From assembly GCF_000024545.1 (NCBI RefSeq), contig NC_013947.1, positions 2,790,001-2,854,000 of the forward strand: a DNA stretch of 64,000 nucleotides, in the 5' to 3' direction. Both the position numbers and the translations under genes were made by a program. This document shows positions 1 to 64,000 of the stretch, in pieces (position 1 is the stretch's first letter; the number at the start of each line of letters is the position of its first letter). The DNA comes from Stackebrandtia nassauensis DSM 44728 (GTDB lineage Bacteria; Actinomycetota; Actinomycetes; Mycobacteriales; Micromonosporaceae). A model generated the notes under the pieces. It saw nothing but the letters and a program-made list of their open reading frames with translations. It did not search any database and was not told the origin of the DNA.

Positions 1-483
1 GGCTTCACCGGTTACATCATCGCCACCGCCGGTATCGCGGTGTCGTGCACCGCGCTGGCCCTCACGACCACCGGCTGGCCCCGGCTGGTGCTGGCCACCG
101 CGGCGCTGGCCTTCGTGGTCGCGGCGGTCTTCCCCACCGACCCGGGCACCGGCGTCGACACCGTCGCCGGGTACATCCACCGCTACGCCTCCGGCACCGG
201 CTTCGGCCTGGTCATCATCGCCGGGTTCCTGGCCTTCGCCACCACCACGGGCTGGCGCCGCCCGGCACTGCTGTGGCTGTCGGTCACCAACGTGGTGCTC
301 ATGGCCCTTGTGGTCATCAACACCTTCTTCCCGACCTTCGCCGACGGCCGCGACTGGCGGGGCCTGCCGCAGCGGCTGCTGCTGTTCACGCTGGCAGCGG
401 TGCTGGTGATGCTCGCCTCGAACCGCGCCTCGACGGCCGGATCCCGGCGACCACGCGAGGCCGACGCCGCGACGCGCTGGTAG
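1..483 (+). CDS. DUF998 family membrane protein, 5' truncated
   Basis: The reading frame is open from base 1, so the start lies outside the window and only the last 160 residues are present. They form about four to five hydrophobic helices, with an FPTDP motif and a downstream HxY (HRYAS) segment, both typical of DUF998 integral membrane proteins. The tail is short, basic and cytoplasmic-looking. The family has no established biochemical function. The stop lies 9 bases before the next gene, so the two may be co-transcribed. Family assignment rests on motif recognition; the missing N-terminus leaves the total length unknown. Confidence 0.7.
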   Translation, partial: GFTGYIIATAGIAVSCTALALTTTGWPRLVLATAALAFVVAAVFPTDPGTGVDTVAGYIHRYASGTGFGLVIIAGFLAFATTTGWRRPALLWLSVTNVVLMALVVINTFFPTFADGRDWRGLPQRLLLFTLAAVLVMLASNRASTAGSRRPREADAATRW

Positions 484-492
484 GAATGGGGA

Positions 493-1824
493 ATGACAGA
501 CACCGACTCGCAAACCCCGGTCCCGACCGCCGCCGATGAGGTCGTCGAGCTGTGCCGTGACCTGATCCGCATCGACACCACCAACACCGGCGACACCAAC
601 ACCTCCGCCGGGGAACGGACCGCGGCCGAGTACGTGGCCGCCAAGCTCGCCGAGGTCGGTCTGGAGCCGAAGATCTACGAGAGCGCGCCCGGCCGGGCCA
701 CCGTCGTGGCCCGTTACGAGGGCGCCGACTCCTCCCGTCCGGCGCTGCTTTTGCACGGCCACCTGGACGTGGTGCCCGCCGACGCCAGCGAGTGGAGCGT
801 GCACCCGTTCTCGGGGGAGGAGAAGGACGGCTACATCTGGGGCCGGGGCGCGGTGGACATGAAGGACTTCGACGCGATGCTGCTGGCGGTGGTGCGGCAG
901 TGGAAGCGCGAGGGCCGGGTGCCGCCGCGCGACTTCGTGCTGATGTTCCTGGCCGACGAGGAGGCCGCCGGCGGCTACGGCGCCCACTTCATGATCGACG
1001 AGCACCGCGAGGTCTTCGACGGCGTCACCGAGGCGGTCGGCGAGGTCGGCGGCTTCTCGGTGTCGGTCAACAACGACCTGCGGCTGTACATGATCGAGAC
1101 CGCCGAGAAGGGTTTGGACTGGCTGCGGCTGACCGTCAACTCCCGGCCCGGCCACGGCTCGATGATCCACGACGACAACGCCGTCACCCAGCTGAGCGAG
1201 GCGGTGGCCCGGGTGGGACGGCACAGGTTCCCGATCGAGCTGACCCCCACGGTGCGGGCCTTCCTCGAAGAGGTCGCCGAGGTCCTCGACATCGAGATCG
1301 ACTACGACAATCCCGAAGCCGCGATCGCCAAACTGGGCCCGATCGCGCGCATCATCGGCGCCACCATCCGGCACACCGCCAACCCGACCCGGCTGGAGGC
1401 CGGGTACAAGGAGAACGTCATCCCCGGCAAGGCCACCGCCACCATCGACTGCCGTCCGCTGCCGGGCCGCACCGAGGAGTTCCTGGCCCAGCTGCGCGAG
1501 ATCATCGGCCCCGACATCGAGATCGAGCACGTGCACCAGCAGCCCGGACTGGAGACCACTTTCGACGGACAGCTCGTCGACGCGATGGCCGAGTCGTTGC
1601 GGCACTTCGACCCGGGCGCGCGACCGGTTCCGTACATGTTGTCCGGTGGCACCGACGCCAAGGCGTTCCACCGGCTCGGCATCCGCGGCTTCGGTTTCGC
1701 GCCGCTGAAACTGCCAGCCGACCTTGACTTCTCGGCGCTGTTCCACGGCATCGATGAGCGGGTTCCGACCGATGGACTACGGTTCGGTGTGCGAGTGTTG
1801 GACCGGTTTCTTTCCCAGACCTGA
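493..1824 (+). CDS. M20 family metallohydrolase (peptidase/deacylase)
   Basis: The 443-residue product is a cytoplasmic M20-family zinc hydrolase (the ArgE/DapE/carboxypeptidase/aminoacylase group). The metal-binding signatures are visible: HGHLD near residues 88-92, the bridging Asp in AVDMKD near 122, and the general-base/ligand Glu pair in ADEEA near 156-157. A GHGSM segment near 220 belongs to the dimerisation domain, and SGGTDAKAF near the C-terminus supplies the last ligand region. Length is normal. The ATG follows a GGAATGGGG stretch. The substrate cannot be told from sequence; members cleave N-acyl amino acids or dipeptides. A small protein gene follows after 11 bases, suggesting one operon. 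Confidence 0.85.
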   Translation: MTDTDSQTPVPTAADEVVELCRDLIRIDTTNTGDTNTSAGERTAAEYVAAKLAEVGLEPKIYESAPGRATVVARYEGADSSRPALLLHGHLDVVPADASEWSVHPFSGEEKDGYIWGRGAVDMKDFDAMLLAVVRQWKREGRVPPRDFVLMFLADEEAAGGYGAHFMIDEHREVFDGVTEAVGEVGGFSVSVNNDLRLYMIETAEKGLDWLRLTVNSRPGHGSMIHDDNAVTQLSEAVARVGRHRFPIELTPTVRAFLEEVAEVLDIEIDYDNPEAAIAKLGPIARIIGATIRHTANPTRLEAGYKENVIPGKATATIDCRPLPGRTEEFLAQLREIIGPDIEIEHVHQQPGLETTFDGQLVDAMAESLRHFDPGARPVPYMLSGGTDAKAFHRLGIRGFGFAPLKLPADLDFSALFHGIDERVPTDGLRFGVRVLDRFLSQT

Positions 1825-1835
1825 ATGGGGGTCTT

Positions 1836-2501
1836 ATGTCGGACGAATTGACCGCTGCCCTGGAGGCCATGATCGACGCCGCCCGCACCCATCTGGAGCG
1901 GGTGCGCGCGGCGGCCGGCCGGGTCGACGACGAGTCGGTGTGGCACGCCTATGTGGACTTGAACAACGCCGCGTGCCGCTACGACGAGATCCTGCGGACC
2001 CGGTTCGACGAGGTCACCCCGTTCGACGTCGAACCGCTGGAGGTGAGCGAGACCGAGCCCGACCCTCGCTCCGCCGTCGTGGCCGAGGAGGCGGTGGAAC
2101 CCGACGCCGAGCCGACCCTGATCGCGGTACGGCAGCGCCGCGATTACCTGGTGCCCAGCGTTTCGGCGCTGTTGAACGCGGCCGAGCGGGCCCGCGAGGA
2201 GGTGCCCGACCCCGAGGACGACGAGCAGCCGCTGCGCGGCATCGGCGACGCGGTGCTGGAACTGCTGCACGCCGGTGACGGCAGTCTGCGCAGTCTGGAC
2301 GTTCCGGAACTGACCCCATTGGACGGGATCGTGGCCATCAACGACATCCACGTGGGACTGGATGTCGGCGGCACCGCCGACGGGGCCGAGAACGCCGCCT
2401 TCGTCCTCGACGGGGATGGTCCGATCATCGGCAGGATGGACGAGCGGTCGTTCCACACCGACGACCGGCACGTCGACTTCGCCGAGGACCGGGATAAGTG
2501 A
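1836..2501 (+). CDS. Hypothetical protein, acidic, 221 aa
   Basis: I do not recognise the family. The product is acidic and soluble, with no signal peptide or membrane segment. Residues 1-60 look helical (LEAMIDAARTHLERVRAA), the middle third is rich in Glu/Asp/Pro, and residues 125-165 are helical again. It starts 11 bases after the M20 hydrolase behind a GGGGGTCTT leader, so translational linkage is likely. It converges with the DUF5703 gene, leaving only 4 bases between the two stops. Codon usage matches its neighbours, which supports a real gene. Confidence 0.65.
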   Translation: MSDELTAALEAMIDAARTHLERVRAAAGRVDDESVWHAYVDLNNAACRYDEILRTRFDEVTPFDVEPLEVSETEPDPRSAVVAEEAVEPDAEPTLIAVRQRRDYLVPSVSALLNAAERAREEVPDPEDDEQPLRGIGDAVLELLHAGDGSLRSLDVPELTPLDGIVAINDIHVGLDVGGTADGAENAAFVLDGDGPIIGRMDERSFHTDDRHVDFAEDRDK

Positions 2502-2505
2502 GGTT

Positions 2506-2724
2506 CTAGAAACACAGCCCCGGCAGCAGGGTTCTGCTGCTTGTCTTGCGTCTGAGGGTGACCTTGCGCGTCCCGTCCGCATAGCGGCGCACGCGGGCCA
2601 GCTCCCAACCGCCGTACTCGGCGGCCACAGACAACTGCGCCTGTGCGGACAGATTGTCTATGTCCGTCGGCAGGCGCAGCGGGGCGTACTCATAAGAACC
2701 TGGTGAACTCGATTCGTCGTCCAT
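2506..2724 (-). CDS. DUF5703 family small protein
   Basis: A 72-residue protein resembling the actinobacterial DUF5703 family: a Y-E-Y-x-P-L-R-L-P entry, an A-Q-A-Q-L-S-x-x-A-E-Y-G-G-W-E-L core, then a basic R-x-Y-x-D-G-x-R-K-V strand and tail. The ATG at 2724 was chosen over a longer in-frame start at 2793 because AGAGGA lies about 10 bases upstream and the family begins there. Its role is unknown. The gene is convergent with the acidic hypothetical gene and lies downstream of the LPMO terminator, so it is probably transcribed alone. Confidence 0.7.
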   Translation of the reverse strand: MDDESSSPGSYEYAPLRLPTDIDNLSAQAQLSVAAEYGGWELARVRRYADGTRKVTLRRKTSSRTLLPGLCF

Positions 2725-2790
2725 GCCGTCATCTTCCTCTTTCAGCGTGGATTTGGCCACCACCCAGCCGCGAGGAGTTCGTGGAAAAGT

Positions 2791-2827
2791 CACCGGCCCC
2801 GGATACCACTGAGATCCGGGGCCGGTG
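2791..2827 (-). terminator. Terminator of the LPMO gene
   Basis: A perfect 14-bp inverted repeat (2791-2804 with 2814-2827, 9-base loop) begins 15 bases beyond the LPMO stop codon. On the minus strand it is followed by ACTTTTCC, giving a short U-tract. Confidence 0.75.
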
Positions 2828-2841
2828 CGGTGAGAGTGATG

Positions 2842-3447
2842 TTAGAAGGTGACGTCCGAGCACTGGTAGAAGGCGTTACCGGTGTCGGCGATGGTCCACA
2901 CCGCGAAAATCACGTGGTGCCCGCTGCGCGAGGGCAGGTTCCCGGAGTGCGAGATGTCCCACGGTGGCCGCTGGCCACCGTAGGGGACGGTCAAGAACGG
3001 GGTCAGGTCGAGCGCCGAACGGGTCAGTTTCGCGGTCTGGTTCCAGCCGGGCTTGGTGATGAAGTACTCCCACTTGGTGGTGGCGTGGGCCGCGGTGAAG
3101 TGCCAGCTGAAGGTGAAGGTTCCGGCCGACACCTTCTTGGACGGCCAGCCGGTGCCGCCGCGCTGGTCGTCCAGCGGGGCCCAGCGGCTGTCGCCACCGG
3201 CGCAAAGCGCCCCGTCGCGCGGACCGGCGCTGGGGAAGCCCTTCGGGCCTTCGACGCTTTGCGGCTCCCACTGGATGGCACCGCAGTTGGTCACGGTGCC
3301 TTGTTTACAGTGGAGGGACCGGCTGGTGGGGTTGGTGGTGTAGCCGTGCGCGGAGGCCGGGGTGGCCGCCACGACGCTGAGTACCACGGTGGCGAGGAAG
3401 CCTGCCGCTATCGCGGCGGCGACCTTGGTGAATCGGGGAAGGGCCAT
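2842..3447 (-). CDS. Secreted AA10 lytic polysaccharide monooxygenase (chitin/cellulose-active)
   Basis: This copper enzyme oxidatively cleaves glycosidic bonds on crystalline chitin or cellulose outside the cell. A signal peptide of about 33 residues ends in ASA, so the mature protein starts with His34, which must be N-terminal to form the histidine brace. The second brace His is His121 (FTAAHATT), and the axial Phe is Phe193 in NAFYQC, matching CBP21-type AA10 proteins. The EPQSVEG and DLTPF motifs are also conserved. At 201 residues it is a single-domain form with no CBM. The FITKPGWNQ and QSVEGPKGFP segments are closer to chitin-active members, but C1/C4 preference is not decidable here. 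An AT-rich element lies upstream and a strong terminator downstream. A chitinase at 56.8-58.4 kb has a similar upstream element. Confidence 0.95.
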   Translation of the reverse strand: MALPRFTKVAAAIAAGFLATVVLSVVAATPASAHGYTTNPTSRSLHCKQGTVTNCGAIQWEPQSVEGPKGFPSAGPRDGALCAGGDSRWAPLDDQRGGTGWPSKKVSAGTFTFSWHFTAAHATTKWEYFITKPGWNQTAKLTRSALDLTPFLTVPYGGQRPPWDISHSGNLPSRSGHHVIFAVWTIADTGNAFYQCSDVTF

Positions 3448-3505
3448 GGGCTTGGCTCCTGTTCATGCGATGGGCGGTGATCTCGCTGTGCCGCCGGGCG
3501 AGCGG

Positions 3506-3530
3506 CATTAAATAGAAACTTTGCTAAGTG
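3506..3530 (-). promoter_or_regulatory. AT-rich upstream element of the LPMO gene (CTATTTAA)
   Basis: An AT-rich island about 60 bases upstream of the LPMO start reads AGTTTCTATTTAATG on the minus strand. The core CTATTTAA recurs upstream of the GH18 gene at 58479-58486. It could be a -10 region or a shared operator; which is inference. Confidence 0.4.
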
Positions 3531-3605
3531 TAGATGAATTAATGGGACGAGTCCAGACTTCGTGCCCGCTTTGTTCTGCGCCGCAACACAAACAAGTAGC
3601 CCAAG

Positions 3606-3646
3606 CGAAAGCCCCGGTTCACGACGAGCGTGAACCGGGGCTTTCG
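3606..3646 (-). terminator. Terminator of the secreted glycoside hydrolase gene
   Basis: A perfect 18-bp inverted repeat (3606-3623 with 3629-3646) encloses a 5-base ACGAG loop, 14 bases past the stop codon of the minus-strand hydrolase gene. No clear U-tract follows; this is common in high-GC actinomycetes. Confidence 0.75.
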
Positions 3647-3660
3647 GACGTCTGACGCCG

Positions 3661-4776
3661 TCAGGCGTTCTCGATGATGTCGACGTACTCGGTCTTCTTG
3701 CCGCCGTCGGACTTCTCGGTCGAGGTCCACAGGCCCGGCATGTTGTCGGGCTGCGCCGACTCCTCCGGCTGCCACCACAGCGCCACCGAGGCGCCGCCTT
3801 CCCGCATACCCGACAGCACCGACTTCATCATCTCCGGTGAGCTGGGGCCCTGCGGGGCCGAGAAGGCGTAGAACTCCGACCACCAGATCGGCAGGTCGGT
3901 GCGCTCAGCGATCCACTGGGTGATGGCCTTGAACTTCTCACCGGACTGCTTCACGTCCGGGTAGAAGCCGTCGCGGGTCTCGGTACCGCCGTCGACGGTG
4001 AAGAACTCGGCACCGTCGTTGTTCTTCAGCCAGTACTCGATCGCGTCGAGGTCACGCTGGTCGACGTTGCCCCACTCGCCCTGCAGCTTCGACGGCGCGG
4101 GCGACTCGTCGGCGTTCTTGTAGGTGTTCAGCGAGACGTACGGTCCGCCCAGTTCCGCGTTCGGGCTGACCTCCTTCACCGCCTTGTACACCTTGTTGTA
4201 GAACTCGGTGAAGCCCTCGTAGTCCCAGCGGTTCTTCGACTCGTCCCAGAAACCCTTGAACTCGTTCCACACCTGGAAGTACTTCACGTCCGGGTAGCGC
4301 TCGGCCGTCTCGGCGGCCAGCTGCGCGTACTCGTCGTAGTACTCCTTGGTGGGAGCCTCGTCCATGGACCAGTCGTCGCCACTGGGCTTCATCCAGCCCG
4401 GCGCCGAGCACAGGGTGATCACGGGCGTGCCACCGGTCTCGTCGATCAACTGCATCCGCGCGTCGAGACTCTTCCAGTCCCGCTTGTCGGAGTTCTGGTC
4501 CGGCCACGGATTCGCGGTGCCCCAGCCCATCAGGTGCGCGTTCTGGAGACCGCCGACGTCCTTCATGACACCCTTGGCCGATTCCAGCGCCTCGGGGTCG
4601 GACTCGTGCATGTCCGGGGAAGTGTTCACATGGGTCATACCGACCTGGAAGTCAGCGGCATCGGCATAGGCGGCGTAGCCGACGGTTCCGGTGATGGCCA
4701 AGGCAACCGCGGCCACACCGGTGGTGATGGCCTTGAGCTTGAACTTCCCGTCGCTGCCGCGAAAGAGACTGCGCAA
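3661..4776 (-). CDS. Secreted clan GH-A glycoside hydrolase (GH39/beta-xylosidase-like)
   Basis: The 371-residue product begins with a basic segment and a membrane-spanning signal or anchor at about residues 16-37, so it acts outside the cell. The rest reads as a TIM barrel. VWNEF places a probable acid/base Glu at 172 after strand 4, and WWSEF places a probable nucleophile Glu at 301 after strand 7, the clan GH-A arrangement. GH39 beta-xylosidase-like or related families fit best, but the substrate (xylan, mannan or other) is not determined. No carbohydrate-binding module is attached. The ATG follows GGAAGG. It is probably a single-gene unit, ending in the 18-bp hairpin. Confidence 0.75.
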   Translation of the reverse strand: MRSLFRGSDGKFKLKAITTGVAAVALAITGTVGYAAYADAADFQVGMTHVNTSPDMHESDPEALESAKGVMKDVGGLQNAHLMGWGTANPWPDQNSDKRDWKSLDARMQLIDETGGTPVITLCSAPGWMKPSGDDWSMDEAPTKEYYDEYAQLAAETAERYPDVKYFQVWNEFKGFWDESKNRWDYEGFTEFYNKVYKAVKEVSPNAELGGPYVSLNTYKNADESPAPSKLQGEWGNVDQRDLDAIEYWLKNNDGAEFFTVDGGTETRDGFYPDVKQSGEKFKAITQWIAERTDLPIWWSEFYAFSAPQGPSSPEMMKSVLSGMREGGASVALWWQPEESAQPDNMPGLWTSTEKSDGGKKTEYVDIIENA

Positions 4777-4895
4777 CCTTCCTCCAAGAGTCGTGTCCGA
4801 GGGTCCCGCTGGGGCACAGGACTCATCAAGACGACAGCATACCCAGAACGAAAGTCCAAGTGTGAACCACAGTTGCCTTGACCAATAAGCGATCT

Positions 4896-4909
4896 ATATC
4901 GGTCGATAT
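4896..4909. promoter_or_regulatory. Palindrome ATATCG-GT-CGATAT upstream of the glycoside hydrolase
   Basis: A 14-bp palindrome with 6-bp arms in a locally AT-rich stretch, about 120 bases upstream of the glycoside hydrolase start and touching the stop codon of the propeller gene. It could be an operator for the hydrolase promoter. No regulator is identified. Confidence 0.3.
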
Positions 4910-7900
4910 CAGAATTTCACCGACTCGACCCGGTACCACACCTCCCACTCGACGGCGTCGTCGTCTTTGGACCGCGAGTGGTTCTCGTCGCGCGGTCCGT
5001 ACGCGGCGACCCAGGTCTCCGGCGGGTAGGAGAAGCTGCGGCGGTAGCGGACGCTGCGCGCGGGGTGCGGCAGCGGCAACCGGTCTCCAGCGTGGAGTGT
5101 CAGCGTCATCGCGTCGGTCTCACCGACGAACCCGTCGAAGATGACCGTGTCCAGCGGAATCTCCACCAGTTTCTTCGACCGCGCCGCCAGCGCGTTGCCG
5201 TTGGGCAGCGGGATCACCGTCGACACGGTGCGTTTGGCGTCGTGGCTGAAGCCCACGCACGCGGTCACGCAGGCGGCGTCCTTACGGGACGGCCAGTGCC
5301 GGTCACCGGTGATGGCCACCCGCTCCAGGGTGACGCGGATGCGCGACACCGGCAGCGGCGCCTTGGCCCGGCGCAGCCGGACCTCGTAGGTGCTGCCACC
5401 GACGATCTCGCCGCGCTGACGTTGCAGCACCGACAGCCGCTGGCGCTGCCCGTAGGGGATCTTGTGGTTGCCCTTGACCACCAGCAATCCCTGGAGCCTG
5501 CCGCCGCCCTTGACCGAGACGCCGCGGATCTGGCTGGGCCGCAGCGAGTCGAACTCGAACAGCCGCGAGTGGTCGAGCTTGCTCCACAGTTCCTTGTGGT
5601 CGACCTCGACGTCCTCGTCGGGGTGCGAGTACCAGGTGCCGATGTCCTCGCCCTCGCGCAGTTTGTACTCGCTGACACCCACCAGCTGCTTCTTGACGTC
5701 GATGTCGATGGGTTCGGTGAGCATCCCGATGGTGCCGCTGACGAAGTTGTCCGGCTTGACGATGATGTCGATGCGGTCGTCCTCGCGCAGCGCGTTGTGG
5801 AACAGGATCGGCACCAGCGTCGGCACCGGCCTCGGGCCGGGCGAGTTGATCACGTGCAGGTTCTTCAGGCACACCCGCTTCTCGTTCTTGATCAGCACGT
5901 TCGGGTTGGTCTCGGTGGTCGTGATCGGATCGTCGGCGCACGACACCACCGCAATCAGGCAGCTGTGGGTGGTGGCCGAGGCCGGGACCGTCCAGTCCCA
6001 CGACACGATGACCGGCCGGTTGGGCTCCAGGACGCTGATGTTCTGGGCCGGTCCGATCGGCTCCCAGTCGACGGTGGACGACAGGTTGAAGTCCGGCGGC
6101 ACCAGCGCGTTGGGCAGACTCGGCAGCCCGCCCGCGGCCGAGGCGAAGAACGCCCGCACCGACACGTCGGTGGTGGGCTCCCAGCCTCGGTTGTGGACCT
6201 GGAGGTAGAAGCGGTTGTTGACGGTCCGTTTCGGGTCCTCGTGGTCGACGTCGTCGTCGAACTCCACGCCGTCGAAGACCGGGTCCGTCGTGTAGTACGG
6301 CGAGGTGTCGACCTTGATGTCGGGGCTCTCCCAGAAGTGGACGGTGTCGCCCACGTCGTTGGGGTTGGGTTCGCCGCTGGGCGACGGCGTCAGCTCTCCG
6401 ACGTCGAGGATGCTGTCGCGCAGGTAGACGTCCACACTGGGCTCGATGACGGCCGGGGCGATGCTCACCTTGTACATGCCGCGCCCGAAGGTGGCCGCGT
6501 ACATCGTCTCGTCATCGACGTCGATGTGCAGGTCGGCGATGACGACGTTGGGGATGCCGTTGTCGAAGGCCAGCCAGCTGACGCCGCCGTCGGTGGACTG
6601 GAACACCCCGATGTCGGTGCCGACCCAGATGGTGTCGTGGTCGGTGGGGTGCAGCACGATCGCGTTGACGCTGACGTTGGGCAACCCGGCGCTGAGGTCG
6701 GTCCAGGTGGTCCCGGCGTCGCCGGAGTGCCACACCGACTGCGGTGAGCCCATCCCGGTGGCGCCGTAGGTGACGAACACGCTGTCGGCGTCGTCGGCGT
6801 GCACCGCCAGGTCGGTGACCGGACGCGAGGTCGGCAGCGAGGCGTCGGTGACGTCGGTCCACGGGTTGGTGCCGCCGCCGTCGTCGCTGCGGTACACATT
6901 GCCCTGTCCGACCCGCGAATAGGTGTTGCCGGTGCCGGCGTACACCCGGTTGGAGTCCGACGGGGCCACCGCGATGGCGCTGACGGTGGCGGCCAGCGTC
7001 TGGCTCGACTGCGTCCACGGGGTGGCGCAGCCGTCGAGGGTGCGGAACACCCGGTTGGTGCCGCAGTACAGCCGGTCGGGATCGTCGGGGTCCATGGTGA
7101 TGACGCCGGTCCACGGCGTGGTGCCGACCAGGCCCGCGGTCTTGGCGACCCAGGTGTTGCCGCCGTCGGTGGACTTCTCGATCTGGGTGCCCTGGTACTC
7201 GGCGTAGATGGTGCGCGGATCGGTGGGGTGGGTGACGAAGTACATGCCGTCGCCGCCGTGGATGGGCCGCCAGGTCAGGCCGCCGGTGGTCATGTTGGTG
7301 CCCTGGTCCTGGGTGCCGCCGCCCACGACGGTGGAGATGTGCTCCCACGAACCCAGGTCGTAGAACTGGCTGATGACCATGCCGTGGCTGGCCTTCTTGA
7401 AGCTCGCGCCGCCGTCGGTGGACTTGTAGAAGCCGCCGTCGTTGCACTCGTACACGATGTTCGGGTCCGAGGGCGCGAACACCGCCTGGTGCTGGTCGGA
7501 GTGCAGCCCCGGGATCGCCGCCCAGGTGACCCCGCCGTCGGTGGTGCGTTCCAGTCCGACGCTGCCGGCGTACAGGACGTCCTCATTGGTGGGTGACACC
7601 GCCACCAGGTCGCACCAGCCGGTCCAGCCCGCGCCGTGGCTGCCGGGCAGCGTCGTCCACGAGTCGCCGCCGTCGGTGGTCACCCGGACGGTGCCGACGC
7701 TCTTGCACACCAGGAAGTCCTCGCCGCTGGCCCCGCCCAGGCCCATCGCGATCTTCACCCACTGGGCCGCGGCCCCGGTCGGTCCGGCGCCCAGCAGGCT
7801 CCACGACGCCCCGGCGTCCTCGCTGCGGTAGATCCCGTCATTGTGGACGCACGCGTACAGCAGGTCGCCGCTGGAGTCGATGCACGCGTCGCTGACCTGC

Positions 7901-8571
7901 CCGCTCAGCAGCGTCGTCCAGGTGGCGCCGCCGTCGGTGCTGTACTCGAAGCCGTCCTGGCCCGCCACGAAGACGGTGTCGACATTGGCCGGTGAGGCCA
8001 GCACCCTGGTGACGCGCCGGTTGACCAGTCCCGCCTGCAGAGCCCAGGTGTTGCCGCCGTCGTTGGACACGTACATGCCCGCGCCGGGGAAGTTGTGCCC
8101 CGAACCGTAGGAGTTGGCCCGCACGCCCTCGCCGGTGCCCGCGTAGATCACGTCCGGGTCGACGGGGGAGACGGCCAGTCCGCCGATCGCCAGCGAGTCC
8201 TCCTGGTCCCACAGTGGATACCAGGACTGGGCGCCGTCGGTGCTGCGCCACACGCCGCCGCTGGCGGCCCCGGCGTAGACGCGGTCGGCGTCGGTCGGGT
8301 GGACGGCCAGGCACTTGACCCGACCGTTGATGTTGCGCGGCCCGATCGAGAACCACGGCGTGCCCGGACCGGCCGGAGCGTAGGCGGTGCGCAGCTTCGC
8401 GGTCTTGCGCTGCCGCTCGATCATCTCCCGCTTGCGCTTCAGCCCCTGCTCGCGCTCGTCGTTGATGACACGGTCGTCGTCGCTGCGTTGCAGGTGGAAC
8501 CACTGCGACCGCCACTCCAGCTTGCGATGCCGTTTGGCGTAGTCCAACCGATCGCCGTTTTCCTTCAACAT
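4909..8571 (-). CDS. Giant Asp-box (BNR) beta-propeller protein, 1220 aa
   Basis: Residues 1-60 form a highly charged helical segment without a signal peptide. From about residue 75 to 715 the sequence is a beta-propeller array with twelve Asp-box-like motifs (S/T-x-D-G/A-G-x-x-W and variants such as STDGGATW, SEDAGASW and LDGCATPW). They alternate with V-Y-A-G-T strands, the pattern of sortilin/VPS10-like and GH74-like double propellers. The last 500 residues contain no domain I recognise; they are rich in beta-type segments with two Cys-containing stretches. I see no GH74 catalytic Asp pair that I can assign, so enzymatic activity is unproven. A binding or scaffold role is equally possible. 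GAGGAGGG precedes the ATG. How a 134-kDa protein without a signal peptide is localised is an open question. Confidence 0.8.
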   Translation of the reverse strand: MLKENGDRLDYAKRHRKLEWRSQWFHLQRSDDDRVINDEREQGLKRKREMIERQRKTAKLRTAYAPAGPGTPWFSIGPRNINGRVKCLAVHPTDADRVYAGAASGGVWRSTDGAQSWYPLWDQEDSLAIGGLAVSPVDPDVIYAGTGEGVRANSYGSGHNFPGAGMYVSNDGGNTWALQAGLVNRRVTRVLASPANVDTVFVAGQDGFEYSTDGGATWTTLLSGQVSDACIDSSGDLLYACVHNDGIYRSEDAGASWSLLGAGPTGAAAQWVKIAMGLGGASGEDFLVCKSVGTVRVTTDGGDSWTTLPGSHGAGWTGWCDLVAVSPTNEDVLYAGSVGLERTTDGGVTWAAIPGLHSDQHQAVFAPSDPNIVYECNDGGFYKSTDGGASFKKASHGMVISQFYDLGSWEHISTVVGGGTQDQGTNMTTGGLTWRPIHGGDGMYFVTHPTDPRTIYAEYQGTQIEKSTDGGNTWVAKTAGLVGTTPWTGVITMDPDDPDRLYCGTNRVFRTLDGCATPWTQSSQTLAATVSAIAVAPSDSNRVYAGTGNTYSRVGQGNVYRSDDGGGTNPWTDVTDASLPTSRPVTDLAVHADDADSVFVTYGATGMGSPQSVWHSGDAGTTWTDLSAGLPNVSVNAIVLHPTDHDTIWVGTDIGVFQSTDGGVSWLAFDNGIPNVVIADLHIDVDDETMYAATFGRGMYKVSIAPAVIEPSVDVYLRDSILDVGELTPSPSGEPNPNDVGDTVHFWESPDIKVDTSPYYTTDPVFDGVEFDDDVDHEDPKRTVNNRFYLQVHNRGWEPTTDVSVRAFFASAAGGLPSLPNALVPPDFNLSSTVDWEPIGPAQNISVLEPNRPVIVSWDWTVPASATTHSCLIAVVSCADDPITTTETNPNVLIKNEKRVCLKNLHVINSPGPRPVPTLVPILFHNALREDDRIDIIVKPDNFVSGTIGMLTEPIDIDVKKQLVGVSEYKLREGEDIGTWYSHPDEDVEVDHKELWSKLDHSRLFEFDSLRPSQIRGVSVKGGGRLQGLLVVKGNHKIPYGQRQRLSVLQRQRGEIVGGSTYEVRLRRAKAPLPVSRIRVTLERVAITGDRHWPSRKDAACVTACVGFSHDAKRTVSTVIPLPNGNALAARSKKLVEIPLDTVIFDGFVGETDAMTLTLHAGDRLPLPHPARSVRYRRSFSYPPETWVAAYGPRDENHSRSKDDDAVEWEVWYRVESVKF

Positions 8572-8631
8572 GTGGCCCTCCTCGAGTCACCGGTGATTCC
8601 CGTGACGGAGACATCCGTCTGTAATCACCTA

Positions 8632-8644
8632 ACTCAAGTTGAGT
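8632..8644. promoter_or_regulatory. Palindrome ACTCAA-G-TTGAGT upstream of the propeller gene
   Basis: A perfect 6+1+6 palindrome, 61 bases upstream of the propeller start in the 153-base gap between that gene and gatD. It is a plausible operator for a dimeric regulator. Nothing else is visible in this gap. Confidence 0.35.
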
Positions 8645-8724
8645 CCTAAAGCGAAGTGCCCAAGGGCTCTACGGCGGTAGAGTCACTGCCCCGCAACGGT
8701 TCTCAGAACGAACGAGATACCCGG

Positions 8725-9444
8725 TCACGCGGGGGCCAAGGCGGCGAACCGCTCGGCGCGCAGCTTGCCGATCCACGAATCGTCCAGTTCGGGCAGTTCG
8801 TCGCGGTCGCGGTCGATCGCCCAGGCCAGCAACTGGTCGGCCAGGCCGGGATTGCGGGCCAGCGCCGGGCCGTGCAGGTAGGTCCCCACCATCTTGCCGC
8901 TCCAGGCGCCCTCGGTGCTGCCGTCGTTGCCGATGCCGTGGGTGACGCTCGACAGCGACATGGTGGCCGGTCCCAGGTGGGTGCGGCCACCGTGGTTCTC
9001 GAAGCCGGTCAGGTCCTCAAGACCCAGCTTCGGATTGACCTCACCGGACAGTTCGCCCACCGCCCGTTTCACGTCCCGGTCGGAGCGCATGTCGAACAGC
9101 CCCAGCCCGGCCCGCACCTGCCCGGAGGCCACGAACGACTCGCCCAGCAGCTGGTATCCGGCGCACACGGCGAACACCACCTTCCCAGCGCCGGCGGCCT
9201 CGTTGAGCGCCCCGTCGGCGATCAGCTTCTCGGCCGCGAGGGCCTGCGCGCCGTCCTCGCCGCCGCCGATCAGGTAGATGTCGCCCTCGCGGGGAATCGG
9301 CCGGTCGGAGCGGACCGTGATGGACTCGGTCAGGATGCGCCGGGATTCGGCGCGGTGCGCCAGGATCAGCAGGTTGCCGCGGTCCCCGTAGGTGGACAGC
9401 AGATCCGGGTAGATCCACACCAGACGCAGCAGGCTAGTTGACAC
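8725..9444 (-). CDS. gatD: GatD, glutamine amidotransferase subunit of lipid II isoglutaminyl synthase
   Basis: GatD supplies ammonia from glutamine to MurT, which amidates the alpha-carboxyl of D-Glu in the lipid II stem peptide. This class I amidotransferase has its nucleophile at Cys94 (VFAVCAGYQ) and its catalytic His at 191 (TYLHGP), close to the S. aureus GatD positions. The GTG at 9444 was chosen over a longer in-frame start. It has GGAG 9 bases upstream, gives 239 residues (the family length) and overlaps the end of murT by 11 bases, which implies translational coupling. The N-terminal LRLVWIYPDLLSTYGDRGN is typical of the family. Confidence 0.95.
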   Translation of the reverse strand: MSTSLLRLVWIYPDLLSTYGDRGNLLILAHRAESRRILTESITVRSDRPIPREGDIYLIGGGEDGAQALAAEKLIADGALNEAAGAGKVVFAVCAGYQLLGESFVASGQVRAGLGLFDMRSDRDVKRAVGELSGEVNPKLGLEDLTGFENHGGRTHLGPATMSLSSVTHGIGNDGSTEGAWSGKMVGTYLHGPALARNPGLADQLLAWAIDRDRDELPELDDSWIGKLRAERFAALAPA

Positions 9445-10666
9445 GATCGAACTCCGCTCGGATGTCTTGGAAGGCGGTGTAGTTGGCGATGACCTCGACG
9501 TCGCCGGGCGGGACGGCGGCGATCGCGGCCGAGATGTCCTTGACGACCTCGAACTCGATGCCGTTGACCTGAAGGCGCACCGCCAGGTCCATCCGCCGGT
9601 CCCCGATGGCCAGCACCCGCCGCCCCTGTACGGGGGAGAAGTCCACATCGTAGATCCACGAGGTGTCGTAGCCGTCGACCTCGCGGGCGTTGAGCGACAA
9701 CACCACCGGGCAACGCGGCTCCAGCATGTCGAAGGCCTCCAGCCACCCGGCCGGGTTCTTCGACAGCAGCAGCCGCACCCGGCGCCGGTCGCGTCGCACC
9801 ACCGCGTAGCGGCCCGCCACCGACTTCACCTGCGTCAGTCGCGGCGCGGCCAGCGCGGGCGGGATGCCGAAGGTGCTGGCCACGGCCAGCGCGGTGGCCG
9901 CGTTGGTCCGGTTGACCTGACCCGGCAGCCGCAGGTCCAGCTCGATGTTCTCGCCCTCGGGCGTGATGACCTGGTCGCCGTCGACGTTCCAGTCCGGCGT
10001 CGGCCGGGCCAGTTCACATTCGTTGCAGCGCCAGAACTCGCCGAACCGCTCCAGGTGCTTGCCGCACTGCGGGCACACCCAGGAGTCCTCCTGCCAGCGC
10101 TGCCCGCCGGCGATCCAGGTGACGTGCTGGCAGGGCCCGGCGGCCCAGGTGACCCAGGGGTCGTCGGCGTTGGCGATGACCGGGATGTCGGGCGCGGCTG
10201 CCAGCGCGTCGCGCCACTTGACGGCCAGTTTGGACACCTCCATGGCCCGGTCCAGCTGGTCCCGCGACAGGTTCAGCAGCGCGATGACCCGCGGCGTGGC
10301 CTCGGCCAGCAACAGCGGCAGATAGTGTTCGTCCACTTCGAGGGCACAGTTGACGGCCTCGCGGTTCTTGGCCAGCGCCGTAGTATGACCGGTGGGCATG
10401 TTGGCCCCGAACGAGTTCGTCGCCACCGGTCCCTCGACCTCGAGGGCCGCGGCGGTGAACCGGGTGGTGGTGGTCTTGCCGTTGGTCCCCGATATCAGCG
10501 CCACCCGCCGCCCGGCCGCCAGCAGCGTCAACAGCCGCGGCTCGATGGTCAGTCCTACCTTGCCCCCGATGACCGAACCGTCGCCACGCCCGCTCACCCG
10601 CGACAAGGTCGCGGCGGTCCGCAACATCGCGGTCGCGAATCGGGCGCGCGGTGGAAGGTTGATCAT
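9434..10666 (-). CDS. murT: MurT, lipid II isoglutaminyl synthase ligase subunit
   Basis: A Mur-ligase-like ATPase that activates the D-Glu carboxyl of lipid II and, with GatD-derived ammonia, forms D-isoglutamine. The ATP loop GTNGKTTTTR lies at residues 60-69. A four-Cys zinc ribbon (Cys198, 201, 214, 217) is inserted in the central domain, as in characterised MurT. The DUF1727 C-terminal domain contains DTSWIYDVDF near 334-343, which carries the Asp thought to complete the GatD triad. The ATG at 10666 is preferred over an upstream start because AGGTGAC lies 10 bases upstream and the family begins with the hydrophobic LPPRARFA segment. The upstream region carries MraZ-type boxes in this gene's orientation. 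Confidence 0.95.
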   Translation of the reverse strand: MINLPPRARFATAMLRTAATLSRVSGRGDGSVIGGKVGLTIEPRLLTLLAAGRRVALISGTNGKTTTTRFTAAALEVEGPVATNSFGANMPTGHTTALAKNREAVNCALEVDEHYLPLLLAEATPRVIALLNLSRDQLDRAMEVSKLAVKWRDALAAAPDIPVIANADDPWVTWAAGPCQHVTWIAGGQRWQEDSWVCPQCGKHLERFGEFWRCNECELARPTPDWNVDGDQVITPEGENIELDLRLPGQVNRTNAATALAVASTFGIPPALAAPRLTQVKSVAGRYAVVRRDRRRVRLLLSKNPAGWLEAFDMLEPRCPVVLSLNAREVDGYDTSWIYDVDFSPVQGRRVLAIGDRRMDLAVRLQVNGIEFEVVKDISAAIAAVPPGDVEVIANYTAFQDIRAEFDRVN

Positions 10667-10815
10667 ATTTTTTGTCACCTGTCCCTCACTAATTCGTCGG
10701 GAAAGTCTGCCACATACGCTGATTGCCATTGGCCGCCACTGGGTTAAAAGGCCCGGACGAATTTTTGTCCCCTAACGGGTGAGCCTCGGATGGCCAAGAT
10801 CATTTTTGCGGAACC

Positions 10816-10833
10816 CTCCACCTTCCTCCACCG
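10816..10833 (-). promoter_or_regulatory. MraZ-type GTGGAG direct repeat facing murT-gatD
   Basis: On the minus strand two GTGGAG hexamers lie exactly 10 bases apart (GTGGAGGAAG then GTGGAGGGTT), about 150 bases upstream of the murT start. They match the boxes in front of mraZ, where GTGGAGGAA is identical. Control of murT-gatD by MraZ is inference. Confidence 0.55.
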
Positions 10834-10893
10834 ACGACACGCTGGGTGTTTGACCGTCCGTATCGGGAAAAGTAACGCAAACGGCCCATGACG

Positions 10894-10919
10894 GTGGAGG
10901 AAAGTGGAGTAAGGTGGAG
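10894..10919 (+). promoter_or_regulatory. MraZ boxes upstream of mraZ
   Basis: Three GTGGAG repeats start at 10894, 10904 and 10914, exactly 10 bp apart, 64-89 bases upstream of the mraZ ATG. Helically phased GTGG or TGGG repeats are the known operator of MraZ, which autoregulates the division cluster. Confidence 0.8.
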
Positions 10920-10982
10920 CGCACTGGTGGGGTCAACCAACACCATCACCGCACCTTCGGCCAGGGCAGGGGAGGGAGACCG

Positions 10983-11414
10983 ATGTTTCTCGGTACCCAC
11001 ACACCCCGGCTCGACGACAAAGGACGGTTGATCCTTCCGGCGAAGTTTCGCGACGAACTCGCAGGAGGCCTGGTGATCACGAAGGGGCAGGAGAGGTGCC
11101 TTTACGTGTTCCCCATGCCGGAATTCCAGCGGATCGCCGACGAGCTCCACAAGGCACCGATGACCAACAAGGCCGCCCGCGCCTACAACCGGGTGTTCTT
11201 CGCCAGCGCTCACGACGAGATCCCCGACAAGCAGGGCCGGGTGACCATTCCGGCGCACTTGCGCGAGTACGCCGGTCTCGATCGCGAGCTGGTGGTGATC
11301 GGTGCCAGTAGCCGAGTAGAGATCTGGGATGCCGAAGCGTGGCAGACCTACCTGAGTGACAGCGAGGAGGCTTTCGCGGACATAGAGGAGGGGGAACTGC
11401 CCGCGGGTTTGTAG
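10983..11414 (+). CDS. mraZ: MraZ, transcriptional regulator of the division cluster
   Basis: A 143-residue protein made of two AbrB-like swapped-hairpin domains, marked by [13 protein letters not shown] near the N-terminus and [13 protein letters not shown] in the second half. MraZ forms ring-like oligomers that bind phased repeats in its own promoter and set expression of the mra/dcw operon. The ATG at 10983 ([11 protein letters not shown]) follows GGGAGGGAG and matches the family start. The reading frame extends upstream, but through the operator repeats. It is the first gene of the mraZ-rsmH-ftsL-ftsI operon. The gap to rsmH is 137 bases with no obvious terminator. Confidence 0.95.
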
Positions 11415-11551
11415 GACGGTCAGGATTCAGGCTTCCGTACCGCCTGGTCCCCACCCGCCCACCGCGTACCTGACATTCCTTCCCCGGTGCCAGGTATGTG
11501 ATGGGGCGGTTGGGGTCCAGGCGATACGGGCCAACGAGACACAGGGGTCGG

Positions 11552-12562
11552 ATGATGACGAAGTATGGTGCGCCGGACCGGGCACACGTACCGGTCTTCG
11601 CCGAGCGGGTGTGCCAGCTGCTGGCCCCCGCCTTCGATCGCCCCGACCCGGTCTGCGTCGACGCCACCCTCGGCGCCGGTGGCCACTCACTCGCGCTGCT
11701 GGAGGCCCACCCGAGCCTCACCGTCATCGGCATCGACCGCGACCCCGACGCCCTGGAGCTGGCGGGCAAACGTCTGGCCCGCTTCGGCGACCGGTTCCGT
11801 CCCGCCCGCGCCGTCTACGACGAACTCGACGAGGTGCTCGACGAGACCGGCGTGGACCAGATCTCCGGAATCCTGTTCGACCTCGGCGTGTCGTCGATGC
11901 AGTTGGACGTCGCCGAGCGCGGCTTCGCCTACGCGCAGGACGCCCCGCTGGACATGCGGATGGACCAGAGCCAGGGCATGACCGCCGCCGAGGTCGTCAA
12001 CAGCTACGCCGAGCGGGACCTGTCGCGGATCCTGCGGATCTACGGCGAGGAGCGCTTCGCGCCGCGCATCGCCAAATCGATTGTGGCGCAACGCAAACGC
12101 GCCCCGATCGAGTCGAGCCGCGAACTCGCCGACCTGGTTCGCGACGCGGTCCCGGCCGCCACCCGGCGCCGGGGCGGCAACCCCTCCAAGCGGACCTTCC
12201 AGGCGCTGCGCATCGAGGTCAACCGGGAGCTGGACGTGCTTCGCGACGCGTTGCCGCGCGCGATCGACGCCCTGGCCCCCGACGGCCGCATAGTGGTGCT
12301 GTCCTATCACTCCCTTGAGGACCGCATCGTGAAGCGCGAACTGGGGGAGCGGACCAAGTCCTCGGCCCCGGCCGGGCTTCCCATCGACGTACCCGGTACC
12401 GAACCGACGCTGCGGTGGCTGACCAAGGGGGCTCAGCCACCGTCCGAAGCCGAGATCGCCGCCAATCCACGGGCAGCGTCGGCGAAACTGCGCGCCGCGC
12501 AGAAATTGGGTGGACGGAACCAGGACCACGATAGACACTCGCAAGGGGAGGAAAGACGATGA
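11552..12562 (+). CDS. rsmH: RsmH, 16S rRNA m4C1402 methyltransferase
   Basis: RsmH N4-methylates C1402 in the decoding centre of 16S rRNA using SAM. Visible motifs are HVPVF at the N-terminus, the SAM loop DATLGAGGHS, FDLGVSSMQLD, APLDMRMD, NPSKRTFQALRIEVN and SYHSLEDRIVK, all diagnostic. The ATG at 11552 was chosen (a second follows at 11555): AGGGG lies upstream and the product, 336 residues, has the family length. A start at 11498 would add an unconserved tail. The gene overlaps ftsL by 4 bases (ATGA), so translation is coupled. Confidence 0.95.
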   Translation: MMTKYGAPDRAHVPVFAERVCQLLAPAFDRPDPVCVDATLGAGGHSLALLEAHPSLTVIGIDRDPDALELAGKRLARFGDRFRPARAVYDELDEVLDETGVDQISGILFDLGVSSMQLDVAERGFAYAQDAPLDMRMDQSQGMTAAEVVNSYAERDLSRILRIYGEERFAPRIAKSIVAQRKRAPIESSRELADLVRDAVPAATRRRGGNPSKRTFQALRIEVNRELDVLRDALPRAIDALAPDGRIVVLSYHSLEDRIVKRELGERTKSSAPAGLPIDVPGTEPTLRWLTKGAQPPSEAEIAANPRAASAKLRAAQKLGGRNQDHDRHSQGEERR

Positions 12563-13122
12563 GTACGGCCAGGGGTGAGAACCGTGTCGGAGCGCAGCGG
12601 CGCCCGGCAACCGACGACGCTGTCAAGAGCGCCCGCCGCAAGGCGCGGGCCGCCGATTCGCGCCGTCGTGCGCTGCTGTCGCAGGACCGCGCCGTCACCG
12701 ACGGTTCGCTGGCGCTGTCGCCGGTGGCCGAGCCGGTCGAGGTGGAGACGCCCAAGCCGCGCCGCGACCAGACCACCGCTCCGGCGCGTTCGGCCCGCAA
12801 GGCCCCGCCGGAGCCGGTGACCACCGCCCGCATGCCCTTCGTACTGTCCATTCTGGGGCTGATCGCGGGTGGCATCGTCGGACTGCTGGTGCTCAACACC
12901 GCGATCAACGGCAACGCCTTCGAACTGCAGGACCTGCGGGAGAAGCAGACCAAACTGGACGCCAAGGAGCAGCGGCTCACCGACGAGCTCGCCGACGTCA
13001 AGGCGCCCGGCAACCTCGCCGCCGCGGCCGACCGGCTGGGTCTGGTCGAGGCCGAGGAGATCACCTACCTGCGACTTCCCGACGGCAAGGAGCTGAAGAT
13101 GCCGACCCCTGGGGGTAACTGA
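12559..13122 (+). CDS. ftsL: FtsL-like septal division protein
   Basis: A 187-residue bitopic protein. Residues 1-90 are a long, basic, Ala/Pro-rich cytoplasmic tail, 93-115 a single membrane helix, and about 120-150 a coiled-coil heptad region (LQDLREKQTKLDAKEQRLTDEL). A short FtsL/DivIC-type extracellular end with GLVEAEEITY follows. This architecture and its position between rsmH and ftsI identify it as the FtsL-type partner that recruits and activates the FtsW-FtsI septal synthase. The 4-base overlap with rsmH and 4-base gap to ftsI imply tight co-translation. The long basic N-tail is usual in actinobacteria. Confidence 0.85.
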   Translation: MSTARGENRVGAQRRPATDDAVKSARRKARAADSRRRALLSQDRAVTDGSLALSPVAEPVEVETPKPRRDQTTAPARSARKAPPEPVTTARMPFVLSILGLIAGGIVGLLVLNTAINGNAFELQDLREKQTKLDAKEQRLTDELADVKAPGNLAAAADRLGLVEAEEITYLRLPDGKELKMPTPGGN

Positions 13123-13126
13123 GCCG

Positions 13127-15223
13127 ATGCCACCGACGGATCCCAAAGGTCGGGGCGCGTCCGATCCGCGCCGCGACGGAAGGCGACAGGTGCGGCGCGG
13201 CTACTCCCCCCGGGGACACACCGTCGGCGACGACGGTGACGAGGACCGTCGCCGCCGCGCGGCCGTGCGCCGGGGCGGCGACGCCCTGCGTCCGGCATTG
13301 CGTCTGGTCGAGGGCGGCGCGGAACCCGAGTCTCCGCGCCGCACCGCCCGGGCCCGGGAACGCACCCGGCAGAAGGTGGCCGCCACCCCGGTCGACCGGC
13401 AGTCCAACACCCGCAGCGTCCGGGCCCGGCAGACCCAGCGGGCCACCGCCACCAAGGCCAGCGGCCCGCGCCGCCGGGTCATCAAGCGTCGGCTGCCCAA
13501 GATCGGCAACCCGAAACGGCGGCTGCGGCTGGGGATGACGCTGATCCTGCTGATCTTCGCGATCGCGGGCGGGCGGCTGGTGCAGCTTCAGGTCACCGAC
13601 GCCGCGGCCTACGCCGCCGACGCGCTGGGACAGCGGCTGCAGGAGGAGATCATCCCCGGCTCCCGAGGCTCCATTCTGGACCGCAACGGCGAGCGGCTGG
13701 CGTTCTCCGGCGCCGCCCGGTACGTCTACGCCGACCCCGAACTCATCGAGGACCCCAAGAAGGCCGCCGACAAACTGACCCCGCTGCTGGGCATCCCGAC
13801 CCGGGAACTGGCCGACAAGATGAAGCAGACCAAGGGCGACGGTCCACCGTCGCGCTTCGAGTACCTGGCCCGCGGCGTCGACGTCGAGATCGGCGACAAG
13901 ATCGAGAAACTCGAGATCCCGGGGGTGCGGGTCGCCTACGACGAACGCCGCGAGGTGCCCGGACAGGACCTGGCGGCCAACATCATCGGCTTCACCGGCC
14001 TGGACGGCAACGGCCTCGGCGGCATGGAGGCCTCCTATGAGGACATCCTCGCCGGTCGCGACGGCGAACGCAAGTACGAGGTCAGCGCCTCGGGTCAGGA
14101 GATCCCCGGCGGCTTCCACCGCGAGGAGAAGGCCAAACCGGGCTCCGACCTGAAGCTGACCGTCGACTCCGACCTGCAGTACCAGGTGCAGCGGATCCTG
14201 TCGGACACCATGGCCAAGAAGAACGCCGAGTTCGGCGCCGCGGTGGTGATGGACGCCGACACCGGGGAAGTGGTGTCGATGGCCAGCGCGCCCAGCTACG
14301 ACGCGGCCAACCCGATGGAGTACGACAAGTCGCTACGCGGCGACCGGGCCACCGACAGCGTCGTCGAACCCGGTTCGATCCACAAGGCCATCGTGGTGGG
14401 TGCCGCCCTGGAGGAGGGGATCATCGACCGCGACAGCGAACCGGTGGTCGGCCCGACGATCACCAAGGCCGACAACACCTACCGCGACACGCATCCGCAT
14501 GAGAAACGTCCGATGACGATCGGCGGCATCCTGGCCCACTCCTCCAACGTGGGCACCATCGACCTGGCCGACAAGCTCGGACCCGAGAAGCTGTACGAGT
14601 ACCAGAAGAAGTTCGGGCTCGGCGCCGGTACCGACGTCGGGGTCGCCGGCGAGGCGGCCGGAATCGTCCGCGAACCCTCCACCTGGCAGGGCAGCGACTT
14701 CGGGTCCATCCCGATCGGACTGGGTGTGGCGGTCACGCCGCTGCAGATGGCCGCCGGGTACAACGCGATCGCCAACGACGGGATGTACGTGCAGCCGAGT
14801 CTGGTGGAGTGCACGATCTCGCCCGACGGCGACAAGGACAAGGCCGACGCGCCGAAGAGCCACCGGGTGTTCTCCAAGAAGACCGCCCGCGACCTCCAGT
14901 ACGTGTTGCAGGGCCCGATCGTGGTGCCCGACGGCACCGGAACCCTGGCCAAGATCCCCGGCTACAACGTGGCGGGCAAGACCGGTACCGGAAAGCTGGT
15001 GCGCGACGGCGAGTACGCGCCCGGCGAAGTGGCGTCCTTTGTGGGTTTCGCCCCGGCGGACAAGCCCGAGTACACCGTCGCGGTCTTCGCCTACACGCCC
15101 GGCGGTGGCGGCGGCGAGGTCACCGGGACCGCGTTCCGCGACATCATGCAGTACACGCTGGGCCACTACCGGGTGCCGCCGTCCACCGAGAAACCCGCCG
15201 ACATCGAGGTCTACCCGACCTGA
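13127..15223 (+). CDS. ftsI: FtsI (PBP2B/PBP3), septal peptidoglycan transpeptidase
   Basis: A class B penicillin-binding protein that cross-links septal peptidoglycan. Residues 1-133 form an unusually long, Arg-rich cytoplasmic tail, and a membrane helix follows at about 136-155. The pedestal domain includes GSRGSILDRNGERLA near 178-192. The transpeptidase motifs are complete: SxxK is S417-I-H-K420, SxN is S472-S-N474 and KTG starts at 618 in AGKTGTGK. No PASTA repeats are visible. The ATG is 4 bases after ftsL. The gene ends the plus-strand cluster: a bidirectional terminator and a convergent MFS gene follow, where murE would stand in most actinobacteria. Confidence 0.95.
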   Translation: MPPTDPKGRGASDPRRDGRRQVRRGYSPRGHTVGDDGDEDRRRRAAVRRGGDALRPALRLVEGGAEPESPRRTARARERTRQKVAATPVDRQSNTRSVRARQTQRATATKASGPRRRVIKRRLPKIGNPKRRLRLGMTLILLIFAIAGGRLVQLQVTDAAAYAADALGQRLQEEIIPGSRGSILDRNGERLAFSGAARYVYADPELIEDPKKAADKLTPLLGIPTRELADKMKQTKGDGPPSRFEYLARGVDVEIGDKIEKLEIPGVRVAYDERREVPGQDLAANIIGFTGLDGNGLGGMEASYEDILAGRDGERKYEVSASGQEIPGGFHREEKAKPGSDLKLTVDSDLQYQVQRILSDTMAKKNAEFGAAVVMDADTGEVVSMASAPSYDAANPMEYDKSLRGDRATDSVVEPGSIHKAIVVGAALEEGIIDRDSEPVVGPTITKADNTYRDTHPHEKRPMTIGGILAHSSNVGTIDLADKLGPEKLYEYQKKFGLGAGTDVGVAGEAAGIVREPSTWQGSDFGSIPIGLGVAVTPLQMAAGYNAIANDGMYVQPSLVECTISPDGDKDKADAPKSHRVFSKKTARDLQYVLQGPIVVPDGTGTLAKIPGYNVAGKTGTGKLVRDGEYAPGEVASFVGFAPADKPEYTVAVFAYTPGGGGGEVTGTAFRDIMQYTLGHYRVPPSTEKPADIEVYPT

Positions 15224-15231
15224 CACTGATG

Positions 15232-15255
15232 GGGCGGGGCCAAACGGCCCCGCCC
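15232..15255. terminator. Bidirectional terminator between ftsI and the MFS gene
   Basis: A perfect 10-bp GC stem (15232-15241 with 15246-15255) with an AAAC loop, placed between two convergent stop codons. Confidence 0.75.
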
Positions 15256-15272
15256 AACTCGTTCCTGTCTCC

Positions 15273-16736
15273 TTAACTGACGGCCGCCGCCACGGCCGGT
15301 TCGTCGGACCCGGCCGCCTCCGGCTTCGCCCGCTGACGCAATACCGTCAGCGCCACCAGCCACGCCACCGCGACGAAGGCCGCGCCCAGTCCGAACCCGA
15401 GTCCGTAGCCGTCGGTCAGCGCCTGGGCCTTGTCGCCGCCGTCGGCGAGGGTCGAGTCGATGCGGGCGGCCACGGCGGTGGACACCACCGCCAGCCCGAT
15501 CGCGCCGCCCACCTGCTGGGTGGTGTTGAACAGCCCGGAGGTCACCCCGGAGTCCTCGGCGGCCACTTCGGACATCGCCAGCGACATCAGCGACGGCATG
15601 GTGATCCCGAAACCGAACGGCATGATCACCATGGCGGGCAACAGGTGCAGGTAGTAGTCGCCGTCCACCGGCACCCGCGACAGCAGCCACAGCCCGAAGG
15701 CCAGCAGCGGCAGCCCGGCCAGGATCAGCGTCCGGGGACCGAAGCGCAGCAGCAGCTTGGGGGCCACGGTCATGGACACCACGGCGATGACGATCGGCAC
15801 CGGCAGGAACGCCAGCCCCGCCGACAGCGGCCGGTAACTCAGCACCTCCTGCATGTACAGCACGGTGTAGAACATGAACCCGAACAGCGCGGCGACCATG
15901 AGCGCCTGGATCAGGTTGGCCCCGGCGACGTTGCGCGATCGCAGGATCCGCAACGGCAGCAACGGGTTGGCCGCCTTGGCCTGCCGGACGAAGAACCCCG
16001 CCAGCAGCGCCACCGCCGCCGCGCCCAGCCCGATCGTCACCGGCGAGGCCCAGCCCCGGGACTCGGTCCCCACCAGCGCGTACACCACGAGCATCAACCC
16101 GGAGGTCACCAGCACGGCGCCGAACACGTCGGCCCCGGCCCGCCAGCCGATGCCACGATCGTTGCGCAGCAACCGAAGCGCCAGCGCACCCACGATGATC
16201 CCCAACGGGATGTTGATCCAGAACACCCAGTGCCAGCTCAGGCCCTCGGTCAGCACCCCGCCCACGACGGTCCCGGCCGCACCGCCACCGGCGGAGGCGA
16301 AGCCGAAGGCGCCCAGCGCCTTGGCCTGCGGCTTGGGGTCGCTGAAGATCGTCACCACCATGCCCAGCAGCCCGGCCGAGGTGACCGCGCCACCGAGACC
16401 CTGCACGAACCGCGCGACCAACAGGCTGGTCTGCCCGTCGGCGAAACCGCACCAGGCCGAGGCGGCGGTGAACAGCGCCAGCCCGGCGACGAACACGTAC
16501 TTGCGGCTCAGCAGGTCGCCGAGCCGTCCGGCCAGCAACAGCAGCCCGCCGAACGGGATCACGTAGGCGTTGATGGTCCACACCAGGTTGGAGGCGGAGA
16601 AGTCGAGGTCCTCGCGGATGGCGGGCAGGGCCACGTTGACGATGTTCTGGTCGAGGATGATCATCACCTGCGCGGCGCACAGCACGATCACCGCCAGCCA
16701 ACGGCGCCTCAGCTCGGACAGTTTCTCGGGGGACAT
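15273..16736 (-). CDS. MFS drug exporter, DHA2 (14-TM, EmrB/QacA-type)
   Basis: A 487-residue integral membrane protein with about 14 hydrophobic helices. The first helix carries LDQNIVNVALPAI, the D-x-x-x-V-N-V-A-L-P motif of 14-helix DHA2 proton antiporters. GRLGDLLSRKYVF is the loop 2-3 MFS motif A, and the fifth helix region has FGFASAGGGAAGTVVGGVL (motif C). Such proteins expel drugs or secondary metabolites. The ATG at 16736 has AAGGAG 8 bases upstream and was preferred to one 30 bases further up. An HxlR regulator gene diverges from it, with inverted repeats in the shared promoter, so substrate-responsive repression is likely. Confidence 0.9.
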   Translation of the reverse strand: MSPEKLSELRRRWLAVIVLCAAQVMIILDQNIVNVALPAIREDLDFSASNLVWTINAYVIPFGGLLLLAGRLGDLLSRKYVFVAGLALFTAASAWCGFADGQTSLLVARFVQGLGGAVTSAGLLGMVVTIFSDPKPQAKALGAFGFASAGGGAAGTVVGGVLTEGLSWHWVFWINIPLGIIVGALALRLLRNDRGIGWRAGADVFGAVLVTSGLMLVVYALVGTESRGWASPVTIGLGAAAVALLAGFFVRQAKAANPLLPLRILRSRNVAGANLIQALMVAALFGFMFYTVLYMQEVLSYRPLSAGLAFLPVPIVIAVVSMTVAPKLLLRFGPRTLILAGLPLLAFGLWLLSRVPVDGDYYLHLLPAMVIMPFGFGITMPSLMSLAMSEVAAEDSGVTSGLFNTTQQVGGAIGLAVVSTAVAARIDSTLADGGDKAQALTDGYGLGFGLGAAFVAVAWLVALTVLRQRAKPEAAGSDEPAVAAAVS

Positions 16737-16762
16737 CGGGACTCCTTCGGGGCTACCATGGG

Positions 16763-16842
16763 ACATGATTTGTTCCTGGAGCCATCATGTGTTCCCGAAG
16801 CGGATTCCGTAAGAAGGCACTTTTATGTCCCAGAGGGCACAT
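16763..16842. promoter_or_regulatory. Candidate HxlR operators in the MFS/hxlR divergent promoter
   Basis: Two inverted repeats share the half-site ACAT/ATGT: ACATGAT-14 bases-ATCATGT at 16763-16790, and ATGTCCC-aga-GGGcACAT at 16825-16842. Both lie in the 198-base gap between the divergent starts. Confidence 0.5.
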
Positions 16843-16934
16843 CGATGTAACCATCGAGGTCAGCGCGCCGTATCGACGTCTGTGACCTCGGTTACCGCGC
16901 TCCCCGTCACCAGCACAGCCACCGAGAGGAACCC

Positions 16935-17333
16935 ATGAGCCGCCGCGAACAGGTCCTGCCCGACAGCCCGCTCCAGGCCGAGGCCTGCCCGATCGTCCAG
17001 GTCATCGACCGGGTCGCGGGGAAGTGGTCGGTGTCGATCCTCATCGCCGCCACCAAGGCCCCGGTGCGCTACACCGAGCTGGAGCGCAACATCACCGGCA
17101 TCAGCCGCCGAATGCTCACCCTGACGCTGCGCAACCTGGAACGCGACGGCCTGCTGACCCGCACGGTCTACCCGACGGTGCCCCCCAAAGTGGAGTACTC
17201 GGCCACCGACAGCGCCCGCGAACTGTACGACCACCTGGTGGGCCTCGTCGAATGGGCCGAACGCCACCAGACCGACATCATCCAGTGCCGCAACGAATAC
17301 GACCGCGAGCACCAGGCCGCCGCGGCAGCCTGA
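16935..17333 (+). CDS. HxlR family winged-helix regulator
   Basis: A 132-residue HxlR-type DNA-binding protein. Near the N-terminus a Cys (EACPIVQVIDRVAGKWSVSIL) sits at the usual sensing position. The recognition region ITGISRRMLTLTLRNLERDGLL and the wing VPPKVEYSATDSAREL are diagnostic. Members bind inverted repeats as dimers and often respond to electrophiles or aldehydes through that Cys. The gene diverges from the DHA2 exporter and probably controls it. A GAGAGGAAC stretch precedes the ATG. It converges with tex; only 19 bases separate the stops. Confidence 0.9.
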   Translation: MSRREQVLPDSPLQAEACPIVQVIDRVAGKWSVSILIAATKAPVRYTELERNITGISRRMLTLTLRNLERDGLLTRTVYPTVPPKVEYSATDSARELYDHLVGLVEWAERHQTDIIQCRNEYDREHQAAAAA

Positions 17334-17352
17334 CGCCCGCGCTGGCTCGCCG

Positions 17353-19704
17353 CTACGCCAAGCCCGCTCGCCGCAGTGCCTCGGCCATCGCGCCCTGCGG
17401 CTCGGACTGCTTGCCGCCGTCACGCCCGCGCGGCTTGCCGCCGCCCTTACGGTTGTCCTTGCCGCCCTTGCGATCGCCCTTGCCGCGCTTGTTGCCGTCG
17501 GACTGCTTCGGCGGCTTCGCCTCGGCCTTGTCCTGCAACCGCATCGTCAGCGAGATCCGCTTGCGCGCCTCGTCGACCTCCAGCACCCGCACCTTCACAA
17601 TGTCACCCGGCTTGGCCACATCCCGGGGATCGGCCACATAGTCGTTCGACATCGCCGAGATGTGCACCAGACCATCCTGATGCACCCCCACGTCGACGAA
17701 GGCCCCGAAGGCCGCCACGTTCGTGACCGTGCCCTCCAGCACCATCCCCGGCGCCAGGTCGGACAGCTTCTCCACGCCCTCGGCGAACACCGCGGTCTTG
17801 AACTCCGGCCGCGGGTCCCGCCCCGGCTTGTCCAGTTCGGACAGGATGTCGGTCACGGTCGGCAGACCGAAGGTCTCGTCCACGAAGTCCTGCGGCTTCA
17901 CCGACCCCAGCACCGACCGGTTGCCGATCAGCCCGCTGACGTCGCTGCCGGTGGCCTGCGCGATCCGCCGCACCACCGGATACGCCTCCGGGTGCACCGC
18001 CGAGGAGTCCAACGGGTCAACCCCGTCCCGGATCCGCAGGAAGCCCGCGCACTGCTCGAAAGCCTTGGGCCCCAACCGAGCCACATCCTGCAACCCCTTG
18101 CGCGACGTGAACGCGCCCGCCGTGTCGCGGTGCGCCACGATGTTGTCGGCCAGCGCCGAACTGATACCCGACACCCGCGCCAACAGTGGCGCCGAAGCCG
18201 TGTTGAGGTCCACGCCAACGCCGTTGACGCAGTCCTCCACGACGGCGTCCAGACTGTGCGACAGCTTGTGCTCGGCCAGATCGTGCTGATACTGACCCAC
18301 CCCGATGGACTTCGGATCGATCTTCACCAGCTCCGCCAACGGATCCTGCAACCGCCGCGCGATCGACACCGCGCCCCGGATCGAAACGTCCAGTTCGGGC
18401 AGTTCCCTCGAAGCGTAGGCCGAGGCCGAATACACCGACGCCCCCGCCTCGGACACCATCACCTTGGTCAGCTGATGCCCCTTGGCCAACTTCACCAGGT
18501 CACCGGCGAGCTTGTCGGTCTCCCGCGACGCGGTCCCGTTGCCGATCGCGATGAGCTCCACATTGTGCCGTTTCACCAGCGCCGCCAACGTCGCCAGCGC
18601 CTCGTCCCACCGATTCTGCGGCTGATGCGGATAGATCGTCGCGGTGTCGACGACCTTGCCGGTCGCATCCACGACGGCGACCTTCACCCCGGTACGGAAC
18701 CCCGGGTCCAGCCCCAGCGTTGTCCGGGTCCCCGCGGGAGCAGCCAGCAGCAGATCCCGCAGGTTCGCGGCGAACACGCTCACCGCCTCGTCCTCGGCCG
18801 CCTGCCACAACCGCACCCGCGTGTCGACGGCCAAGCCGACGCTCACCCGAGTCCGCCAGGCCCACCGCACCGAGTCCAGCAGCCACCTGTCGGCAGGCCG
18901 CCCTCGATCGGCGATCCCGAACCGCGCCGCGATCTCACGCTCATAGTCACTGGGCCCCACGCTCGCGGCGTCGTCCTCGGCCGAGGCCTCCAGCGACAGC
19001 GTCAGGACCTCCTCCTTCTCACCCCGGAACAGCGCCAGCACCCGGTGCGAGGGCAGCTTCCCGAACGGCTCGGCGAACTCGAAGTAGTCGGAGTACTTGG
19101 CGCCCTCGGTCTCCTTGCCCTCGCGCACCTTCGAGGTGATGTGCCCCTGCTTCCACATCCGCTCCCGCAACTGCCCGATCAGGTCCGCGTCCTCGGCGAA
19201 CCGCTCGGTCAGGATCGCCCGCGCCCCGGCCAGCGCCGCCTCAGCGTCGGCGACCCCCTTGTCGGCGTCCACGAACTCGGCAGCGGTCGCCGCCGGATCC
19301 AGACTCGCGTCGCCCAACAACCGCTCCGCCAACGGCTCCAGCCCGGCCTCCCGCGCGATCTGGGCCTTGGTCCGCCGCTTCGGCTTGTACGGCAGATACA
19401 GGTCCTCCAACCGCGCCTTGGTCTCGGCGGACATGATCTGCCCCCGCAACTCGTCGGTCAGCTTGCCCTGCTTGTCAATCTCATCCAGAATGGACGCACG
19501 CCGCTCGTGCAACTCCCGCAGGTACCGCAACCGCTCCTCGAGCGTGCGCAACTGCGCGTCGTCCAGGGTCCCGGTGGCCTCCTTGCGGTACCGGGCGATG
19601 AACGGCACGGTCGCTCCGGAGTCGAGCAGGTCCACGGCGGCGGCCACCTGCCGCTCACCCACGCCCAGCTCGGTGGCGATGGCCTCATTGATGTCGACGG
19701 TCAT
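17353..19704 (-). CDS. tex: Tex family S1-domain RNA-binding protein
   Basis: A 783-residue homologue of the bacterial transcription accessory protein Tex, a nucleic-acid-binding factor related to the core of eukaryotic Spt6. The order matches: N-terminal helical region with [22 protein letters not shown], a YqgF/RNase H-like domain ([18 protein letters not shown]), helix-hairpin-helix repeats ([19 protein letters not shown]), and a C-terminal S1 domain ([28 protein letters not shown]). A Lys/Gly-rich disordered tail ends in [18 protein letters not shown] precedes the ATG. Length is normal. Confidence 0.95.
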
Positions 19705-19791
19705 GGTGGTCCCCTCCGCGGGTGGTCAGTCCGAGCAACGATTGTGCACGGTGCCGTTCAACGCCCCGACGCCAACCCAAGCCCCGCCCGC

Positions 19792-20301
19792 TCACAGATC
19801 GAACAGGGTGGGAGGCATGGCCCCCTCCATGGTCAGCAACCGCCGCTTCGTCTCCACCTGAGTCCCCCCACTCCCGGCGAACCCCCCGATCCCGCCATCC
19901 GCCGCGATAACCCGATGACAAGGCACAACGACCGGAATCGGATTCCCCGCCATAATGCCGCCCACCGCCCTCGCCCCGTCCGGCCGCCCGGCCAAAGCCG
20001 CCAACTCCCCATAACTGACGGTGTCCCCGTACCCGACCTTCTCCCACAGCACCCGCCGCACCTCCAGAGCCCACCCCTCACTCAGCCCCCAGTCCAACGG
20101 CACCTCGAACACCCGCCGCCCCCCACCGAAGTACTCCTCCAACTGCCCCCGCACAACCCCCAACAACTCCCGGGCCCCCACCGAGCCCGCCACCACTTCA
20201 CCCTCCCCAAACGACACCCGCCGCAACCCCACCTCCGAAGCCGCGAACCACAGCGGCCCAATAGGAGTGTTCACGTTCACCGAAGCCATCTCACCAGTCA
20301 T
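19792..20301 (-). CDS. ogt: Methylated-DNA--protein-cysteine S-methyltransferase (Ogt)
   Basis: A suicide DNA-repair enzyme that transfers alkyl groups from O6-alkylguanine (or O4-alkylthymine) to its own cysteine. The acceptor motif PVVVPCHRV is intact, preceded by the helix-turn-helix RAVGGIMAGNPIP and followed by GGFAGSGGTQVETKRRLL. Two starts are possible, at 20301 (MTGEMASV) and 20289; the Shine-Dalgarno evidence is weak for both, and 20301 is listed. The product is 170 residues, of normal size. The coding strand is strikingly G-rich (C-rich on the plus strand) compared with neighbours, which may reflect amelioration or acquisition. Confidence 0.9.
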   Translation of the reverse strand: MTGEMASVNVNTPIGPLWFAASEVGLRRVSFGEGEVVAGSVGARELLGVVRGQLEEYFGGGRRVFEVPLDWGLSEGWALEVRRVLWEKVGYGDTVSYGELAALAGRPDGARAVGGIMAGNPIPVVVPCHRVIAADGGIGGFAGSGGTQVETKRRLLTMEGAMPPTLFDL

Positions 20302-20421
20302 CCGCCCATAATGCGCCACCCCTACGACACCAACCCCATACCCCAGTTGCGAGCCCTCCGGGGCGTGAGTTAAAGTTCTCTCCGTTGCCGACACGGGATA
20401 ACAAACCCGGAGTCAGCACAC

Positions 20422-20494
20422 GCGGACGTAGCGCAGCTGGTAGCGCGACACCTTGCCAAGGTGTAGGTCGCGGGTTCGAACCCCGTCGTCCGCT
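20422..20494 (+). tRNA. tRNA-Gly (GCC)
   Basis: A cloverleaf with a 7-bp acceptor stem (GCGGACG with CGTCCGC), an anticodon stem ACACC/GGTGT with GCC at 20455-20457, and a TTCGAAC T-loop. The 3' CCA is not encoded. It is the first of three tRNAs in a row. Confidence 0.97.
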
Positions 20495-20540
20495 CGGAGG
20501 TCGGACACAAGTGCCCGACAAAAGCGGCTTAACAGCCTGC

Positions 20541-20611
20541 GGTGGAGTGGCCGAGAGGCGAGGCAGCGGCCTGCAAAGCCGTTTACACGGGTTCAAATCC
20601 CGTCTCCACCT
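20541..20611 (+). tRNA. tRNA-Cys (GCA)
   Basis: The acceptor stem GGTGGAG pairs with CTCCACC, the anticodon GCA is at 20573-20575, and the T-loop is TTCAAAT. CCA is not encoded. It lies 46 bases after tRNA-Gly. Confidence 0.97.
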
Positions 20612-20623
20612 CGGAGTTTCCCC

Positions 20624-20698
20624 GGACGTTTAGCTCAGCGGGAGAGCGTTTCCCTGACACGGAAAAGGTCACAGGTTCAAATCCTGTAACGTCCACCA
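20624..20698 (+). tRNA. tRNA-Val (GAC)
   Basis: The acceptor stem GGACGTT pairs with AACGTCC, the anticodon GAC is at 20656-20658, and the T-loop is TTCAAAT. Unlike its two neighbours it encodes the terminal CCA (20696-20698). Only 12 bases separate it from tRNA-Cys, so the three are probably processed from one transcript. Confidence 0.97.
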
Positions 20699-20709
20699 AG
20701 GCTAATCTG

Positions 20710-20744
20710 AAACATGGTCTGCGGAATGCGGGCCATGTTTTTTT
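20710..20744 (+). terminator. Terminator of the tRNA array
   Basis: The stem AAACATGG/CCATGTTT (20710-20717 with 20733-20740) runs into seven T residues, an intrinsic terminator 12 bases after tRNA-Val. Confidence 0.85.
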
Positions 20745-20946
20745 GTGGGATTCCCGGTGTTCTCCGACAAATTTGCGCAGCGGTGTGGACGTCTGCGCTG
20801 TGTCCGGCGTGTGGCCATTCTGTTCATTTCGCTGCGGCGACCGACTGTATGCGGCTGCATGTGCGGTGCCGTGTGCGGGTGACGGACACCATGACGAGGT
20901 GGCGCGACCACTTTGGTCCGCCACGAGAACACCTCTAGGAGGAAGT

Positions 20947-21087
20947 GTGAGTATTCGTCGTTCCCTGGTTGCCGCGGCATTCGCGATTGCGGTTGTTCTG
21001 GCGGTAAGCGCGCCAGCAATTGCGTCACTGTCGGACTCCGGCGTGGCGGTTGCTCAAGACTGCATACCGGAGAAGTGCGGTAAGTAG
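20947..21087 (+). CDS. Small secreted two-cysteine peptide, 46 aa
   Basis: A GTG start with AGGAGGA about 6 bases upstream opens a 46-codon gene. Residues 1-26 form a strong signal peptide (SIRRSLVAAAFAIAVVLAV then APAIA). The mature end is short, with two cysteines, Cys39 and Cys44, in QDCIPEKCGK. Possible cleavage sites are after AIA (26) or after AVA (36); the second would free a ten-residue peptide with N-terminal Gln and one disulfide. I recognise no family. Earlier in-frame starts run through the tRNA genes and were rejected. A perfect 11-bp hairpin follows the stop. A two-component system lies convergent downstream. A secreted signal or toxin precursor is possible, but the function is unknown. 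Confidence 0.6.
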   Translation: MSIRRSLVAAAFAIAVVLAVSAPAIASLSDSGVAVAQDCIPEKCGK

Positions 21088-21099
21088 TAACTTCTTGCG

Positions 21100-21135
21100 C
21101 CGCCGCGACGTTGCAGTGACATGCCGTCGCGGCGG
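21100..21135 (+). terminator. Hairpin after the small secreted peptide gene
   Basis: A perfect 11-bp stem (21100-21110 with 21125-21135) with a 14-base loop, 12 bases after the stop codon. There is no T-tract. Confidence 0.6.
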
Positions 21136-21249
21136 TCGCCAGCCCGAGCGCTCCCAGCAGCCGCGCCTTATTGATGGCGATGGCCAACGAGGCAACAATG
21201 CAGCAGCCCGGCGGGGAAGTTGTGGTTGGCGACCGGCCGCAAAAGAGAA
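21136..21249. other. Intergenic stretch with no gene seen
   Basis: Between the peptide hairpin and the kinase terminator I see no supported coding frame. Codon bias and start signals are absent on both strands, and the short frames cross hairpins. Confidence 0.5.
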
Positions 21250-21270
21250 GGACCTTTAGGCTGAAGGTCC
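21241..21270 (-). terminator. Terminator of the two-component operon
   Basis: On the minus strand the stem GGACCTT/AAGGTCC (7-base loop) is followed by TTCTCTTTT, 130 bases beyond the kinase stop. Confidence 0.65.
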
Positions 21271-21399
21271 CTGTTTGCTTGCGCAGCAAGGCATTTCGCG
21301 TCTGTCTCGCCACAGTGGCGACAAAGTTCGCAATGGTCGAGAGTACAAACTGCATGGGGGACACCGCCGCACCAGGCGGGCGGGCCCTCTGTCAGTCGC

Positions 21400-22527
21400 T
21401 CAGTTCATCGACTTCAGCGGCATGCGCAGTGCGACCCGCCATCCGCGCTCGTCCGTCGGGCCTGCTTCGAGTGTTCCTCCCAGCAGTTCCGCTCGCTGTT
21501 TGAGGCCGATCAGTCCGTGTTTCGCGCTCGGCAGCGGCACTACCGGCCGATTTGGTGCCGCGTTGATGACCTCGGTCAGTACGACGCCGTCGTCTTGGGT
21601 GACGTGGATGCGGACCGCGGCGCCGGGGGCGTGCTTGCGGGCGTTGGTCAGGGCCTCTTGCACGGTGCGGTAGATCGCCCGTTGCATCGGCGGGTTCAAC
21701 TCGGGAAGCGGTCCCGTTTGCAGTTGCGTCTCCATACCGGCGTTGTGCACCAGTTTGCCCAGCTGGTCGAGTGTGGGCTGTGGTGCCAGACTGGTGTCTC
21801 CGCCGCCTCCGGCGCGCAGCACGCTCACCATGTACCGCAGCTCGTCCAGGGTGCGTGTCGCCAGCGTCCGGATCGTGTCGGCCTCTCGCGCGACCGGCTC
21901 CTGGGCGCTGACCTGCAATGCTCCGGCTCTTACCGCGATCAGGCTCACTTGGTGCGAGACGACGTCGTGCATCTCCCTGGCGAGGTGGGCGCGCTCCTGT
22001 GCCAGCACCTTCTGCGTGGTCAGCGCCTGTTCGTGTTCGCGGACTTCGTTGATCTCATCGAGTCGCTTCGACAGCTCCTGCTTGGTCTGCACCAGTTGGC
22101 CAAGGAATACCGCAGCGCCGGCGGGAGCCAGTGAGTACACGCCCCATACCGGCCAGGACGATTCGGCCAGGATGTCGTCGCCACCCCACCATGGTGCGAT
22201 CGTCAAGCCCGCGTAGACCAGGGCGCATCCGCTCAGCAGCCACCGGCTCCGTGTCTGGCACGCGACCGTGAACAGCGCGATGAGCGATGCTGCGGACTGA
22301 CCCGTGAGCAACGGCATGGGCAGGGTGGCGATGAAGACGGCCAACGGGAATCGGCGGCGCAGGGCCAGCGCGAGCACTCCGGTCACCAGGAGGATGTCGT
22401 CCCACCAGTTCCCGGGCATGTGGTTGAACCACAGGTCGGCTGCGGCCACGGCGATGAGGGCGGCGTCGAGGAGGACGGCGGGCCAGCGTGAGCCTGAGCT
22501 CCACCAGGATCGTGGGGCCGCGTTCAT
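21400..22527 (-). CDS. Sensor histidine kinase, HisKA_3 (NarL/LiaS type)
   Basis: A 375-residue membrane kinase. Four to five hydrophobic helices in residues 17-145 with only short loops suggest intramembrane sensing rather than a large extracellular sensor. A coiled-coil linker follows (QTKQELSKRLDEINEVREHEQ), then the dimerisation/phosphoacceptor box LAREMHDVVSHQVSLI with His187, and a HATPase_c domain with EALTNARKH (N box) and GLIGLKQRAELLGGTLEAG (G box). The start overlaps the response regulator stop by 4 bases. The neighbouring duplicated DUF418 genes are the likely regulon. The stimulus is not evident; small secreted peptides or envelope stress are options. Confidence 0.92.
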   Translation of the reverse strand: MNAAPRSWWSSGSRWPAVLLDAALIAVAAADLWFNHMPGNWWDDILLVTGVLALALRRRFPLAVFIATLPMPLLTGQSAASLIALFTVACQTRSRWLLSGCALVYAGLTIAPWWGGDDILAESSWPVWGVYSLAPAGAAVFLGQLVQTKQELSKRLDEINEVREHEQALTTQKVLAQERAHLAREMHDVVSHQVSLIAVRAGALQVSAQEPVAREADTIRTLATRTLDELRYMVSVLRAGGGGDTSLAPQPTLDQLGKLVHNAGMETQLQTGPLPELNPPMQRAIYRTVQEALTNARKHAPGAAVRIHVTQDDGVVLTEVINAAPNRPVVPLPSAKHGLIGLKQRAELLGGTLEAGPTDERGWRVALRMPLKSMN

Positions 22528-23183
22528 CGTTGCTCGTCCTTGTCGAGCAGGCCCGCGCGCTCGGCCAGCAGCGCGGCCTGGACCCGGTTGGCCACTTCGA
22601 GTTTGGCGAGGATCGCCGAGACGTGGTCTTTGACTGTGCCGACACCGAGATAGAGGCGGGCGGCGATGTCGGCGTTGGACAGCCCGTCGGCGAGGTGCAC
22701 GAGGACGGCCCGCTCCCGGTCGGTCAAGGTGTCGATGAGGGCGGTGTCGGCGGATTGTCTGCGGGTTGACGCGAGGTAGCCGTCCACGACGGTGGAGGTG
22801 ACTTTCGGGGACAGCACCACGCCGTTGGCGGCGAGCGTGCGCACCTGCAGGGCCAGGTGGTCAGGCGCGGTGTCCTTGAGCAGGAATCCGGCCGCGCCCC
22901 GGTGAAGGGCGGCGGCGACGTACTCGTCGTTGTCGAAGGTGGTGAGCATGGCGACCACGGGCGGTGAAGGCTTCGACAGCATGCGGTCGAGCACGGTCAG
23001 ACCATCCACATCGGGCATACGGATGTCGAGCAGGACGATGTCGGGACGCAGCCGCTCGGTCTCGGTCACCGCGCGGGCGCCGGTGACCGCGCCGACCACC
23101 TCGATGTCGGGCGCGGCGTTGAGTATGAGCTCGATGCCGCTGCGGATCAGTGCCTCGTCGTCGACGATCATTACCCGGATCAC
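22524..23183 (-). CDS. Response regulator, NarL/FixJ type
   Basis: A 219-residue regulator. The receiver domain has the acidic pair at Asp8-Asp9, the phosphoacceptor Asp53 (IVLLDIRMPDVDG), the switch Thr in MLTTFDND, and the Lys in LLKDTAP. A LuxR-type HTH occupies about residues 147-210 (LTDRERAVLVHLADGLSNADIAARL, then VGTVKDHVSAIL). It is first in the operon and overlaps the kinase gene by 4 bases. It diverges from the first DUF418 gene. A palindrome-rich element in the shared promoter also occurs upstream of the second DUF418 gene, so it is a natural candidate binding site. Confidence 0.93.
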   Translation of the reverse strand: MIRVMIVDDEALIRSGIELILNAAPDIEVVGAVTGARAVTETERLRPDIVLLDIRMPDVDGLTVLDRMLSKPSPPVVAMLTTFDNDEYVAAALHRGAAGFLLKDTAPDHLALQVRTLAANGVVLSPKVTSTVVDGYLASTRRQSADTALIDTLTDRERAVLVHLADGLSNADIAARLYLGVGTVKDHVSAILAKLEVANRVQAALLAERAGLLDKDEQR

Positions 23184-23272
23184 GGCTGCTCCTCGCTTGT
23201 CAGTGACACGGGTTGATTCGTAGCACGTCCGGGCGCGGCCATGCTCGGTTCGCGGCAGCTCCGCGAGGTTTT

Positions 23273-23314
23273 CCGCCGGTCGGCGGGGTCCTTCGGTCGA
23301 TCGGCGGGTGAGCG
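23273..23314. promoter_or_regulatory. Palindromic element in the RR/DUF418-A divergent promoter
   Basis: The element opens with the 14-bp palindrome CCGCCG-GT-CGGCGG and ends in CGATCGGCGGG. A degenerate copy lies upstream of the second DUF418 gene (25062-25104), sharing CCGCCGGTCGG and CGATCGGCG. Confidence 0.5.
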
Positions 23315-23409
23315 ATCCCTGCTAGGAGGGAGCGGTTCCCGCCGTCTGCGGTAGCGCGGCGGACCTTCGCCGGATGGGAAGTGCGCTCGCGCCGCCGCAG
23401 GCTGAATCC

Positions 23410-24714
23410 ATGACTGACACCGACACTGTGCGGAGCGAGCGGACGCTGCGGCCGTTCCGCACCGACCGCGAGACGCCGCCCCAACCGAAACCGCAGCGAG
23501 GTGGCGCACTCGGTCGAGTGCTCGGGCTCGACCTGGCCCGCGCGCTGGCGATCTTCGGCATGTTCTACGCGCACGTGGGGCCGATGCAGGAGTTCAAGAA
23601 TCCCGTGGTCAACACGATCATGCAGATTCCGCACGGCCGAGCGTCGGCGCTGTTCGCGGTCCTGGCCGGTTTGTCGCTGGTCCTGCTCGCGGGCGGTCGC
23701 CGACCGCTGCCTGCGCTCGAACGACGGCAGCGGATCGTGAAGATCGTCATCCGGGCGCTCCTGCTGATCGCCCTCGGTACGGCCCTGACGCTGTGGCTGC
23801 ACACCGACATCGTCATCCTGGCGTTCTACGGCCTGTTCTTTCTGCTCGCGCTGCCGTTCGTGCGGTGCGGTGTCAAGACACTGGCGGTCCTCTCGGCCGC
23901 GTTCGCGGTCGTCGGCTCGGTGGTCTTCTACTGGATCGCCATGGCGCAGCCGTCCTTCGTCACCGCTTTGAACGCGCATGACCCGATCACCCGCATGGGC
24001 GCGGACGGCCTCGGCCGGCTCCTGTTCACCGGCCTCTACCCGGCCGTCCCGTGGCTGGCGTACATCTTCGCGGGCATGGCGATCGCCAAGCTCGACCTGT
24101 CCGCCAAGCGGGTGCGTATCGGCATGGCCTCGGTCGGTGCCGGACTGGGCCTGGCCGGTTACGGACTCTCGTGGGTGCTTCAGAAGGTCTTGTTCGCCGG
24201 AGGCGGCATGGGCGGCGGATCCGGTTCCTCCGGTTCGAGTACGGCGTCGACTTCGACGGCCTCGGGCTCATCCGGGATGAGTGGTTCGTCCGGCACGTGG
24301 TCCGATTCGATGAGCGGATTCGATCCGTGGTCGTCGGACATGCTGCAGTTCCTGCTTTCGGCTTCTCCGCACTCAGGCACCGCGTTCGAGCTGCTGGGCA
24401 ATATCGGTATCGCGATGCTGGTCATCACCGGGTCGGTCGTGCTGCTTGACCGGTCCGCGCTGGCCCAAAAGCTCCTGGCGCCGGTCACGGCGGCCGGTGC
24501 GATGTCTCTGACCCTGTACGTCGCCCACCTGTGGGCCCTCAATCACGTCCCGTCGAACAGCGACGGCGGCTCAGTCACCGCGGCGCTGGCGGTGTGGGGC
24601 TGGTTCTGCGTGGCGGGCATCGCGTTCGCGTTCGTGTGGTCCCGGTTCTTCAAGCGTGGCCCGCTCGAATACGCGATGCAGTGGGCCACGAGCCCCGCCA
24701 AACTGGTGCGCTGA
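23410..24714 (+). CDS. DUF418-type multispanning membrane protein A
   Basis: A 434-residue membrane protein. [22 protein letters not shown] is the conserved first helix of DUF418/acyltransferase-3-like proteins (heparan-alpha-glucosaminide acetyltransferase superfamily), and about ten more helices follow. [16 protein letters not shown] near the C-terminus is the DUF418 signature. A low-complexity Gly/Ser/Thr-rich loop of about 50 residues sits between helices around 270-320 and is probably extracellular. These proteins are thought to acylate exported molecules, but the family is uncharacterised. The ATG at 23410 is preferred to one 36 bases upstream because the second paralogue then has exactly the same length, 434 residues. 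Confidence 0.85.
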
Positions 24715-24737
24715 CCGACCGCAGCGCTGTCGCAATG

Positions 24738-24781
24738 GGAAGCCGCTGGACCGGAGCGAGCGCTCCGGTCCAGCGGCTTCC
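24738..24781 (+). terminator. Long perfect hairpin after DUF418-A
   Basis: A 21-bp perfect inverted repeat (24738-24758 with 24761-24781) separated by only two bases, 24 bases after the stop. It ends transcription of the first DUF418 gene before the GNAT remnant. Confidence 0.8.
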
Positions 24782-24805
24782 CTCCAATTGATTCCAGAGA
24801 ACGAC

Positions 24806-25159
24806 ATGACCGCTCCTGACATCGCGCTCGTGTGTGCGGACGACGCCGACCTCTTGTCCTTCCGGAAGGAACTACAGCGGGCGTTCGCCGAAGCGGTAGT
24901 CGGCGGCGCGGTGCTGCAGATCAACGCTCGGGCGCAGCGCAACATCCACTTCTACGTCAACAAGTGCGGGTTCCACATCGTCGAGTTCTTCAATGAACAC
25001 CACCCCGATCCGCACGACCTGCCTGGAGCGGCGGACCGATTCGGTCGGCTGCCGGCTTCCCCCGCCGGTCGGGGTCACAGTTCCCGCCGATCGGCGAGTC
25101 GGATACCGCGTACTGCCGGGTGGTTCGCGCCGTCCCTTCACCACAGAGTGGAGATATGA
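24806..25159 (+). pseudogene. GNAT acetyltransferase remnant with internal deletion
   Basis: The frame opens with a GNAT-like N-terminus ([22 protein letters not shown]) and jumps directly to a GNAT C-terminus ([29 protein letters not shown]). The central acetyl-CoA-binding core (the V-x-x-x-x-R/Q-x-x-G-x-G/A motif) is missing. The tail then runs into non-homologous sequence up to a TGA that overlaps the next start. In intact members roughly 70-80 residues lie between these parts. I infer an in-frame internal deletion and loss of acetyltransferase activity. It sits between the two DUF418 paralogues. Confidence 0.7.
25062..25104 (+). promoter_or_regulatory. Second copy of the DUF418 upstream element
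   Basis: The element contains CCGCCGGTCGG and the perfect 12-bp palindrome CGCCGATCGGCG. It resembles 23273-23314 and lies 52 bases before the second DUF418 start, inside the tail of the GNAT remnant. Confidence 0.45.
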
Positions 25160-26460
25160 CACATTCGCAACTGCCGCAAGAGAAAGCAGCTCCGCAGGAG
25201 CGCGCGTCGCTCTCGCCTCTGAACCCCGGCACGTCCGACGACCCCGCTCCGACCGCTCCCCCTGCGAAAGGGGACGCGTCGATGGGACGCCTCGTCGGCG
25301 TGGACCTGGCTCGGGCGCTGGCCGTGTTCGGCATGTACATCGTGCACGTCGGGCCGATGCTGTCGACCACGAGCGGCGTCGGCAGTTGGATCCGGTACCT
25401 GGCCGACGGGCATTCGTCGGTCCTGTTCGCGACCCTCGCGGGCTTCTCGTTGATGCTCATCGCCGGCCGCAAGGAACCGAAGACCGGCCTGGCCGGACGG
25501 AAGGCGAAGGCGCGCATCGCGATCCGCGCGGTCGTCCTGCTCGCCTTCGGCACGCTCTTGGCGAAGTTCTACGGCGACGTCATCATCATCGGCTTCTACG
25601 GGGTCTACTTCCTCGTCGCCATGCTGTTCCTCAAGCTGAGCGGAAAGACGCTCGCGATCACCGCGGCCGCGCTCGCGATCGTCGGGCCGCAGCTGAAGTT
25701 CGTGCTGAGCCCACTGCTGAGCGGCTCGGTCACGCAGACCGTCGACGCGTACGACCCGCTGGAGAAACTCAGCGGCGTGGGCGTGATCGACCTGTTGATC
25801 ACCGGCTTCTACCCGACGATCCCCTGGATCGCTTTCGTGGTCGCCGGTATGGCCCTGGGACGCGTCGACCTGTCCGCCCCCGCCAACCAGCGGCGCCTGG
25901 CCGCACTCGGCGCCGGGCTCACCGTGGCAGCGTACGGCCTGTCGCTGCTGCTGGCCGGCAAGAACGCGCTGCGAAGCATGGCGGAGGACGGGTCGTCCTC
26001 CGGCTCGGGGTCCTGGTCGGGTTCGGGTTCTGGCTCGTGGTCGGGCTCGTCGAAGCCGCCGATGGACAGCGGGTCGTTCGGCTACCAGCCTTCGGTCAGC
26101 GACCTCTTTGCCGCCGGGCCGCACAGCGGCACCACGTTCGACATCATCGGCAGCGTCGGCATCGCCGTTCTGGTGATCGTGGGGGCCACGTTCCTGATGG
26201 ACCGCCTGCCGCGCCTGCGCCGCCTGATGGCCCCGGTCGTCGCGGTCGGCACGATGTCCCTGACCGCCTATGTCGGCCACTTCGTCATCATGTCGTGGCT
26301 CTCCCTGCCCGGCGGCGGCGTCCGCGGATCCTGGATCCCGGTGCTCACGCTCATCCTCGGAGCGATCGTCTTCGCCGCGATCTGGTCCCGCTTCTTCAAA
26401 CGCGGCCCGCTCGAGTACCTGCTCAACCTCACCACCAAACCGGCCAAGTACGTCAAGTGA
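25156..26460 (+). CDS. DUF418-type multispanning membrane protein B
   Basis: A tandem paralogue of the gene at 23410, also 434 residues. It keeps [21 protein letters not shown] at the first helix, [25 protein letters not shown] in the middle, a Ser/Gly/Trp-rich hydrophilic loop ([14 protein letters not shown]) at the same place as the paralogue, and [16 protein letters not shown] at the end. The ATG follows GTGGAG and overlaps the TGA of the GNAT remnant (ATGA). Duplication followed by divergence, including the low-complexity loop, is the simplest history. An acyltransferase-like role on exported substrates is inferred from the superfamily only. Confidence 0.85.
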
Positions 26461-26496
26461 GGCAGCGGAACGCACGGCTGTTGTCCTAAACGGGCA

Positions 26497-26527
26497 GGGG
26501 CGCCGAACTTGAACGATTCGGCGCCCC
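26497..26527. terminator. Bidirectional terminator, DUF418-B / membrane protein
   Basis: A perfect 11-bp stem (26497-26507 with 26517-26527) with a 9-base loop, between convergent genes. Confidence 0.8.
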
Positions 26528-26557
26528 TTACTGGCTGCGGCTGTTCGACTTGTTCGT

Positions 26558-27592
26558 TCAGGCGGGGGACGGGCTTCGCTCGGGTTCGGTCTCGATGTGT
26601 GGCGCCTCTTGGGCTTTGCGGCGCTTGGCGCTGGAGATCGTGGTGCCGATGGCGTACATGAGGACTCCGACGGCCACCCAGACAGCGAGCACCCAGATCG
26701 CTTGGGTGGAGCCGGTTCCGTCGAAGAAGCCGGTGGAGCGCAGTAGGGTGCCGGTGGCTCCTGGGGGGAGTAGTTGTCCCACCGTCGACCAGCCGGTAGG
26801 GAGCAGTTCGGGGGCACTTGCCAGGCCGGACAGCGGATTGCCCAGCAGGATGAGGGTCGCGGCACCGAGCCCCAGTCCGGCTTTGCCCAGTACCGCATGC
26901 AATCCCAGCACCATCCAGGCGGCGGCGGATATGCCCAGCGCTCCGGCCGCGGTGTTGATCCAGTAGTCACCGGCGATGGATCCGAACCAGAACTGCAGGA
27001 TCGCGATGAGGGTCGCCGCTGCCACGCTGGTGAGGACGATGAGGCCGATGACCTGTCGGAGCGTGCCGACCACTGTCAGGGCCAGCATGATCGCGGAGAT
27101 GTATCCGGCCAGGGCGAGTGGTAGTGCCCCGGCCGCTAGGCCGCGCTGGTTGGGGTCGTCATCGGCGGCCGGGTGTACGTCCTCGACCGGTACTTTCGCG
27201 CCCGACTCGGCGCTCATCTTGGCCGCCATCTGGGTCAGCATTGTGGAGACCGCGGGGCTGGCAGCGCTGGCTGTGTACATGGTCATTCCTTGTGGGCCAA
27301 TGACTATGGCGCCGTAGACCTCGCGGTCGTCGATGAGTTCGCGTGCCTCGTCCTCGGTTTCGATGACGGTGAGGTCGAAGGTCTCGGCGTCCTTGGCCTC
27401 GAGTTGGTCGGCCACTTGCTCGGCGGCGGTGGCGGGTCCGGCCACGGCCAGGGGAATGTCGTGCGGCTCGGATTTGAGCGCGGGGAGGGCGAAGGCCAGC
27501 AGGATCACGGTCAGTAGAGCGACCAGACCCAGGATCGAGATGCCGATCTTCAGCCAGGGGGTCGGTGTGGCCGATGGATTTTGGGTGGACAT
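26558..27592 (-). CDS. Membrane protein, DUF3533/ABC-2 permease-like
   Basis: A 344-residue protein with one N-terminal helix (about 14-36), a roughly 120-residue extracytoplasmic domain (LAVAGPATAAEQVADQL, then YGAIVIGPQGMTMYTASAASP), and five to six C-terminal helices. This layout is that of YhgE/Pip, DUF3533 and ABC-2-type membrane proteins. No ATPase partner gene is adjacent. The ATG at 27592 has TTGGAG 8 bases upstream; a GTG 9 bases earlier lacks room for a ribosome site. It diverges from a TetR gene across two identical-type 19-bp operators, so it is almost certainly the TetR target. Export of, or tolerance to, a ligand is inferred. Confidence 0.75.
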   Translation of the reverse strand: MSTQNPSATPTPWLKIGISILGLVALLTVILLAFALPALKSEPHDIPLAVAGPATAAEQVADQLEAKDAETFDLTVIETEDEARELIDDREVYGAIVIGPQGMTMYTASAASPAVSTMLTQMAAKMSAESGAKVPVEDVHPAADDDPNQRGLAAGALPLALAGYISAIMLALTVVGTLRQVIGLIVLTSVAAATLIAILQFWFGSIAGDYWINTAAGALGISAAAWMVLGLHAVLGKAGLGLGAATLILLGNPLSGLASAPELLPTGWSTVGQLLPPGATGTLLRSTGFFDGTGSTQAIWVLAVWVAVGVLMYAIGTTISSAKRRKAQEAPHIETEPERSPSPA

Positions 27593-27627
27593 GGTAGGCA
27601 CTCCAAGAAGTAGTCACGATGCCAAGT

Positions 27628-27646
27628 AAGAGACGGTTAGTCTCTT
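27628..27646. promoter_or_regulatory. TetR operator 1
   Basis: A 19-bp inverted repeat, AAGAGAC-GGTTA-GTCTCTT, 35 bases upstream of the membrane-protein start. A TATAAT hexamer begins at its last base (27646-27651), so bound repressor would cover the promoter. Confidence 0.8.
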
Positions 27647-27671
27647 ATAATCGACAGTAGTGTGCGAAATT

Positions 27672-27690
27672 AAGAGACGCAACGTCTCTT
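27672..27690. promoter_or_regulatory. TetR operator 2
   Basis: A 19-bp inverted repeat with perfect 8-bp arms, AAGAGACG-CAA-CGTCTCTT. Its centre lies 44 bp from operator 1, about four helical turns. Confidence 0.85.
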
Positions 27691-27718
27691 GAGGGAAGAT
27701 GTTGAGGTGTCCGACACC

Positions 27719-28339
27719 ATGACCGAAGGCAGCGACGAGTTGACCGAGCCCGCCAAACGGCGGCGGGGTAAGGAATTGGAGGCGGCGATCCTGGCGGCCG
27801 CCTGGGAGGAGCTGCTTGAGGTCGGCTATTCCGGATTCCACATTGAGAACGTCGCGGCGCGGGCGCAGACCGGCAAGGCCGTGCTGTACCGACGGTGGTC
27901 GAGCCGCGCCGAGTTGGTGTTGGCCGTGGTGTCCAGCAGGGCCCCCGACAAGGATGAGGTCCCGAACACCGGAGACCTGCGCACCGATGTGATCGCGCTG
28001 ATGACCTGGATGGCCGGACGGCTGTTGCCGGTCGGGCGTGACGTGACGCTGGGGTTGGTATCCGAGGTCTATCGGAACCCGGAGCTGTCCGAGCGATTGC
28101 GCGCGCTGATCGTGGAGACGTTTCAGCACCGGACGATGGGGCCGATCATCGACCGGGCCGTGGAACGGGGGCAGGTGGACCGTGACCGGGTCACCCTGCG
28201 CGTGGTCACCCTGCCGATCGACCTGATGCGCAACGACATGCTGCTGTACGGGACAGCGTCCGAGGACTCCATCACGGAGATCGTGGACCAGATATTCCTG
28301 CCCGTCATCGGATATCGCGGACGAACCGACGCGGGTTAA
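27719..28339 (+). CDS. TetR/AcrR family repressor
   Basis: A 206-residue TetR-type regulator. The HTH is at about 17-62 (RGKELEAAILAAAWEELLEVGYSGFHIENVAARAQTGKAVLYRRWSSRAELV), with the typical GKAVLYRRW recognition helix. The C-terminal ligand domain resembles TetR_C_11-type members (GRLLPVGRDVTLGLVSEVYRNPELSERLRA). The ATG at 27719 follows GAGGTG; a GTG at 27707 behind AGGGAA is a reasonable alternative. Two operators upstream point to autoregulation and control of the divergent membrane protein. The stop is one base from the convergent hydrolase stop. Confidence 0.92.
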   Translation: MTEGSDELTEPAKRRRGKELEAAILAAAWEELLEVGYSGFHIENVAARAQTGKAVLYRRWSSRAELVLAVVSSRAPDKDEVPNTGDLRTDVIALMTWMAGRLLPVGRDVTLGLVSEVYRNPELSERLRALIVETFQHRTMGPIIDRAVERGQVDRDRVTLRVVTLPIDLMRNDMLLYGTASEDSITEIVDQIFLPVIGYRGRTDAG

Positions 28340-28340
28340 C

Positions 28341-29864
28341 TCAACGTGGGTCGACGTGCTCCACTTCGTCGTACTCACCGGCGACGATGCGGCCCAGGTT
28401 TCGCAGGGATTCCGTTCCCTCCTTGTAGTACTCGGAGTGGCCCCCGGCGCCGTCGGTGGCGAACCGCTCGCCGCCGAAGTCGCTCTCGGCCGGGTTGGCG
28501 CCGTGGATGGACATGTAGCTGATCGGGTCGCCCGCCGACGCTCCGGCCCAGACGTGGTTCGGGTCGGTGTTCAGTTCGTCGACGTTCTCGATGGAGGGCC
28601 TGTCGGAGTTGAGGTAGCCGCCTGGACCGGGGAGTGGTGGGTCTACCTTGGAGTCCGGTTCGAATCCGATGCCGGGGCTGCCCACGGCGACCAGGTCGTC
28701 GACCTTCATGCCGCGCGAGTCGGCCGATCCGGCCACTGTGGAACCGTAGGAGTGGCCGATGACCGTCGTGTGGCCGTCGCCGCCCTGGTTGGTGGCGTCC
28801 AGGCCGCGGGTGAAGTCGCGCAGGTCGCCGGCGCCGTTGAGGGCACGACCCTCGTCGTACGCCTCGACGTAGCCCTGGGGCGCGTCGTAGCCCATCCACA
28901 CGATGGAGGACACCGAGCCGTTGCCCTCCTGCATGGCCTGGTCCCGTAGGTCGGCGGCGTTGGCGAGCAGGCCGCCCCCGGCGACGTTGCCGAGGTCCGT
29001 GCCGGTGCCGGGGACGTTCACCGCGGTGTGGTCCGCCGTGTCGGGGTTGCCGATCGCGGCGATGGCCTTGCCGTCCGAGCCCTTCCCGGGTTCGTAGCCC
29101 AGCAGGTAGATCTCGTCGCCCTTCGCGCCGTCGCGGGAGTCCTCGATGCGGTCGAGCAGCATCTTGGCGAACTTGTTGTCCCCGCCCTTGGCGTCCTGAC
29201 GGAGCGAGTCCATATTGGCTTCGTGGCGCGCCTCGGCGGGAATGCCGTCCAGGTTCCCGATCTCCTTGGGGAACTTCTTTATGTAGGCGTCCTGTTCGGC
29301 CTTGCTCAGCGAGTCCCACCACTTCTTGACGTCCTCGGCGCTGTCGCCCTTCCCGTTGGGGATGTCCTTCTTGCTGGCCGGGTCGATCTCGCCCACCGCC
29401 GCTGAGGCTTTGTCGTCGGCTTCGTTGGCCATGCGCAGGGCGTCGTCGATGATCTCGGCGGCCTGCCTGGCCAGGAAGGCGTTCTGGTTCGCCATCGTCG
29501 GGTTGTCGGCCGGGGGAGTGGTCACCGTGCCGTCGGGGCCGATCGTGACCTCGGTGCCCGCCACCAGGTCGTGTGCGTCCGCGAGGCGTTCCTTGGCGGC
29601 CTGGAGTCCGTCCACGAGGTCGTCCAGCGTCGCCTGGCCGCGCTTGAACGCGTCGGACGCGTCGAAGAGTGGGGACTGCTGGTCGCTGATCAAGGACGAC
29701 GCCAAGCCCGCGTCGAGGCCCGCCCACATTCCGGCGGGGATGTCGGCCTTGCCGCCCACCTCGCCCGCGCGCTCGGTGAGGGCTTTGGACAGGTTTCCCG
29801 AGGTGGTCGCCGCGGTGGAGAGCTTTGAGGTGTCCATGTTGAGCAACTGGGAGTAGTTGACCAT
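28341..29864 (-). CDS. DUF1023-type alpha/beta hydrolase with helical N-terminus
   Basis: A 507-residue protein. Residues 1-230 are predicted mostly helical (MVNYSQLLNMDTSKLSTAATTSGNLSKALTERAGEV), resembling WXG100-type or EspA-like helical modules. The C-terminal half is an alpha/beta-hydrolase with nucleophile elbow TTVIGHSYGST, a later Asp and GGHSEYY near the end as the His. DUF1023 hydrolases of this form are common in actinobacteria, often beside type VII secretion genes; such genes lie 2.4 kb away. No classical signal peptide is present, so secretion, if any, would be type VII. The ATG at 29864 follows GAAGGA at good spacing; an earlier start at 29960 is less likely. Substrate unknown. 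Confidence 0.8.
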   Translation of the reverse strand: MVNYSQLLNMDTSKLSTAATTSGNLSKALTERAGEVGGKADIPAGMWAGLDAGLASSLISDQQSPLFDASDAFKRGQATLDDLVDGLQAAKERLADAHDLVAGTEVTIGPDGTVTTPPADNPTMANQNAFLARQAAEIIDDALRMANEADDKASAAVGEIDPASKKDIPNGKGDSAEDVKKWWDSLSKAEQDAYIKKFPKEIGNLDGIPAEARHEANMDSLRQDAKGGDNKFAKMLLDRIEDSRDGAKGDEIYLLGYEPGKGSDGKAIAAIGNPDTADHTAVNVPGTGTDLGNVAGGGLLANAADLRDQAMQEGNGSVSSIVWMGYDAPQGYVEAYDEGRALNGAGDLRDFTRGLDATNQGGDGHTTVIGHSYGSTVAGSADSRGMKVDDLVAVGSPGIGFEPDSKVDPPLPGPGGYLNSDRPSIENVDELNTDPNHVWAGASAGDPISYMSIHGANPAESDFGGERFATDGAGGHSEYYKEGTESLRNLGRIVAGEYDEVEHVDPR

Positions 29865-30143
29865 GTCGGTCCTTCGGGGGCTGGCGCCGTGGCGGCGTCG
29901 GCTTGTGGGAGCGTTCCCAACGACGGTAACGGATCGGGGAGGCCGCGAGGGGACGGGCAATGTGGATGTATGGGCGGATTATGGAGAGTGGCGTCTATGC
30001 GTCAGGGCCACTATTTGTCCGCGTTTTCGGCAACCGGTGCTCGGTGGCCAAGCGTTTGTTGATTAGGACGAGGACGAGCTAGTGGGCGCGCGACGACCGC
30101 AGGGGCAGTGTCGGACGCGAAGGCCACGGATTGAGAGCGACCT
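29865..30143. other. Intergenic region, divergent promoters
   Basis: A 279-base gap between the divergent hydrolase and glycosyltransferase genes. It holds the hydrolase Shine-Dalgarno and a locally AT-richer stretch (29990-30060). I see no convincing repeat or small gene. Confidence 0.4.
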
Positions 30144-32180
30144 TTGAAGATCACTTTCCTGACTCACTCGGTGGATCACGTCGGGGGCACGATACGCGCC
30201 ACGCTCAACACGGCGTCGACCCTGGCCGATCTCGGCCACGAGGTGGAGATTGTCAATGTCTTCCGGTACCGGGGGACCCCGCACTTCACCCCCGATCCCC
30301 GAGTCGGCATTCGCCACCTCGTCGACCGGACCGCCCGGTCGCCGTGGACGCTGACCGGGGTCGCCGACCGGCTGCGGTCGCGCCGGGGTTCGCGGGTGTA
30401 TCCGGCCGGGGACACCCGCGCCGGTGAGTTCAACCGGCTGACCGACAAGCGGGTGGCCGAGTTCCTGGGGGACTGCGGCTCCGACGTCATCGTCGGCACC
30501 CGCCCCGGCCTCAACGTCTACGTGGCCCGGTTCTCGCCGCGCTCGGCCGTGACCGTCGCGCAGGAGCACCTGTTCTACGACCACCACAAACCCCGGCTGC
30601 GGGACGCGATGTCGCGTGAGTACTCCAGTCTGGACGCGATGGTGACCGTCAGCGAGGCCGACGCGAACAACTACCGGCGGCACATGCCGCACCTGGCCAG
30701 CCGGATCCGGTTCATTCCGAACTCGATCCAGCCGACGCCGCTGCCGCCCTCCGTTGTGGACTCCAAGGTCATCGTCGCGGCGGGCCGGATCGCCCGCCCG
30801 AAGCGCTTCGACATGCTGCTGCGCATCTTCGCCCGCGTGCATCGCCGCCACCCGGACTGGAGCCTGCGCATCTACGGCACCGGCAGGCACCTGAAGGCGA
30901 TCCGCGATCTCGTCACCGACCTCGACCTGGGTGACGCGGTGTCGTTGATGGGCCAGGTGACCCCGTTGGACGCCGAATGGGTGAAGGGTTCCATCGCGGT
31001 GGTCACCTCGAAGTACGAGTCCTTCGGGCTGACGCTCGTCGAGGCCATGGACTGCGGGCTTCCGGTGGTGTCCACCGCCTGCGACTACGGCCCGCCCGAG
31101 ATCGTCGACCATGAGGTGGACGGACTGCTGTCGCCGGTCAAGGACGAGGACGCCGTCACCGAGAACCTGTGTCGGCTCATCGAGGACGACAGCTTGCGAA
31201 AACGCATGTCCGCCAACGCTTTGCGCAAGGCACGCAAGTACTTTCCCAGCGAGATCGGAGCCCGCTACGAGGCCCTGTTCCACAGTCTCGTCTCGCAGAA
31301 GCACCGCACGCCACCGCGTGGCGCCCGGATTCCGGACCGGACCCCGCCGCGGGGCGCCCGCATCCCGGTGGGGGTCGGTGGCGGCGGTGGCGCGCTGCCG
31401 GAGCCCCCGACCCCGCCTCCCGGCATCGAACCGCCCGACGACACCGTCAACTGCCTGGCCAGGTCCTTCGACGACCTGACCCTGACGGCCAGACGCGGCG
31501 CCCGCGGCCGGTTCACCCTGGAATCCGGGACACACGCGCCGATCGCGGTGCCGGAGGGCACGGACATCCGGCTCGACTCGGCGTTCTGTGGTCGGCTGCC
31601 GGAGGGCTGGTGGCGGCTGTTCCGGGACGGCGAACCGGTCGAGGCCGGTCGCGTCGACTCGCGGGCGCTGTTGCGCCGCCCCGGTTTCCTGCCCCGATCG
31701 GTCGTGGTGCCCTGTTCGGACGACGGGCAGCTGGCGCTGCGGGTGTGGCGACGCGAGACCTACGCCGAGCTGCGCACGGTCCGGTGGGAGCAGGGTCGGC
31801 TTCAGGTTGACGGCGACATGCTCGGTCCGCTGTGGGACAAGATGGAGGTTCAGGTTCTCGCGAAGCTGCGCCACAAGGGTCGCGCTCACCATTGGCCGGC
31901 GGCCATCGACGCGTCCGGGGCGTTCTCCTGCACGATCGAGGTGGACGATCTGGCGGCGACCCGGGTTGGCAGCGCCGACCTGTGGGACCTGTGGCTCGCC
32001 GACGTGGCCGGGGAGCACGCGCCGGTTCGGCTGGCGAGGTTCTTCGACGACATCACCAATCGCAAGAAGACGCAGCTGTACGCGCACAAGATGGTCAACG
32101 ACCGGCTTGGCCGGCATCGCGTGCACCCGTACTACAACATCGACAACGAGTTGTCGATAAAGGTCGAGGAGTCCGACTAG
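30144..32180 (+). CDS. GT4 glycosyltransferase with C-terminal accessory domain
   Basis: A 678-residue protein. Residues 1-375 form a GT-B glycosyltransferase: the N-terminal VDHVGGTIRATLNTASTLADLGHEVEIVNVFR, the nucleotide-sugar site GRIARPKRFDMLLRIFARV, and the family 4 motif ESFGLTLVEAMDCGLPVVSTACDYGPPEIV with the E-x7-E pair. A Pro/Arg/Gly linker (about 387-430) contains a tandem repeat (TPPRGARIP, twice). A beta-rich C-terminal domain of 240 residues resembles the accessory domain of poly(glycerol-phosphate)-type glycosyltransferases. A wall polymer or teichoic-acid-like substrate is therefore possible. The start is a TTG (MKITFLTHSVDHVGG) matching the usual GT4 beginning; the ribosome site GAGAGCG is weak. 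Confidence 0.88.
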   Translation: MKITFLTHSVDHVGGTIRATLNTASTLADLGHEVEIVNVFRYRGTPHFTPDPRVGIRHLVDRTARSPWTLTGVADRLRSRRGSRVYPAGDTRAGEFNRLTDKRVAEFLGDCGSDVIVGTRPGLNVYVARFSPRSAVTVAQEHLFYDHHKPRLRDAMSREYSSLDAMVTVSEADANNYRRHMPHLASRIRFIPNSIQPTPLPPSVVDSKVIVAAGRIARPKRFDMLLRIFARVHRRHPDWSLRIYGTGRHLKAIRDLVTDLDLGDAVSLMGQVTPLDAEWVKGSIAVVTSKYESFGLTLVEAMDCGLPVVSTACDYGPPEIVDHEVDGLLSPVKDEDAVTENLCRLIEDDSLRKRMSANALRKARKYFPSEIGARYEALFHSLVSQKHRTPPRGARIPDRTPPRGARIPVGVGGGGGALPEPPTPPPGIEPPDDTVNCLARSFDDLTLTARRGARGRFTLESGTHAPIAVPEGTDIRLDSAFCGRLPEGWWRLFRDGEPVEAGRVDSRALLRRPGFLPRSVVVPCSDDGQLALRVWRRETYAELRTVRWEQGRLQVDGDMLGPLWDKMEVQVLAKLRHKGRAHHWPAAIDASGAFSCTIEVDDLAATRVGSADLWDLWLADVAGEHAPVRLARFFDDITNRKKTQLYAHKMVNDRLGRHRVHPYYNIDNELSIKVEESD

Positions 32181-32282
32181 GCGCTAACCCGTCACCCATC
32201 TCGCGTCCGGGACCAGTCCCGGCATGCCCGAAATACCTTTGCCGAAACCCAGGGCTTCAGCTTGTCAGGGAAGGACAAAGGG

Positions 32283-32732
32283 ATGAACGACCGACCGACC
32301 GCGAGTTCCGGCGATTCGGGATCCGACAGACCGGACATACCGGCGGACGCGGTATCCCTTGACCGAAAGGACATGTTCGGGCTCGCCGAGGCGCTGCGAT
32401 CGGACTCCGAGCAGTTCCTGGAGCGCGCCCGTGAGATCGCCGCCGTCATCGGCTCGGGCAACACCGGCCACCGCGAAGACCGGCCCTGGGGTGCGGATCC
32501 TCGTAACCTTCCCGCGCAACCGATCGTGGAGTTCCACAACGAACTCGCCGATCGGGCACAGCGGCTGCTGGACTCGGTGGGCACCGGGATGTCCAACCTC
32601 AGTGGCATCACCGACGCGATCGTCGCCCGGTTCAGCGACCAGGACGCGCTGAACTCCGCCACGGTGCCGCAGATCAGCAGCGTCACGCGTTTGGATGTGC
32701 CGTCCCAAGAGTCATCCCCGAGCGATCAATAG
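32283..32732 (+). CDS. Small helical protein of the type VII-like cassette
   Basis: A 149-residue soluble protein with no recognised domain. Residues 30-65 and 80-115 are amphipathic helices (LDRKDMFGLAEALRSDSEQFLERAREIAAVI, NELADRAQRLLDSVGTGMSNL), a helical-hairpin pattern seen in WXG100-like partners, though no WXG motif is present. The N-terminus is acidic and disordered. AAGGAC lies upstream of the ATG. Only 9 bases separate it from the next gene, which does carry a WTG motif. A chaperone or heterodimer partner role is inferred from context. Confidence 0.65.
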   Translation: MNDRPTASSGDSGSDRPDIPADAVSLDRKDMFGLAEALRSDSEQFLERAREIAAVIGSGNTGHREDRPWGADPRNLPAQPIVEFHNELADRAQRLLDSVGTGMSNLSGITDAIVARFSDQDALNSATVPQISSVTRLDVPSQESSPSDQ

Positions 32733-32741
32733 GAGCACCCC

Positions 32742-33893
32742 TTGGCAACGTTCAACTCCTACACAGTGGACGAGATTCGGGAGATCGTCGACCCGGATCA
32801 TCCCGAGACGCTTCTGGAACAGGCCAAAGGCTGGGCGGAGATGGCCGACCTGTTGTCGGAATACGGCGTGCTCCTGGAACAGCGCCTGGAACTGGTGGAG
32901 GACTCCTGGACCGGCGACGCGGCCAGGTTGTACTTCGACGAGGTCAAGCGAATGCAGGAGTACATAGAGGAATCCGCCGAACGGGCGACGACCAACGCGG
33001 GGCTGTGGTTCCTCATCGGCACCCTGGCCGGGATCGCCAAACACGACGTCAGCTACATCCACAAACTGTGGAAGGACCTGGACAACGTCACCGACGCCGT
33101 CGGCCTGGGGTTCATCCTCGAGGCCATCGGCGTGGACAAGGCGGTCGAGGACTTCAAACGCATGCCCTACGACGTGGCGTCCCGGCAGATCATGGAGGCG
33201 ACGGCGACGGCCGCCGAAGAGTCGTACTCACAGATGCGCGACTTCGAGGAGTTCAAGCCGCCGCCGGACGTGGACGGTTCCGGACCGACGTTGCAGTCGG
33301 TGTCGGCGGTCGCGCCGCCCGGGGGAGCGGTCTCGCTGCCGTCGACGACGATCGTGTCCAACGCGGCGATGCCGCCACTGGGTCCGGTGGCGATGCGCCC
33401 CGTGGTGCCGGGTGTCATCGGCAGCCGACCGGGCATGACCTCCATGCCGCGTCCGATGATGGGGCCGGGCCACACGGTCCGGCCGGTGATCGGACAGCGG
33501 ACGGGCGAGTCCCAGCAGACGAAGACCCCGGGACGGCTCATCGGTCGCTACGGGGTCGTCAGTGCCACCCCCGACGTCGACATGCGGGACCCGAAGGCGA
33601 GCCGAATCCACTATGGTGGCGACGACGTGAACCGCGGTGTCATCAAGAACAACGACCCGCAGCGCGCGGCCGAGGAGGCCCGGTTCAAGTTGGAGGAAGA
33701 GGTTCTTCGCTTGCGGGAACGCGCTTTCGCCCATCGCGCGGACGACCTCACTCCCGCTCACACGCAGCACGTGCTTCCCGGAATCGTCGGAGACGACTCC
33801 GGATGGGACAGGAAGACGCACGATCCCGGTCCGGTGGCCTTCGAGATGCGACGCCGCCCTGACCGCGACGACGACGCGTGGACGGTGATCTGA
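32742..33893 (+). CDS. WXG100/PPE-like type VII secretion protein
   Basis: A 383-residue protein starting at TTG with AGGAG 7 bases upstream. Residues 1-105 read as a WXG100/PPE-like helical hairpin with W56-T-G58 at the turn (VEDSWTGDAARLYFDEV). A hydrophobic segment at about 85-100 and a Pro/Met/Gly-rich middle (about 195-260) follow, then a charged helix (RAAEEARFKLEEEVLRLRERAF). Such proteins are secreted by, or associate with, ESX/type VII systems. No EccC, EccD or MycP gene is in the window, so the secretion machinery must be elsewhere. A strong terminator separates it from the convergent cassette. Confidence 0.75.
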   Translation: MATFNSYTVDEIREIVDPDHPETLLEQAKGWAEMADLLSEYGVLLEQRLELVEDSWTGDAARLYFDEVKRMQEYIEESAERATTNAGLWFLIGTLAGIAKHDVSYIHKLWKDLDNVTDAVGLGFILEAIGVDKAVEDFKRMPYDVASRQIMEATATAAEESYSQMRDFEEFKPPPDVDGSGPTLQSVSAVAPPGGAVSLPSTTIVSNAAMPPLGPVAMRPVVPGVIGSRPGMTSMPRPMMGPGHTVRPVIGQRTGESQQTKTPGRLIGRYGVVSATPDVDMRDPKASRIHYGGDDVNRGVIKNNDPQRAAEEARFKLEEEVLRLRERAFAHRADDLTPAHTQHVLPGIVGDDSGWDRKTHDPGPVAFEMRRRPDRDDDAWTVI

Positions 33894-33901
33894 CAACCGC
33901 T

Positions 33902-33933
33902 GAGGGCCCCGGGGAATTCTCCCCGGGGCCCTC
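33902..33933. terminator. Bidirectional terminator in the type VII-like cassette
   Basis: A perfect 13-bp stem (33902-33914 with 33921-33933) with loop AATTCT, followed by TTTCT on the plus strand. Confidence 0.85.
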
Positions 33934-33950
33934 TTTCTGGTCCGCTTGTG

Positions 33951-34883
33951 TCAGACCTTGACTTCGTCCCGATCCTTTTGCGACGCGGGGCTTTCCGAGG
34001 ACTCCTCGTCCTCCTCATCGTCTTCGTCGTCGTCCTGGTCCTCATCCTCGGACGGCTTGTACTCGTCGTTCTCGGATGACTGGTACTGATCCGTCGAGGT
34101 TCCCTCGGTGCCGCTGGCGCCACCGCTGGCCGAGGACATGGCCTCAGCGATAGTGGTGATGAGCCCCAGCGCCTGCGAGATGATGGGCATCAACTGCCCG
34201 ATCAGCGAGCCCAGCGAGTTCATGACGTTCGCCAGATCGGTGAGCAGCTTGGCGATCTGGGGAGCGTACTCGGCCACCAGCTCGATGAGACCCGCGATCG
34301 CCGCGGCGAGTCCGAGCGGGTTCATTGCCTGCGCCAGCAGGGGAATCGCCCTGGTGACCGCCTCGTTGACGAGCACGGTGACGTCTTGGCGCACGGCGTC
34401 GACGGCCTGCGCGCCCTGCTGGGCAGCCGTCCCGATGCCCTGGAAGCTGTTCCCGGCGCCCTCCACGGCGCTGGACTCGGTGTCCGTGGCGCCCCGATAC
34501 GCGGAGACCGCCTGCGAGTTCCAGTCCGCGCCGTCCGTGGCGACCGTGTCGCGCAGCGCCCGGCCCTGCGAGGAGAACTGTTCACCCACGTCGTTCCACG
34601 TCTGCGCGAACCCCTGGATCTTGCCCGGGTCACCCGCCAACTGGTTCATCGCCTGCTGAAGCGGAGCGAACAACTCTGCCGCCCAACCGAACCCGGACGA
34701 GGACAGCGAGCCGATGGGGTCAGCCACGACACCCTCGGACGAAGCGGCCTTCGGGCCGTTCGTCAGGCCCATGGACCAACCACCGGAGCGGATCTCGGTC
34801 AGTGTCTGCTCGATATAGGCGATGAGGGTGTCCACATCGCCGGTTCGACTGGAACTGTCGGTGTCGCTACTGTGGTCGTTCAC
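33951..34883 (-). CDS. WXG100-like protein with hydrophobic core and acidic tail
   Basis: A 310-residue protein. Around residues 105-150 the sequence QGRALRDTVATDGADWNSQAVSAYRGA carries a W-N-S turn, a variant of WXG, between two helices. Residues 175-255 are a run of hydrophobic helices rich in Ala/Leu/Ile. The last 50 residues are extremely acidic (EDEDQDDDEDDEEDEESSES). The start overlaps the upstream gene stop by 4 bases, so the three minus-strand genes 35628-33951 form one translationally coupled operon. It fits a type VII secretion substrate or effector of the WXG/LXG group. No toxin domain is recognised. Confidence 0.7.
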   Translation of the reverse strand: MNDHSSDTDSSSRTGDVDTLIAYIEQTLTEIRSGGWSMGLTNGPKAASSEGVVADPIGSLSSSGFGWAAELFAPLQQAMNQLAGDPGKIQGFAQTWNDVGEQFSSQGRALRDTVATDGADWNSQAVSAYRGATDTESSAVEGAGNSFQGIGTAAQQGAQAVDAVRQDVTVLVNEAVTRAIPLLAQAMNPLGLAAAIAGLIELVAEYAPQIAKLLTDLANVMNSLGSLIGQLMPIISQALGLITTIAEAMSSASGGASGTEGTSTDQYQSSENDEYKPSEDEDQDDDEDDEEDEESSESPASQKDRDEVKV

Positions 34884-35233
34884 GATTGCGCTCCGGTGAT
34901 CTCGTTAGTGCTCAGGCCCTGGGAGGTCTGGTCGATGCCCTGCCCCCCGTCCTGGTCGGTGTTGGTGTACGTGACGGCCAAACCGCAAACGGCCTGACTT
35001 TGTATGCCGACCGTTTCCTTGGCGGCGTTGATGAACCCCTTGGCGGCCTCTTCGGCCATGGACAGCAGGGGAACGACGAACGGCGCGAACAGCGGCCCGA
35101 AGGCGTCGGCACCGTCGGCGGCGGACACCGTGTTGGCGGTGTCCGCCACGGTACCCATCTGGCCCCCGATGGCGGCGATGTTGTCGCCATGGGCCACCAT
35201 TTTGGACGGAACGACATTCAACGGTTCATTCAT
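34880..35233 (-). CDS. DUF2580/EspC-like small ESX-associated protein
   Basis: A 117-residue helical protein resembling ESX-1 secretion-associated proteins of the EspC/DUF2580 group: an N-terminal helix (VVPSKMVAHGDNIAAIGGQMGTVADTANTV), a Gly/Asp turn (ADGADAFGPLF), and a second helix (SMAEEAAKGFINAAKETV). No WXG is present. It overlaps both neighbours by 4 bases. In mycobacteria EspC-type proteins are co-secreted with EspA; a similar co-dependence with the 310-residue partner is inferred. Confidence 0.7.
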   Translation of the reverse strand: MNEPLNVVPSKMVAHGDNIAAIGGQMGTVADTANTVSAADGADAFGPLFAPFVVPLLSMAEEAAKGFINAAKETVGIQSQAVCGLAVTYTNTDQDGGQGIDQTSQGLSTNEITGAQS

Positions 35234-35628
35234 CGCGGCTGCCTCCTGGGCGGCGGGGTGGTGCCGAAAGCCTCGGCATAGGTGTCGCGCATCTTCGTCA
35301 CCGTCGCGGAGTCATCCCCGAAGGCATCGGCGGCGATACGCTTCACACGCTCGGCCAGGTGCCGACGCGCCGTGCGCGTGCCCTCGAGGATCTCGTCCCG
35401 CAACCCGGTGGGACCCAGGCTCATCGCGGCACGGCTGATCTCCAGGTCCGCCAGACCCCCGTTGGAGTCAACGGTGACCTTCACCGAACCGTCCCGATTG
35501 CCAGCGGTGATGGACAACTCGTTCATGGCCCGGCGCATCTGTTGTGCGTTCTCCTGCTGCTGACGCGCCGCCCGTCCGATCTCATCGATCACGGCCTGAG
35601 CCCCGGTCATTGGATCGCCCGTCATCAT
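35230..35628 (-). CDS. YbaB/EbfC family protein of the ESX-like cassette
   Basis: A 132-residue protein with the YbaB/EbfC fold pattern: a long N-terminal helix (QAVIDEIGRAARQQQENAQQMRRAMNEL), strands GSVKVTVDSNGGLADLEIS, and a C-terminal helix (RTARRHLAERVKRIAADAF). Canonical YbaB is a nucleoid-associated protein; in actinobacteria, paralogues of this type (such as EspL) accompany ESX substrates. The ATG pair at 35628/35625 follows AAGGA. It is the first gene of the operon and overlaps the next by 4 bases. Confidence 0.75.
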   Translation of the reverse strand: MMTGDPMTGAQAVIDEIGRAARQQQENAQQMRRAMNELSITAGNRDGSVKVTVDSNGGLADLEISRAAMSLGPTGLRDEILEGTRTARRHLAERVKRIAADAFGDDSATVTKMRDTYAEAFGTTPPPRRQPR

Positions 35629-35938
35629 GCGTCCTTTCCATTTGCGTGTTGACTGACGAGGCAACGCTATTTCGCCGCAGGCGGGACCAGTCCCGAAAAT
35701 CAGGTGTTACTGGTTGTAGTACCTCTCTTCTTCGACAATCCCACCCACCCCGCCACGGCCGCGCTGTTCGGTCAAACCGCACCGGGCTAGCCGCCGCTTC
35801 GTGGTAGCGCTCCCACGACTCTTAGTTGGGGTTTCACATGCGGTTTCATTTGCTGGTAATGTCCGCCGCGCTGTCATTCTCAGCCCTTACTGACTTGTCA
35901 GCAAGGAAACTGCACCACTCCCTCAAAGGAACCCCATA
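35629..35938. other. Intergenic region with divergent promoters
   Basis: A 310-base gap between the type VII-like operon and a small secreted protein gene. It contains a CTGAC-TT-GTCAG inverted repeat (35890-35901), 38 bases before the plus-strand start, and AAAGGA as the ribosome site. I see no further small gene. Confidence 0.4.
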
Positions 35939-36301
35939 GTGAAGCGAATGAAACTGGTCTTCGTCGCCGCCGCCACCGTGGCCCTGGTCGGCGGTGCCAC
36001 CGCCTACGCCACCGCCGACGACCTCGGCGCGAAAGCCGCCCCCATCGCGAAGAACGCCTACGGCTACATCACGTTCATCGACAACGGCGACAAGTTCAAG
36101 GTCTGCGACACCAAGAAGGACGGCAGAGGCGTCGTGGGAAGCGTGCACGACACGCGAGAAATGCTCGACTACGACACCGACGGCGGCGACTCCGGCTGTG
36201 ACTACTTCACGTACGACGTGGTCGAAGGCCCGGAGTACCACCTTGAGATCGAGCGGATCGGCGGCGGCTCCCGCGCGCACTCCGTGGGATTCTACGAGTA
36301 G
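35939..36301 (+). CDS. Small secreted protein, 120 aa, unknown function
   Basis: A GTG start with AAAGGA 9 bases upstream. Residues 1-26 are a signal peptide (MKLVFVAAATVALVGGATAYATA). The mature part is about 94 residues with two cysteines (KVCDTKK and SGCDYF) that may pair, and a Gly/Asp-rich beta-type sequence (ITFIDNGDKFKVCDT). I do not recognise the family. It resembles small exported proteins common in actinomycetes. A strong hairpin terminator follows, so it is a single-gene unit and separate from the P450 operon downstream. Confidence 0.75.
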   Translation: MKRMKLVFVAAATVALVGGATAYATADDLGAKAAPIAKNAYGYITFIDNGDKFKVCDTKKDGRGVVGSVHDTREMLDYDTDGGDSGCDYFTYDVVEGPEYHLEIERIGGGSRAHSVGFYE

Positions 36302-36331
36302 CGAACCCTTGAGTCCGTAGCGACGTCCACG

Positions 36332-36364
36332 CGGCCCGCGCACCACGCTTCGGTGCGCGGGCCG
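36332..36364 (+). terminator. Terminator after the small secreted protein gene
   Basis: A perfect 13-bp stem (36332-36344 with 36352-36364) with a 7-base loop, followed by TTGTG. Confidence 0.8.
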
Positions 36365-36404
36365 TTGTGCCCCTGAGGATCTGAATTATCGATAAGGGAC
36401 ATTC

Positions 36405-36442
36405 GTGGGTTTTGGTGGCGTTTGTGGAACTATTGTGGGAAC
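36405..36442 (+). promoter_or_regulatory. Phased GTGG repeats upstream of the P450 operon
   Basis: GTGG occurs at 36405, 36415, 36424 and 36435, spaced 10, 9 and 11 bases, and the last two lie within TTGTGGaAC/TTGTGGgAAC repeats. The array ends about 78 bases before the P450 start. Such phasing suggests an oligomeric regulator. The nearby palindrome TTATCGATAA (36386-36395) is also notable. Confidence 0.45.
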
Positions 36443-36519
36443 GGGTCTAGCTGGGTTCGGTGCTTACGGTTAATCTGACCGAATAGTTACCGACCGGATA
36501 CAAGGGAAGGTGAATCCCC

Positions 36520-37713
36520 TTGTCACAGCCTGGTTCTGACGACCCCATCATGTCCTTGGCGAGACCGGAAATCCTGGTCGACCCCTATCCCCACTACGCG
36601 AAACTGCGCGAGAACACCCCGGTTTTCTTCTACGAGCCACTCAACTCGTGGATGTTCACAAAGTACGCCGACTGTGTCGCGGTCCTGAAGGACAGCGCCC
36701 GGTTCGCCGCCGACTGGCGCCGGGTCGGGGAGCAGGTGCCGCCCCGCGCGATCAACATGCTCACTTTGGACCCTCCCGAGCACACCGGGGTGCGCCGACT
36801 GTTCCTGGAGACCCTGCGCGCCCAGGACAATGCGAAGATCGAGGCGCAGATCGCCGCACGCACCACCGAGCTGCTGGACTCGCTGCAGGATCGCGAGTCC
36901 TTCGACTTCCTCACCGAGTTCGCCGAGCCGTTGGCGCTCAACACCACCGCTGACTATCTGGGGGTGGAGCCGCCGGAGGCGGAGTGGACCTCCCGGGTGG
37001 GCCGGATCGTGGCGGCGGGCATGGACGCGGGCCTGTGGCCCGAGCGCGGCGCGCAACTGCGGGACGCCCATGAGGAACTGGCTGACCTTGTGGACGGCTG
37101 GATGGCCGACCTGCCGAAGACCGGCATCCTCGGCGAGTTGCGCGCCCGTCTCGACGGCACCGACGTGGCGCCCGATGTCCTGGCCAACACCGTGCGCGGG
37201 TTGCTGTTCTCGGGCTTCAGTTCGGGCGGGAAGCTGCTGGCTTCGGCCGCGGTGACCGTGTTCCACGAGCGCGCCGCCGCGCTGCCGGACTTCGTCGCGG
37301 CCGATCCGGTGCGCGCCACCGACGAACTGGTGCGCTACGCGGGTCCGATTCAGGCGGTGGCCCGGGCGTGCATCACCGACACGACGATCGGTGACACGCA
37401 GGTGAAGGCCGAGCAGGCGGTGACGCTGTTGCTGGGCGCCGCCAACCGGGACCCGGATCGGTTCGCCGACCCGGAGTCGGTGCACCTGGATCGGCATCCC
37501 AACCCGCACCTGGGTTTCGGACGGGGTCCGAAGTCGTGTCTGGGTTCGCCGTTCACCGCGATCCTGTTGCGGGTCGTCATGCGGATGCTGTCGCAGCGTT
37601 TCCCCGAGGCGCACGCGACGGGTGAACCGTCCTATCTGCCCAATCTCACCTTGCGCAGTCTGGACCGGTTCCCGGTCAGCCTGCGCGCTGAATCCCAGGC
37701 GGGTGTGCCATGA
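36520..37713 (+). CDS. Cytochrome P450 with non-canonical I-helix
   Basis: A 397-residue bacterial P450. The heme-binding loop is FGRGPKSCLGSPF with Cys340 as thiolate ligand, and the K-helix ExxR is E269-R272. The I-helix reads LLFSGFSSGGK (about 228-238): where most P450s have A-G-x-D/E-T, this one has S-G-x-S-S, so the acid-alcohol pair for proton delivery is absent. Such changes occur in P450s that perform phenol coupling or other non-hydroxylating chemistry. The start is TTG behind GGAAGG. It is the first gene of the operon and overlaps the sulfotransferase by 4 bases. The Y-W-Y pentapeptide encoded 1.5 kb downstream makes it a candidate cross-linking enzyme. No ferredoxin gene is adjacent. 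Confidence 0.9.
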   Translation: MSQPGSDDPIMSLARPEILVDPYPHYAKLRENTPVFFYEPLNSWMFTKYADCVAVLKDSARFAADWRRVGEQVPPRAINMLTLDPPEHTGVRRLFLETLRAQDNAKIEAQIAARTTELLDSLQDRESFDFLTEFAEPLALNTTADYLGVEPPEAEWTSRVGRIVAAGMDAGLWPERGAQLRDAHEELADLVDGWMADLPKTGILGELRARLDGTDVAPDVLANTVRGLLFSGFSSGGKLLASAAVTVFHERAAALPDFVAADPVRATDELVRYAGPIQAVARACITDTTIGDTQVKAEQAVTLLLGAANRDPDRFADPESVHLDRHPNPHLGFGRGPKSCLGSPFTAILLRVVMRMLSQRFPEAHATGEPSYLPNLTLRSLDRFPVSLRAESQAGVP

Positions 37714-38336
37714 CGAGACTCGACATCATCGGGGCGTCCTTCGGGCGCACCGGAACCACCTCGGTACGGCTGGCCCTGGAGACGCTGGGTTTCGGGCCCT
37801 GCCACTACATGCGGCACCTGTTCACCGATGTCGAACACGCGCGGGACTGGATGTGGGTCGCCGATGGTAACGATCCCAACTGGGACGTGCTGCTGTCCGG
37901 GTTCGCCAGCACGATCGCCTGGCCCGCCTCGTGCTACTGGCGCGAGTTGGCCGAGGCGTTCCCGGACGCGAAGGTGCTGCTCATCGACCGGGATCCGGTG
38001 GAGTGGTACGGAAGCGTCAGTCGCACGCTGTACCGCACCCGGCCGAGGACGGCCGTCGAACCCCGGGACAAGACCATCGAACGTCTCATCTGGAGCGGAG
38101 TCTTCGACGGCCGGTTCTCGGACCCACAGCACGCGATGGACGTGTATCGGGCGCATCGCGACGAGGTCCGCGCCACCATCCCCGCCGACCGGCTCGTCGA
38201 CGTCGACGTAGCGGCTGGATGGCCGCCCCTGTGCGAGGCGCTGGGGGTCGCGGTTCCCGACGAGCCGTTCCCACACGCCAATTCGACCGGCGAATACCTG
38301 GATCGGGCCCGCTCCGCCGGGGCCGTCCCCAACTGA
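37710..38336 (+). CDS. P-loop sulfotransferase family protein
   Basis: A 208-residue protein of the actinobacterial PAPS-dependent sulfotransferase group (Sulfotransfer_4 type). IIGASFGRTGTTSVRLALETLG is the 5'-phosphosulfate loop near residues 6-27, and AKVLLIDRDPVEWYGSVSRTLY is the 3'-phosphate-binding region with R and S. The predicted reaction is O-sulfation of a hydroxyl, for instance a tyrosine phenol of the modified peptide or a hydroxyl added by the neighbouring oxygenases; the substrate is inference. The gene overlaps the P450 stop by 4 bases (ATGA) and precedes the methyltransferase by 10 bases, so all three are co-translated. Confidence 0.85.
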   Translation: MTRLDIIGASFGRTGTTSVRLALETLGFGPCHYMRHLFTDVEHARDWMWVADGNDPNWDVLLSGFASTIAWPASCYWRELAEAFPDAKVLLIDRDPVEWYGSVSRTLYRTRPRTAVEPRDKTIERLIWSGVFDGRFSDPQHAMDVYRAHRDEVRATIPADRLVDVDVAAGWPPLCEALGVAVPDEPFPHANSTGEYLDRARSAGAVPN

Positions 38337-38346
38337 AGGAGCGCAC

Positions 38347-39117
38347 ATGGAGACCGTGCCGGACCTGACCGTCACCTCTGACACCGACCCTTATGGAGCC
38401 GTCGCCGGGCTCTACGACTGGCTGCACGTGGGACCGGGATCCACCGACCTGGTGTCGTTCTTCGCCGAGCTGGCCCCCGAAGGGGGCACCGGGCTGGAGA
38501 TCGGGCCGGGCACCGGACGGATGACACTCGCTGTGGCCCCGAGACTGTCCTCGCTGTACTGCCTGGAGCGCTCGGCGTTCATGCGGACGATCCTGCTGAC
38601 GAAACTCGCGTCGCTTCCGGAACTGCGGGAGAAGGTGACCGTCCTCGATGAGGCCGTCCCGGGATTCAGTCTCGGGCGCACCTTCGACTACGTCTACGTT
38701 TCCGCCGTGTTCGAGCACGTCCCGCCGGACGCCCGCCAGGCCCTGTTCGCCGGGCTGGCCGAGCATCTCGCCCCGGGCGGGATCGTGGCCATGGACATGG
38801 TCGAGGACGAGGTCATTCCCCGGTTCGCGGAACGCGAGATCCGGTCGGTGCGGCAGGGAGACTGCCGGTACACATTGTCCACCGCCGTGACCCCGGTGCA
38901 GCCCGACCTGGGACAGGTGCGGCACGTGTACCGCACCTACCTCAACGACGAACTGCTGACGACCCACACCGTGGAGCGCGAACACCACATGCACCGTCCC
39001 GCCGCGGTCTTCGCCGACCTGCGAGCCGTCGGCCTGGAACCGGTGGCGGGCACGGCACTGACCAAGACGGGTACGCCGCTTGACGACAAGGGAACCCTGG
39101 TCGCCAAGCGGGTGTAA
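38347..39117 (+). CDS. SAM-dependent class I methyltransferase
   Basis: A 256-residue soluble protein. Motif I is LEIGPGTGRMTLAV (about 50-63), and YVYVSAVFEHVPPDARQALFAGLAEHLAPGGIVAMD covers motifs II-III. The acceptor is unknown; O- or N-methylation of the operon product is likely from context. AAGGAG lies 5 bases before the ATG. After its stop, 78 bases containing a 9-bp hairpin separate it from the mini-gene at 39196. Confidence 0.88.
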   Translation: METVPDLTVTSDTDPYGAVAGLYDWLHVGPGSTDLVSFFAELAPEGGTGLEIGPGTGRMTLAVAPRLSSLYCLERSAFMRTILLTKLASLPELREKVTVLDEAVPGFSLGRTFDYVYVSAVFEHVPPDARQALFAGLAEHLAPGGIVAMDMVEDEVIPRFAEREIRSVRQGDCRYTLSTAVTPVQPDLGQVRHVYRTYLNDELLTTHTVEREHHMHRPAAVFADLRAVGLEPVAGTALTKTGTPLDDKGTLVAKRV

Positions 39118-39126
39118 CCGTCATGG

Positions 39127-39168
39127 AATCCGGTGCCCGGGTCTCGACAGCCTGTGGGACACCGGATT
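39127..39168 (+). terminator. Hairpin upstream of the MRYWY mini-gene
   Basis: A 9-bp perfect stem, AATCCGGTG/CACCGGATT (39127-39135 with 39160-39168), extended inside by CCC/GGG with a bulged A. It lies between the methyltransferase stop and the mini-gene. It could be a partial terminator, an RNA processing stop or an attenuator. Confidence 0.55.
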
Positions 39169-39195
39169 GAGCACAGTCCGGAAAGGAGGTGCGCC

Positions 39196-39213
39196 ATGCG
39201 TTACTGGTACTGA
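39196..39213 (+). CDS. 18-bp gene for pentapeptide MRYWY (biarylitide-type RiPP precursor candidate)
   Basis: ATG-CGT-TAC-TGG-TAC-TGA encodes M-R-Y-W-Y. A near-perfect Shine-Dalgarno, AAAGGAGGT (39182-39190), sits 5 bases before the ATG, although no longer frame starts there, so ribosomes must be directed to this five-codon frame. Known biarylitide precursors are pentapeptides of the same length (for example MRYYH, with leader MR and core YxH) cross-linked by a P450. Here the core would be Y-W-Y, and a P450 is the first gene of the same operon. Strong hairpins flank the mini-gene on both sides. Differences from known clusters are that the P450 is three genes upstream rather than directly after, and that many extra tailoring genes are present. 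An alternative is a regulatory leader peptide acting on the next gene. Confidence 0.65.
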   Translation: MRYWY

Positions 39214-39224
39214 GTTGCGAGTGT

Positions 39225-39252
39225 CGTGGCCCGGCGAACGCGTCGGGCCACG
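39225..39252 (+). terminator. Hairpin directly after the MRYWY mini-gene
   Basis: A 9-bp perfect stem, CGTGGCCCG/CGGGCCACG (39225-39233 with 39244-39252), extended by GCG/CGT around the tetraloop AACG, 12 bases after the mini-gene stop. Leaky hairpins in this position commonly raise precursor over enzyme expression in RiPP operons. Confidence 0.6.
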
Positions 39253-39303
39253 GCCAGCGCAGATTACCGCCTCTTCGCGACCTCTGGAACAGGAGTACTT
39301 CCG

Positions 39304-40269
39304 ATGACCACGCCAAGCCTGGAACAACGGTGGGAATCGGTGCCCGCCACGGCGGCGCTCGACCGCGTATACGACGCCTCGCTGCTGGCCGCCGAGGTCA
39401 ACGCGCTGCGTGAGCAGACCTGGAAGGTGCAGCGTTCCGTCGGGCAGGACGGCGTCTACGGGGGTGCCGCGATCGACTGGACGATCCTGTCGTTGCGCAG
39501 CGCGGGCGGTGATCCGGCCCGTACCGATCCCGGCGGTGCCGGGCCCGTCGATCACGCCGACACCCCGCACCTGGACCGCTCGCCCGAACTGGCCAAGGTG
39601 CTGCGCGACATCCCGACGACGCTGTTGGCGGTGCGGCTCATGGCTTTGGGGCCGGGCGTCGAGGTCAAGGAACACCGGGACGCCAAATGCGGCCTGCCGT
39701 GGGGGATGACGCGGCTGCACATCCCCGTCATCACCAATCCGGGTTCGTTCGTGGTCATCGAGGGCCGCGACTACCACTGGGACGCGGGACGGTTGTGGTT
39801 CGGTGACTTCAACCGGCTCCACTATGTCCGCAACGACGGCGAAGAGGCCCGGATTCATCTGGTGCTGGACTGTCTGGTCAGCCCGGAACTGCTTGACTTG
39901 TTCCCGTCCGAGTTCCGGGACGCCCTTCCTGAGCGCGATGTGCTGGTGACCCGGCCCAACCTGCCGAGCCCACCGGTGACGCGCTGCCGGTTCCGGATGC
40001 CCGCGCGGTTCGTCGAATGGTCGGAGGAGGAACCGGTCGCCGCGATCGACGAACTGGTGGACGCCGAGGTGGTGCCCGGCGACGACGGCCCGGTACTGCA
40101 TGTGGACGGTAAACCGACGTTCGGTCTGGTTCACGTCGGCGACGACGAGTTCCGGTTCACCGGCTGGTCGGAGGAGCGCACGGTGAAACTGGCGAACGGC
40201 CACGTGCGATGCCGAACCCGGTTGGGCGAAAGGATGTCCGAGACCGTCTGTCTGACCGAACTCGCGTGA
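39304..40269 (+). CDS. Aspartyl/asparaginyl beta-hydroxylase-like Fe(II)/2OG dioxygenase
   Basis: A 321-residue protein. EVKEHRDAKCG supplies H124-x-D126, and the AspH motif GDFNRLHYVRNDGEEARIHLVLD supplies distal His173 and the 2-oxoglutarate-binding Arg183. The double-stranded beta-helix core covers about 55-195. The C-terminal 120 residues resemble a small accessory domain (PPVTRCRFRMPARF onward). Family members hydroxylate Asp, Asn or peptidyl residues at the beta-carbon. The ATG at 39304 has CAGGAG 10 bases upstream; an earlier in-frame start at 39226 would run through the hairpin. The stop overlaps the FAD monooxygenase start (TGATG). A peptide substrate is plausible in this operon. Confidence 0.85.
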   Translation: MTTPSLEQRWESVPATAALDRVYDASLLAAEVNALREQTWKVQRSVGQDGVYGGAAIDWTILSLRSAGGDPARTDPGGAGPVDHADTPHLDRSPELAKVLRDIPTTLLAVRLMALGPGVEVKEHRDAKCGLPWGMTRLHIPVITNPGSFVVIEGRDYHWDAGRLWFGDFNRLHYVRNDGEEARIHLVLDCLVSPELLDLFPSEFRDALPERDVLVTRPNLPSPPVTRCRFRMPARFVEWSEEEPVAAIDELVDAEVVPGDDGPVLHVDGKPTFGLVHVGDDEFRFTGWSEERTVKLANGHVRCRTRLGERMSETVCLTELA

Positions 40270-41828
40270 TGAAGGTCCTGGTCGTCGGCGGCGGTCTCGT
40301 CGGACTGTCGACGGCGCTGTTCCTGGCCTGGCACGGTGTCGAGTGCACAGTGGTGGAACGCCATCAGGATGTGTTGCGGCACCCGCGAATGCGCAGTCTG
40401 GCGCCGCGGCTCGTCGAGATGTACCGCCAGGTGGGCCTGGAGCCCGAGCTGGTGCGCGCCGGTGACGCCTTCGCCGATCACGCCGAGTTCACCATGGTGC
40501 GGGCCGAGACCCTGGGCGGTGTCCACACAGTACTGGACAAACATCAGGACGCGGGGCTCGCCGACGACATCAGCCCGTGCCGGGGCATCCCCATCGACCA
40601 GGACCGGGCCGAACGGCTGGTGTGGCGGCGGGCGAAACAGCTGGGGGCCGATGTCCGCTTCGGCGTCAGCCTCAAGGACTTCAGCCATGACGGCGCGGGG
40701 GTGACCGCGCGGCTGCGAGCCGCCGACGGCACCGTCTCGACCGTGACCGCCGAGTACCTGATCGCGGCCGACGGCGCCAACAGCGGCATCCGGCACCGGC
40801 TGGGCATCGGCATGACCGGCCCCGGCGAGATCAGCCGGATGCTGTCGATCCTGTTCGAGGCCGACCTGGATCCGCTGCTGGGCGACCGCTCCGTCCACAT
40901 GGCCTTCCTGACCCAGCCGCACCCGCAGACCTACCTCATGTCCCTGGACCCGCAGCGGCGACGCTGGGTGCTGGGCACCTCCGACCCCGGGGACCGTGGC
41001 GCCACCCGCGATGACTGCGAGGCGCTCGTCCACGCGGCCCTCGGGGGCGAACCGCCGCTGCGGATCCTGCCGCCGGTGCCGGGATCGACGAGCCCCGCAC
41101 TGCGATTCGGGCTCGGCGCCGCCGTCGCCGATCGGTTCCGGGACGGCCGGGTGTTCCTGGTCGGCGACGCCGCGCACCACATGCCGCCGCCGGGCGGTTT
41201 CGGTGGTGCGACCGGGGTCGCCGACGCCCACAACCTCGCCTGGAAACTCGCGGCGGTGCTCACCGGCCGCGCCGACTCGGCGCTGCTGGACACCTACCAC
41301 GCCGAACGGCACCCGGTCGCGGAGTTCACCATGCGCCAGGCCCTGGCGCGAGCCAGCACCCGGCTGGGCGCCGACTGGACCGACCGCGAAGCGACCATCG
41401 TCGAGCGCACCGCGGTGATGATGGGCTACCGCTACGGATCCGAGGACATCGTGTCGGCCGAACCGGCCGCCGTGGGCACCCGGTTTCCGCACCTGTGGCT
41501 GCCGTCGGGCGAGTCCAGCCTCGACCTGTTCGGCTCGGGGTTCGTGCTGCTGACCTCGTCCGGAGGCGAGGCCTGGGGGCGAGTCGGCCACGAGTCGTTG
41601 ACCGTCAACCGTCTGCCGATCGACCTGCCCGGCGTCGACCCCGACGGCGCGATCCTGGTCCGACCCGACGGCTTCGTCGCCTGGCGCGGACGCGCGTGCC
41701 CCGATGATCCACAGGCGACCATCGATCGGGTGATGGCCGCGTCGCTTCACGGCAACAGTCCGGTTACGGAAAGTTCTTCCGTTTTGTCGCCAACCGAATT
41801 CCCGCCGCCGAGCGTCTTTAGGAGGTGA
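40269..41828 (+). CDS. FAD-dependent aromatic monooxygenase (PHBH fold)
   Basis: A 519-residue class A flavoprotein monooxygenase. It has the Rossmann motif VVGGGLVGLS (about 5-14) with VVER at the end of strand 2, the D-G motif AADGANSGIRHRLG near 167-180, and the G-D motif VFLVGDAAHHMPPPGGFGGATGVADAHNLAWKL near 295-326. The C-terminal thioredoxin-like extension is seen in polyketide-type aromatic hydroxylases (RdmE/PgaE group). The expected reaction is NAD(P)H-dependent hydroxylation of a phenol or indole. Tyr or Trp of the pentapeptide is an inferred target. The ATG overlaps the upstream stop. The end overlaps the PBP-like gene by 4 bases, which ties that gene to the biosynthetic operon. 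Confidence 0.9.
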   Translation: MKVLVVGGGLVGLSTALFLAWHGVECTVVERHQDVLRHPRMRSLAPRLVEMYRQVGLEPELVRAGDAFADHAEFTMVRAETLGGVHTVLDKHQDAGLADDISPCRGIPIDQDRAERLVWRRAKQLGADVRFGVSLKDFSHDGAGVTARLRAADGTVSTVTAEYLIAADGANSGIRHRLGIGMTGPGEISRMLSILFEADLDPLLGDRSVHMAFLTQPHPQTYLMSLDPQRRRWVLGTSDPGDRGATRDDCEALVHAALGGEPPLRILPPVPGSTSPALRFGLGAAVADRFRDGRVFLVGDAAHHMPPPGGFGGATGVADAHNLAWKLAAVLTGRADSALLDTYHAERHPVAEFTMRQALARASTRLGADWTDREATIVERTAVMMGYRYGSEDIVSAEPAAVGTRFPHLWLPSGESSLDLFGSGFVLLTSSGGEAWGRVGHESLTVNRLPIDLPGVDPDGAILVRPDGFVAWRGRACPDDPQATIDRVMAASLHGNSPVTESSSVLSPTEFPPPSVFRR

Positions 41829-43960
41829 ATGATCCCCAGGAAGATTCTCATCACACCGAAGACAACGAATCCGAAGCTGGCGAACCTCACGATTCGCGGG
41901 CACGCCTGGTCCCGCCGCTGCTGGCGTGGCTTCCCACGGCGCTCGGCCGACCCGGTACCGGCCGCGCCAGAGTCCGACCAGTCGACCTGCGGGTCGCGCG
42001 ACTGGAGAAGTCCAAGCGCCGCAAACGAACCCGCCGGAAACGGCGGCTGACCGCACTGGCGGCGGTGGCATCCATACTGGCGGGCGTCAGCATCGTCGCC
42101 GGTTCGGTGTTCTTCGCTTCCGTTGAGCTGCCGGGGGAACTGGACGACCAGCTGAGTCAGAACTCCACTGTCTACTATTCGGACGGCAAGACCGAGATGG
42201 CCACCATCGGTGCCCAGAAACGGACCTCGGTCTCGCTCGACGAGATACCGAACCACCTGGAGTGGGCGCTGATCGGTACCGAGGACAAGCAGTTCTACGA
42301 ACACGAGGGTGTGGACATCTGGGGTGTGCTGCGGGCGTTGTGGAACAACGTGTCCGGTGGCTCCACCCAGGGGGCGTCCACTTTGACGCAGCAGTACGTC
42401 GGGCAGGTGGCCGAGATCCGCGGCGACGGCAGCTATCTGCGCAAGGCGCGCGAAGCGGTGATGGCGATGAAGATGGAGGACCACTACGGCAAGAAGTCCA
42501 TCCTCAACCACTACCTGAACCTCGTCTACTTCGGACGGGGAGCCTACGGCGTCGAGGCGGCGGCGCACGCCTTCTTCGACAAACCGGTCAAGGACCTCGA
42601 CGTGGCGGAGTCGGCGCTGCTGGTGGCGCAGATCAAGTCTCCCAGCGGCGCCTACGATCCCGGTGATCCGCTGGGACTCGGCAAGAACGAGGTCGAGGGA
42701 AACGCCGAAGGCCGATGGTCCTATGTGCTCGACCAGTTGGTGAAGATCGGGAAGCTGAAGGAATCGAAGCGCGACAAGATCACGAAACTCCCTGACACTG
42801 TGGACCCGTCCAGCGTCATCGAGGCCCGCGTCGACACACCGACCGGGCACATTTCGCACGGGTACGTGCTCGACGAGCTTCGCGAGGCGGGAATCTCGCA
42901 GGAGGAGGTGCTTCGCGGCGGCTTCCGCATCACGACCACCGTCGACACGAAGCTGCAGGACGCGGCGGCCAAGGCCGCGAAGCGGGCCACCGCCTCCGGT
43001 GACGAGGACGCCGCGGTGGTGGCGGTCGAACCGAACACCGGCCGGGTGCTGGCCTACTACGGCGGGCCGTCGGGCGCGGAGGCGGACCTGGCCGGGTCCG
43101 ATCTGCCGCATCCGCCGGGCACGACGTTCAACGTGGTTCCGGCGCTGACCGCGTTGGAGCACGGCGCCTCGCCGACGTCGAAATGGGACGGTTCCTCGCC
43201 CCGGAAAGTCGACTACCGGGACGAACCCATCGTGAACATCGGAGGGAAGGACGAACCGAAGGCGAGCCTGACCGACGTCGTCAGCGAGAAACTCAGCACC
43301 GGCGCCGACGACATCACCGAGAAGTTCGGTCCCGAAGCGGTGGCGGACACCGCGAACCGACTGGGCGTCACCCGGTTGCGGCAACCCGCGACCGAGGACT
43401 CGGAACCGCAATGGCGGGATCCGGGCGACGCGGAGGCCGAGTGGACCGGCGGCGTGGGAATCGGCGAGTACGGGATGTCGCTGGCGGATTCGGCGACCAT
43501 GTACGCCACCATCGCGGCCGGGGGCACCCGCGCGACGACGCACGTCATCGAGAAGGTCACCGACGCGGACGGCGAGACGGTGTTCAAACCCAAGGACTCC
43601 GCGAAACGCGCGGTCGACGGCACGGCAATCGGTGACCTCACGATGATGTTGTCGTATGGCGTCGTGCCGCCGACCGACACCGACGACGCGAGGTACCTCG
43701 ATGTCATGGCCACCAACGCTTCGGCGACCTCGTACACCGGGTTCAGCCCGGCGTTGTCGCTGGCGGTGTGGGCGGGTGACGACAAGCACGAGGGCGACGG
43801 CAGTTCGGTGAAGGACACCACGGCGCAGAAGATCTGGGAGCGGGTCGCCGCCACCGGTGTCGAGCGGTTCCCGACCACGAAATCCGATGCGGGCCTGGAG
43901 GGATCCGAGGAGGACCCGAAAGGGGAGCCGAGCACCTCGGCCCCGGACCCCGGCGACTGA
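41825..43960 (+). CDS. Class A PBP-like protein: intact GT51 motif, degenerate transpeptidase
   Basis: A 711-residue bitopic protein with a basic cytoplasmic tail and a membrane helix at about 75-99. The GT51 domain (110-290) is intact at the key site: TEDKQFYEHEGVD with catalytic Glu153, then GGSTQGASTLTQQYV and KILNHYLN-type sequence. The transpeptidase domain has lost its motifs: the SxxK position reads PGTTFN (432-436, Ser to Thr, Lys to Asn), the SxN position reads KLS (489-491), and KTG is replaced by TNA (about 630-632). It cannot act by the normal serine-acyl mechanism. The GTG start lies within AGGAGGTGA and overlaps the monooxygenase stop by 4 bases, so translation probably depends on re-initiation. 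Inside a tailoring operon it may be an immunity or decoy target; a diverged housekeeping paralogue is the alternative. Confidence 0.85.
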   Translation: MNDPQEDSHHTEDNESEAGEPHDSRARLVPPLLAWLPTALGRPGTGRARVRPVDLRVARLEKSKRRKRTRRKRRLTALAAVASILAGVSIVAGSVFFASVELPGELDDQLSQNSTVYYSDGKTEMATIGAQKRTSVSLDEIPNHLEWALIGTEDKQFYEHEGVDIWGVLRALWNNVSGGSTQGASTLTQQYVGQVAEIRGDGSYLRKAREAVMAMKMEDHYGKKSILNHYLNLVYFGRGAYGVEAAAHAFFDKPVKDLDVAESALLVAQIKSPSGAYDPGDPLGLGKNEVEGNAEGRWSYVLDQLVKIGKLKESKRDKITKLPDTVDPSSVIEARVDTPTGHISHGYVLDELREAGISQEEVLRGGFRITTTVDTKLQDAAAKAAKRATASGDEDAAVVAVEPNTGRVLAYYGGPSGAEADLAGSDLPHPPGTTFNVVPALTALEHGASPTSKWDGSSPRKVDYRDEPIVNIGGKDEPKASLTDVVSEKLSTGADDITEKFGPEAVADTANRLGVTRLRQPATEDSEPQWRDPGDAEAEWTGGVGIGEYGMSLADSATMYATIAAGGTRATTHVIEKVTDADGETVFKPKDSAKRAVDGTAIGDLTMMLSYGVVPPTDTDDARYLDVMATNASATSYTGFSPALSLAVWAGDDKHEGDGSSVKDTTAQKIWERVAATGVERFPTTKSDAGLEGSEEDPKGEPSTSAPDPGD

Positions 43961-44003
43961 GCGAGCGATCGCCGAGGAGGTGATCGACGGATACGCTGAC
44001 CGC

Positions 44004-44792
44004 GTGGAATCCGAGGAACGTTCACGTCACGCCGCGTCGTTCGGCGCGGCGGCGGTCGCGTACGCCGAGCATCGTCCCGACTACGCGCGCGACGCGGTGC
44101 GCTGGGCGCTGGAACCCGCGTCCGGGCGGCGGGTGCTCGACCTCGGCGCCGGTACCGGGAAGCTGACCGCGACGCTGCTGGCCGAGGGTGCCGACGTCGT
44201 CGCCGTCGAGCCCGACGCGTTGATGCTTGCCCAGTTGCGTCGCACGCTTGTCGACGTCCGCGCGCTGTCCGGCAGTGCCGAGGCGATTCCGCTGCCGGAC
44301 GCGGGCGTCGACGCCGTGGTCGCGGGTAACGCCATGCACTGGTTCGACATGGCCGTCGCCGGACCCGAGCTCGCCCGGGTTGTGGCCCCCGGCGGCGTGC
44401 TGGCCGGGCTGTGGAACGTGATGGACGACCGGGTCGGGTGGGTCGCCGGGCTGGCACGGATCGCGGGCAGCGCGGTCATCGGTCCGCGCGACACCCCCAC
44501 CGGCTGGCGCGGTGAGGTGGCCGGGATCCGGGTACCCGAAGCCGACGGGGTCGCCCGGTTCGGCGCCCCGGAGCAGGAGCTGTTCCCGCACGGGCAGCGC
44601 CGCACCGCCGAGTCCCTCGTCGCGACACTGGCCACGCGCGCCGGGATGCTGGTCATGCCCGAACCCGAGCGGGAGGCCACCCTCGGTCGTATCCGTGACT
44701 ATCTCGCGAACCGACCGGAGACGGCCGAGGGCGAGTTCGTGCTGCCGATGCTGACCTGTGTGCTGCGGATGCGGCGGTCGCCACGACTCTGA
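44004..44792 (+). CDS. SAM-dependent methyltransferase (class I, Methyltransf_11-like)
   Basis: A 262-residue protein with the motif RRVLDLGAGTGKLTATLLAEGADVVAVEPD (motifs I-II) and LPDAGVDAVVAGNAMHWFDM, the usual trans-aconitate methyltransferase-like layout. The GTG at 44004 gives the family-typical start ESEERSRHAASFGAAA. An earlier GTG at 43980 follows AGGAG too closely for normal initiation but remains possible. It lies 43 bases after the PBP-like gene and may be the last gene of that operon. The substrate is unknown. Confidence 0.8.
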   Translation: MESEERSRHAASFGAAAVAYAEHRPDYARDAVRWALEPASGRRVLDLGAGTGKLTATLLAEGADVVAVEPDALMLAQLRRTLVDVRALSGSAEAIPLPDAGVDAVVAGNAMHWFDMAVAGPELARVVAPGGVLAGLWNVMDDRVGWVAGLARIAGSAVIGPRDTPTGWRGEVAGIRVPEADGVARFGAPEQELFPHGQRRTAESLVATLATRAGMLVMPEPEREATLGRIRDYLANRPETAEGEFVLPMLTCVLRMRRSPRL

Positions 44793-44847
44793 TTGTTAAG
44801 GTGTCTGCTGATCAACCCCCGCACGCAACCCCCGGCGAAGGGTCGTA

Positions 44848-46641
44848 ATGACCACAAAGGTACGACTGGCTATCGATTTCGGAACGTCACACACGGTGGC
44901 CGTGCTCGACCCCGGTACGGGGATCGGGCAACCGCTGCTGTTCGGCGACTCACCGTTGCTGCCGTCGGCGGTGCACGCTGCCGATACGGGGCAGCTCCTC
45001 ACCGGGCGCGACGCGGTGAGGTCGGCGCGGATGGCACCGGAGAGTTTCGAGCCGAACCCGAAGCGCCGCATCGATGACGGAACCGTCCTGTTGGGAGGAC
45101 GGGAGTATCCTGTCGCGACACTGATCTCCTCGGTGCTGCGCATGGTCGCGGTCGAGGCGAACCGGGTGGCGGGTGGTCCACCGCAGGCGGTCGCGATGAC
45201 GCATCCGGCCAACTGGGGGAGCGCCCGGCTGGGTGTGCTGCGGCAGGCCGCCGAGCAGGCCGGGCTCGGCCGGGTCGAGCTGATCCCCGAACCCGAGGCC
45301 GCGGCGGTGTTCTTCACCGCGTCGGAGTCCCACGGCCGGTCGCCGGACACGGTGGTGGTCTACGACTTCGGCGGCGGCACCTTCGATGTGTGCGTACTGA
45401 CCCGCACCGGCGGTGAGTACCGGGTGCGGGCCCAGGCGGGACTGGACGACGTGGGTGGCGCCGACCTGGACGCCGCCCTGCTCAACCACATCGGCCACGT
45501 CGCATCCAGTATGGACCCTGCCACCTGGCAGCGCATTATGCGCCCGGTCGACGCGGTGACCCGGCGGGCCTTCCGCTCCGTGTACGAGGACATCAGGGAC
45601 GCCAAGGAACAGCTGTCGCGCAACTCCAGCGGCCTGGTCCACATTCCGCTGCTGGACCGGGATCTGCCGGTCACCCGGGAGGAGTTCGAACAGGTCGCCA
45701 GGCCGCTCATCGAGCGGACCGTGGAACTGACCGCCAGCACCCTGGCCGGGGTTCGCGGCGCGGCGGGACAGCCGGTCAGCCTCTACCTCGTGGGTGGATC
45801 CAGCCGGGTGCCGATGGTGTCCACTTTGCTGCATCGCCGACTGGGGCAGGCGCCGGTGATCACCGGGCAGCCGGAACAGGTCGTGGCGCAGGGCGCCCTG
45901 CGGTGCCTGGACGAACCGAACACTGACGCGCACCGGGCCCAGCCGCTCGCCGTCGCCGCGCCCGCGATGTCGCTGCCGCCGACCCGTGAGGCTTCCCTCG
46001 GCATGGCCGAGGCCGCGACCGGAGCGTCCTCGAAGTCCTTCGGCCGCAAGGCCGTCGTGCGGACCGTCCTCGCCGTGGTCACCGTCGCGGCCGTCATCGC
46101 GGCCTTCACGCTGCTGAACTGGGGCAAGGCACCCGAGGACTCCGACAACGGCGGCAACGGCAACGGAAGCAGCGCTGACACCGATGCCGCCCATGGCAAG
46201 TCGGACGACTCCGACAAGACCGTCGACGTGAAGGTCAGCAAGGAGCCCGACATCGCCAGCTTCATGGACGATGACGACAAGCAGTACCTCGGCTGCTACT
46301 ACGCGGACGTGGCCGACACCGGGCACCCCGCCGAATGCGACGAGAAGAACGCCAATCGCGGCTTCACCCGACAGGTCTCGCACCAGGACGAGTGCGGAGA
46401 CAAGCCCGAAGAGGACGGTTGGCGGTCCGTTGAAGAGGGGATCTACTGCCAGACCGTGCTGGTGAAGAAGAAAGCCTGTCTCGACAAGGACTTCTACACG
46501 GTCGTATGCGATGACGAAGGCGCGGTGTTCGTCGTCAAGGACGGCCCCGTCAAATCCAAAGACGACTGTGCTGGCCACAAGGGAGTCGTACAGTTGTCGG
46601 CCACGGAGAAGTACTTCTGTTTCGACGGGAACGACGCCTAA
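44848..46641 (+). CDS. Membrane-anchored Hsp70-like ATPase with Cys-rich extracellular domain
   Basis: A 597-residue protein. Residues 1-355 are an Hsp70/actin-fold ATPase: phosphate 1 DFGTSHT (10-16), phosphate 2 DFGGGTFD (173-180) and adenosine motif VGGSSRVP (315-322). No Hsp70 substrate-binding domain follows. Instead come a linker, a membrane helix at about 403-424, a Gly/Asn/Asp-rich spacer, and an extracellular domain of about 140 residues with eight cysteines, enough for four disulfides. Actinobacteria have several such Hsp70-like membrane proteins, but their roles are largely unknown. A link between cytoplasmic ATP state and the outer domain is inference. OsmC follows after 21 bases. 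Confidence 0.85.
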   Translation: MTTKVRLAIDFGTSHTVAVLDPGTGIGQPLLFGDSPLLPSAVHAADTGQLLTGRDAVRSARMAPESFEPNPKRRIDDGTVLLGGREYPVATLISSVLRMVAVEANRVAGGPPQAVAMTHPANWGSARLGVLRQAAEQAGLGRVELIPEPEAAAVFFTASESHGRSPDTVVVYDFGGGTFDVCVLTRTGGEYRVRAQAGLDDVGGADLDAALLNHIGHVASSMDPATWQRIMRPVDAVTRRAFRSVYEDIRDAKEQLSRNSSGLVHIPLLDRDLPVTREEFEQVARPLIERTVELTASTLAGVRGAAGQPVSLYLVGGSSRVPMVSTLLHRRLGQAPVITGQPEQVVAQGALRCLDEPNTDAHRAQPLAVAAPAMSLPPTREASLGMAEAATGASSKSFGRKAVVRTVLAVVTVAAVIAAFTLLNWGKAPEDSDNGGNGNGSSADTDAAHGKSDDSDKTVDVKVSKEPDIASFMDDDDKQYLGCYYADVADTGHPAECDEKNANRGFTRQVSHQDECGDKPEEDGWRSVEEGIYCQTVLVKKKACLDKDFYTVVCDDEGAVFVVKDGPVKSKDDCAGHKGVVQLSATEKYFCFDGNDA

Positions 46642-46662
46642 CTCGAAGAAGGGACATGTGAC

Positions 46663-47055
46663 ATGGGAACCGTACGGGTGGAGCGCACTGACGCCGGGTA
46701 CGTGGCGCGAAACGGACGGGGCGGCGAGATCAGCATCGGCGATTCCACGTCCGGCGCCGATTTCACGCCGGTGGAGCTGCTGTTGGCCGCGGTGGGCGGC
46801 TGCAACATCGTCTCGGTGGAGCCGCTGACCGCCAAACGGGGTCACCGGCTGGTCCGGTTGGCGATGACCGTGGAAGGGGAGAAGGTCGCGACGAACCTGC
46901 TCGGCCCGGTGACCGTGACCTACGACGTCGAACTGCCCGAGGGCGACGACAAGGCCGAAGAGGTGTTCAAGGCCGTGGCACAGCGGGTGCACGAACGCGC
47001 GTGCACCGTCAGCCGCACCCTGTCGGAGGGAACGCCGGTCACGGTCACGACCTGA
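46663..47055 (+). CDS. OsmC family thiol peroxidase-like protein
   Basis: A 130-residue protein with the OsmC fold. The two reactive cysteines are present: Cys47 in LAAVGGCNIVSVEPL and a second near 113 in HERACTVSRTL. OsmC/Ohr proteins reduce organic hydroperoxides using dithiols such as lipoylated protein or mycothiol-linked systems. The general OsmC class rather than Ohr proper is suggested by sequence. It follows the Hsp70-like gene by 21 bases, and AAGAAGGGA gives the ribosome site. It converges with the AraC gene; one base separates the stops. Confidence 0.88.
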   Translation: MGTVRVERTDAGYVARNGRGGEISIGDSTSGADFTPVELLLAAVGGCNIVSVEPLTAKRGHRLVRLAMTVEGEKVATNLLGPVTVTYDVELPEGDDKAEEVFKAVAQRVHERACTVSRTLSEGTPVTVTT

Positions 47056-47056
47056 G

Positions 47057-47905
47057 TCATCCCCGCACGGGCCATGCCTTGTCGTCGATCGTCAGGAACG
47101 GTTCGCCGGTCATCGCCGACGGGGTCGCCGCGGTGAACGCCACGATGTCCCGATGCAGGTGCGACTGGTCGGCGAAGCCGACCTCGGCCGCGACGGTGGC
47201 CGGGTCGTGGCCCGCGACCAGACGGTGGGCGGCGTGGTCGAAGCGCACCAGCCGGGCCGCGCGTTTGGGTGTCAGTCCGATCTGGGAGCCGAACCGGGAC
47301 CACAGGCGCTTGCGGCTCCAGCCCAGTTCGGACGCCAGCCGCTCCACCCGGACCCGGCCGCGACTGCGGACGATCCGGTTCCAGGCCCAGGTCACCTCCG
47401 GATCCACCGACGCGGCCGTCGAGCGTCGGCGGACCACCAGCGCGTCGGCCAACGCGAACCGCTGTTCCCAGGTGGGTGCCTCGCTGAGTCGCTCGGCGAT
47501 GCGGGACGCCTCAGCGCCCCAAAGGTTCGCCAGCGTCGTCATGGTGCCGTCCAGCTCGGACGGAGGCATGCCCAGGACCGCGCCCGCGATCACAGGGGAC
47601 AGACGTATCTGCACACATTCGACGTTCTCGCCCCACACCCGGACCGCGCCGCCGTAACCGAAACCGGGACCGGCGACGAGGCTGCCCCGCTGCCGCCGCC
47701 CGCCGCCGTCCACCGCGACGGACGCGGTCGCGCTGAACTCGACCGCCACCATCATGGCCGGATGCGGGATGATCCGCAAGCCCTCCGCCAGCGAACCGGG
47801 GACACCGAACCCGGCCATGCGGACACCGGCCACCCGGCCGGGTCGCCGTGGATTCGCCACATCCCACCCCGCCGTTTCGCCGCGCTGCCGCACAGTGGAC
47901 CGCAT
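47057..47905 (-). CDS. AraC family transcriptional regulator
   Basis: A 282-residue regulator. The C-terminal 100 residues contain the AraC double HTH (RVRVERLASELGWSRKRLWSRFGSQIGLTPKRAARLVRFDHAAHRL, then TVAAEVGFADQSHLHRDIVAF). The N-terminal 160 residues are a cupin-like sensing domain (PHPAMMVAVEFSATASV). The gene diverges from the alpha/beta hydrolase at 47983 across a 77-base gap, so it probably controls that hydrolase or itself. Confidence 0.9.
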   Translation of the reverse strand: MRSTVRQRGETAGWDVANPRRPGRVAGVRMAGFGVPGSLAEGLRIIPHPAMMVAVEFSATASVAVDGGGRRQRGSLVAGPGFGYGGAVRVWGENVECVQIRLSPVIAGAVLGMPPSELDGTMTTLANLWGAEASRIAERLSEAPTWEQRFALADALVVRRRSTAASVDPEVTWAWNRIVRSRGRVRVERLASELGWSRKRLWSRFGSQIGLTPKRAARLVRFDHAAHRLVAGHDPATVAAEVGFADQSHLHRDIVAFTAATPSAMTGEPFLTIDDKAWPVRG

Positions 47906-47982
47906 CCACCCATGTTACGTGGGCCCGAGCGCGGGAACATTTGTTCAAGCCGCGGCCGCACGTCGTCGGCGACAGTGGGTCC

Positions 47983-48789
47983 ATGACTGTTTCCGATGAC
48001 AAGCCGCGAACCGACGACGACCTCCACGTGCGCCAGGATGGCCCCCGGCACGCTCCCGCGCTGCTGCTCATCCACGGTTCCGCGTCCTCGACCCGCTCGT
48101 GGGACCAGCTGGTTCCGCTGCTGACCGGAGTCCATCACGTCATCCGCGTCGACCTGCTCGGGCACGGCCGGTCGGCCAAACCGGACGATGGCTACGAGAT
48201 CTCCGAGCAGGCGCGCCGAGTGGGGGAGACGCTGGACCGTCTCGGCGTCGATGAGGCCATAGTGGTCGGACACTCCAGCGGCGGCTACACCGCCACCGCG
48301 CTGGCCGAGCGGCGGCCCGAACTGGTGACGGCGCTGGCGCTCATCAACACCGGCCCCAGCCTGGACGCCTTCATCGCGCCGAACTTCGCCCTCGACCCTT
48401 CGCAGTGGCCGCCCACCGACGAGCAGCTGCGGCAGCTGGCGAGCACCGGCTTCGGCCGAGCCGACTTCCCGGTCCCGACCGAACTGCTCGACGAGGTGCG
48501 CGCCATGACGTACCACTCGTTGACGCGGACGATGGGCGCGTCGCTCGAATACCTGAAGCGACAGGTGATCCCGCAGCGACTGACCGTCGTGGGCAAACCG
48601 CTGCTGGTCGTTTACGGCGAGCAGGATCGGCGCTGGCGTCCGTCCGATTTCGACGACTACCGTGCCGTACCGGGCGCGCGGGTCGAGATGCTGACCGGCG
48701 TCGGGCACACGCCGATCATCGAGGACCCGCCCCGTACCGCCGAAACGCTGCTGGCCTTCACGTCGGCTCACTCGCCCCGGAAGGGGTAG
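47983..48789 (+). CDS. Alpha/beta hydrolase
   Basis: A 268-residue soluble hydrolase. LLLIHGSASSTRSWDQL forms the oxyanion region, VVGHSSGGYTATA holds the nucleophile Ser, an Asp follows in VVYGEQDRR, and GVGHTPIIEDP gives the catalytic His. The type is that of esterases, lactonases or C-C hydrolases; the substrate is not evident. The ATG at 47983 is chosen because the fold starts shortly after; an earlier frame start lies inside the AraC gene region. Its 3' end overlaps the convergent SRPBCC gene by 32 bases. Confidence 0.88.
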   Translation: MTVSDDKPRTDDDLHVRQDGPRHAPALLLIHGSASSTRSWDQLVPLLTGVHHVIRVDLLGHGRSAKPDDGYEISEQARRVGETLDRLGVDEAIVVGHSSGGYTATALAERRPELVTALALINTGPSLDAFIAPNFALDPSQWPPTDEQLRQLASTGFGRADFPVPTELLDEVRAMTYHSLTRTMGASLEYLKRQVIPQRLTVVGKPLLVVYGEQDRRWRPSDFDDYRAVPGARVEMLTGVGHTPIIEDPPRTAETLLAFTSAHSPRKG

Positions 48790-49264
48790 TCGGCGCGGCG
48801 AGCGCGGCCAGGTGACGCAGCGAGTCGGTGAAGTGCTCGGGGCCGAACGGCGGGAAGTTGATGTACTCGCGGATGCGTTGCGGCACTTGTGACCAGTCGT
48901 AGGTGAGCGTCACCTCGGTCTGCGACAGGCTCAGTGGCGCCAGGTCGTAGCGCCAGAACCAGCCGCCGAACTCCAGCTGCCCGTCGCCCTTGGGATCGTA
49001 GCCGGTGTACCAGCCGATGGCGCGCGGGAAGTCGAACACGTGGAGCTTGTTGGCCGTCTGGTAGTTCCCGTCGGGATGGTCGGGGTGGTACATGTTCATC
49101 CGGAAGACCTGTCCGACTTCGGACAGCGGCTCCCGGTCGAGCGGTTCCTGCACCCGTCCGGTGCCGTCCATCGCCGCGTGGGTCTGCGGGTCGGCCAGCA
49201 CCGTGAACACCGTCGCGGCGGGCGCCGCCACCATCAGGGTGGCGCTTACGTTCTCGTGGTCCAT
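48758..49264 (-). CDS. SRPBCC (START/Bet v 1-like) domain protein
   Basis: A 168-residue protein with a polyketide-cyclase/SRPBCC pattern: VSATLMVAAPAATVFTVLADPQTHAAMDGTGRV at the N-terminus, a central GNYQTANKLHVFDFPRAIGWYTGYDPKG, and a final long helix (FGPEHFTDSLRHLAALA) closing the hydrophobic cavity. It may bind a lipid or hydrophobic ligand. The ATG at 49264 gives the typical domain start, though AGGAC is close to the codon. It overlaps the alpha/beta hydrolase end by 32 bases. Confidence 0.85.
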   Translation of the reverse strand: MDHENVSATLMVAAPAATVFTVLADPQTHAAMDGTGRVQEPLDREPLSEVGQVFRMNMYHPDHPDGNYQTANKLHVFDFPRAIGWYTGYDPKGDGQLEFGGWFWRYDLAPLSLSQTEVTLTYDWSQVPQRIREYINFPPFGPEHFTDSLRHLAALAAPTTPSGASEPT

Positions 49265-49427
49265 GTCCTGTAGACGCGGTGGCGGGGCGAAACTCATCGG
49301 CCGGAGGACACGATCCGTGTCGGCGCGCGATGTGATGTGGCTCATAATCGCGGCCGATTGTCTGCCCGCGGAGCCGGAGTTCGCGTCTCTAGCACTGAAG
49401 CCCACCGAGGAAGAAAGTGAACCGCCG

Positions 49428-50426
49428 ATGTTCACCAGTGCGTTGTCATTCGTCCGTCGCCGTAAGGTTCTGGCCATCGGGGTCGTGGTCGCCGTGGCCG
49501 CGTCCACAGTAGCCTGTATCGGTCTGGGCGCGGTCACCCAAGCCGAGGACGCCCAGACCAAGGCCGCCAAGGTTCAGAAGGTCATCGACAAGAACTTCGC
49601 CGACCCCGAGGTCATCAAGGTCGGCAACCGGTACTACGCCTACGCCACCAACAACAAGCGGAACCTGCCGGTGGCCACTGCGGACAAACCGCGCGGTCCG
49701 TGGAAGTTCACCGGCGCCGACGGGATGCCGAAACTCGGCGCCTGGGCCAAACCCGGACGCACCTGGGCGCCGGACGTGTCCCGTCGCCCCGACGGCAGCT
49801 TCCTGCTCTACTACACCGCGCACCACGCCAAGTCGGGCCAGCAGTGCATCGGCGCGGCCACCGCGTCCAAACCGGAGGGACCCTTCACCGCGGTGGGGAA
49901 CGCGCCGCTGGTGTGTCCCACCAAGCAGGGCGGCGCGATCGACGCGGGCAGCTACTCCGAGGGCGGCAAGCACTGGATCATGTACAAGGCCGAGAACAAC
50001 GTGATCGGCAAGCCGCCTGTCATCTACATGCACCAGACCGGCCCCAAAGGACTGAAGCTCCTCGGTAAGCGGTTCGCGATTCTGCGCAACGACCGGGCCG
50101 TGGAACGCGGCATCATCGAGGCGCCGGTGATGGTCAAGCGCGGCGGCAACTACATCCTCTTCTACGCGGGCGACCATTTCGCGCGCAACACCTACTTCAC
50201 CGGTTACGCGGTCGCCAAGAAGATCACCGGGCCGTTCAAGAAGGCCGACAAGCCGCTGCTGAGCATGAAGGGCCTGGGTGGGGCCGTGAAGGGACCCGGT
50301 GGCGCCGACGTGGTGACCGGCCCCAACGGTGTCGACCACATCTTCTTCCACGGCCTGGTCGGCAAGGCCCGGCATATGTACCGGGCCGAGTTGGGTTGGG
50401 TCAAGGGCCGTCCGGTGCTACGCTGA
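49428..50426 (+). CDS. Exported GH43-like (five-bladed propeller) glycosidase
   Basis: A 332-residue protein with an N-terminal basic region and a hydrophobic helix at about 12-35 that acts as signal or anchor; TVAC near 27-30 is a weak lipobox-like site. The GH43 triad is recognisable: general base Asp59 in NFADPEVIKV, pKa modulator Asp172 in GAIDAGSYSEG, and general acid Glu231 in GIIEAPVMVKRGG. APDVSRRPDGSFLLYYTA is also typical. GH43 enzymes remove arabinose or xylose from plant polysaccharides or cut arabinan. The exact substrate is unknown. A hairpin terminator follows. Confidence 0.85.
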   Translation: MFTSALSFVRRRKVLAIGVVVAVAASTVACIGLGAVTQAEDAQTKAAKVQKVIDKNFADPEVIKVGNRYYAYATNNKRNLPVATADKPRGPWKFTGADGMPKLGAWAKPGRTWAPDVSRRPDGSFLLYYTAHHAKSGQQCIGAATASKPEGPFTAVGNAPLVCPTKQGGAIDAGSYSEGGKHWIMYKAENNVIGKPPVIYMHQTGPKGLKLLGKRFAILRNDRAVERGIIEAPVMVKRGGNYILFYAGDHFARNTYFTGYAVAKKITGPFKKADKPLLSMKGLGGAVKGPGGADVVTGPNGVDHIFFHGLVGKARHMYRAELGWVKGRPVLR

Positions 50427-50455
50427 CGGCACTATAGACAGTCGATAATAGAGTA

Positions 50456-50491
50456 AACGGATCGCTTCGGTTGTGCCCGAGGCGATCCGTT
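50456..50491 (+). terminator. Terminator after the GH43-like gene
   Basis: A roughly 15-bp stem with one wobble (AACGGATCGCTTCGG with CCGAGGCGATCCGTT), 30 bases after the stop. Confidence 0.75.
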
Positions 50492-50565
50492 GCGTCGGCA
50501 ATCCGACATCCCCCATAGTCGATAAAGCGACACTCGCATATCGAGATGATCTTTAGGCTTCGGGC

Positions 50566-50640
50566 ATGGCAGTGCCATTCATTGCCCCACCACCGACACC
50601 GCCACCAACAGGTGGCCCCTACTGGGCCGGGGAGGTCTAG
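50566..50640 (+). CDS. Possible 24-aa proline-rich peptide
   Basis: ATG to TAG, immediately (2 bases) before the next gene. The product has an uninterrupted Pro/Thr core (APPPTPPPTGGPYW). No good ribosome site is seen. It may only be the decayed N-terminal part or leader of the following membrane protein gene. Low confidence. Confidence 0.25.
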   Translation: MAVPFIAPPPTPPPTGGPYWAGEV

Positions 50641-50642
50641 AC

Positions 50643-50957
50643 ATGGAGTTCAACTTCGACGGCGACTTCGTTCGACAGGCCGTCGCGATCCTGCTCAGCG
50701 CGAACCAGCTCATCGCTTACTGGCTCGCGGGAAACAAGAACAACCTCGGCTGGCTGCTCGGAGTACTGGGCGGCGTGCCGTGGGCCGTATTCATCATCGT
50801 CTGGGACGTGTGGGGCCTGGCTCCGCTCGTCATCGGACTCCAGGTCATCTACATCCGCAACCTCATGCGTTGGTGGCGGGAGAGCCACAGTGTCGATCCG
50901 GTGATCGATCCACCCGTGGTCGCCACCGCGAACATCAGCGCCCCGACCGCTCCCTGA
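50643..50957 (+). CDS. Small membrane protein, three helices, unknown function
   Basis: A 104-residue protein with hydrophobic segments at about 10-30, 35-55 and 58-75 (VRQAVAILLSANQLIAYWLA, GWLLGVLGGVPWAVFIIVW, GLAPLVIGLQVIYIRNLM). The pattern resembles small PnuC- or SemiSWEET-like half transporters, but I cannot place it in a family with confidence. GGGAGG lies 6 bases before the ATG, so translation looks efficient. The Pro/Thr-containing C-tail is hydrophilic. It stands alone between a terminator and the convergent MocR gene. Confidence 0.6.
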   Translation: MEFNFDGDFVRQAVAILLSANQLIAYWLAGNKNNLGWLLGVLGGVPWAVFIIVWDVWGLAPLVIGLQVIYIRNLMRWWRESHSVDPVIDPPVVATANISAPTAP

Positions 50958-50993
50958 TCGGACCGGAAGGCCGTCGCGGCACTCGACACCGAG

Positions 50994-52421
50994 TCACGCC
51001 ACCACAAGGCGGGGTCGAGGTGTCGGGGCCGCGTCGACGACCTTCCACGCCTCGGCCAGGCGACGGATCGCTTCCTCGAGCAGATCCGCGGGGGCCGTCC
51101 AGGGAATCCGGATGAACCGGTCGAGCCCGCCCTCGGCGGCGAAGATCGGTCCCGGCGCCAGCAGTACACCGCGCTGTTCGGCTTCGGCCGCCAGCGCGGT
51201 GGCGCCGCGTTCGGGTAGCTGGCACCACACCGACAACCCGCCGCCCGGGCGGACGAACCGCCAGTCGGGCAGGTGCTCGGCCAGGGCCGCCAGCAGCCGG
51301 TTCCGTTGCTGGCGCAGTCGATCCCGGTGCGCGGTCAGCACCGGTTCGGGATCGCGCAGCAGCTGGACCAGGGCCAGCTGTTCCAGTACCGGGGCTCCCA
51401 GGTCCAGACCGACCCGGGCCCGGGTGAAGGCCAGCATCTGGGCCGAGTCGGCCGCGCGGATCCAGCCGAGCCGCAGTCCACCCCAGAACGACTTGCTCGC
51501 CGAGCCGATGGTGACCGTGCCGGGGGCGTAGACCGCGAACGGCGGCGGCATCTCCTGACCGTCGAGGGCCAGGAACTGGTGCGCCTCGTCCACCACCGCC
51601 AGGGTGCCCGAGCCGCGCAGGTGGGCGGCGTACCGTTCCCGGTCCTCGGCACTCATCAGCCGACCGGTCGGGTTCTGGAAGTCCGGGATCAGGTAGGCCA
51701 GGGTCGGCCGGGTCTGCCGCAGCAGTTCGCCGATGGCGTCGAGGTCCCACCCCTCCGGGTCGACGGGGGAGGGGACGAGCCGGACGCCGGAGTTGCGGAT
51801 CGCCTGGGTGGCGTTGGGGTACACCGGGCTCTCGATCAGGGCCCGGTCGCGAGGGCCGGTGAACGCCTTGGCCACGATCGCCGTCGCCGTCAACGCCCCG
51901 GGGGTCACCATGATCTGGTCGGGCCGGGTCGGCAGGCCCCGGGCGTCGAAGGTCGCGGCGATGCTGGCCTGCAGTCGCGGTAGCCCGGCGGGGAAGTAGC
52001 CGTGTCCGGCCAGGTGGGCGGGCAGCTCGGCCGCCGCCTCGGCGTAGGCGGTGGCCACTCCCGGCGGTGCCGAACCCGCGGCGCAGTTGAGATCGATGGC
52101 GTTCTCGTCCCCGGCGTAGGGCAGCAGCGCGTTGTCCCGGATCCGGGCCCGGCCGCCGGGCAGCCGGGTGTAAGTCCCCGAGCCGTGCCGGGCCGCCGCG
52201 TAGCCGCTGGAGCGAAGCTCGGCGTAGGCGCGGGTCACGGTGGTGCGCGAGACACCCAGCGCTCCGGTGAGTTCACGTTCGCTGGGAAGCCTGGTGTCGA
52301 GCGGGATCCGGCCGTCGCCGATCAGCAGTCGCAGCGCGTCGGCCAGGCCGAGGTACGCCGGGGAACGGTCGAAGTCGCCCACGAGTGTGGTGACCCGGGC
52401 GGCGGTGAGGGTGCGGCTCAT
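50994..52421 (-). CDS. MocR-type regulator (GntR HTH fused to PLP aminotransferase fold)
   Basis: A 475-residue protein. Residues 10-85 are a GntR winged helix (LRLLIGDGRIPLDTRLPSERELTGALGVSRTTVTRAYAELRSSGY). Residues 95-460 have a type I aminotransferase fold with the PLP Lys310 in GSASKSFWGGLRLGW and the cofactor Asp in VVDEAHQF. MocR proteins sense PLP or amines and usually activate a neighbouring gene. The ATG at 52421 matches the domain start; a longer frame crosses the promoter. It diverges from a YczE-type membrane protein gene, the classical MocR neighbour. Direct repeats in the 61-base gap fit MocR binding. Confidence 0.92.
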   Translation of the reverse strand: MSRTLTAARVTTLVGDFDRSPAYLGLADALRLLIGDGRIPLDTRLPSERELTGALGVSRTTVTRAYAELRSSGYAAARHGSGTYTRLPGGRARIRDNALLPYAGDENAIDLNCAAGSAPPGVATAYAEAAAELPAHLAGHGYFPAGLPRLQASIAATFDARGLPTRPDQIMVTPGALTATAIVAKAFTGPRDRALIESPVYPNATQAIRNSGVRLVPSPVDPEGWDLDAIGELLRQTRPTLAYLIPDFQNPTGRLMSAEDRERYAAHLRGSGTLAVVDEAHQFLALDGQEMPPPFAVYAPGTVTIGSASKSFWGGLRLGWIRAADSAQMLAFTRARVGLDLGAPVLEQLALVQLLRDPEPVLTAHRDRLRQQRNRLLAALAEHLPDWRFVRPGGGLSVWCQLPERGATALAAEAEQRGVLLAPGPIFAAEGGLDRFIRIPWTAPADLLEEAIRRLAEAWKVVDAAPTPRPRLVVA

Positions 52422-52422
52422 G

Positions 52423-52464
52423 CAGGCCACTATCTCAGAATTGGCTATTTTTGACCAGGCCACT
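52423..52464. promoter_or_regulatory. Direct-repeat operator between MocR and YczE genes
   Basis: Two 9-bp direct repeats, CAGGCCACT, at 52423-52431 and 52456-52464, 33 bp apart (about three turns). MocR regulators are known to bind direct repeats. Confidence 0.7.
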
Positions 52465-52482
52465 TGCGCGCAGGATGGGGTC

Positions 52483-53166
52483 ATGACCGCTCCCGCAGCC
52501 ACCCGACGTCTGACCACCCTCGGCCCGATCGCGCAACTGCGCGCCGGGCGACTGCCCCGCCGCCTCAGCCAGCTCTACATCGGACTGGTCCTGTACGGCG
52601 CCTCGCTGGCGCTGATGGTTCGCGGCGACCTCGGCCTGTCACCCTGGGACGTCTTCCACTCCGGCCTGATCCGGCACATCCCGCTGACGCTGGGCCAGGC
52701 GGTCGTGGTGATGAGCTTCGTGGTGCTGCTGGCCTGGATCCCGTTGCGGGAGAAGCCCGGCCTGGGAACGATCTCCAACGCCATCGTCATCGGTCTCGCC
52801 GCCGACGGCGTACTGGCCATACTGGACCGACCCGACGCCCTGTACGCCCGGATCGGGCTCCTGGTCGCGGGAGTGTTGCTCAACGGTGTCGCCACCGCGG
52901 CGTACATCGGCAGCCAGTTCGGCCGGGGACCGCGCGACGGTCTCATGATCGGACTGCACCGCGTGACCGGACGCTCGATCAGACTGGTGCGCACCCTGAT
53001 GGAGATCGCGGTGGTGCTGGCCGGACTCGCGCTCGGCGGAGTGCTCGGCGTCGGCACCGTCCTGTACGCCCTGGCGATCGGCCCGCTGTCGCAACTGATG
53101 CTGCCGTGGTTCACCGTCGCGCTGCCCGGTGAGGACGCCACCGAGCCTGAGCCGCAACGGAACTGA
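52483..53166 (+). CDS. YczE/YitT-type membrane protein
   Basis: A 227-residue membrane protein with five to six helices. LYIGLVLYGASLALMVRGDLGLSPWDVFHSGL is the diagnostic first unit of YczE proteins, and GSQFGRGPRDGLMIGLHRVTG the second. Its function is not established; in other bacteria YczE and MocR genes are strongly linked, and transport of a vitamin B6- or amino-acid-related compound has been suggested. It lies divergent to the MocR gene at 52421. The ATG follows GATGGGG. Confidence 0.88.
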   Translation: MTAPAATRRLTTLGPIAQLRAGRLPRRLSQLYIGLVLYGASLALMVRGDLGLSPWDVFHSGLIRHIPLTLGQAVVVMSFVVLLAWIPLREKPGLGTISNAIVIGLAADGVLAILDRPDALYARIGLLVAGVLLNGVATAAYIGSQFGRGPRDGLMIGLHRVTGRSIRLVRTLMEIAVVLAGLALGGVLGVGTVLYALAIGPLSQLMLPWFTVALPGEDATEPEPQRN

Positions 53167-53286
53167 GCCTCGACGGCGCGGCGGGATTGGGCGAGTCACA
53201 GGTGGGACATCCCGCGCGTATTGCTTTACCGGGTATGTGTTGGCAGATTGGCCTGGTTCCCTCCCCGGACCCGAAAGGTCACGAAT

Positions 53287-54678
53287 GTGAGTAAGAGAAA
53301 GCGTCCCAAGAAGCTCGTGATCGGCGTCGCGACCGCCCTCGCGCTGGCGATCGGTGGCGGCGGGGCCTGGGCCGGTACGTCGTATCTCGGCACCGACGGC
53401 ACCGACCCCGAGTCCCGGCTCCCCGCATCGACCGCGGCGTTCGCGTCGTTCAACCTGGACGTCAGCAAGGAACAGCAACAGGAGCTGCTCGAACTCGTCG
53501 CGAAGTTCCCCTCGGCCGCCGTCGACAGCGACCTGCCGCAGGAAGCCGTGTCGCGGTTCCTCGAGATGCTCGAGAAGAAGGACGGCGACTTCGCCGACGG
53601 CAGGTTCTCCGAATGGGTCGGCCCCAACGCTTCGGTCGCCCTGTGGGAGTACAAGGGCGAGCCCTACGGACTGGCCTCGGTGTCCAGTATCGACGACAGC
53701 AAGGCCGAGGACGGCCTGGCGGCGGTGAAGCAGGCCGGTGGCAACGACCAGGTGGGCTACCAGGTCAAGGACGGCTACGCCACCATCGCCTTCGGCGAGA
53801 AGGGCGCGCAGAAAGCCGCCAAGACGGCGGTCTCCGAAGCCGAGAAGGCACCACTGTCGGAATCGGACCGCTTCGCCAAAGCCGACTCCTTCCTGGGCGA
53901 CGACAAGGTCCTCAGCGCCTGGGCCGACCTCGAACAGTCCTACGAACTGCTGGAGAAGAAGCTGCCCGAAGACGGCGGCGGCCTCCCCTTCGACGCCCTC
54001 AAAGTGTTGAAGAACAACATGAACGGCCAGATCGCCGTGGGAGCGCAGGCACGCGACTACGGCATCGAGGCCGTGTCGTCCACCTTCGGCGCCAAGGACG
54101 TCATCGAAGGCAAGAAGGGCATGATCGACGATCTGTCCCAGCTGCCCGAATCCGACATCGGCGCCGCGCTGGCGCTGCCGCAGGACGTCAAGGAGAGCAT
54201 CCTGATGGTCCTGGTCAACAGCGGCTTCGGCGAGATCGGCGAGGGCCTGGACAACGTGATCATGGACAAGGTGTCCGAGCTGCTGTCCGGCGCCAGCGGC
54301 ACCCTGAGTGTCAACGGCGTCAAGACATCGACGCCGTCGGGCATGGCCGTCATCGAGACCACCTCGCCCGACAAGGCCCGGGCCCTCAAGGCCCTCGCCG
54401 ACCTGGCCGGTGGCGCGCTGAAGACCTCGGTCGAGGGCAGCACCATCACCGGTTCCACCGTTGGCTACTCCGGTGACGGCAAGATCAGCGACAACAAGTA
54501 CTACAAGGACGCCGTCGGCGGTGCCGTCGACAAACTCAACGGCGCCGTCTTCGTGGACGTGACGAAAATGCCGCTGGGCAACGCCGAGCAGGCCTTGGAA
54601 GCGGTCAAGGCCATCGGCATCACCCACGGCACCAAGGGTGGTGAATACGTCGGGAACTACCGGCTGATCGTCGACTAG
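53287..54678 (+). CDS. DUF3352 family exported/membrane-anchored protein
   Basis: A 463-residue protein. A basic start (SKRKRPKK) and a membrane helix at about 10-29 anchor it. The rest is a large extracellular alpha/beta protein in the DUF3352 pattern: LPASTAAFASFNLDVSKEQQQELLELVAKFP, then FADGRFSEWVGPNASVALW, GLASVSSIDDSKAEDGLAAVKQAG and YATIAFG. No catalytic motif is visible. The GTG at 53287 follows AAAGG; an earlier in-frame start at 53221 would precede the promoter-like region. It is unlinked to other genes and followed by a hairpin. Function unknown. Confidence 0.8.
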   Translation: MSKRKRPKKLVIGVATALALAIGGGGAWAGTSYLGTDGTDPESRLPASTAAFASFNLDVSKEQQQELLELVAKFPSAAVDSDLPQEAVSRFLEMLEKKDGDFADGRFSEWVGPNASVALWEYKGEPYGLASVSSIDDSKAEDGLAAVKQAGGNDQVGYQVKDGYATIAFGEKGAQKAAKTAVSEAEKAPLSESDRFAKADSFLGDDKVLSAWADLEQSYELLEKKLPEDGGGLPFDALKVLKNNMNGQIAVGAQARDYGIEAVSSTFGAKDVIEGKKGMIDDLSQLPESDIGAALALPQDVKESILMVLVNSGFGEIGEGLDNVIMDKVSELLSGASGTLSVNGVKTSTPSGMAVIETTSPDKARALKALADLAGGALKTSVEGSTITGSTVGYSGDGKISDNKYYKDAVGGAVDKLNGAVFVDVTKMPLGNAEQALEAVKAIGITHGTKGGEYVGNYRLIVD

Positions 54679-54697
54679 TTCCAGGGGTGCGACGAAC

Positions 54698-54737
54698 GAG
54701 CCGGGGCGGTGACTTCAACAGGGCACCGTCCCGGCTC
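54698..54737. terminator. Terminator after the DUF3352 gene
   Basis: A 14-bp stem with one G-T wobble (54698-54711 with 54724-54737), 20 bases after the stop. Confidence 0.7.
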
Positions 54738-54738
54738 A

Positions 54739-54845
54739 TCAGCGCCACAGGTCGAATCCGCCGTCGGACTTGATGACCTGCCCCACCACCCAGCGTCCGG
54801 CGTCGCCGACCAGCCACGCGACCAGCCGGGCCGGACGGTTGATGC
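54739..54845 (-). pseudogene. C-terminal remnant of a short-chain dehydrogenase (SDR)
   Basis: About 34 codons on the minus strand read as a typical SDR C-terminus: VAWLVGDAGRWVVGQVIK followed by SDGGFDLWR and a stop. Upstream the frame is closed by TAA and nothing else of the roughly 250-residue enzyme remains. It is a deletion relic, not a gene. Confidence 0.7.
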
Positions 54846-54904
54846 GTAGTCGTTAGTGGAAGGTCGTTGGCGGGATCGGTGCGGCGGCGTTCATCGACGA
54901 CCGG

Positions 54905-55114
54905 TTGCACTGGGAGGACGGCGAGGGCAAGGGCCGGGTCATCTACGGCGACCTGAGCGACGGCTACGTGACCTTCAAGCGGGTCGAGGGCGGCGACGGC
55001 CGGTACACCTTCGAGTCGGTGGCCGACGACGACGGTGGCGCGCTCGTCAACGCCAACTACGCCAAACGCATTCAGTTGTTCGACGAGACCATCACTCTGA
55101 AAGATGCCAGGTGA
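54905..55114 (+). pseudogene. Gene fragment, acidic beta-type protein
   Basis: A short frame (TTG start, no ribosome site) gives about 69 residues (GRVIYGDLSDGYVTFKRVEGG and so on) that look protein-like in codon use. The same frame is open upstream to a TAG near 54855 without a start. It lies beside the SDR relic, which suggests a decayed or truncated gene. I do not recognise the family. Its end overlaps the minus-strand gene by 23 bases. Confidence 0.35.
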
Positions 55115-55397
55115 GCGCGCGCAGCCGTCGCTGTTTGCGTTCGATTCGGTAGACGATGACGGTCGCGGTGCCGAACCCGAGGGCCACGACCGCCGCGATC
55201 ACACTGGCGGCGCCTATGGCCATCGAGGTGCTGAAGCCGGTCAGTGAACCCAGAACCCACATCGCGCCCGCTCGTTTGGTGTGCCAACGGGTCTTGTAGC
55301 TGCCGTTGAGGACGGTGCCGATGGCCTCGCAGCCGTCGTGCTGCGGCATCGGCCCCGGAACGGCGGGGCGACGGTGGTCGTGTCGCTCGTCGAGCAT
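55092..55397 (-). CDS. Small membrane protein, 101 aa, unknown
   Basis: Two hydrophobic stretches at about 45-60 and 63-83 (GAMWVLGSLTGFSTSMAIGAASVIAAVVALGFGTATVIVYRI) and a basic tail. Another start at 55349 is possible, and ribosome sites are weak for both. It is divergent to the AraC-type gene at 55468. No family is recognised. Confidence 0.45.
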   Translation of the reverse strand: MLDERHDHRRPAVPGPMPQHDGCEAIGTVLNGSYKTRWHTKRAGAMWVLGSLTGFSTSMAIGAASVIAAVVALGFGTATVIVYRIERKQRRLRALTWHLSE

Positions 55398-55467
55398 CAA
55401 ACGAGAATAGACGTTTTTCGATCCGATGCGGGCGTCCCGGGCCGATGCGGGGCGTATTCTTCCCCAC

Positions 55468-56178
55468 GTGGGACTGCGGTTCGAGACTCGTGCGTCCGAC
55501 TCGCCGTGGGTCGACAGCGTGTGGACCTGCACCAGTGAGCGGGTCACCGAGATGACCTCCGTCGCGGCGGTGCGCTGGGGATTGGTGTTCTGGCAGCGCG
55601 ACGGTCGCGCGTACGCCGCGATCACCGGCCCCGAGACCGGAACCGCGACCGCGCCGGTGCCGGAGGGCGCGAGCTTCGTCGGCGTCGAGTTCGCCGTCGG
55701 GACTTCGCTGCGGGCCGTGCCGACGCCGAGCCTTGTCGATGGTGGCGTTGAACTTCCCGACACCACGCGCGGCAGTTTCCGGCTGGACGGCCACCGCTGG
55801 GAGACACCCGGCCCCGACGACATCGAGGCGCTGGTCGATCGGCTCGTCCGATCCGGGACCGTGGTGCGCGACCCGCTGGTCGCCGAGGTCCTGCGCGGCC
55901 ACCGTCCCGAGGTGTCCGGCCGCACCGCCGAGCGCCGGTTCCGGGCGGCGACCGGGCTCACCCACGGGACCGTCCGGCAGGTCGAACGGGTGCGTTCGGC
56001 GGCGGTGGCGCTGGCGGCCGGTGAACGGGTCGCCGACGTCGTCCACCGGCTCGGCTACTTCGACGAGCCGCACCTGGCCCGGGCGCTGCGCCGCTATGTC
56101 GGGCGCACCGCGCGGCAACTGCGCGAGGGCCCGGGCGGCGCGATCGCCCTGGACCTGGATCAGGCGCTGAGCGCGTAG
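55468..56178 (+). CDS. AraC-type DNA-binding protein
   Basis: A 236-residue regulator. The C-terminal third has an AraC-like HTH (LTHGTVRQVERVRSAAVALAAGERVADVVHRLGYFDEPHLARALRRYVG). The N-terminal part carries a beta-rich domain of the kind found in AraC proteins paired with DHFR-like genes (LRFETRASDSPWVDSVW). The GTG at 55468 matches that start, and TATTCT lies just upstream, so the mRNA may be leaderless. The 3' end overlaps the convergent DHFR-like gene by 19 bases. Confidence 0.85.
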   Translation: MGLRFETRASDSPWVDSVWTCTSERVTEMTSVAAVRWGLVFWQRDGRAYAAITGPETGTATAPVPEGASFVGVEFAVGTSLRAVPTPSLVDGGVELPDTTRGSFRLDGHRWETPGPDDIEALVDRLVRSGTVVRDPLVAEVLRGHRPEVSGRTAERRFRAATGLTHGTVRQVERVRSAAVALAAGERVADVVHRLGYFDEPHLARALRRYVGRTARQLREGPGGAIALDLDQALSA

Positions 56179-56738
56179 ATCACCTTCAGGACCCCGTTGG
56201 GGTAAGCCTCGGACTCCCGCAGCCGCAACACCCGCTTGTCCAGGTCGGCCCTGCTGAACAGGCTCTTCCCGGCACCGAGCAGGACCGGGAACACGAGCAG
56301 GTTGTAGCGGTCGATCAGGCCCGCCTCGGACAGCCGCCGGGCCAGTTCGGCACTGCCGTGGATGAAGATCGCGCCGCCGTCGCCGCGCTTGAGTTCGGCG
56401 AGTTCGTCGTCCGAACGCAGGATTGTCGTCGGCCCCCAGCCGTCGACGAGGGCGTCCTCGGTCAGGGTCGTCGACAGCACGTACTTGGGCAGATCCTTGT
56501 AGGCGGCGTGGTCCTCGGAGTCGCGCCACACCGGCGCGAACGCCTCGTAGCTACGGCGGCCGAACAGCAACGCCGTGGTGTCCGCGAGCTCCTCCTCCTT
56601 GAGCGCGAACGCCTCGGGCAGGAACTCGACGTCCTTGACCACCCAGCCACCGCCGCGGTGTTCCTCGCCCGGCCCACCGCCCGGCGAGTCCACGACGCCG
56701 TCGAGCGACATGAACCCCGTATAGACCAGTTCACGCAT
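56160..56738 (-). CDS. Dihydrofolate reductase-like (RibD C-terminal family) protein
   Basis: A 192-residue protein of the DHFR/RibD_C family widespread in actinobacteria: ELVYTGFMSLDGVVDSPGG at the N-terminus, LLFGRRSYEAFAPVW, KYVLSTTL, and IFIHGSAELARRLSEAGLIDRYNLLVFPVLLGAGKSLF with the NADP-binding Gly turn. It is expected to reduce a pteridine- or pyrimidine-like substrate with NADPH, but the substrate is not established. It is often adjacent to AraC or SRPBCC genes; here it overlaps the AraC-type gene tail by 19 bases, convergently. Confidence 0.88.
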   Translation of the reverse strand: MRELVYTGFMSLDGVVDSPGGGPGEEHRGGGWVVKDVEFLPEAFALKEEELADTTALLFGRRSYEAFAPVWRDSEDHAAYKDLPKYVLSTTLTEDALVDGWGPTTILRSDDELAELKRGDGGAIFIHGSAELARRLSEAGLIDRYNLLVFPVLLGAGKSLFSRADLDKRVLRLRESEAYPNGVLKVIYALSA

Positions 56739-56784
56739 CTGCTTGTCTCCTCAAGATCAGTCTGTCCGCTCATCGTAGAAGTGA

Positions 56785-56824
56785 TCACCCCGGCCGTCTT
56801 GTACGGAAACGACAGCCGGGGTGA
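56785..56824 (-). terminator. Terminator of the GH18 chitinase gene
   Basis: A perfect 10-bp stem (56785-56794 with 56815-56824), 14 bases past the stop, with a 20-base loop containing a further short pairing. Confidence 0.65.
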
Positions 56825-56838
56825 GGTGAGCGCCGGGT

Positions 56839-58383
56839 TCAGAACCCCGCGGTGATCTTGGTGAACTCCCACTGCTGCTGGTCGATGCCGCTGCAGTGCG
56901 ACACCACGCCGCCGCCCGGGCACGGCCGGTCCCGGTTGACCGCCCAGAACGCCAGCCGCGACAGGCCCTTGGACTTGGCCCACTGGGTGATCTGGTTCCA
57001 GGTGCTGGGGCTGGTGAGCTCCTGCTGGTCGGACAGGCCGTTCATGCCCGAGATCCCCATCCGCGAGTACGCCACCGAGTCGGACCAGCCGAAGGAGGTC
57101 TTGAGCGAGTTCTTCAGTCCCTCGGAGGCGTTGACGGTGTTCTGGTACATGTTCGCGCCGCCGTTGAAGTCGAACGGCATGATGGTGAACACGTCCACAT
57201 TGGCGTTGAGTTCGGCGGCTCGCTGGATCAGCCGGTTGCCCCAGCTGTTGGGTCCGCTGGTGGTGGTGCCGAAGGTCAGGATCGTCTTGATCCCGGGGTT
57301 GTTCTGCTTGACGATCTTCAGCGCGCCCAGGATGCGGTCCTGCACCGTGGCGTTCTCGAACTCGTCGGTGTTCTCGATGTCGACGTCGATGGCCTTGAGG
57401 TTGTAGGCGTCGATCACCTTCTGGTAGGCCCCGGCGAGCGCTTCGGCGCTGGAACAGTTGGGCCCCAGCTTGTTGCCGCTCCAACCGCCGATGGACGGGA
57501 TGATGTCGCCACCGGCGGCCTTGATCTGCGAGATCGCGGTCGCGTCGGCGCTGCCCTGCAACGGCCGCTGTCCGTCCCAGGCCGGGTTGCAGCCACCGGA
57601 GGACAGGATGAACGCCATCGTGAAGTACTTGATGCCGGTGGCGTTCATGACCGTCGACGGGCTGGGCGGGTTGCCCCATCCCATGTAGAGGTACGGCGCG
57701 GCCTTCATGGTCCCGCCGCCGGTGCAGCCGCTGGTGGTGGCGCTGACGGGTGCGCTCTTGGCCGATTCGCCCGAGCCGTTGTAGGCCGCGACGGTGTAGG
57801 TGTGCGACGAGCAGGTGGCCAGTCCCGAGATGGTCGCGGAGGTGCCCGAGACCGTGGTCTTCACGGAACCGCCCTCGTAGACGCGGTAACCGGTGACGCT
57901 GCCGCCGGAGGCCGTCCACGACAGACTGATCGAGGAGTTGGTGGTGCCGGTCGACCGCAGCCCGGTGGGGGCGCTGGGCGCGCCGGGATCGCCGCCTCCG
58001 CCACAGGAGGCGCCGTTGATGGTGCAGTTGGTCGGGGTCGCCGTGCCGCTGACGATGAAGCCGAAGCTGACCGTGGCACCCGCGGCGATGTTGCGGTTGT
58101 ACTCGCGGTGGGTGAAGGTGTTGCGGTCGCCGGACTTGGTGTGCAGGGCGTCCCAGTAGGTGCCGACCGAGGAACCGGACGACAGGTCGAACTCGACCTT
58201 CCAGCCGTCGATGGCCGAGGAGGACGCGTTGTTGATGGTGATCTTGCCTTCGTAACCCGAACCCCAGTCGGAGGTCTTGGTGAAGGACGCGGTGGTCGCG
58301 GCGGCGTGGGCCGGGGCCGCCAGGGCGAAGGAGGTGAGGAGGGCGAGCACGAGTAGCGCCGCCAGACGCGATGATGTTCGCAT
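56839..58383 (-). CDS. Secreted chitinase: CBM2-FnIII-GH18
   Basis: A 514-residue secreted enzyme. Residues 1-28 are the signal peptide (ending AHA). CBM2 (29-127) has the conserved Trp residues (SDWGSGYEGKITI, DGWKVEF, FGFIVSG). A fibronectin type III linker covers 135-218. GH18 spans 227-514 with AIDVDIEN, the D-x-D-x-E signature whose Glu337 is the acid catalyst. It hydrolyses chitin outside the cell. The pattern with short barrel loops (no large insertion) resembles Streptomyces ChiC/ChiD-type exochitinases of the bacterial group with CBM2. An AT-rich element with CTATTTAA lies 95 bases upstream, as for the LPMO. A terminator follows. Confidence 0.95.
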   Translation of the reverse strand: MRTSSRLAALLVLALLTSFALAAPAHAAATTASFTKTSDWGSGYEGKITINNASSSAIDGWKVEFDLSSGSSVGTYWDALHTKSGDRNTFTHREYNRNIAAGATVSFGFIVSGTATPTNCTINGASCGGGGDPGAPSAPTGLRSTGTTNSSISLSWTASGGSVTGYRVYEGGSVKTTVSGTSATISGLATCSSHTYTVAAYNGSGESAKSAPVSATTSGCTGGGTMKAAPYLYMGWGNPPSPSTVMNATGIKYFTMAFILSSGGCNPAWDGQRPLQGSADATAISQIKAAGGDIIPSIGGWSGNKLGPNCSSAEALAGAYQKVIDAYNLKAIDVDIENTDEFENATVQDRILGALKIVKQNNPGIKTILTFGTTTSGPNSWGNRLIQRAAELNANVDVFTIMPFDFNGGANMYQNTVNASEGLKNSLKTSFGWSDSVAYSRMGISGMNGLSDQQELTSPSTWNQITQWAKSKGLSRLAFWAVNRDRPCPGGGVVSHCSGIDQQQWEFTKITAGF

Positions 58384-58476
58384 GTCGACAATCCCTAATG
58401 GATCAAATGGGTAGGCGGCGCCGGATTCGCCTGCGGGCAGGGCATCTGGCCGAGTTCGGGCACGAGCCAGCCAGAC

Positions 58477-58500
58477 CGTTAAATAGTTAAGTTTATTATT
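58477..58500 (-). promoter_or_regulatory. AT-rich upstream element of the GH18 gene (CTATTTAA)
   Basis: On the minus strand AATAATAAACTTAACTATTT then AACGG, an exceptionally AT-rich island in GC-rich DNA. It shares CTATTTAA with the LPMO upstream element. Confidence 0.4.
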
Positions 58501-58590
58501 TTCTGGGCGTGTCAGAGCTTAACGTGACGACACGGTGCCGGTCAAGACATCGGACCCGGGCCCCTCGACGGGCTCGATAGAGTCCAGGAC

Positions 58591-59268
58591 GTGGACGGTC
58601 AGGTGGCGCGGGACGAACTGATCGAGGCGCTCGCCCGACTCATCGCGCGGCGCCGCCGGGACGGCGTCCTGCGGGTGGCGGTGGACGGCCCCGACGCGGC
58701 GGGCAAGACCACCCTCGCCGACGAACTCGCGCCCCGGATTCCGGCGCCCGCCACCGTGATCCGGGCCGGAATCGACAGTTTCCACCGGCCCCGGGCCGAG
58801 CGACTGCGACGCGGCGGCCTGTCTCCCGAAGGCTGCTACCACGACACCTTCGACTACGACGCGCTGCGGCGACAGCTGCTGGAACCGCTGGGCCCCAACG
58901 GAGACCGCCGGTACCGCACCGCCGTGTTCGACCACCGCGAGGACCGGCCGCTGGACGAACCACTCCGGCTCGCGCCGCCCGGGTCGGTGCTGATCTGCGA
59001 CGGGGTCTTCCTGCTGCGGCCGCAACTGCGCCACCACTGGGACCTGCGCGTCCTCCTCGACATCGACGAGGACGAGATCGAGCGGCGGGCCCTGGAACGC
59101 GACGCGTCCATGATGGGCGGAGCCGACGTGGTCCGGGAACGCTATCGCCGTCGTTACCTGCCCGCGCAACGCCTCTACCGCGCCGAGGCGGCTCCCGAGC
59201 GATTCGCCGACGTGCTCATCGACAACAACCAACCCGCCACACCGCGCGTGCTGGCCTGGCCGAAGTGA
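58591..59268 (+). CDS. Uridine kinase-like P-loop protein
   Basis: A 225-residue P-loop kinase of the uridine kinase/phosphoribulokinase group. Walker A is GPDAAGKTT (about 33-41), and YHDTFDYDALR is a typical substrate region. RRYRTAVFDHREDRPLDEP and VLICDGVFLLRPQL, with the Asp of Walker B, follow. The lid Arg cluster is in RERYRRRYLPAQRLY. It is expected to phosphorylate a nucleoside or related small alcohol with ATP. The GTG start precedes a typical N-terminal helix. The neighbouring genes do not fix the substrate. Confidence 0.85.
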   Translation: MDGQVARDELIEALARLIARRRRDGVLRVAVDGPDAAGKTTLADELAPRIPAPATVIRAGIDSFHRPRAERLRRGGLSPEGCYHDTFDYDALRRQLLEPLGPNGDRRYRTAVFDHREDRPLDEPLRLAPPGSVLICDGVFLLRPQLRHHWDLRVLLDIDEDEIERRALERDASMMGGADVVRERYRRRYLPAQRLYRAEAAPERFADVLIDNNQPATPRVLAWPK

Positions 59269-59377
59269 GCGCGTGAGCGGCGTCTCACGAGTTCGGCCCC
59301 GGAACCGGTCTGATCTGACTCCCACGATTCGTCAAGTAGGCGTATCCCATCACGAGTATGGAAAGAGGAATCCAGTC

Positions 59378-59848
59378 ATGACCGCCACTTCCCGTTTCTC
59401 CAACCCCGTCGCGTTGATTCCCGCGCTCGCCGACATCACGGCCGCGGTCAACAAGGTCAACGCCGACGGCACACTGCCGCAGACCACTGTCGACCTGTTG
59501 CAGTTGCGCGTCGGGCAGATCCTGGGCAGCGCCTACTTCACCGTCCGCGTGCTGCGACAGTCCGAGGACACCGCCGAACGGCTCGGCGCCGTGGCCACCT
59601 GGCGGGAGGCACCGTGTTTCACCGAGGCCGAACGGGCCGCGCTCGCGCTCGCCGAGGCCGTCCACACGCCGAACCCGTCCGGGGACCGGGTATCCGACGA
59701 GGTGTACGCCGAGGCCGCGAAGCACTACGACGAGCGGGAACTCGTCACGCTCACCAGTGTGCTCGGCCAGATGGGGTTCTACATCCCGCTGGCCCTCATC
59801 GGTCAGCCGATCCCGGGTGTCGCCCCCGCCGAGCAGTGGCAGAACTAG
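59378..59848 (+). CDS. AhpD/carboxymuconolactone decarboxylase-like protein lacking CxxC
   Basis: A 156-residue protein of the CMD/AhpD fold: NKVNADGTLPQTTVDLLQLRVGQILGSAYFTVRVLRQ, then ERLGAVATWREAPCFTEAERAALALAEAVH, then DERELVTLTSVLGQMGFYIPLAL. In active AhpD-like proteins the first helix pair holds a C-x-x-C in the sequence NGCAYC; here that position reads GSAYF, so both cysteines are gone. Peroxidase activity by the usual mechanism is unlikely; binding or a different reaction is inferred. The ATG follows AGAGGA. The gene ends in a strong terminator. Confidence 0.85.
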   Translation: MTATSRFSNPVALIPALADITAAVNKVNADGTLPQTTVDLLQLRVGQILGSAYFTVRVLRQSEDTAERLGAVATWREAPCFTEAERAALALAEAVHTPNPSGDRVSDEVYAEAAKHYDERELVTLTSVLGQMGFYIPLALIGQPIPGVAPAEQWQN

Positions 59849-59858
59849 GGACACAAGG

Positions 59859-59889
59859 GAAGGGGCCCACGCTGTGCGTGGGCCCCTTC
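59859..59889. terminator. Terminator between the AhpD-like and EEP genes
   Basis: A perfect 13-bp stem (59859-59871 with 59877-59889) with a 5-base loop, between convergent genes. Confidence 0.85.
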
Positions 59890-59907
59890 GGGTTCGATGA
59901 CCTGGAT

Positions 59908-60945
59908 CTAGAAGACTCGTCCCGTCACCGCTCGGTGTTCGGAGTAGAAGCAACCCGACCGTCCCGGGTAGGTGGTGCAGCCGGAGTCGCTCTCGTCATG
60001 GTCCCGTTCCTCGGCATCCTGGGCGGAGGAGAACGTCACATTGGACGCTCCGAAGGACGCCGCGGGGTTGGAGGTTCCGCGACGCGCGAACAGGTAGTCG
60101 ATGCGACGCTTCACCCCGTCGGTGATGTGAGTCCACAGTCCGTCGTTGCAACCACCGGTCGGACCACACAGACCCCGGACGGGGTCGGCGAAGTCGTTCG
60201 CCCGCATCTCCTTGTACCACTTGGACCAGTCGTTGGAGGAGTTGACGTCCCGGTAGTTCATGTCGCCGCCGACGATCTGCAGCGCGGCTTTCTTGTAGGG
60301 GGATTCCTTCAGCTCGTCGTCGAGTTCACGGGCACTGTTGTCCGCGCACTTGAAGTTACCGCTGGCGTGGGTCGGCCAGTGAATGGACGCGGCGGTGATC
60401 ACCTGTCCGTTGCGGTGCTTGAAGTTGGCCTTGACGTTGACCGTGCGGGACTGGTCGTTCTTGACGCACTGACTGCCACCGGAGTCGGGGTTCTCGCGCA
60501 TCGATTGCCACATGGCGCGAGTTCCCTTCACGTAGGTGAGCGAGTCGGTGTTCCACACGATCGCGTTGAGCTGTCGGGCTTTCTCGGGACCGCATCGACC
60601 GCCGCCGTTGGGCTCGGTGTCGGCGATGAGGCCGCTGTAGTTGCCGTCTGAGTGTTCCTCCAGTTCCTCGATGAACCTGTTGACCTGCTTCATGTCGCTG
60701 ACCTGTTGCAGCAGAAAGAGATCGGGGGTGCTGTTCTCGGCTATGTAGTAGATCAGCTCGTCCCAGTCGCCCTCGCAGGTCTCCTTCTTGGTCAGCAGGT
60801 TCTCGATGTTGTTGGTGTAGGCCGTAATGGTGGGCGCTGCCCGGTTGTTGGCGGCCGCGGTGTCGGCGACGACAACGGTTCCGAGCATCATGAGGACGGC
60901 AGGGGCGATCACCGTCCAAATTCTTGATTGCGCGAATCTCCTCAT
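59908..60945 (-). CDS. Secreted endonuclease/exonuclease/phosphatase (EEP) family protein
   Basis: A 345-residue secreted protein with a signal peptide of about 32 residues (ending ADTAAA). The EEP fold motifs are: TAYTNNIENLL at strand 1, FLLQQVSDMKQ (Gln where Glu usually binds Mg2+), ASIHWPTHA with the His-containing strand, IVGGDMNYRDV with the metal-binding Asp/Asn pair, RRIDYLFAR, and the catalytic SEHRAVTG His. Six or more cysteines suggest disulfides. It is similar to secreted DNase I-like or phosphodiesterase proteins of actinomycetes; the substrate (DNA or a phospholipid) is not known. The ATG at 60945 has GGGAGG 7 bases upstream. Confidence 0.85.
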   Translation of the reverse strand: MRRFAQSRIWTVIAPAVLMMLGTVVVADTAAANNRAAPTITAYTNNIENLLTKKETCEGDWDELIYYIAENSTPDLFLLQQVSDMKQVNRFIEELEEHSDGNYSGLIADTEPNGGGRCGPEKARQLNAIVWNTDSLTYVKGTRAMWQSMRENPDSGGSQCVKNDQSRTVNVKANFKHRNGQVITAASIHWPTHASGNFKCADNSARELDDELKESPYKKAALQIVGGDMNYRDVNSSNDWSKWYKEMRANDFADPVRGLCGPTGGCNDGLWTHITDGVKRRIDYLFARRGTSNPAASFGASNVTFSSAQDAEERDHDESDSGCTTYPGRSGCFYSEHRAVTGRVF

Positions 60946-60965
60946 GGGAAACCTCCCAATCACTA

Positions 60966-60990
60966 ATGGACGATGGGAGCGATCGTCCAT
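60966..60990. promoter_or_regulatory. Inverted repeat upstream of the EEP gene
   Basis: A perfect 9-bp inverted repeat, ATGGACGAT-GGGAGCG-ATCGTCCAT, ending 21 bases before the EEP start. It could be an operator or a 5' UTR hairpin. Confidence 0.55.
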
Positions 60991-61169
60991 GAGTCAATGG
61001 TAGGGGGAAATGTCCGGTGCTGGGTGAATCCTGAATCGGAAAATGGTGTACCGCAGGTGAACTCGGGCTTTCGGCGCTGTCGATATTGGAGAATTGCGTA
61101 ATCGCGGTTTGATGTGCGAATATAGAAATATGCACCAACGGAAATGCTTGGTGCCCATATGAACTCGCC
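60991..61169. other. AT-richer intergenic region
   Basis: A 179-base region of clearly lower GC between the EEP gene promoter and the end of the erythromycin-esterase-like gene. It contains several A/T runs (for example ATATAGAAATATG) but no gene with coding bias. The EEP promoter probably lies here. Confidence 0.45.
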
Positions 61170-62402
61170 TCAGGACGATTTGAGGTACCGCGCGTTCGCC
61201 GCCACTGTGGATTCCGGCACGCACACAACCCCGTCGAACGCCGCCGCGACCGGCAGCTGGAGATAACCGGCGTGCATCCGGATCCGGTCGGGACCGCCTT
61301 CGGGGGCTCCCCGCAGCGCGGCCAGCGACAACGGCGCCGAGGTCAGGGCCGCTTCGACGCTGCCCGCCTCGGGCGGGGCCAGGGGTTGTTCGTCCACCAC
61401 GAAACCGAAGTGCGCCGACTCGTCCAGCTCCATCTCCGCCGTGTGACCCGCCATGCTGGTCAGCGCCAACGCGACATAGTCGGAGCCGAACATCTCCGCC
61501 AGGTGGAAACCCATGGGGAACGCCGACAGTTGGCCGCCGTAACTGACCGGGGCCTTCTGGATGTGGGCGTTGTGCGCCGCCAGCAGCATCCGCTCGCCGG
61601 GCCGGGCGTGCTCCAGGTGCCAGCGCACCGATTCGGCCATGTAGACGTCGCGGGCGGTGGTGTCGGCGACCAGGCCGCCACCGGCGAAAAGGGCCGCCAT
61701 GGCCCGGATCTGGTAGTCGGCGACGAACGCACCCTCCACCCGCCGCAGGTTCACCGCGTAGCCGTACTCGTCGGTGCGGTCGACGTACAGCGCCTTGGCG
61801 GCGCGGAACCGGTTCAGCAGGCGGGCCAGGGCCGCCGTCAGCGCGTCCTGTTCGGACGGATCGAGCCGGGCCCACGCCGGGGCACCGGCCGCCGCCGAGG
61901 GGCGTGCGACCCGTTCGGCGATCGCGATGGCCTGCTCGGCGAAGACCGCCGCGTCGGGGTCGATGCCCTGGAGGTACCCGGCCACCGGGCGCAGCGCGGG
62001 CAGCAGCGATCCGCCCGCCTCGGGGATGTCGATGCCGACGAACCGGACCCCGGAACCGTGCTCGCGCAGCCAGTGCAGCGGCCCGTCCAGGCCCAGCGGC
62101 AGTTCGGCGTCGACATGGGACGGCAGGTCGTCGACGTCGCCGCGGACCCAGTCGGCCACGGCGAAGCCCTCACTGAAGCCGTACTCGAAGCCGAAGATCG
62201 TGAAGCCGCAGCGTTCCACGAGGAAGCGCAGCACCCGCTGCCGCAGCGCGGCGAACTCGGCGATGAAGTGGGAGTTCTCGCCGACGGCGACCACCCGGGC
62301 CTCGCCGACGAGCTCGCGCAGCGGTTCCAGGTCGTCCAACGGGGCCGCCGGATCGGTGGTGTCCAGCGCGTGGACGTGCTCGCGCAGCCAGTCGTCGAAC
62401 AT
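61170..62402 (-). CDS. Erythromycin esterase family protein
   Basis: A 410-residue protein with the EreA/EreB-like fold: VVAVGENSHFIAEFAALRQRVLRFLVERCGFTIFGFEYGFSEG, with the Glu and His of the active site in GENSH, and later HNAHIQKAP and GFHLAEMFGSDYVALAL, the second conserved His segment. Family members hydrolyse macrolide lactones, but most homologues, including succinoglycan-type ones, are not resistance proteins, so the substrate stays open. The ATG at 62402 has AGGGAGGA upstream. Confidence 0.9.
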   Translation of the reverse strand: MFDDWLREHVHALDTTDPAAPLDDLEPLRELVGEARVVAVGENSHFIAEFAALRQRVLRFLVERCGFTIFGFEYGFSEGFAVADWVRGDVDDLPSHVDAELPLGLDGPLHWLREHGSGVRFVGIDIPEAGGSLLPALRPVAGYLQGIDPDAAVFAEQAIAIAERVARPSAAAGAPAWARLDPSEQDALTAALARLLNRFRAAKALYVDRTDEYGYAVNLRRVEGAFVADYQIRAMAALFAGGGLVADTTARDVYMAESVRWHLEHARPGERMLLAAHNAHIQKAPVSYGGQLSAFPMGFHLAEMFGSDYVALALTSMAGHTAEMELDESAHFGFVVDEQPLAPPEAGSVEAALTSAPLSLAALRGAPEGGPDRIRMHAGYLQLPVAAAFDGVVCVPESTVAANARYLKSS

Positions 62403-62500
62403 GCCGGTGGTCCTCCCTCGACGCGTGCGGTGGCGGCGAGGTGCCACCACCGCGCCAACCTACCCGGTCGGGTCGGCGCGGTGGTGTCGATGTGGCGTTC

Positions 62501-63316
62501 TCAGACCCGGCGCCACAACGCGGGTGTCGACGGTGGTTCCCAGCCGGGCTGGGCGGTGTGGGCGATCTGGCACTGGTACTGGGTGCCGTTGTAGGTGACC
62601 TTGTCACCGGCCTTGTAGGAGGTCCCCGAACGCCAGGTGCCGCCGGGTTCGCCGGGGCCGCCGTCGACATTGAGGACGAACTCGAAGCTCGCCTCCTTGC
62701 CGCTGCCGACGGTGCGCACGTCCATCAGCAGCCGGGCGTCGAAGATCGGGTCGGTGTTGTTGCCCGGTTCGCCGGGGAAGTACAGCTGGGTGGTGAGGAC
62801 GGGTTTGCCGGGCGCCTGCGCCTTGACGTGGATATGCCTGGTGCGACCGGGATACAGGCCGGGGACGATCGTGGTGAGAGTGAACGAGCCGTCCCCGGCG
62901 GTGTACTGGTGGCCGCGGAACCGATAGGTCACGTTGTCGTACTGGCCGTACGTGTCGGCCATCCAGAAGTCGAGCAGGACGTCGGGCAGTCGCTGACAGT
63001 CGAGCCCGAAGGCGATCCCGGTGAGCACCAGCCGGGTGCCGGGCCCGTCGAGCATCGTGGTGCGTTCGGGCGAGTTGGGTTTGAAGTACGGTCCCTCGGT
63101 CTGCGGCGGGGTCGGGTCGTCGCCGTCGTCGCACGAGGGGGTGGGGGACAGCCGCTTGCCGGACTGGTCGCTGTCGGCCTGGGCGGGGGCGGCGCCGACC
63201 AGGAACGAGGCGGGCACCGCGACCGCCGCCGTGTTGAGCAGGTGTTTGCGGGTGATGCCCCGGCGCGGTTCGGCGTCGCCGGGGCGTTCGTCGGGCGATT
63301 CGGGATTGCCGGTCAT
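62501..63316 (-). CDS. Secreted intradiol ring-cleavage dioxygenase fused to CBM5/12
   Basis: A 271-residue protein with a Tat-type start (RRGITRKHLL) and signal end near APAQA (about 47). The catalytic domain (about 60-220) has the iron ligands Tyr126 (GQYDN), Tyr155 (GLYPGR), His161 and His163 (RHIHVK), the intradiol set. The last 45 residues are a CBM5/12 chitin/cellulose-binding domain (WRSGTSYKAGDKVTYNGTQY, then W259 and W268). The same architecture was described in Streptomyces sp. SirexAA-E, where the extra domain binds lignin-like material. It probably oxidises catechols on plant cell walls. The AraC gene upstream is a candidate regulator. Confidence 0.93.
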   Translation of the reverse strand: MTGNPESPDERPGDAEPRRGITRKHLLNTAAVAVPASFLVGAAPAQADSDQSGKRLSPTPSCDDGDDPTPPQTEGPYFKPNSPERTTMLDGPGTRLVLTGIAFGLDCQRLPDVLLDFWMADTYGQYDNVTYRFRGHQYTAGDGSFTLTTIVPGLYPGRTRHIHVKAQAPGKPVLTTQLYFPGEPGNNTDPIFDARLLMDVRTVGSGKEASFEFVLNVDGGPGEPGGTWRSGTSYKAGDKVTYNGTQYQCQIAHTAQPGWEPPSTPALWRRV

Positions 63317-63413
63317 CGCTGGACTCCTTTGCTGCTAACGGAATCGGTGAGACCTGACGTTATTCGCGCCCGCGCTCAAGATCGATGGACAAAGTTCGGC
63401 AATGCTGGTGATT
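63317..63413. other. Intergenic region between dioxygenase and AraC genes
   Basis: A 97-base gap between two minus-strand genes. It contains AAAGGAGTC close to the dioxygenase start and no further feature. Confidence 0.5.
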
Positions 63414-64000
63414 TCAGTCGACGGAGCGCCGGAAGCTGCCCGGGGTCGATCCGGTCTCGCGGCGGAAGAACCGGCAGAAGTAGGCCGGATCGCTGAAACC
63501 CAGCGCGTGCGACACCTGGGCGATGGTCAGGTCGGAACCGCCCAGCAGTCGCCGGGCCTCCAGCACCCGGGCGCGCCGCACCAGCTGGCCGGGTGTGACG
63601 CCCCGGACCTGTTTGACCACTTCGGTCAGATAGCCGACCGATACGCCCAGCCGGGTGGCGTAGTCGCGCACCGAGTACCCGCTCCAGCCCGAGTGGGTGA
63701 CCAGCCGGTTGAACTCGCGGACCACCGCGGCGGGCCGGTCGGTCGCCATCGTCAGGGCCATGCCGTCGGCGACCCGGCAGGCACGCACCAACAGGACGTG
63801 CAGATAGGACTGAAGCACCGACAGGAATCCCGCGTCGCGGCGCCGGTACTCGGCGCTGAGCTGAGCGAACAGCGCGGCGAACTCGCGGCGTTCGAAGCCG
63901 GTGAGGTTCAGCCAGGGGCGGCGTCCCAGTGCCTGCCAGACCTCGCGGTCGCGCGGGTGGGCCAGCAGGAACTCGTCGGTGAACAGCAGTACCTGGCCGT
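63414..64000 (-). CDS. AraC family regulator, 5' truncated at the window edge
   Basis: The frame enters from beyond 64000, and the last 194 residues or so are visible. The C-terminal 100 residues are an AraC HTH pair (YSVRDYATRLGVSVGYLTEVVKQVRGVTPGQLVRRARVLEARRLL, then QVSHALGFSDPAYFCRFFRRETGSTPGSFRRS). The N-terminal portion present (VLLFTDEFLLAHPRDREVWQALG) belongs to the cupin-like sensor. It lies on the same strand just upstream of the CBM-fused intradiol dioxygenase and may activate that gene in response to an aromatic compound. Confidence 0.9.
   Translation of the reverse strand, partial: GQVLLFTDEFLLAHPRDREVWQALGRRPWLNLTGFERREFAALFAQLSAEYRRRDAGFLSVLQSYLHVLLVRACRVADGMALTMATDRPAAVVREFNRLVTHSGWSGYSVRDYATRLGVSVGYLTEVVKQVRGVTPGQLVRRARVLEARRLLGGSDLTIAQVSHALGFSDPAYFCRFFRRETGSTPGSFRRSVD

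Follow-up and report, generated by a model that had tools for sequence, protein, structure and literature searches.

A conserved MRYWY biarylitide cluster with an unusually large set of tailoring genes in Stackebrandtia nassauensis DSM 44728

Biarylitide genes are, to our knowledge, the smallest genes known, and they are overlooked by gene finders. The closest described systems are those of Padva et al. (JACS Au, July 2026; PMC13417212), whose list comprises 277 clusters. As its main text describes, a bytO homologue of Stackebrandtia nassauensis is followed about 1400 bp downstream by a bytA gene for MRYWY, and this locus founds a clade of six clusters, five of them with sulfotransferases. In the same text, AciB, the cytochrome P450 of A. 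rupis, is reported to give one product from Nle-RYWY in vitro, with a Tyr3-Tyr5 C-C bond and a clean loss of 2 Da. The product of SlyP (MRYAY, Streptomyces lydicamycinicus), described there as well, likewise carries a Tyr3-Tyr5 C-C link in a YxY core but has a small residue at position 4, unlike the Trp of MRYWY.

Myxarylin (bytA for MNYLH, bytO, and bytZ; PMC8708641, PMC12951456) shares with the clade an 18-bp precursor gene, a P450, and a related class I methyltransferase; its link is of the Y-H C-N type, whereas that of the MRYWY clade is Y-Y C-C, and no sulfotransferase, AspH, or FAD gene has been described in its cluster. The myxarylin methyltransferase CorZ (PMC12951456) N-methylates only once the leader has been removed, and the myxarylin work suggests that the peptidase is borrowed from elsewhere in the genome. 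Furthermore, the published sav cluster carries SavH, comparable to an AspH-like enzyme, and only the undecorated cross-linked peptide was detected from it.

The window, i.e., the whole stretch of 64,000 nt of S. nassauensis DSM 44728 DNA that was analyzed, holds the genes studied here within positions 36405-43960; the genome of the type strain measures 6,841,557 bp (PMC3035245) and is a single contig in the assembly used. Pfam confirmed the identities that a preliminary description of this DNA had assigned to the six genes flanking the mini-gene (Table 1), and the layout it gave holds too, all the genes being on the plus strand and overlapping or nearly touching save at the mini-gene.

Table 1. 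Features of the S. nassauensis cluster and of its flanks (positions in the window).
Feature	Position	Strand	Basis
Intergenic stretch 5' of the P450 gene, presumed promoter region	36405..36519	+	Position alone
bytO homologue, cytochrome P450, cross-linking enzyme, TTG start	36520..37713	+	Pfam p450, 1.5e-17
Sulfotransferase	37710..38336	+	Pfam Sulfotransfer_4, 1e-55
Class I SAM methyltransferase, BytZ/CorZ-like	38347..39117	+	Pfam Methyltransf_12, 1.6e-11
Shine-Dalgarno sequence AAAGGAGGT of the mini-gene	39182..39190	+	Direct reading; GGAG core kept in homologues
bytA, 18-bp precursor gene for MRYWY	39196..39213	+	Same place in 7/7 clusters
Hairpin immediately 3' of bytA	39225..39252 (arms 39225-39234 and 39243-39252)	+	RNA fold z -3.5
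AspH-like Fe(II)/2-oxoglutarate hydroxylase	39304..40269	+	Pfam Asp_Arg_Hydrox, 2.8e-17
Class A FAD aromatic monooxygenase	40269..41828	+	Pfam FAD_binding_3, 6.8e-82; Rng_hyd_C
PBP, transglycosylase and degenerate transpeptidase	41825-43960	+	Pfam

The cluster had been presented as a new one, and this was not borne out: it is the same locus as the founding MRYWY cluster of PMC13417212, whose main text does not assign roles gene by gene. Organism, MRYWY precursor, the gap of about 1.4 kb from bytO, and membership of the sulfotransferase clade all agree with the S. nassauensis and A. rupis clusters of that paper. The finding is thus correct and conserved, yet already published, and what is added here is incremental. 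In the window, the ATG of bytA lies 1,483 bp past the end of the P450 gene, a gap that breaks the earlier rule of at most about 500 bp between bytA and bytO in biarylitide clusters; since PMC13417212 widened this rule on account of the same locus, it no longer excludes the cluster.

The mini-gene itself reads ATG-CGT-TAC-TGG-TAC-TGA behind AAAGGAGGT, exactly as previously claimed, and encodes a pentapeptide whose third and fifth residues are aromatic, as bytA genes do. Within the 6.84-Mb genome this 18-mer has a single exact occurrence, and out of 399 genomes from the order, that of S. nassauensis itself is the only one with the combination of a Shine-Dalgarno sequence, MRYWY, and a stop codon. 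A Markov sequence of 3.84 Mb contained no mini-ORF of the form M-x-Y-x-[Y/H/W] behind a Shine-Dalgarno sequence, whereas the window contains one; the ORF is more than a chance occurrence. Moreover, when the MRYWY clusters are aligned, bytA stands out as a conserved island inside a poorly conserved spacer; its Arg codon varies synonymously (CGT, CGG, or CGC) and one cluster uses a TAG stop, which is the pattern expected for a translated peptide.

Homologous loci were gathered by querying a genome collection with the P450 and by genome searches. Six further loci harbor MRYWY at the equivalent place, namely those of Actinomadura barringtoniae (L004), Nonomuraea jabiensis (L005), Stackebrandtia albiflava (L006), and A. 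xylanilytica (L007), one that shares the GTDB family of the window (L032), whose genome may be that of A. rupis, and L063. Conservation of the mini-ORF, chosen beforehand as the test of the reading, was therefore observed in all the homologous operons. P450, methyltransferase, bytA, and FAD monooxygenase are present in all seven clusters, the sulfotransferase in six (it is missing from L007), and the AspH-like gene in three (the window, L006, and L032). The conserved operon is thus P450-(sulfotransferase)-methyltransferase-bytA-(AspH-like)-FAD monooxygenase, in an order that is fixed across several bacterial families. Beyond the P450 and FAD genes, the flanks of the compared clusters have no gene in common, transporters and protease included; the downstream neighbors differ, L006 having a P-type ATPase, L004 a DsbA-like protein, and L032 a P450. 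The window, L004-L007, and L032 fit the six clusters, five with sulfotransferases, that are outlined in PMC13417212; if these are the same six, L063 is a seventh member of the clade, and probably a new one.

This comparison also bears on the extent of the cluster, in which the downstream PBP had been included as a pseudo-PBP. Its transpeptidase is indeed degenerate, lacking the motifs of a functional class A PBP (TTFN in place of SxxK, STG in place of SxN, KTG not found), while the glycosyltransferase motif EDKQFYEHEG is retained. The gene is absent from all six other MRYWY clusters, and we therefore regard it as an unrelated neighbor and reject it as a part of the operon; PBPs about 45% identical to that of the window occur in congeners, and relatives are found without the cluster in related genomes. 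Of the extra genes initially described, the unusually numerous tailoring genes thus stand and the PBP does not.

The P450 matches the structure of P450Blt (8u2m; PMC12951456) at 7.5e-74, with other P450s matching at up to 4.6e-90, and its haem Cys motif (FGRGPKSCLG) is intact. In the tree, the seven P450s of the MRYWY clusters form a single clade (support 100/100), and that of the window groups with P450s having adjacent biarylitide-like mini-genes. A search of NCBIfam for specific P450 or methyltransferase families gave matches only under the curated cut-offs, and no relatives of the MRYIR P450 of N. speluncae (L008) were found in 199 genomes of its family. The P450s of the MRYWY clade read SGxS where YxH relatives read AGxE; the correspondence of these positions to A231/H234/E238 of P450Blt is uncertain.

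The neighboring lineages of the tree belong to MKYWH/MRYWH clusters (L009, L059-L061, and L064), which pair a related P450 with a methyltransferase and an AspH gene beside a YWH mini-gene. The sister lineage is that with MKYWH mini-genes, methyltransferase, and AspH in L059-L061 and L064. Unlike in the window, their precursor adjoins the P450 gene and has His at position 5, and neither an FAD enzyme nor a sulfotransferase was found in them. L009 is a further cluster (MRYWH, methyltransferase, AspH, and another P450) of Micromonospora sp. MW-13, the source of the studied MRYLH P450Blt; a second P450 occurs in L064 too, the other loci of this group being too short to show one. According to a 2021 paper, methyltransferase genes are lacking from clusters outside myxobacteria; these loci and the MRYWY clusters indicate instead that such genes are recurrent in this actinobacterial branch.

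The 18-bp precursor gene and the upstream P450, both confirmed and conserved, bear out the earlier assignment of the locus to the biarylitide type, and we hold it to be very probable that this is a byt cluster of S. nassauensis that cross-links MRYWY. By analogy with AciB, the S. nassauensis P450 would form a C-C link between Tyr3 and Tyr5.

As regards the other enzymes, active-site residues are retained in the sulfotransferase and the AspH-like protein, as in the P450. In the former, the motifs GRTGTTS and RDPxxWYxS, presumably those for PAPS, are conserved in homologues; in the latter, H124, D126, H173, and R183 are invariant in five homologues and provide the metal-binding His-x-Asp...His residues and the 2OG-binding Arg. 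The fold modeled for this protein (mean pLDDT 72) matches 2OG hydroxylases, including 7v4f and proline hydroxylases, and resembles small-molecule and AspH-type hydroxylases. The methyltransferase matches CorZ (9SOT/9SOV) at 5.7e-08 over residues 20-154, which is the SAM-binding half only, and the match is not exclusive, 3g2m scoring slightly better and the cypemycin N-terminal methyltransferase giving 6.5e-04. Since CorZ acts after leader removal, N-methylation of the freed Tyr, i.e., of the N-terminus of the cross-linked tripeptide, is predicted here. The nearest solved relatives of the FAD enzyme are RubL, GrhO5, and RdmE, together with 2-hydroxybiphenyl 3-monooxygenase, so that it is akin to hydroxylases of phenol and of 2-hydroxybiphenyl. 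Two tyrosines in C-C linkage already form a hydroxylated biphenyl; with this kinship, hydroxylation of the biaryl ring is a natural guess, though only a guess.

In principle, we can depict the following pathway. Translation of the 18-bp gene would give the pentapeptide MRYWY, whose Tyr3 and Tyr5 side chains the P450 would then join. As no protease is encoded in the cluster, a peptidase encoded elsewhere may then cut off Met-Arg, after which the methyltransferase might methylate the freed N-terminus. The classes of the remaining enzymes suggest that one of the phenol rings in the biaryl would be hydroxylated by the FAD monooxygenase, that a phenol would be sulfated by the sulfotransferase, and that the AspH-like enzyme would act as a hydroxylase on a carbon of the peptide. 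The product is likely a C-C cross-linked Tyr-Trp-Tyr bearing N-methyl, hydroxyl, and sulfate groups, of which the cross-link has been demonstrated for the orthologue. Taken one by one, methylation, ring hydroxylation, sulfation, and AspH hydroxylation each have roughly even chances. Against this scheme, the main text of PMC13417212 reports that neither cultures of S. nassauensis and A. rupis nor heterologous expression of the clusters in S. coelicolor yielded a product, so that expression and decoration stay hypothetical.

It is also conceivable, if unlikely, that the P450 and the methyltransferase alone act on MRYWY and that the other three enzymes are passengers from another pathway, as the lack of visible modification by the added enzymes of the sav cluster and the absence of the sulfotransferase and AspH genes from some clusters might suggest; against this, the FAD enzyme accompanies all seven clusters and the sulfotransferase six, in a fixed order across several families and with no outside gene in common. 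Still less probable is that the pentapeptide, instead of becoming a decorated peptide, serves as a source of modified tyrosine or dityrosine, which would be released as the end product and passed to another pathway. RufO-type biarylitide P450s feed nitrotyrosine to the nonribosomal pathway of rufomycin, and no finished peptide was detected from the MRYWY clade, as stated in the main text of PMC13417212; AciB, for its part, yields the clean -2 Da C-C cross-link, and neither an NRPS nor an NO synthase is common to the clusters.

We retain the cross-linking pathway. A G+C-rich hairpin follows bytA directly. The window and five relatives all allow a 10-bp stem with every cell paired, that of L006 lying further downstream; three pairs are changed on both sides, but the support is modest, amounting to three changed cells in two sequences of an alignment chosen around the hairpin. 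The likeliest role would be that of a partial terminator, which probably curbs read-through and keeps the precursor above the level of the downstream enzymes. In the supplement of the myxarylin work (PMC8708641), the predicted structure of the bytA-bytO gap is likewise placed beside a terminator hairpin. The conserved hairpin between the ORF and the downstream genes might instead suggest a regulatory leader peptide attenuating transcription of the AspH and FAD genes, but this is highly improbable, given that AciB accepts synthetic Nle-RYWY, that such ORFs (MRYWH, MKYWH, MRYLH, and others in related clusters) are constantly paired with this type of P450, and that the P450, sulfotransferase, and methyltransferase genes all lie upstream of the mini-ORF.

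The MRYWY clade, with three or four conserved tailoring enzymes, has the richest enzyme set found in this analysis around such a mini-gene. We tentatively propose, at slightly less than even chances, that it makes the most decorated biarylitide to date, a C-C cross-linked Tyr-Trp-Tyr that would carry an N-methyl group, an added ring hydroxyl, and a sulfate, plus in some strains a further hydroxyl from the AspH-like enzyme. If this is true, an 18-bp gene would give rise to a sulfated biaryl tripeptide, a type of product for which the literature consulted holds no report. Designing a reconstitution becomes easier now that the gene boundaries are given, the PBP is excluded, and a seventh member is likely. 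We know of no simple biarylitide tested to date that is active; with its rich enzyme set, this clade could reveal the form of a finished biarylitide and perhaps why the simple ones tested are inactive.

The locus L063:4986-9409, in an 11.3-Mb genome (G1219), probably represents a seventh MRYWY cluster, nearest to that of Nonomuraea jabiensis; it embeds genes for a P450, a sulfotransferase, a methyltransferase, the MRYWY peptide (at position 7712) and a FAD enzyme, without AspH.

Regarding the surroundings of the cluster in the window, none of the genes lying just upstream of it (34880-36301) is common to the other clusters compared. Downstream, the gene of the penicillin-binding protein (PBP) starts with a GTG codon overlapping the end of the FAD monooxygenase gene, and the S. 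nassauensis genome harbors another PBP (6279486-6281606), sharing 42% identity with it.

Features of the window and of loci in other genomes with related P450s
Feature	Position	Strand	Remarks
Three small-to-medium genes	window 34880-36301 region (34880-35664 and neighbour)	-	WXG/ESX-like look
Small protein	window 35939-36301	+	possibly secreted; just upstream of cluster
Class A PBP	window 41825-43960		glycosyltransferase motif intact, transpeptidase motifs dead
Biarylitide-type P450	L008:2338-3486 (Nocardioides speluncae)		54% identical
Mini-ORF MRYIR	L008:3542-3559		3' of P450, behind Shine-Dalgarno
Two mini-ORFs MRYRH	L029:11203 and 11284 (Actinomadura sp. J1-007)		behind P450
Two mini-ORFs MRYIH, tandem	L057:2689 and ~70 bases downstream		adjoin biarylitide-type P450

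Each of the two loci with paired mini-ORFs carries a further gene on its upstream side: in Actinomadura an AspH-like one, which runs in the opposite direction, and in L057 a sulfotransferase-like one.

A further biarylitide-type cluster (L009:10001-14286) was observed in Micromonospora sp. MW-13, the strain that yielded P450Blt, and comprises a P450, MRYWH, a strong hairpin (z -5.6), a methyltransferase, an AspH-like gene and a second P450.

In N. speluncae, the mini-ORF, which would read MPMRYIR if started at the upstream ATG, is followed by an inverted repeat and then by a sulfotransferase gene on the opposite strand. No relatives of this single case were found in 199 genomes of its family. 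Position 5 of MRYIR is occupied by Arg rather than by an aromatic residue; since the published CoreFinder rule requires aromatics at positions 3 and 5, this peptide would escape it.
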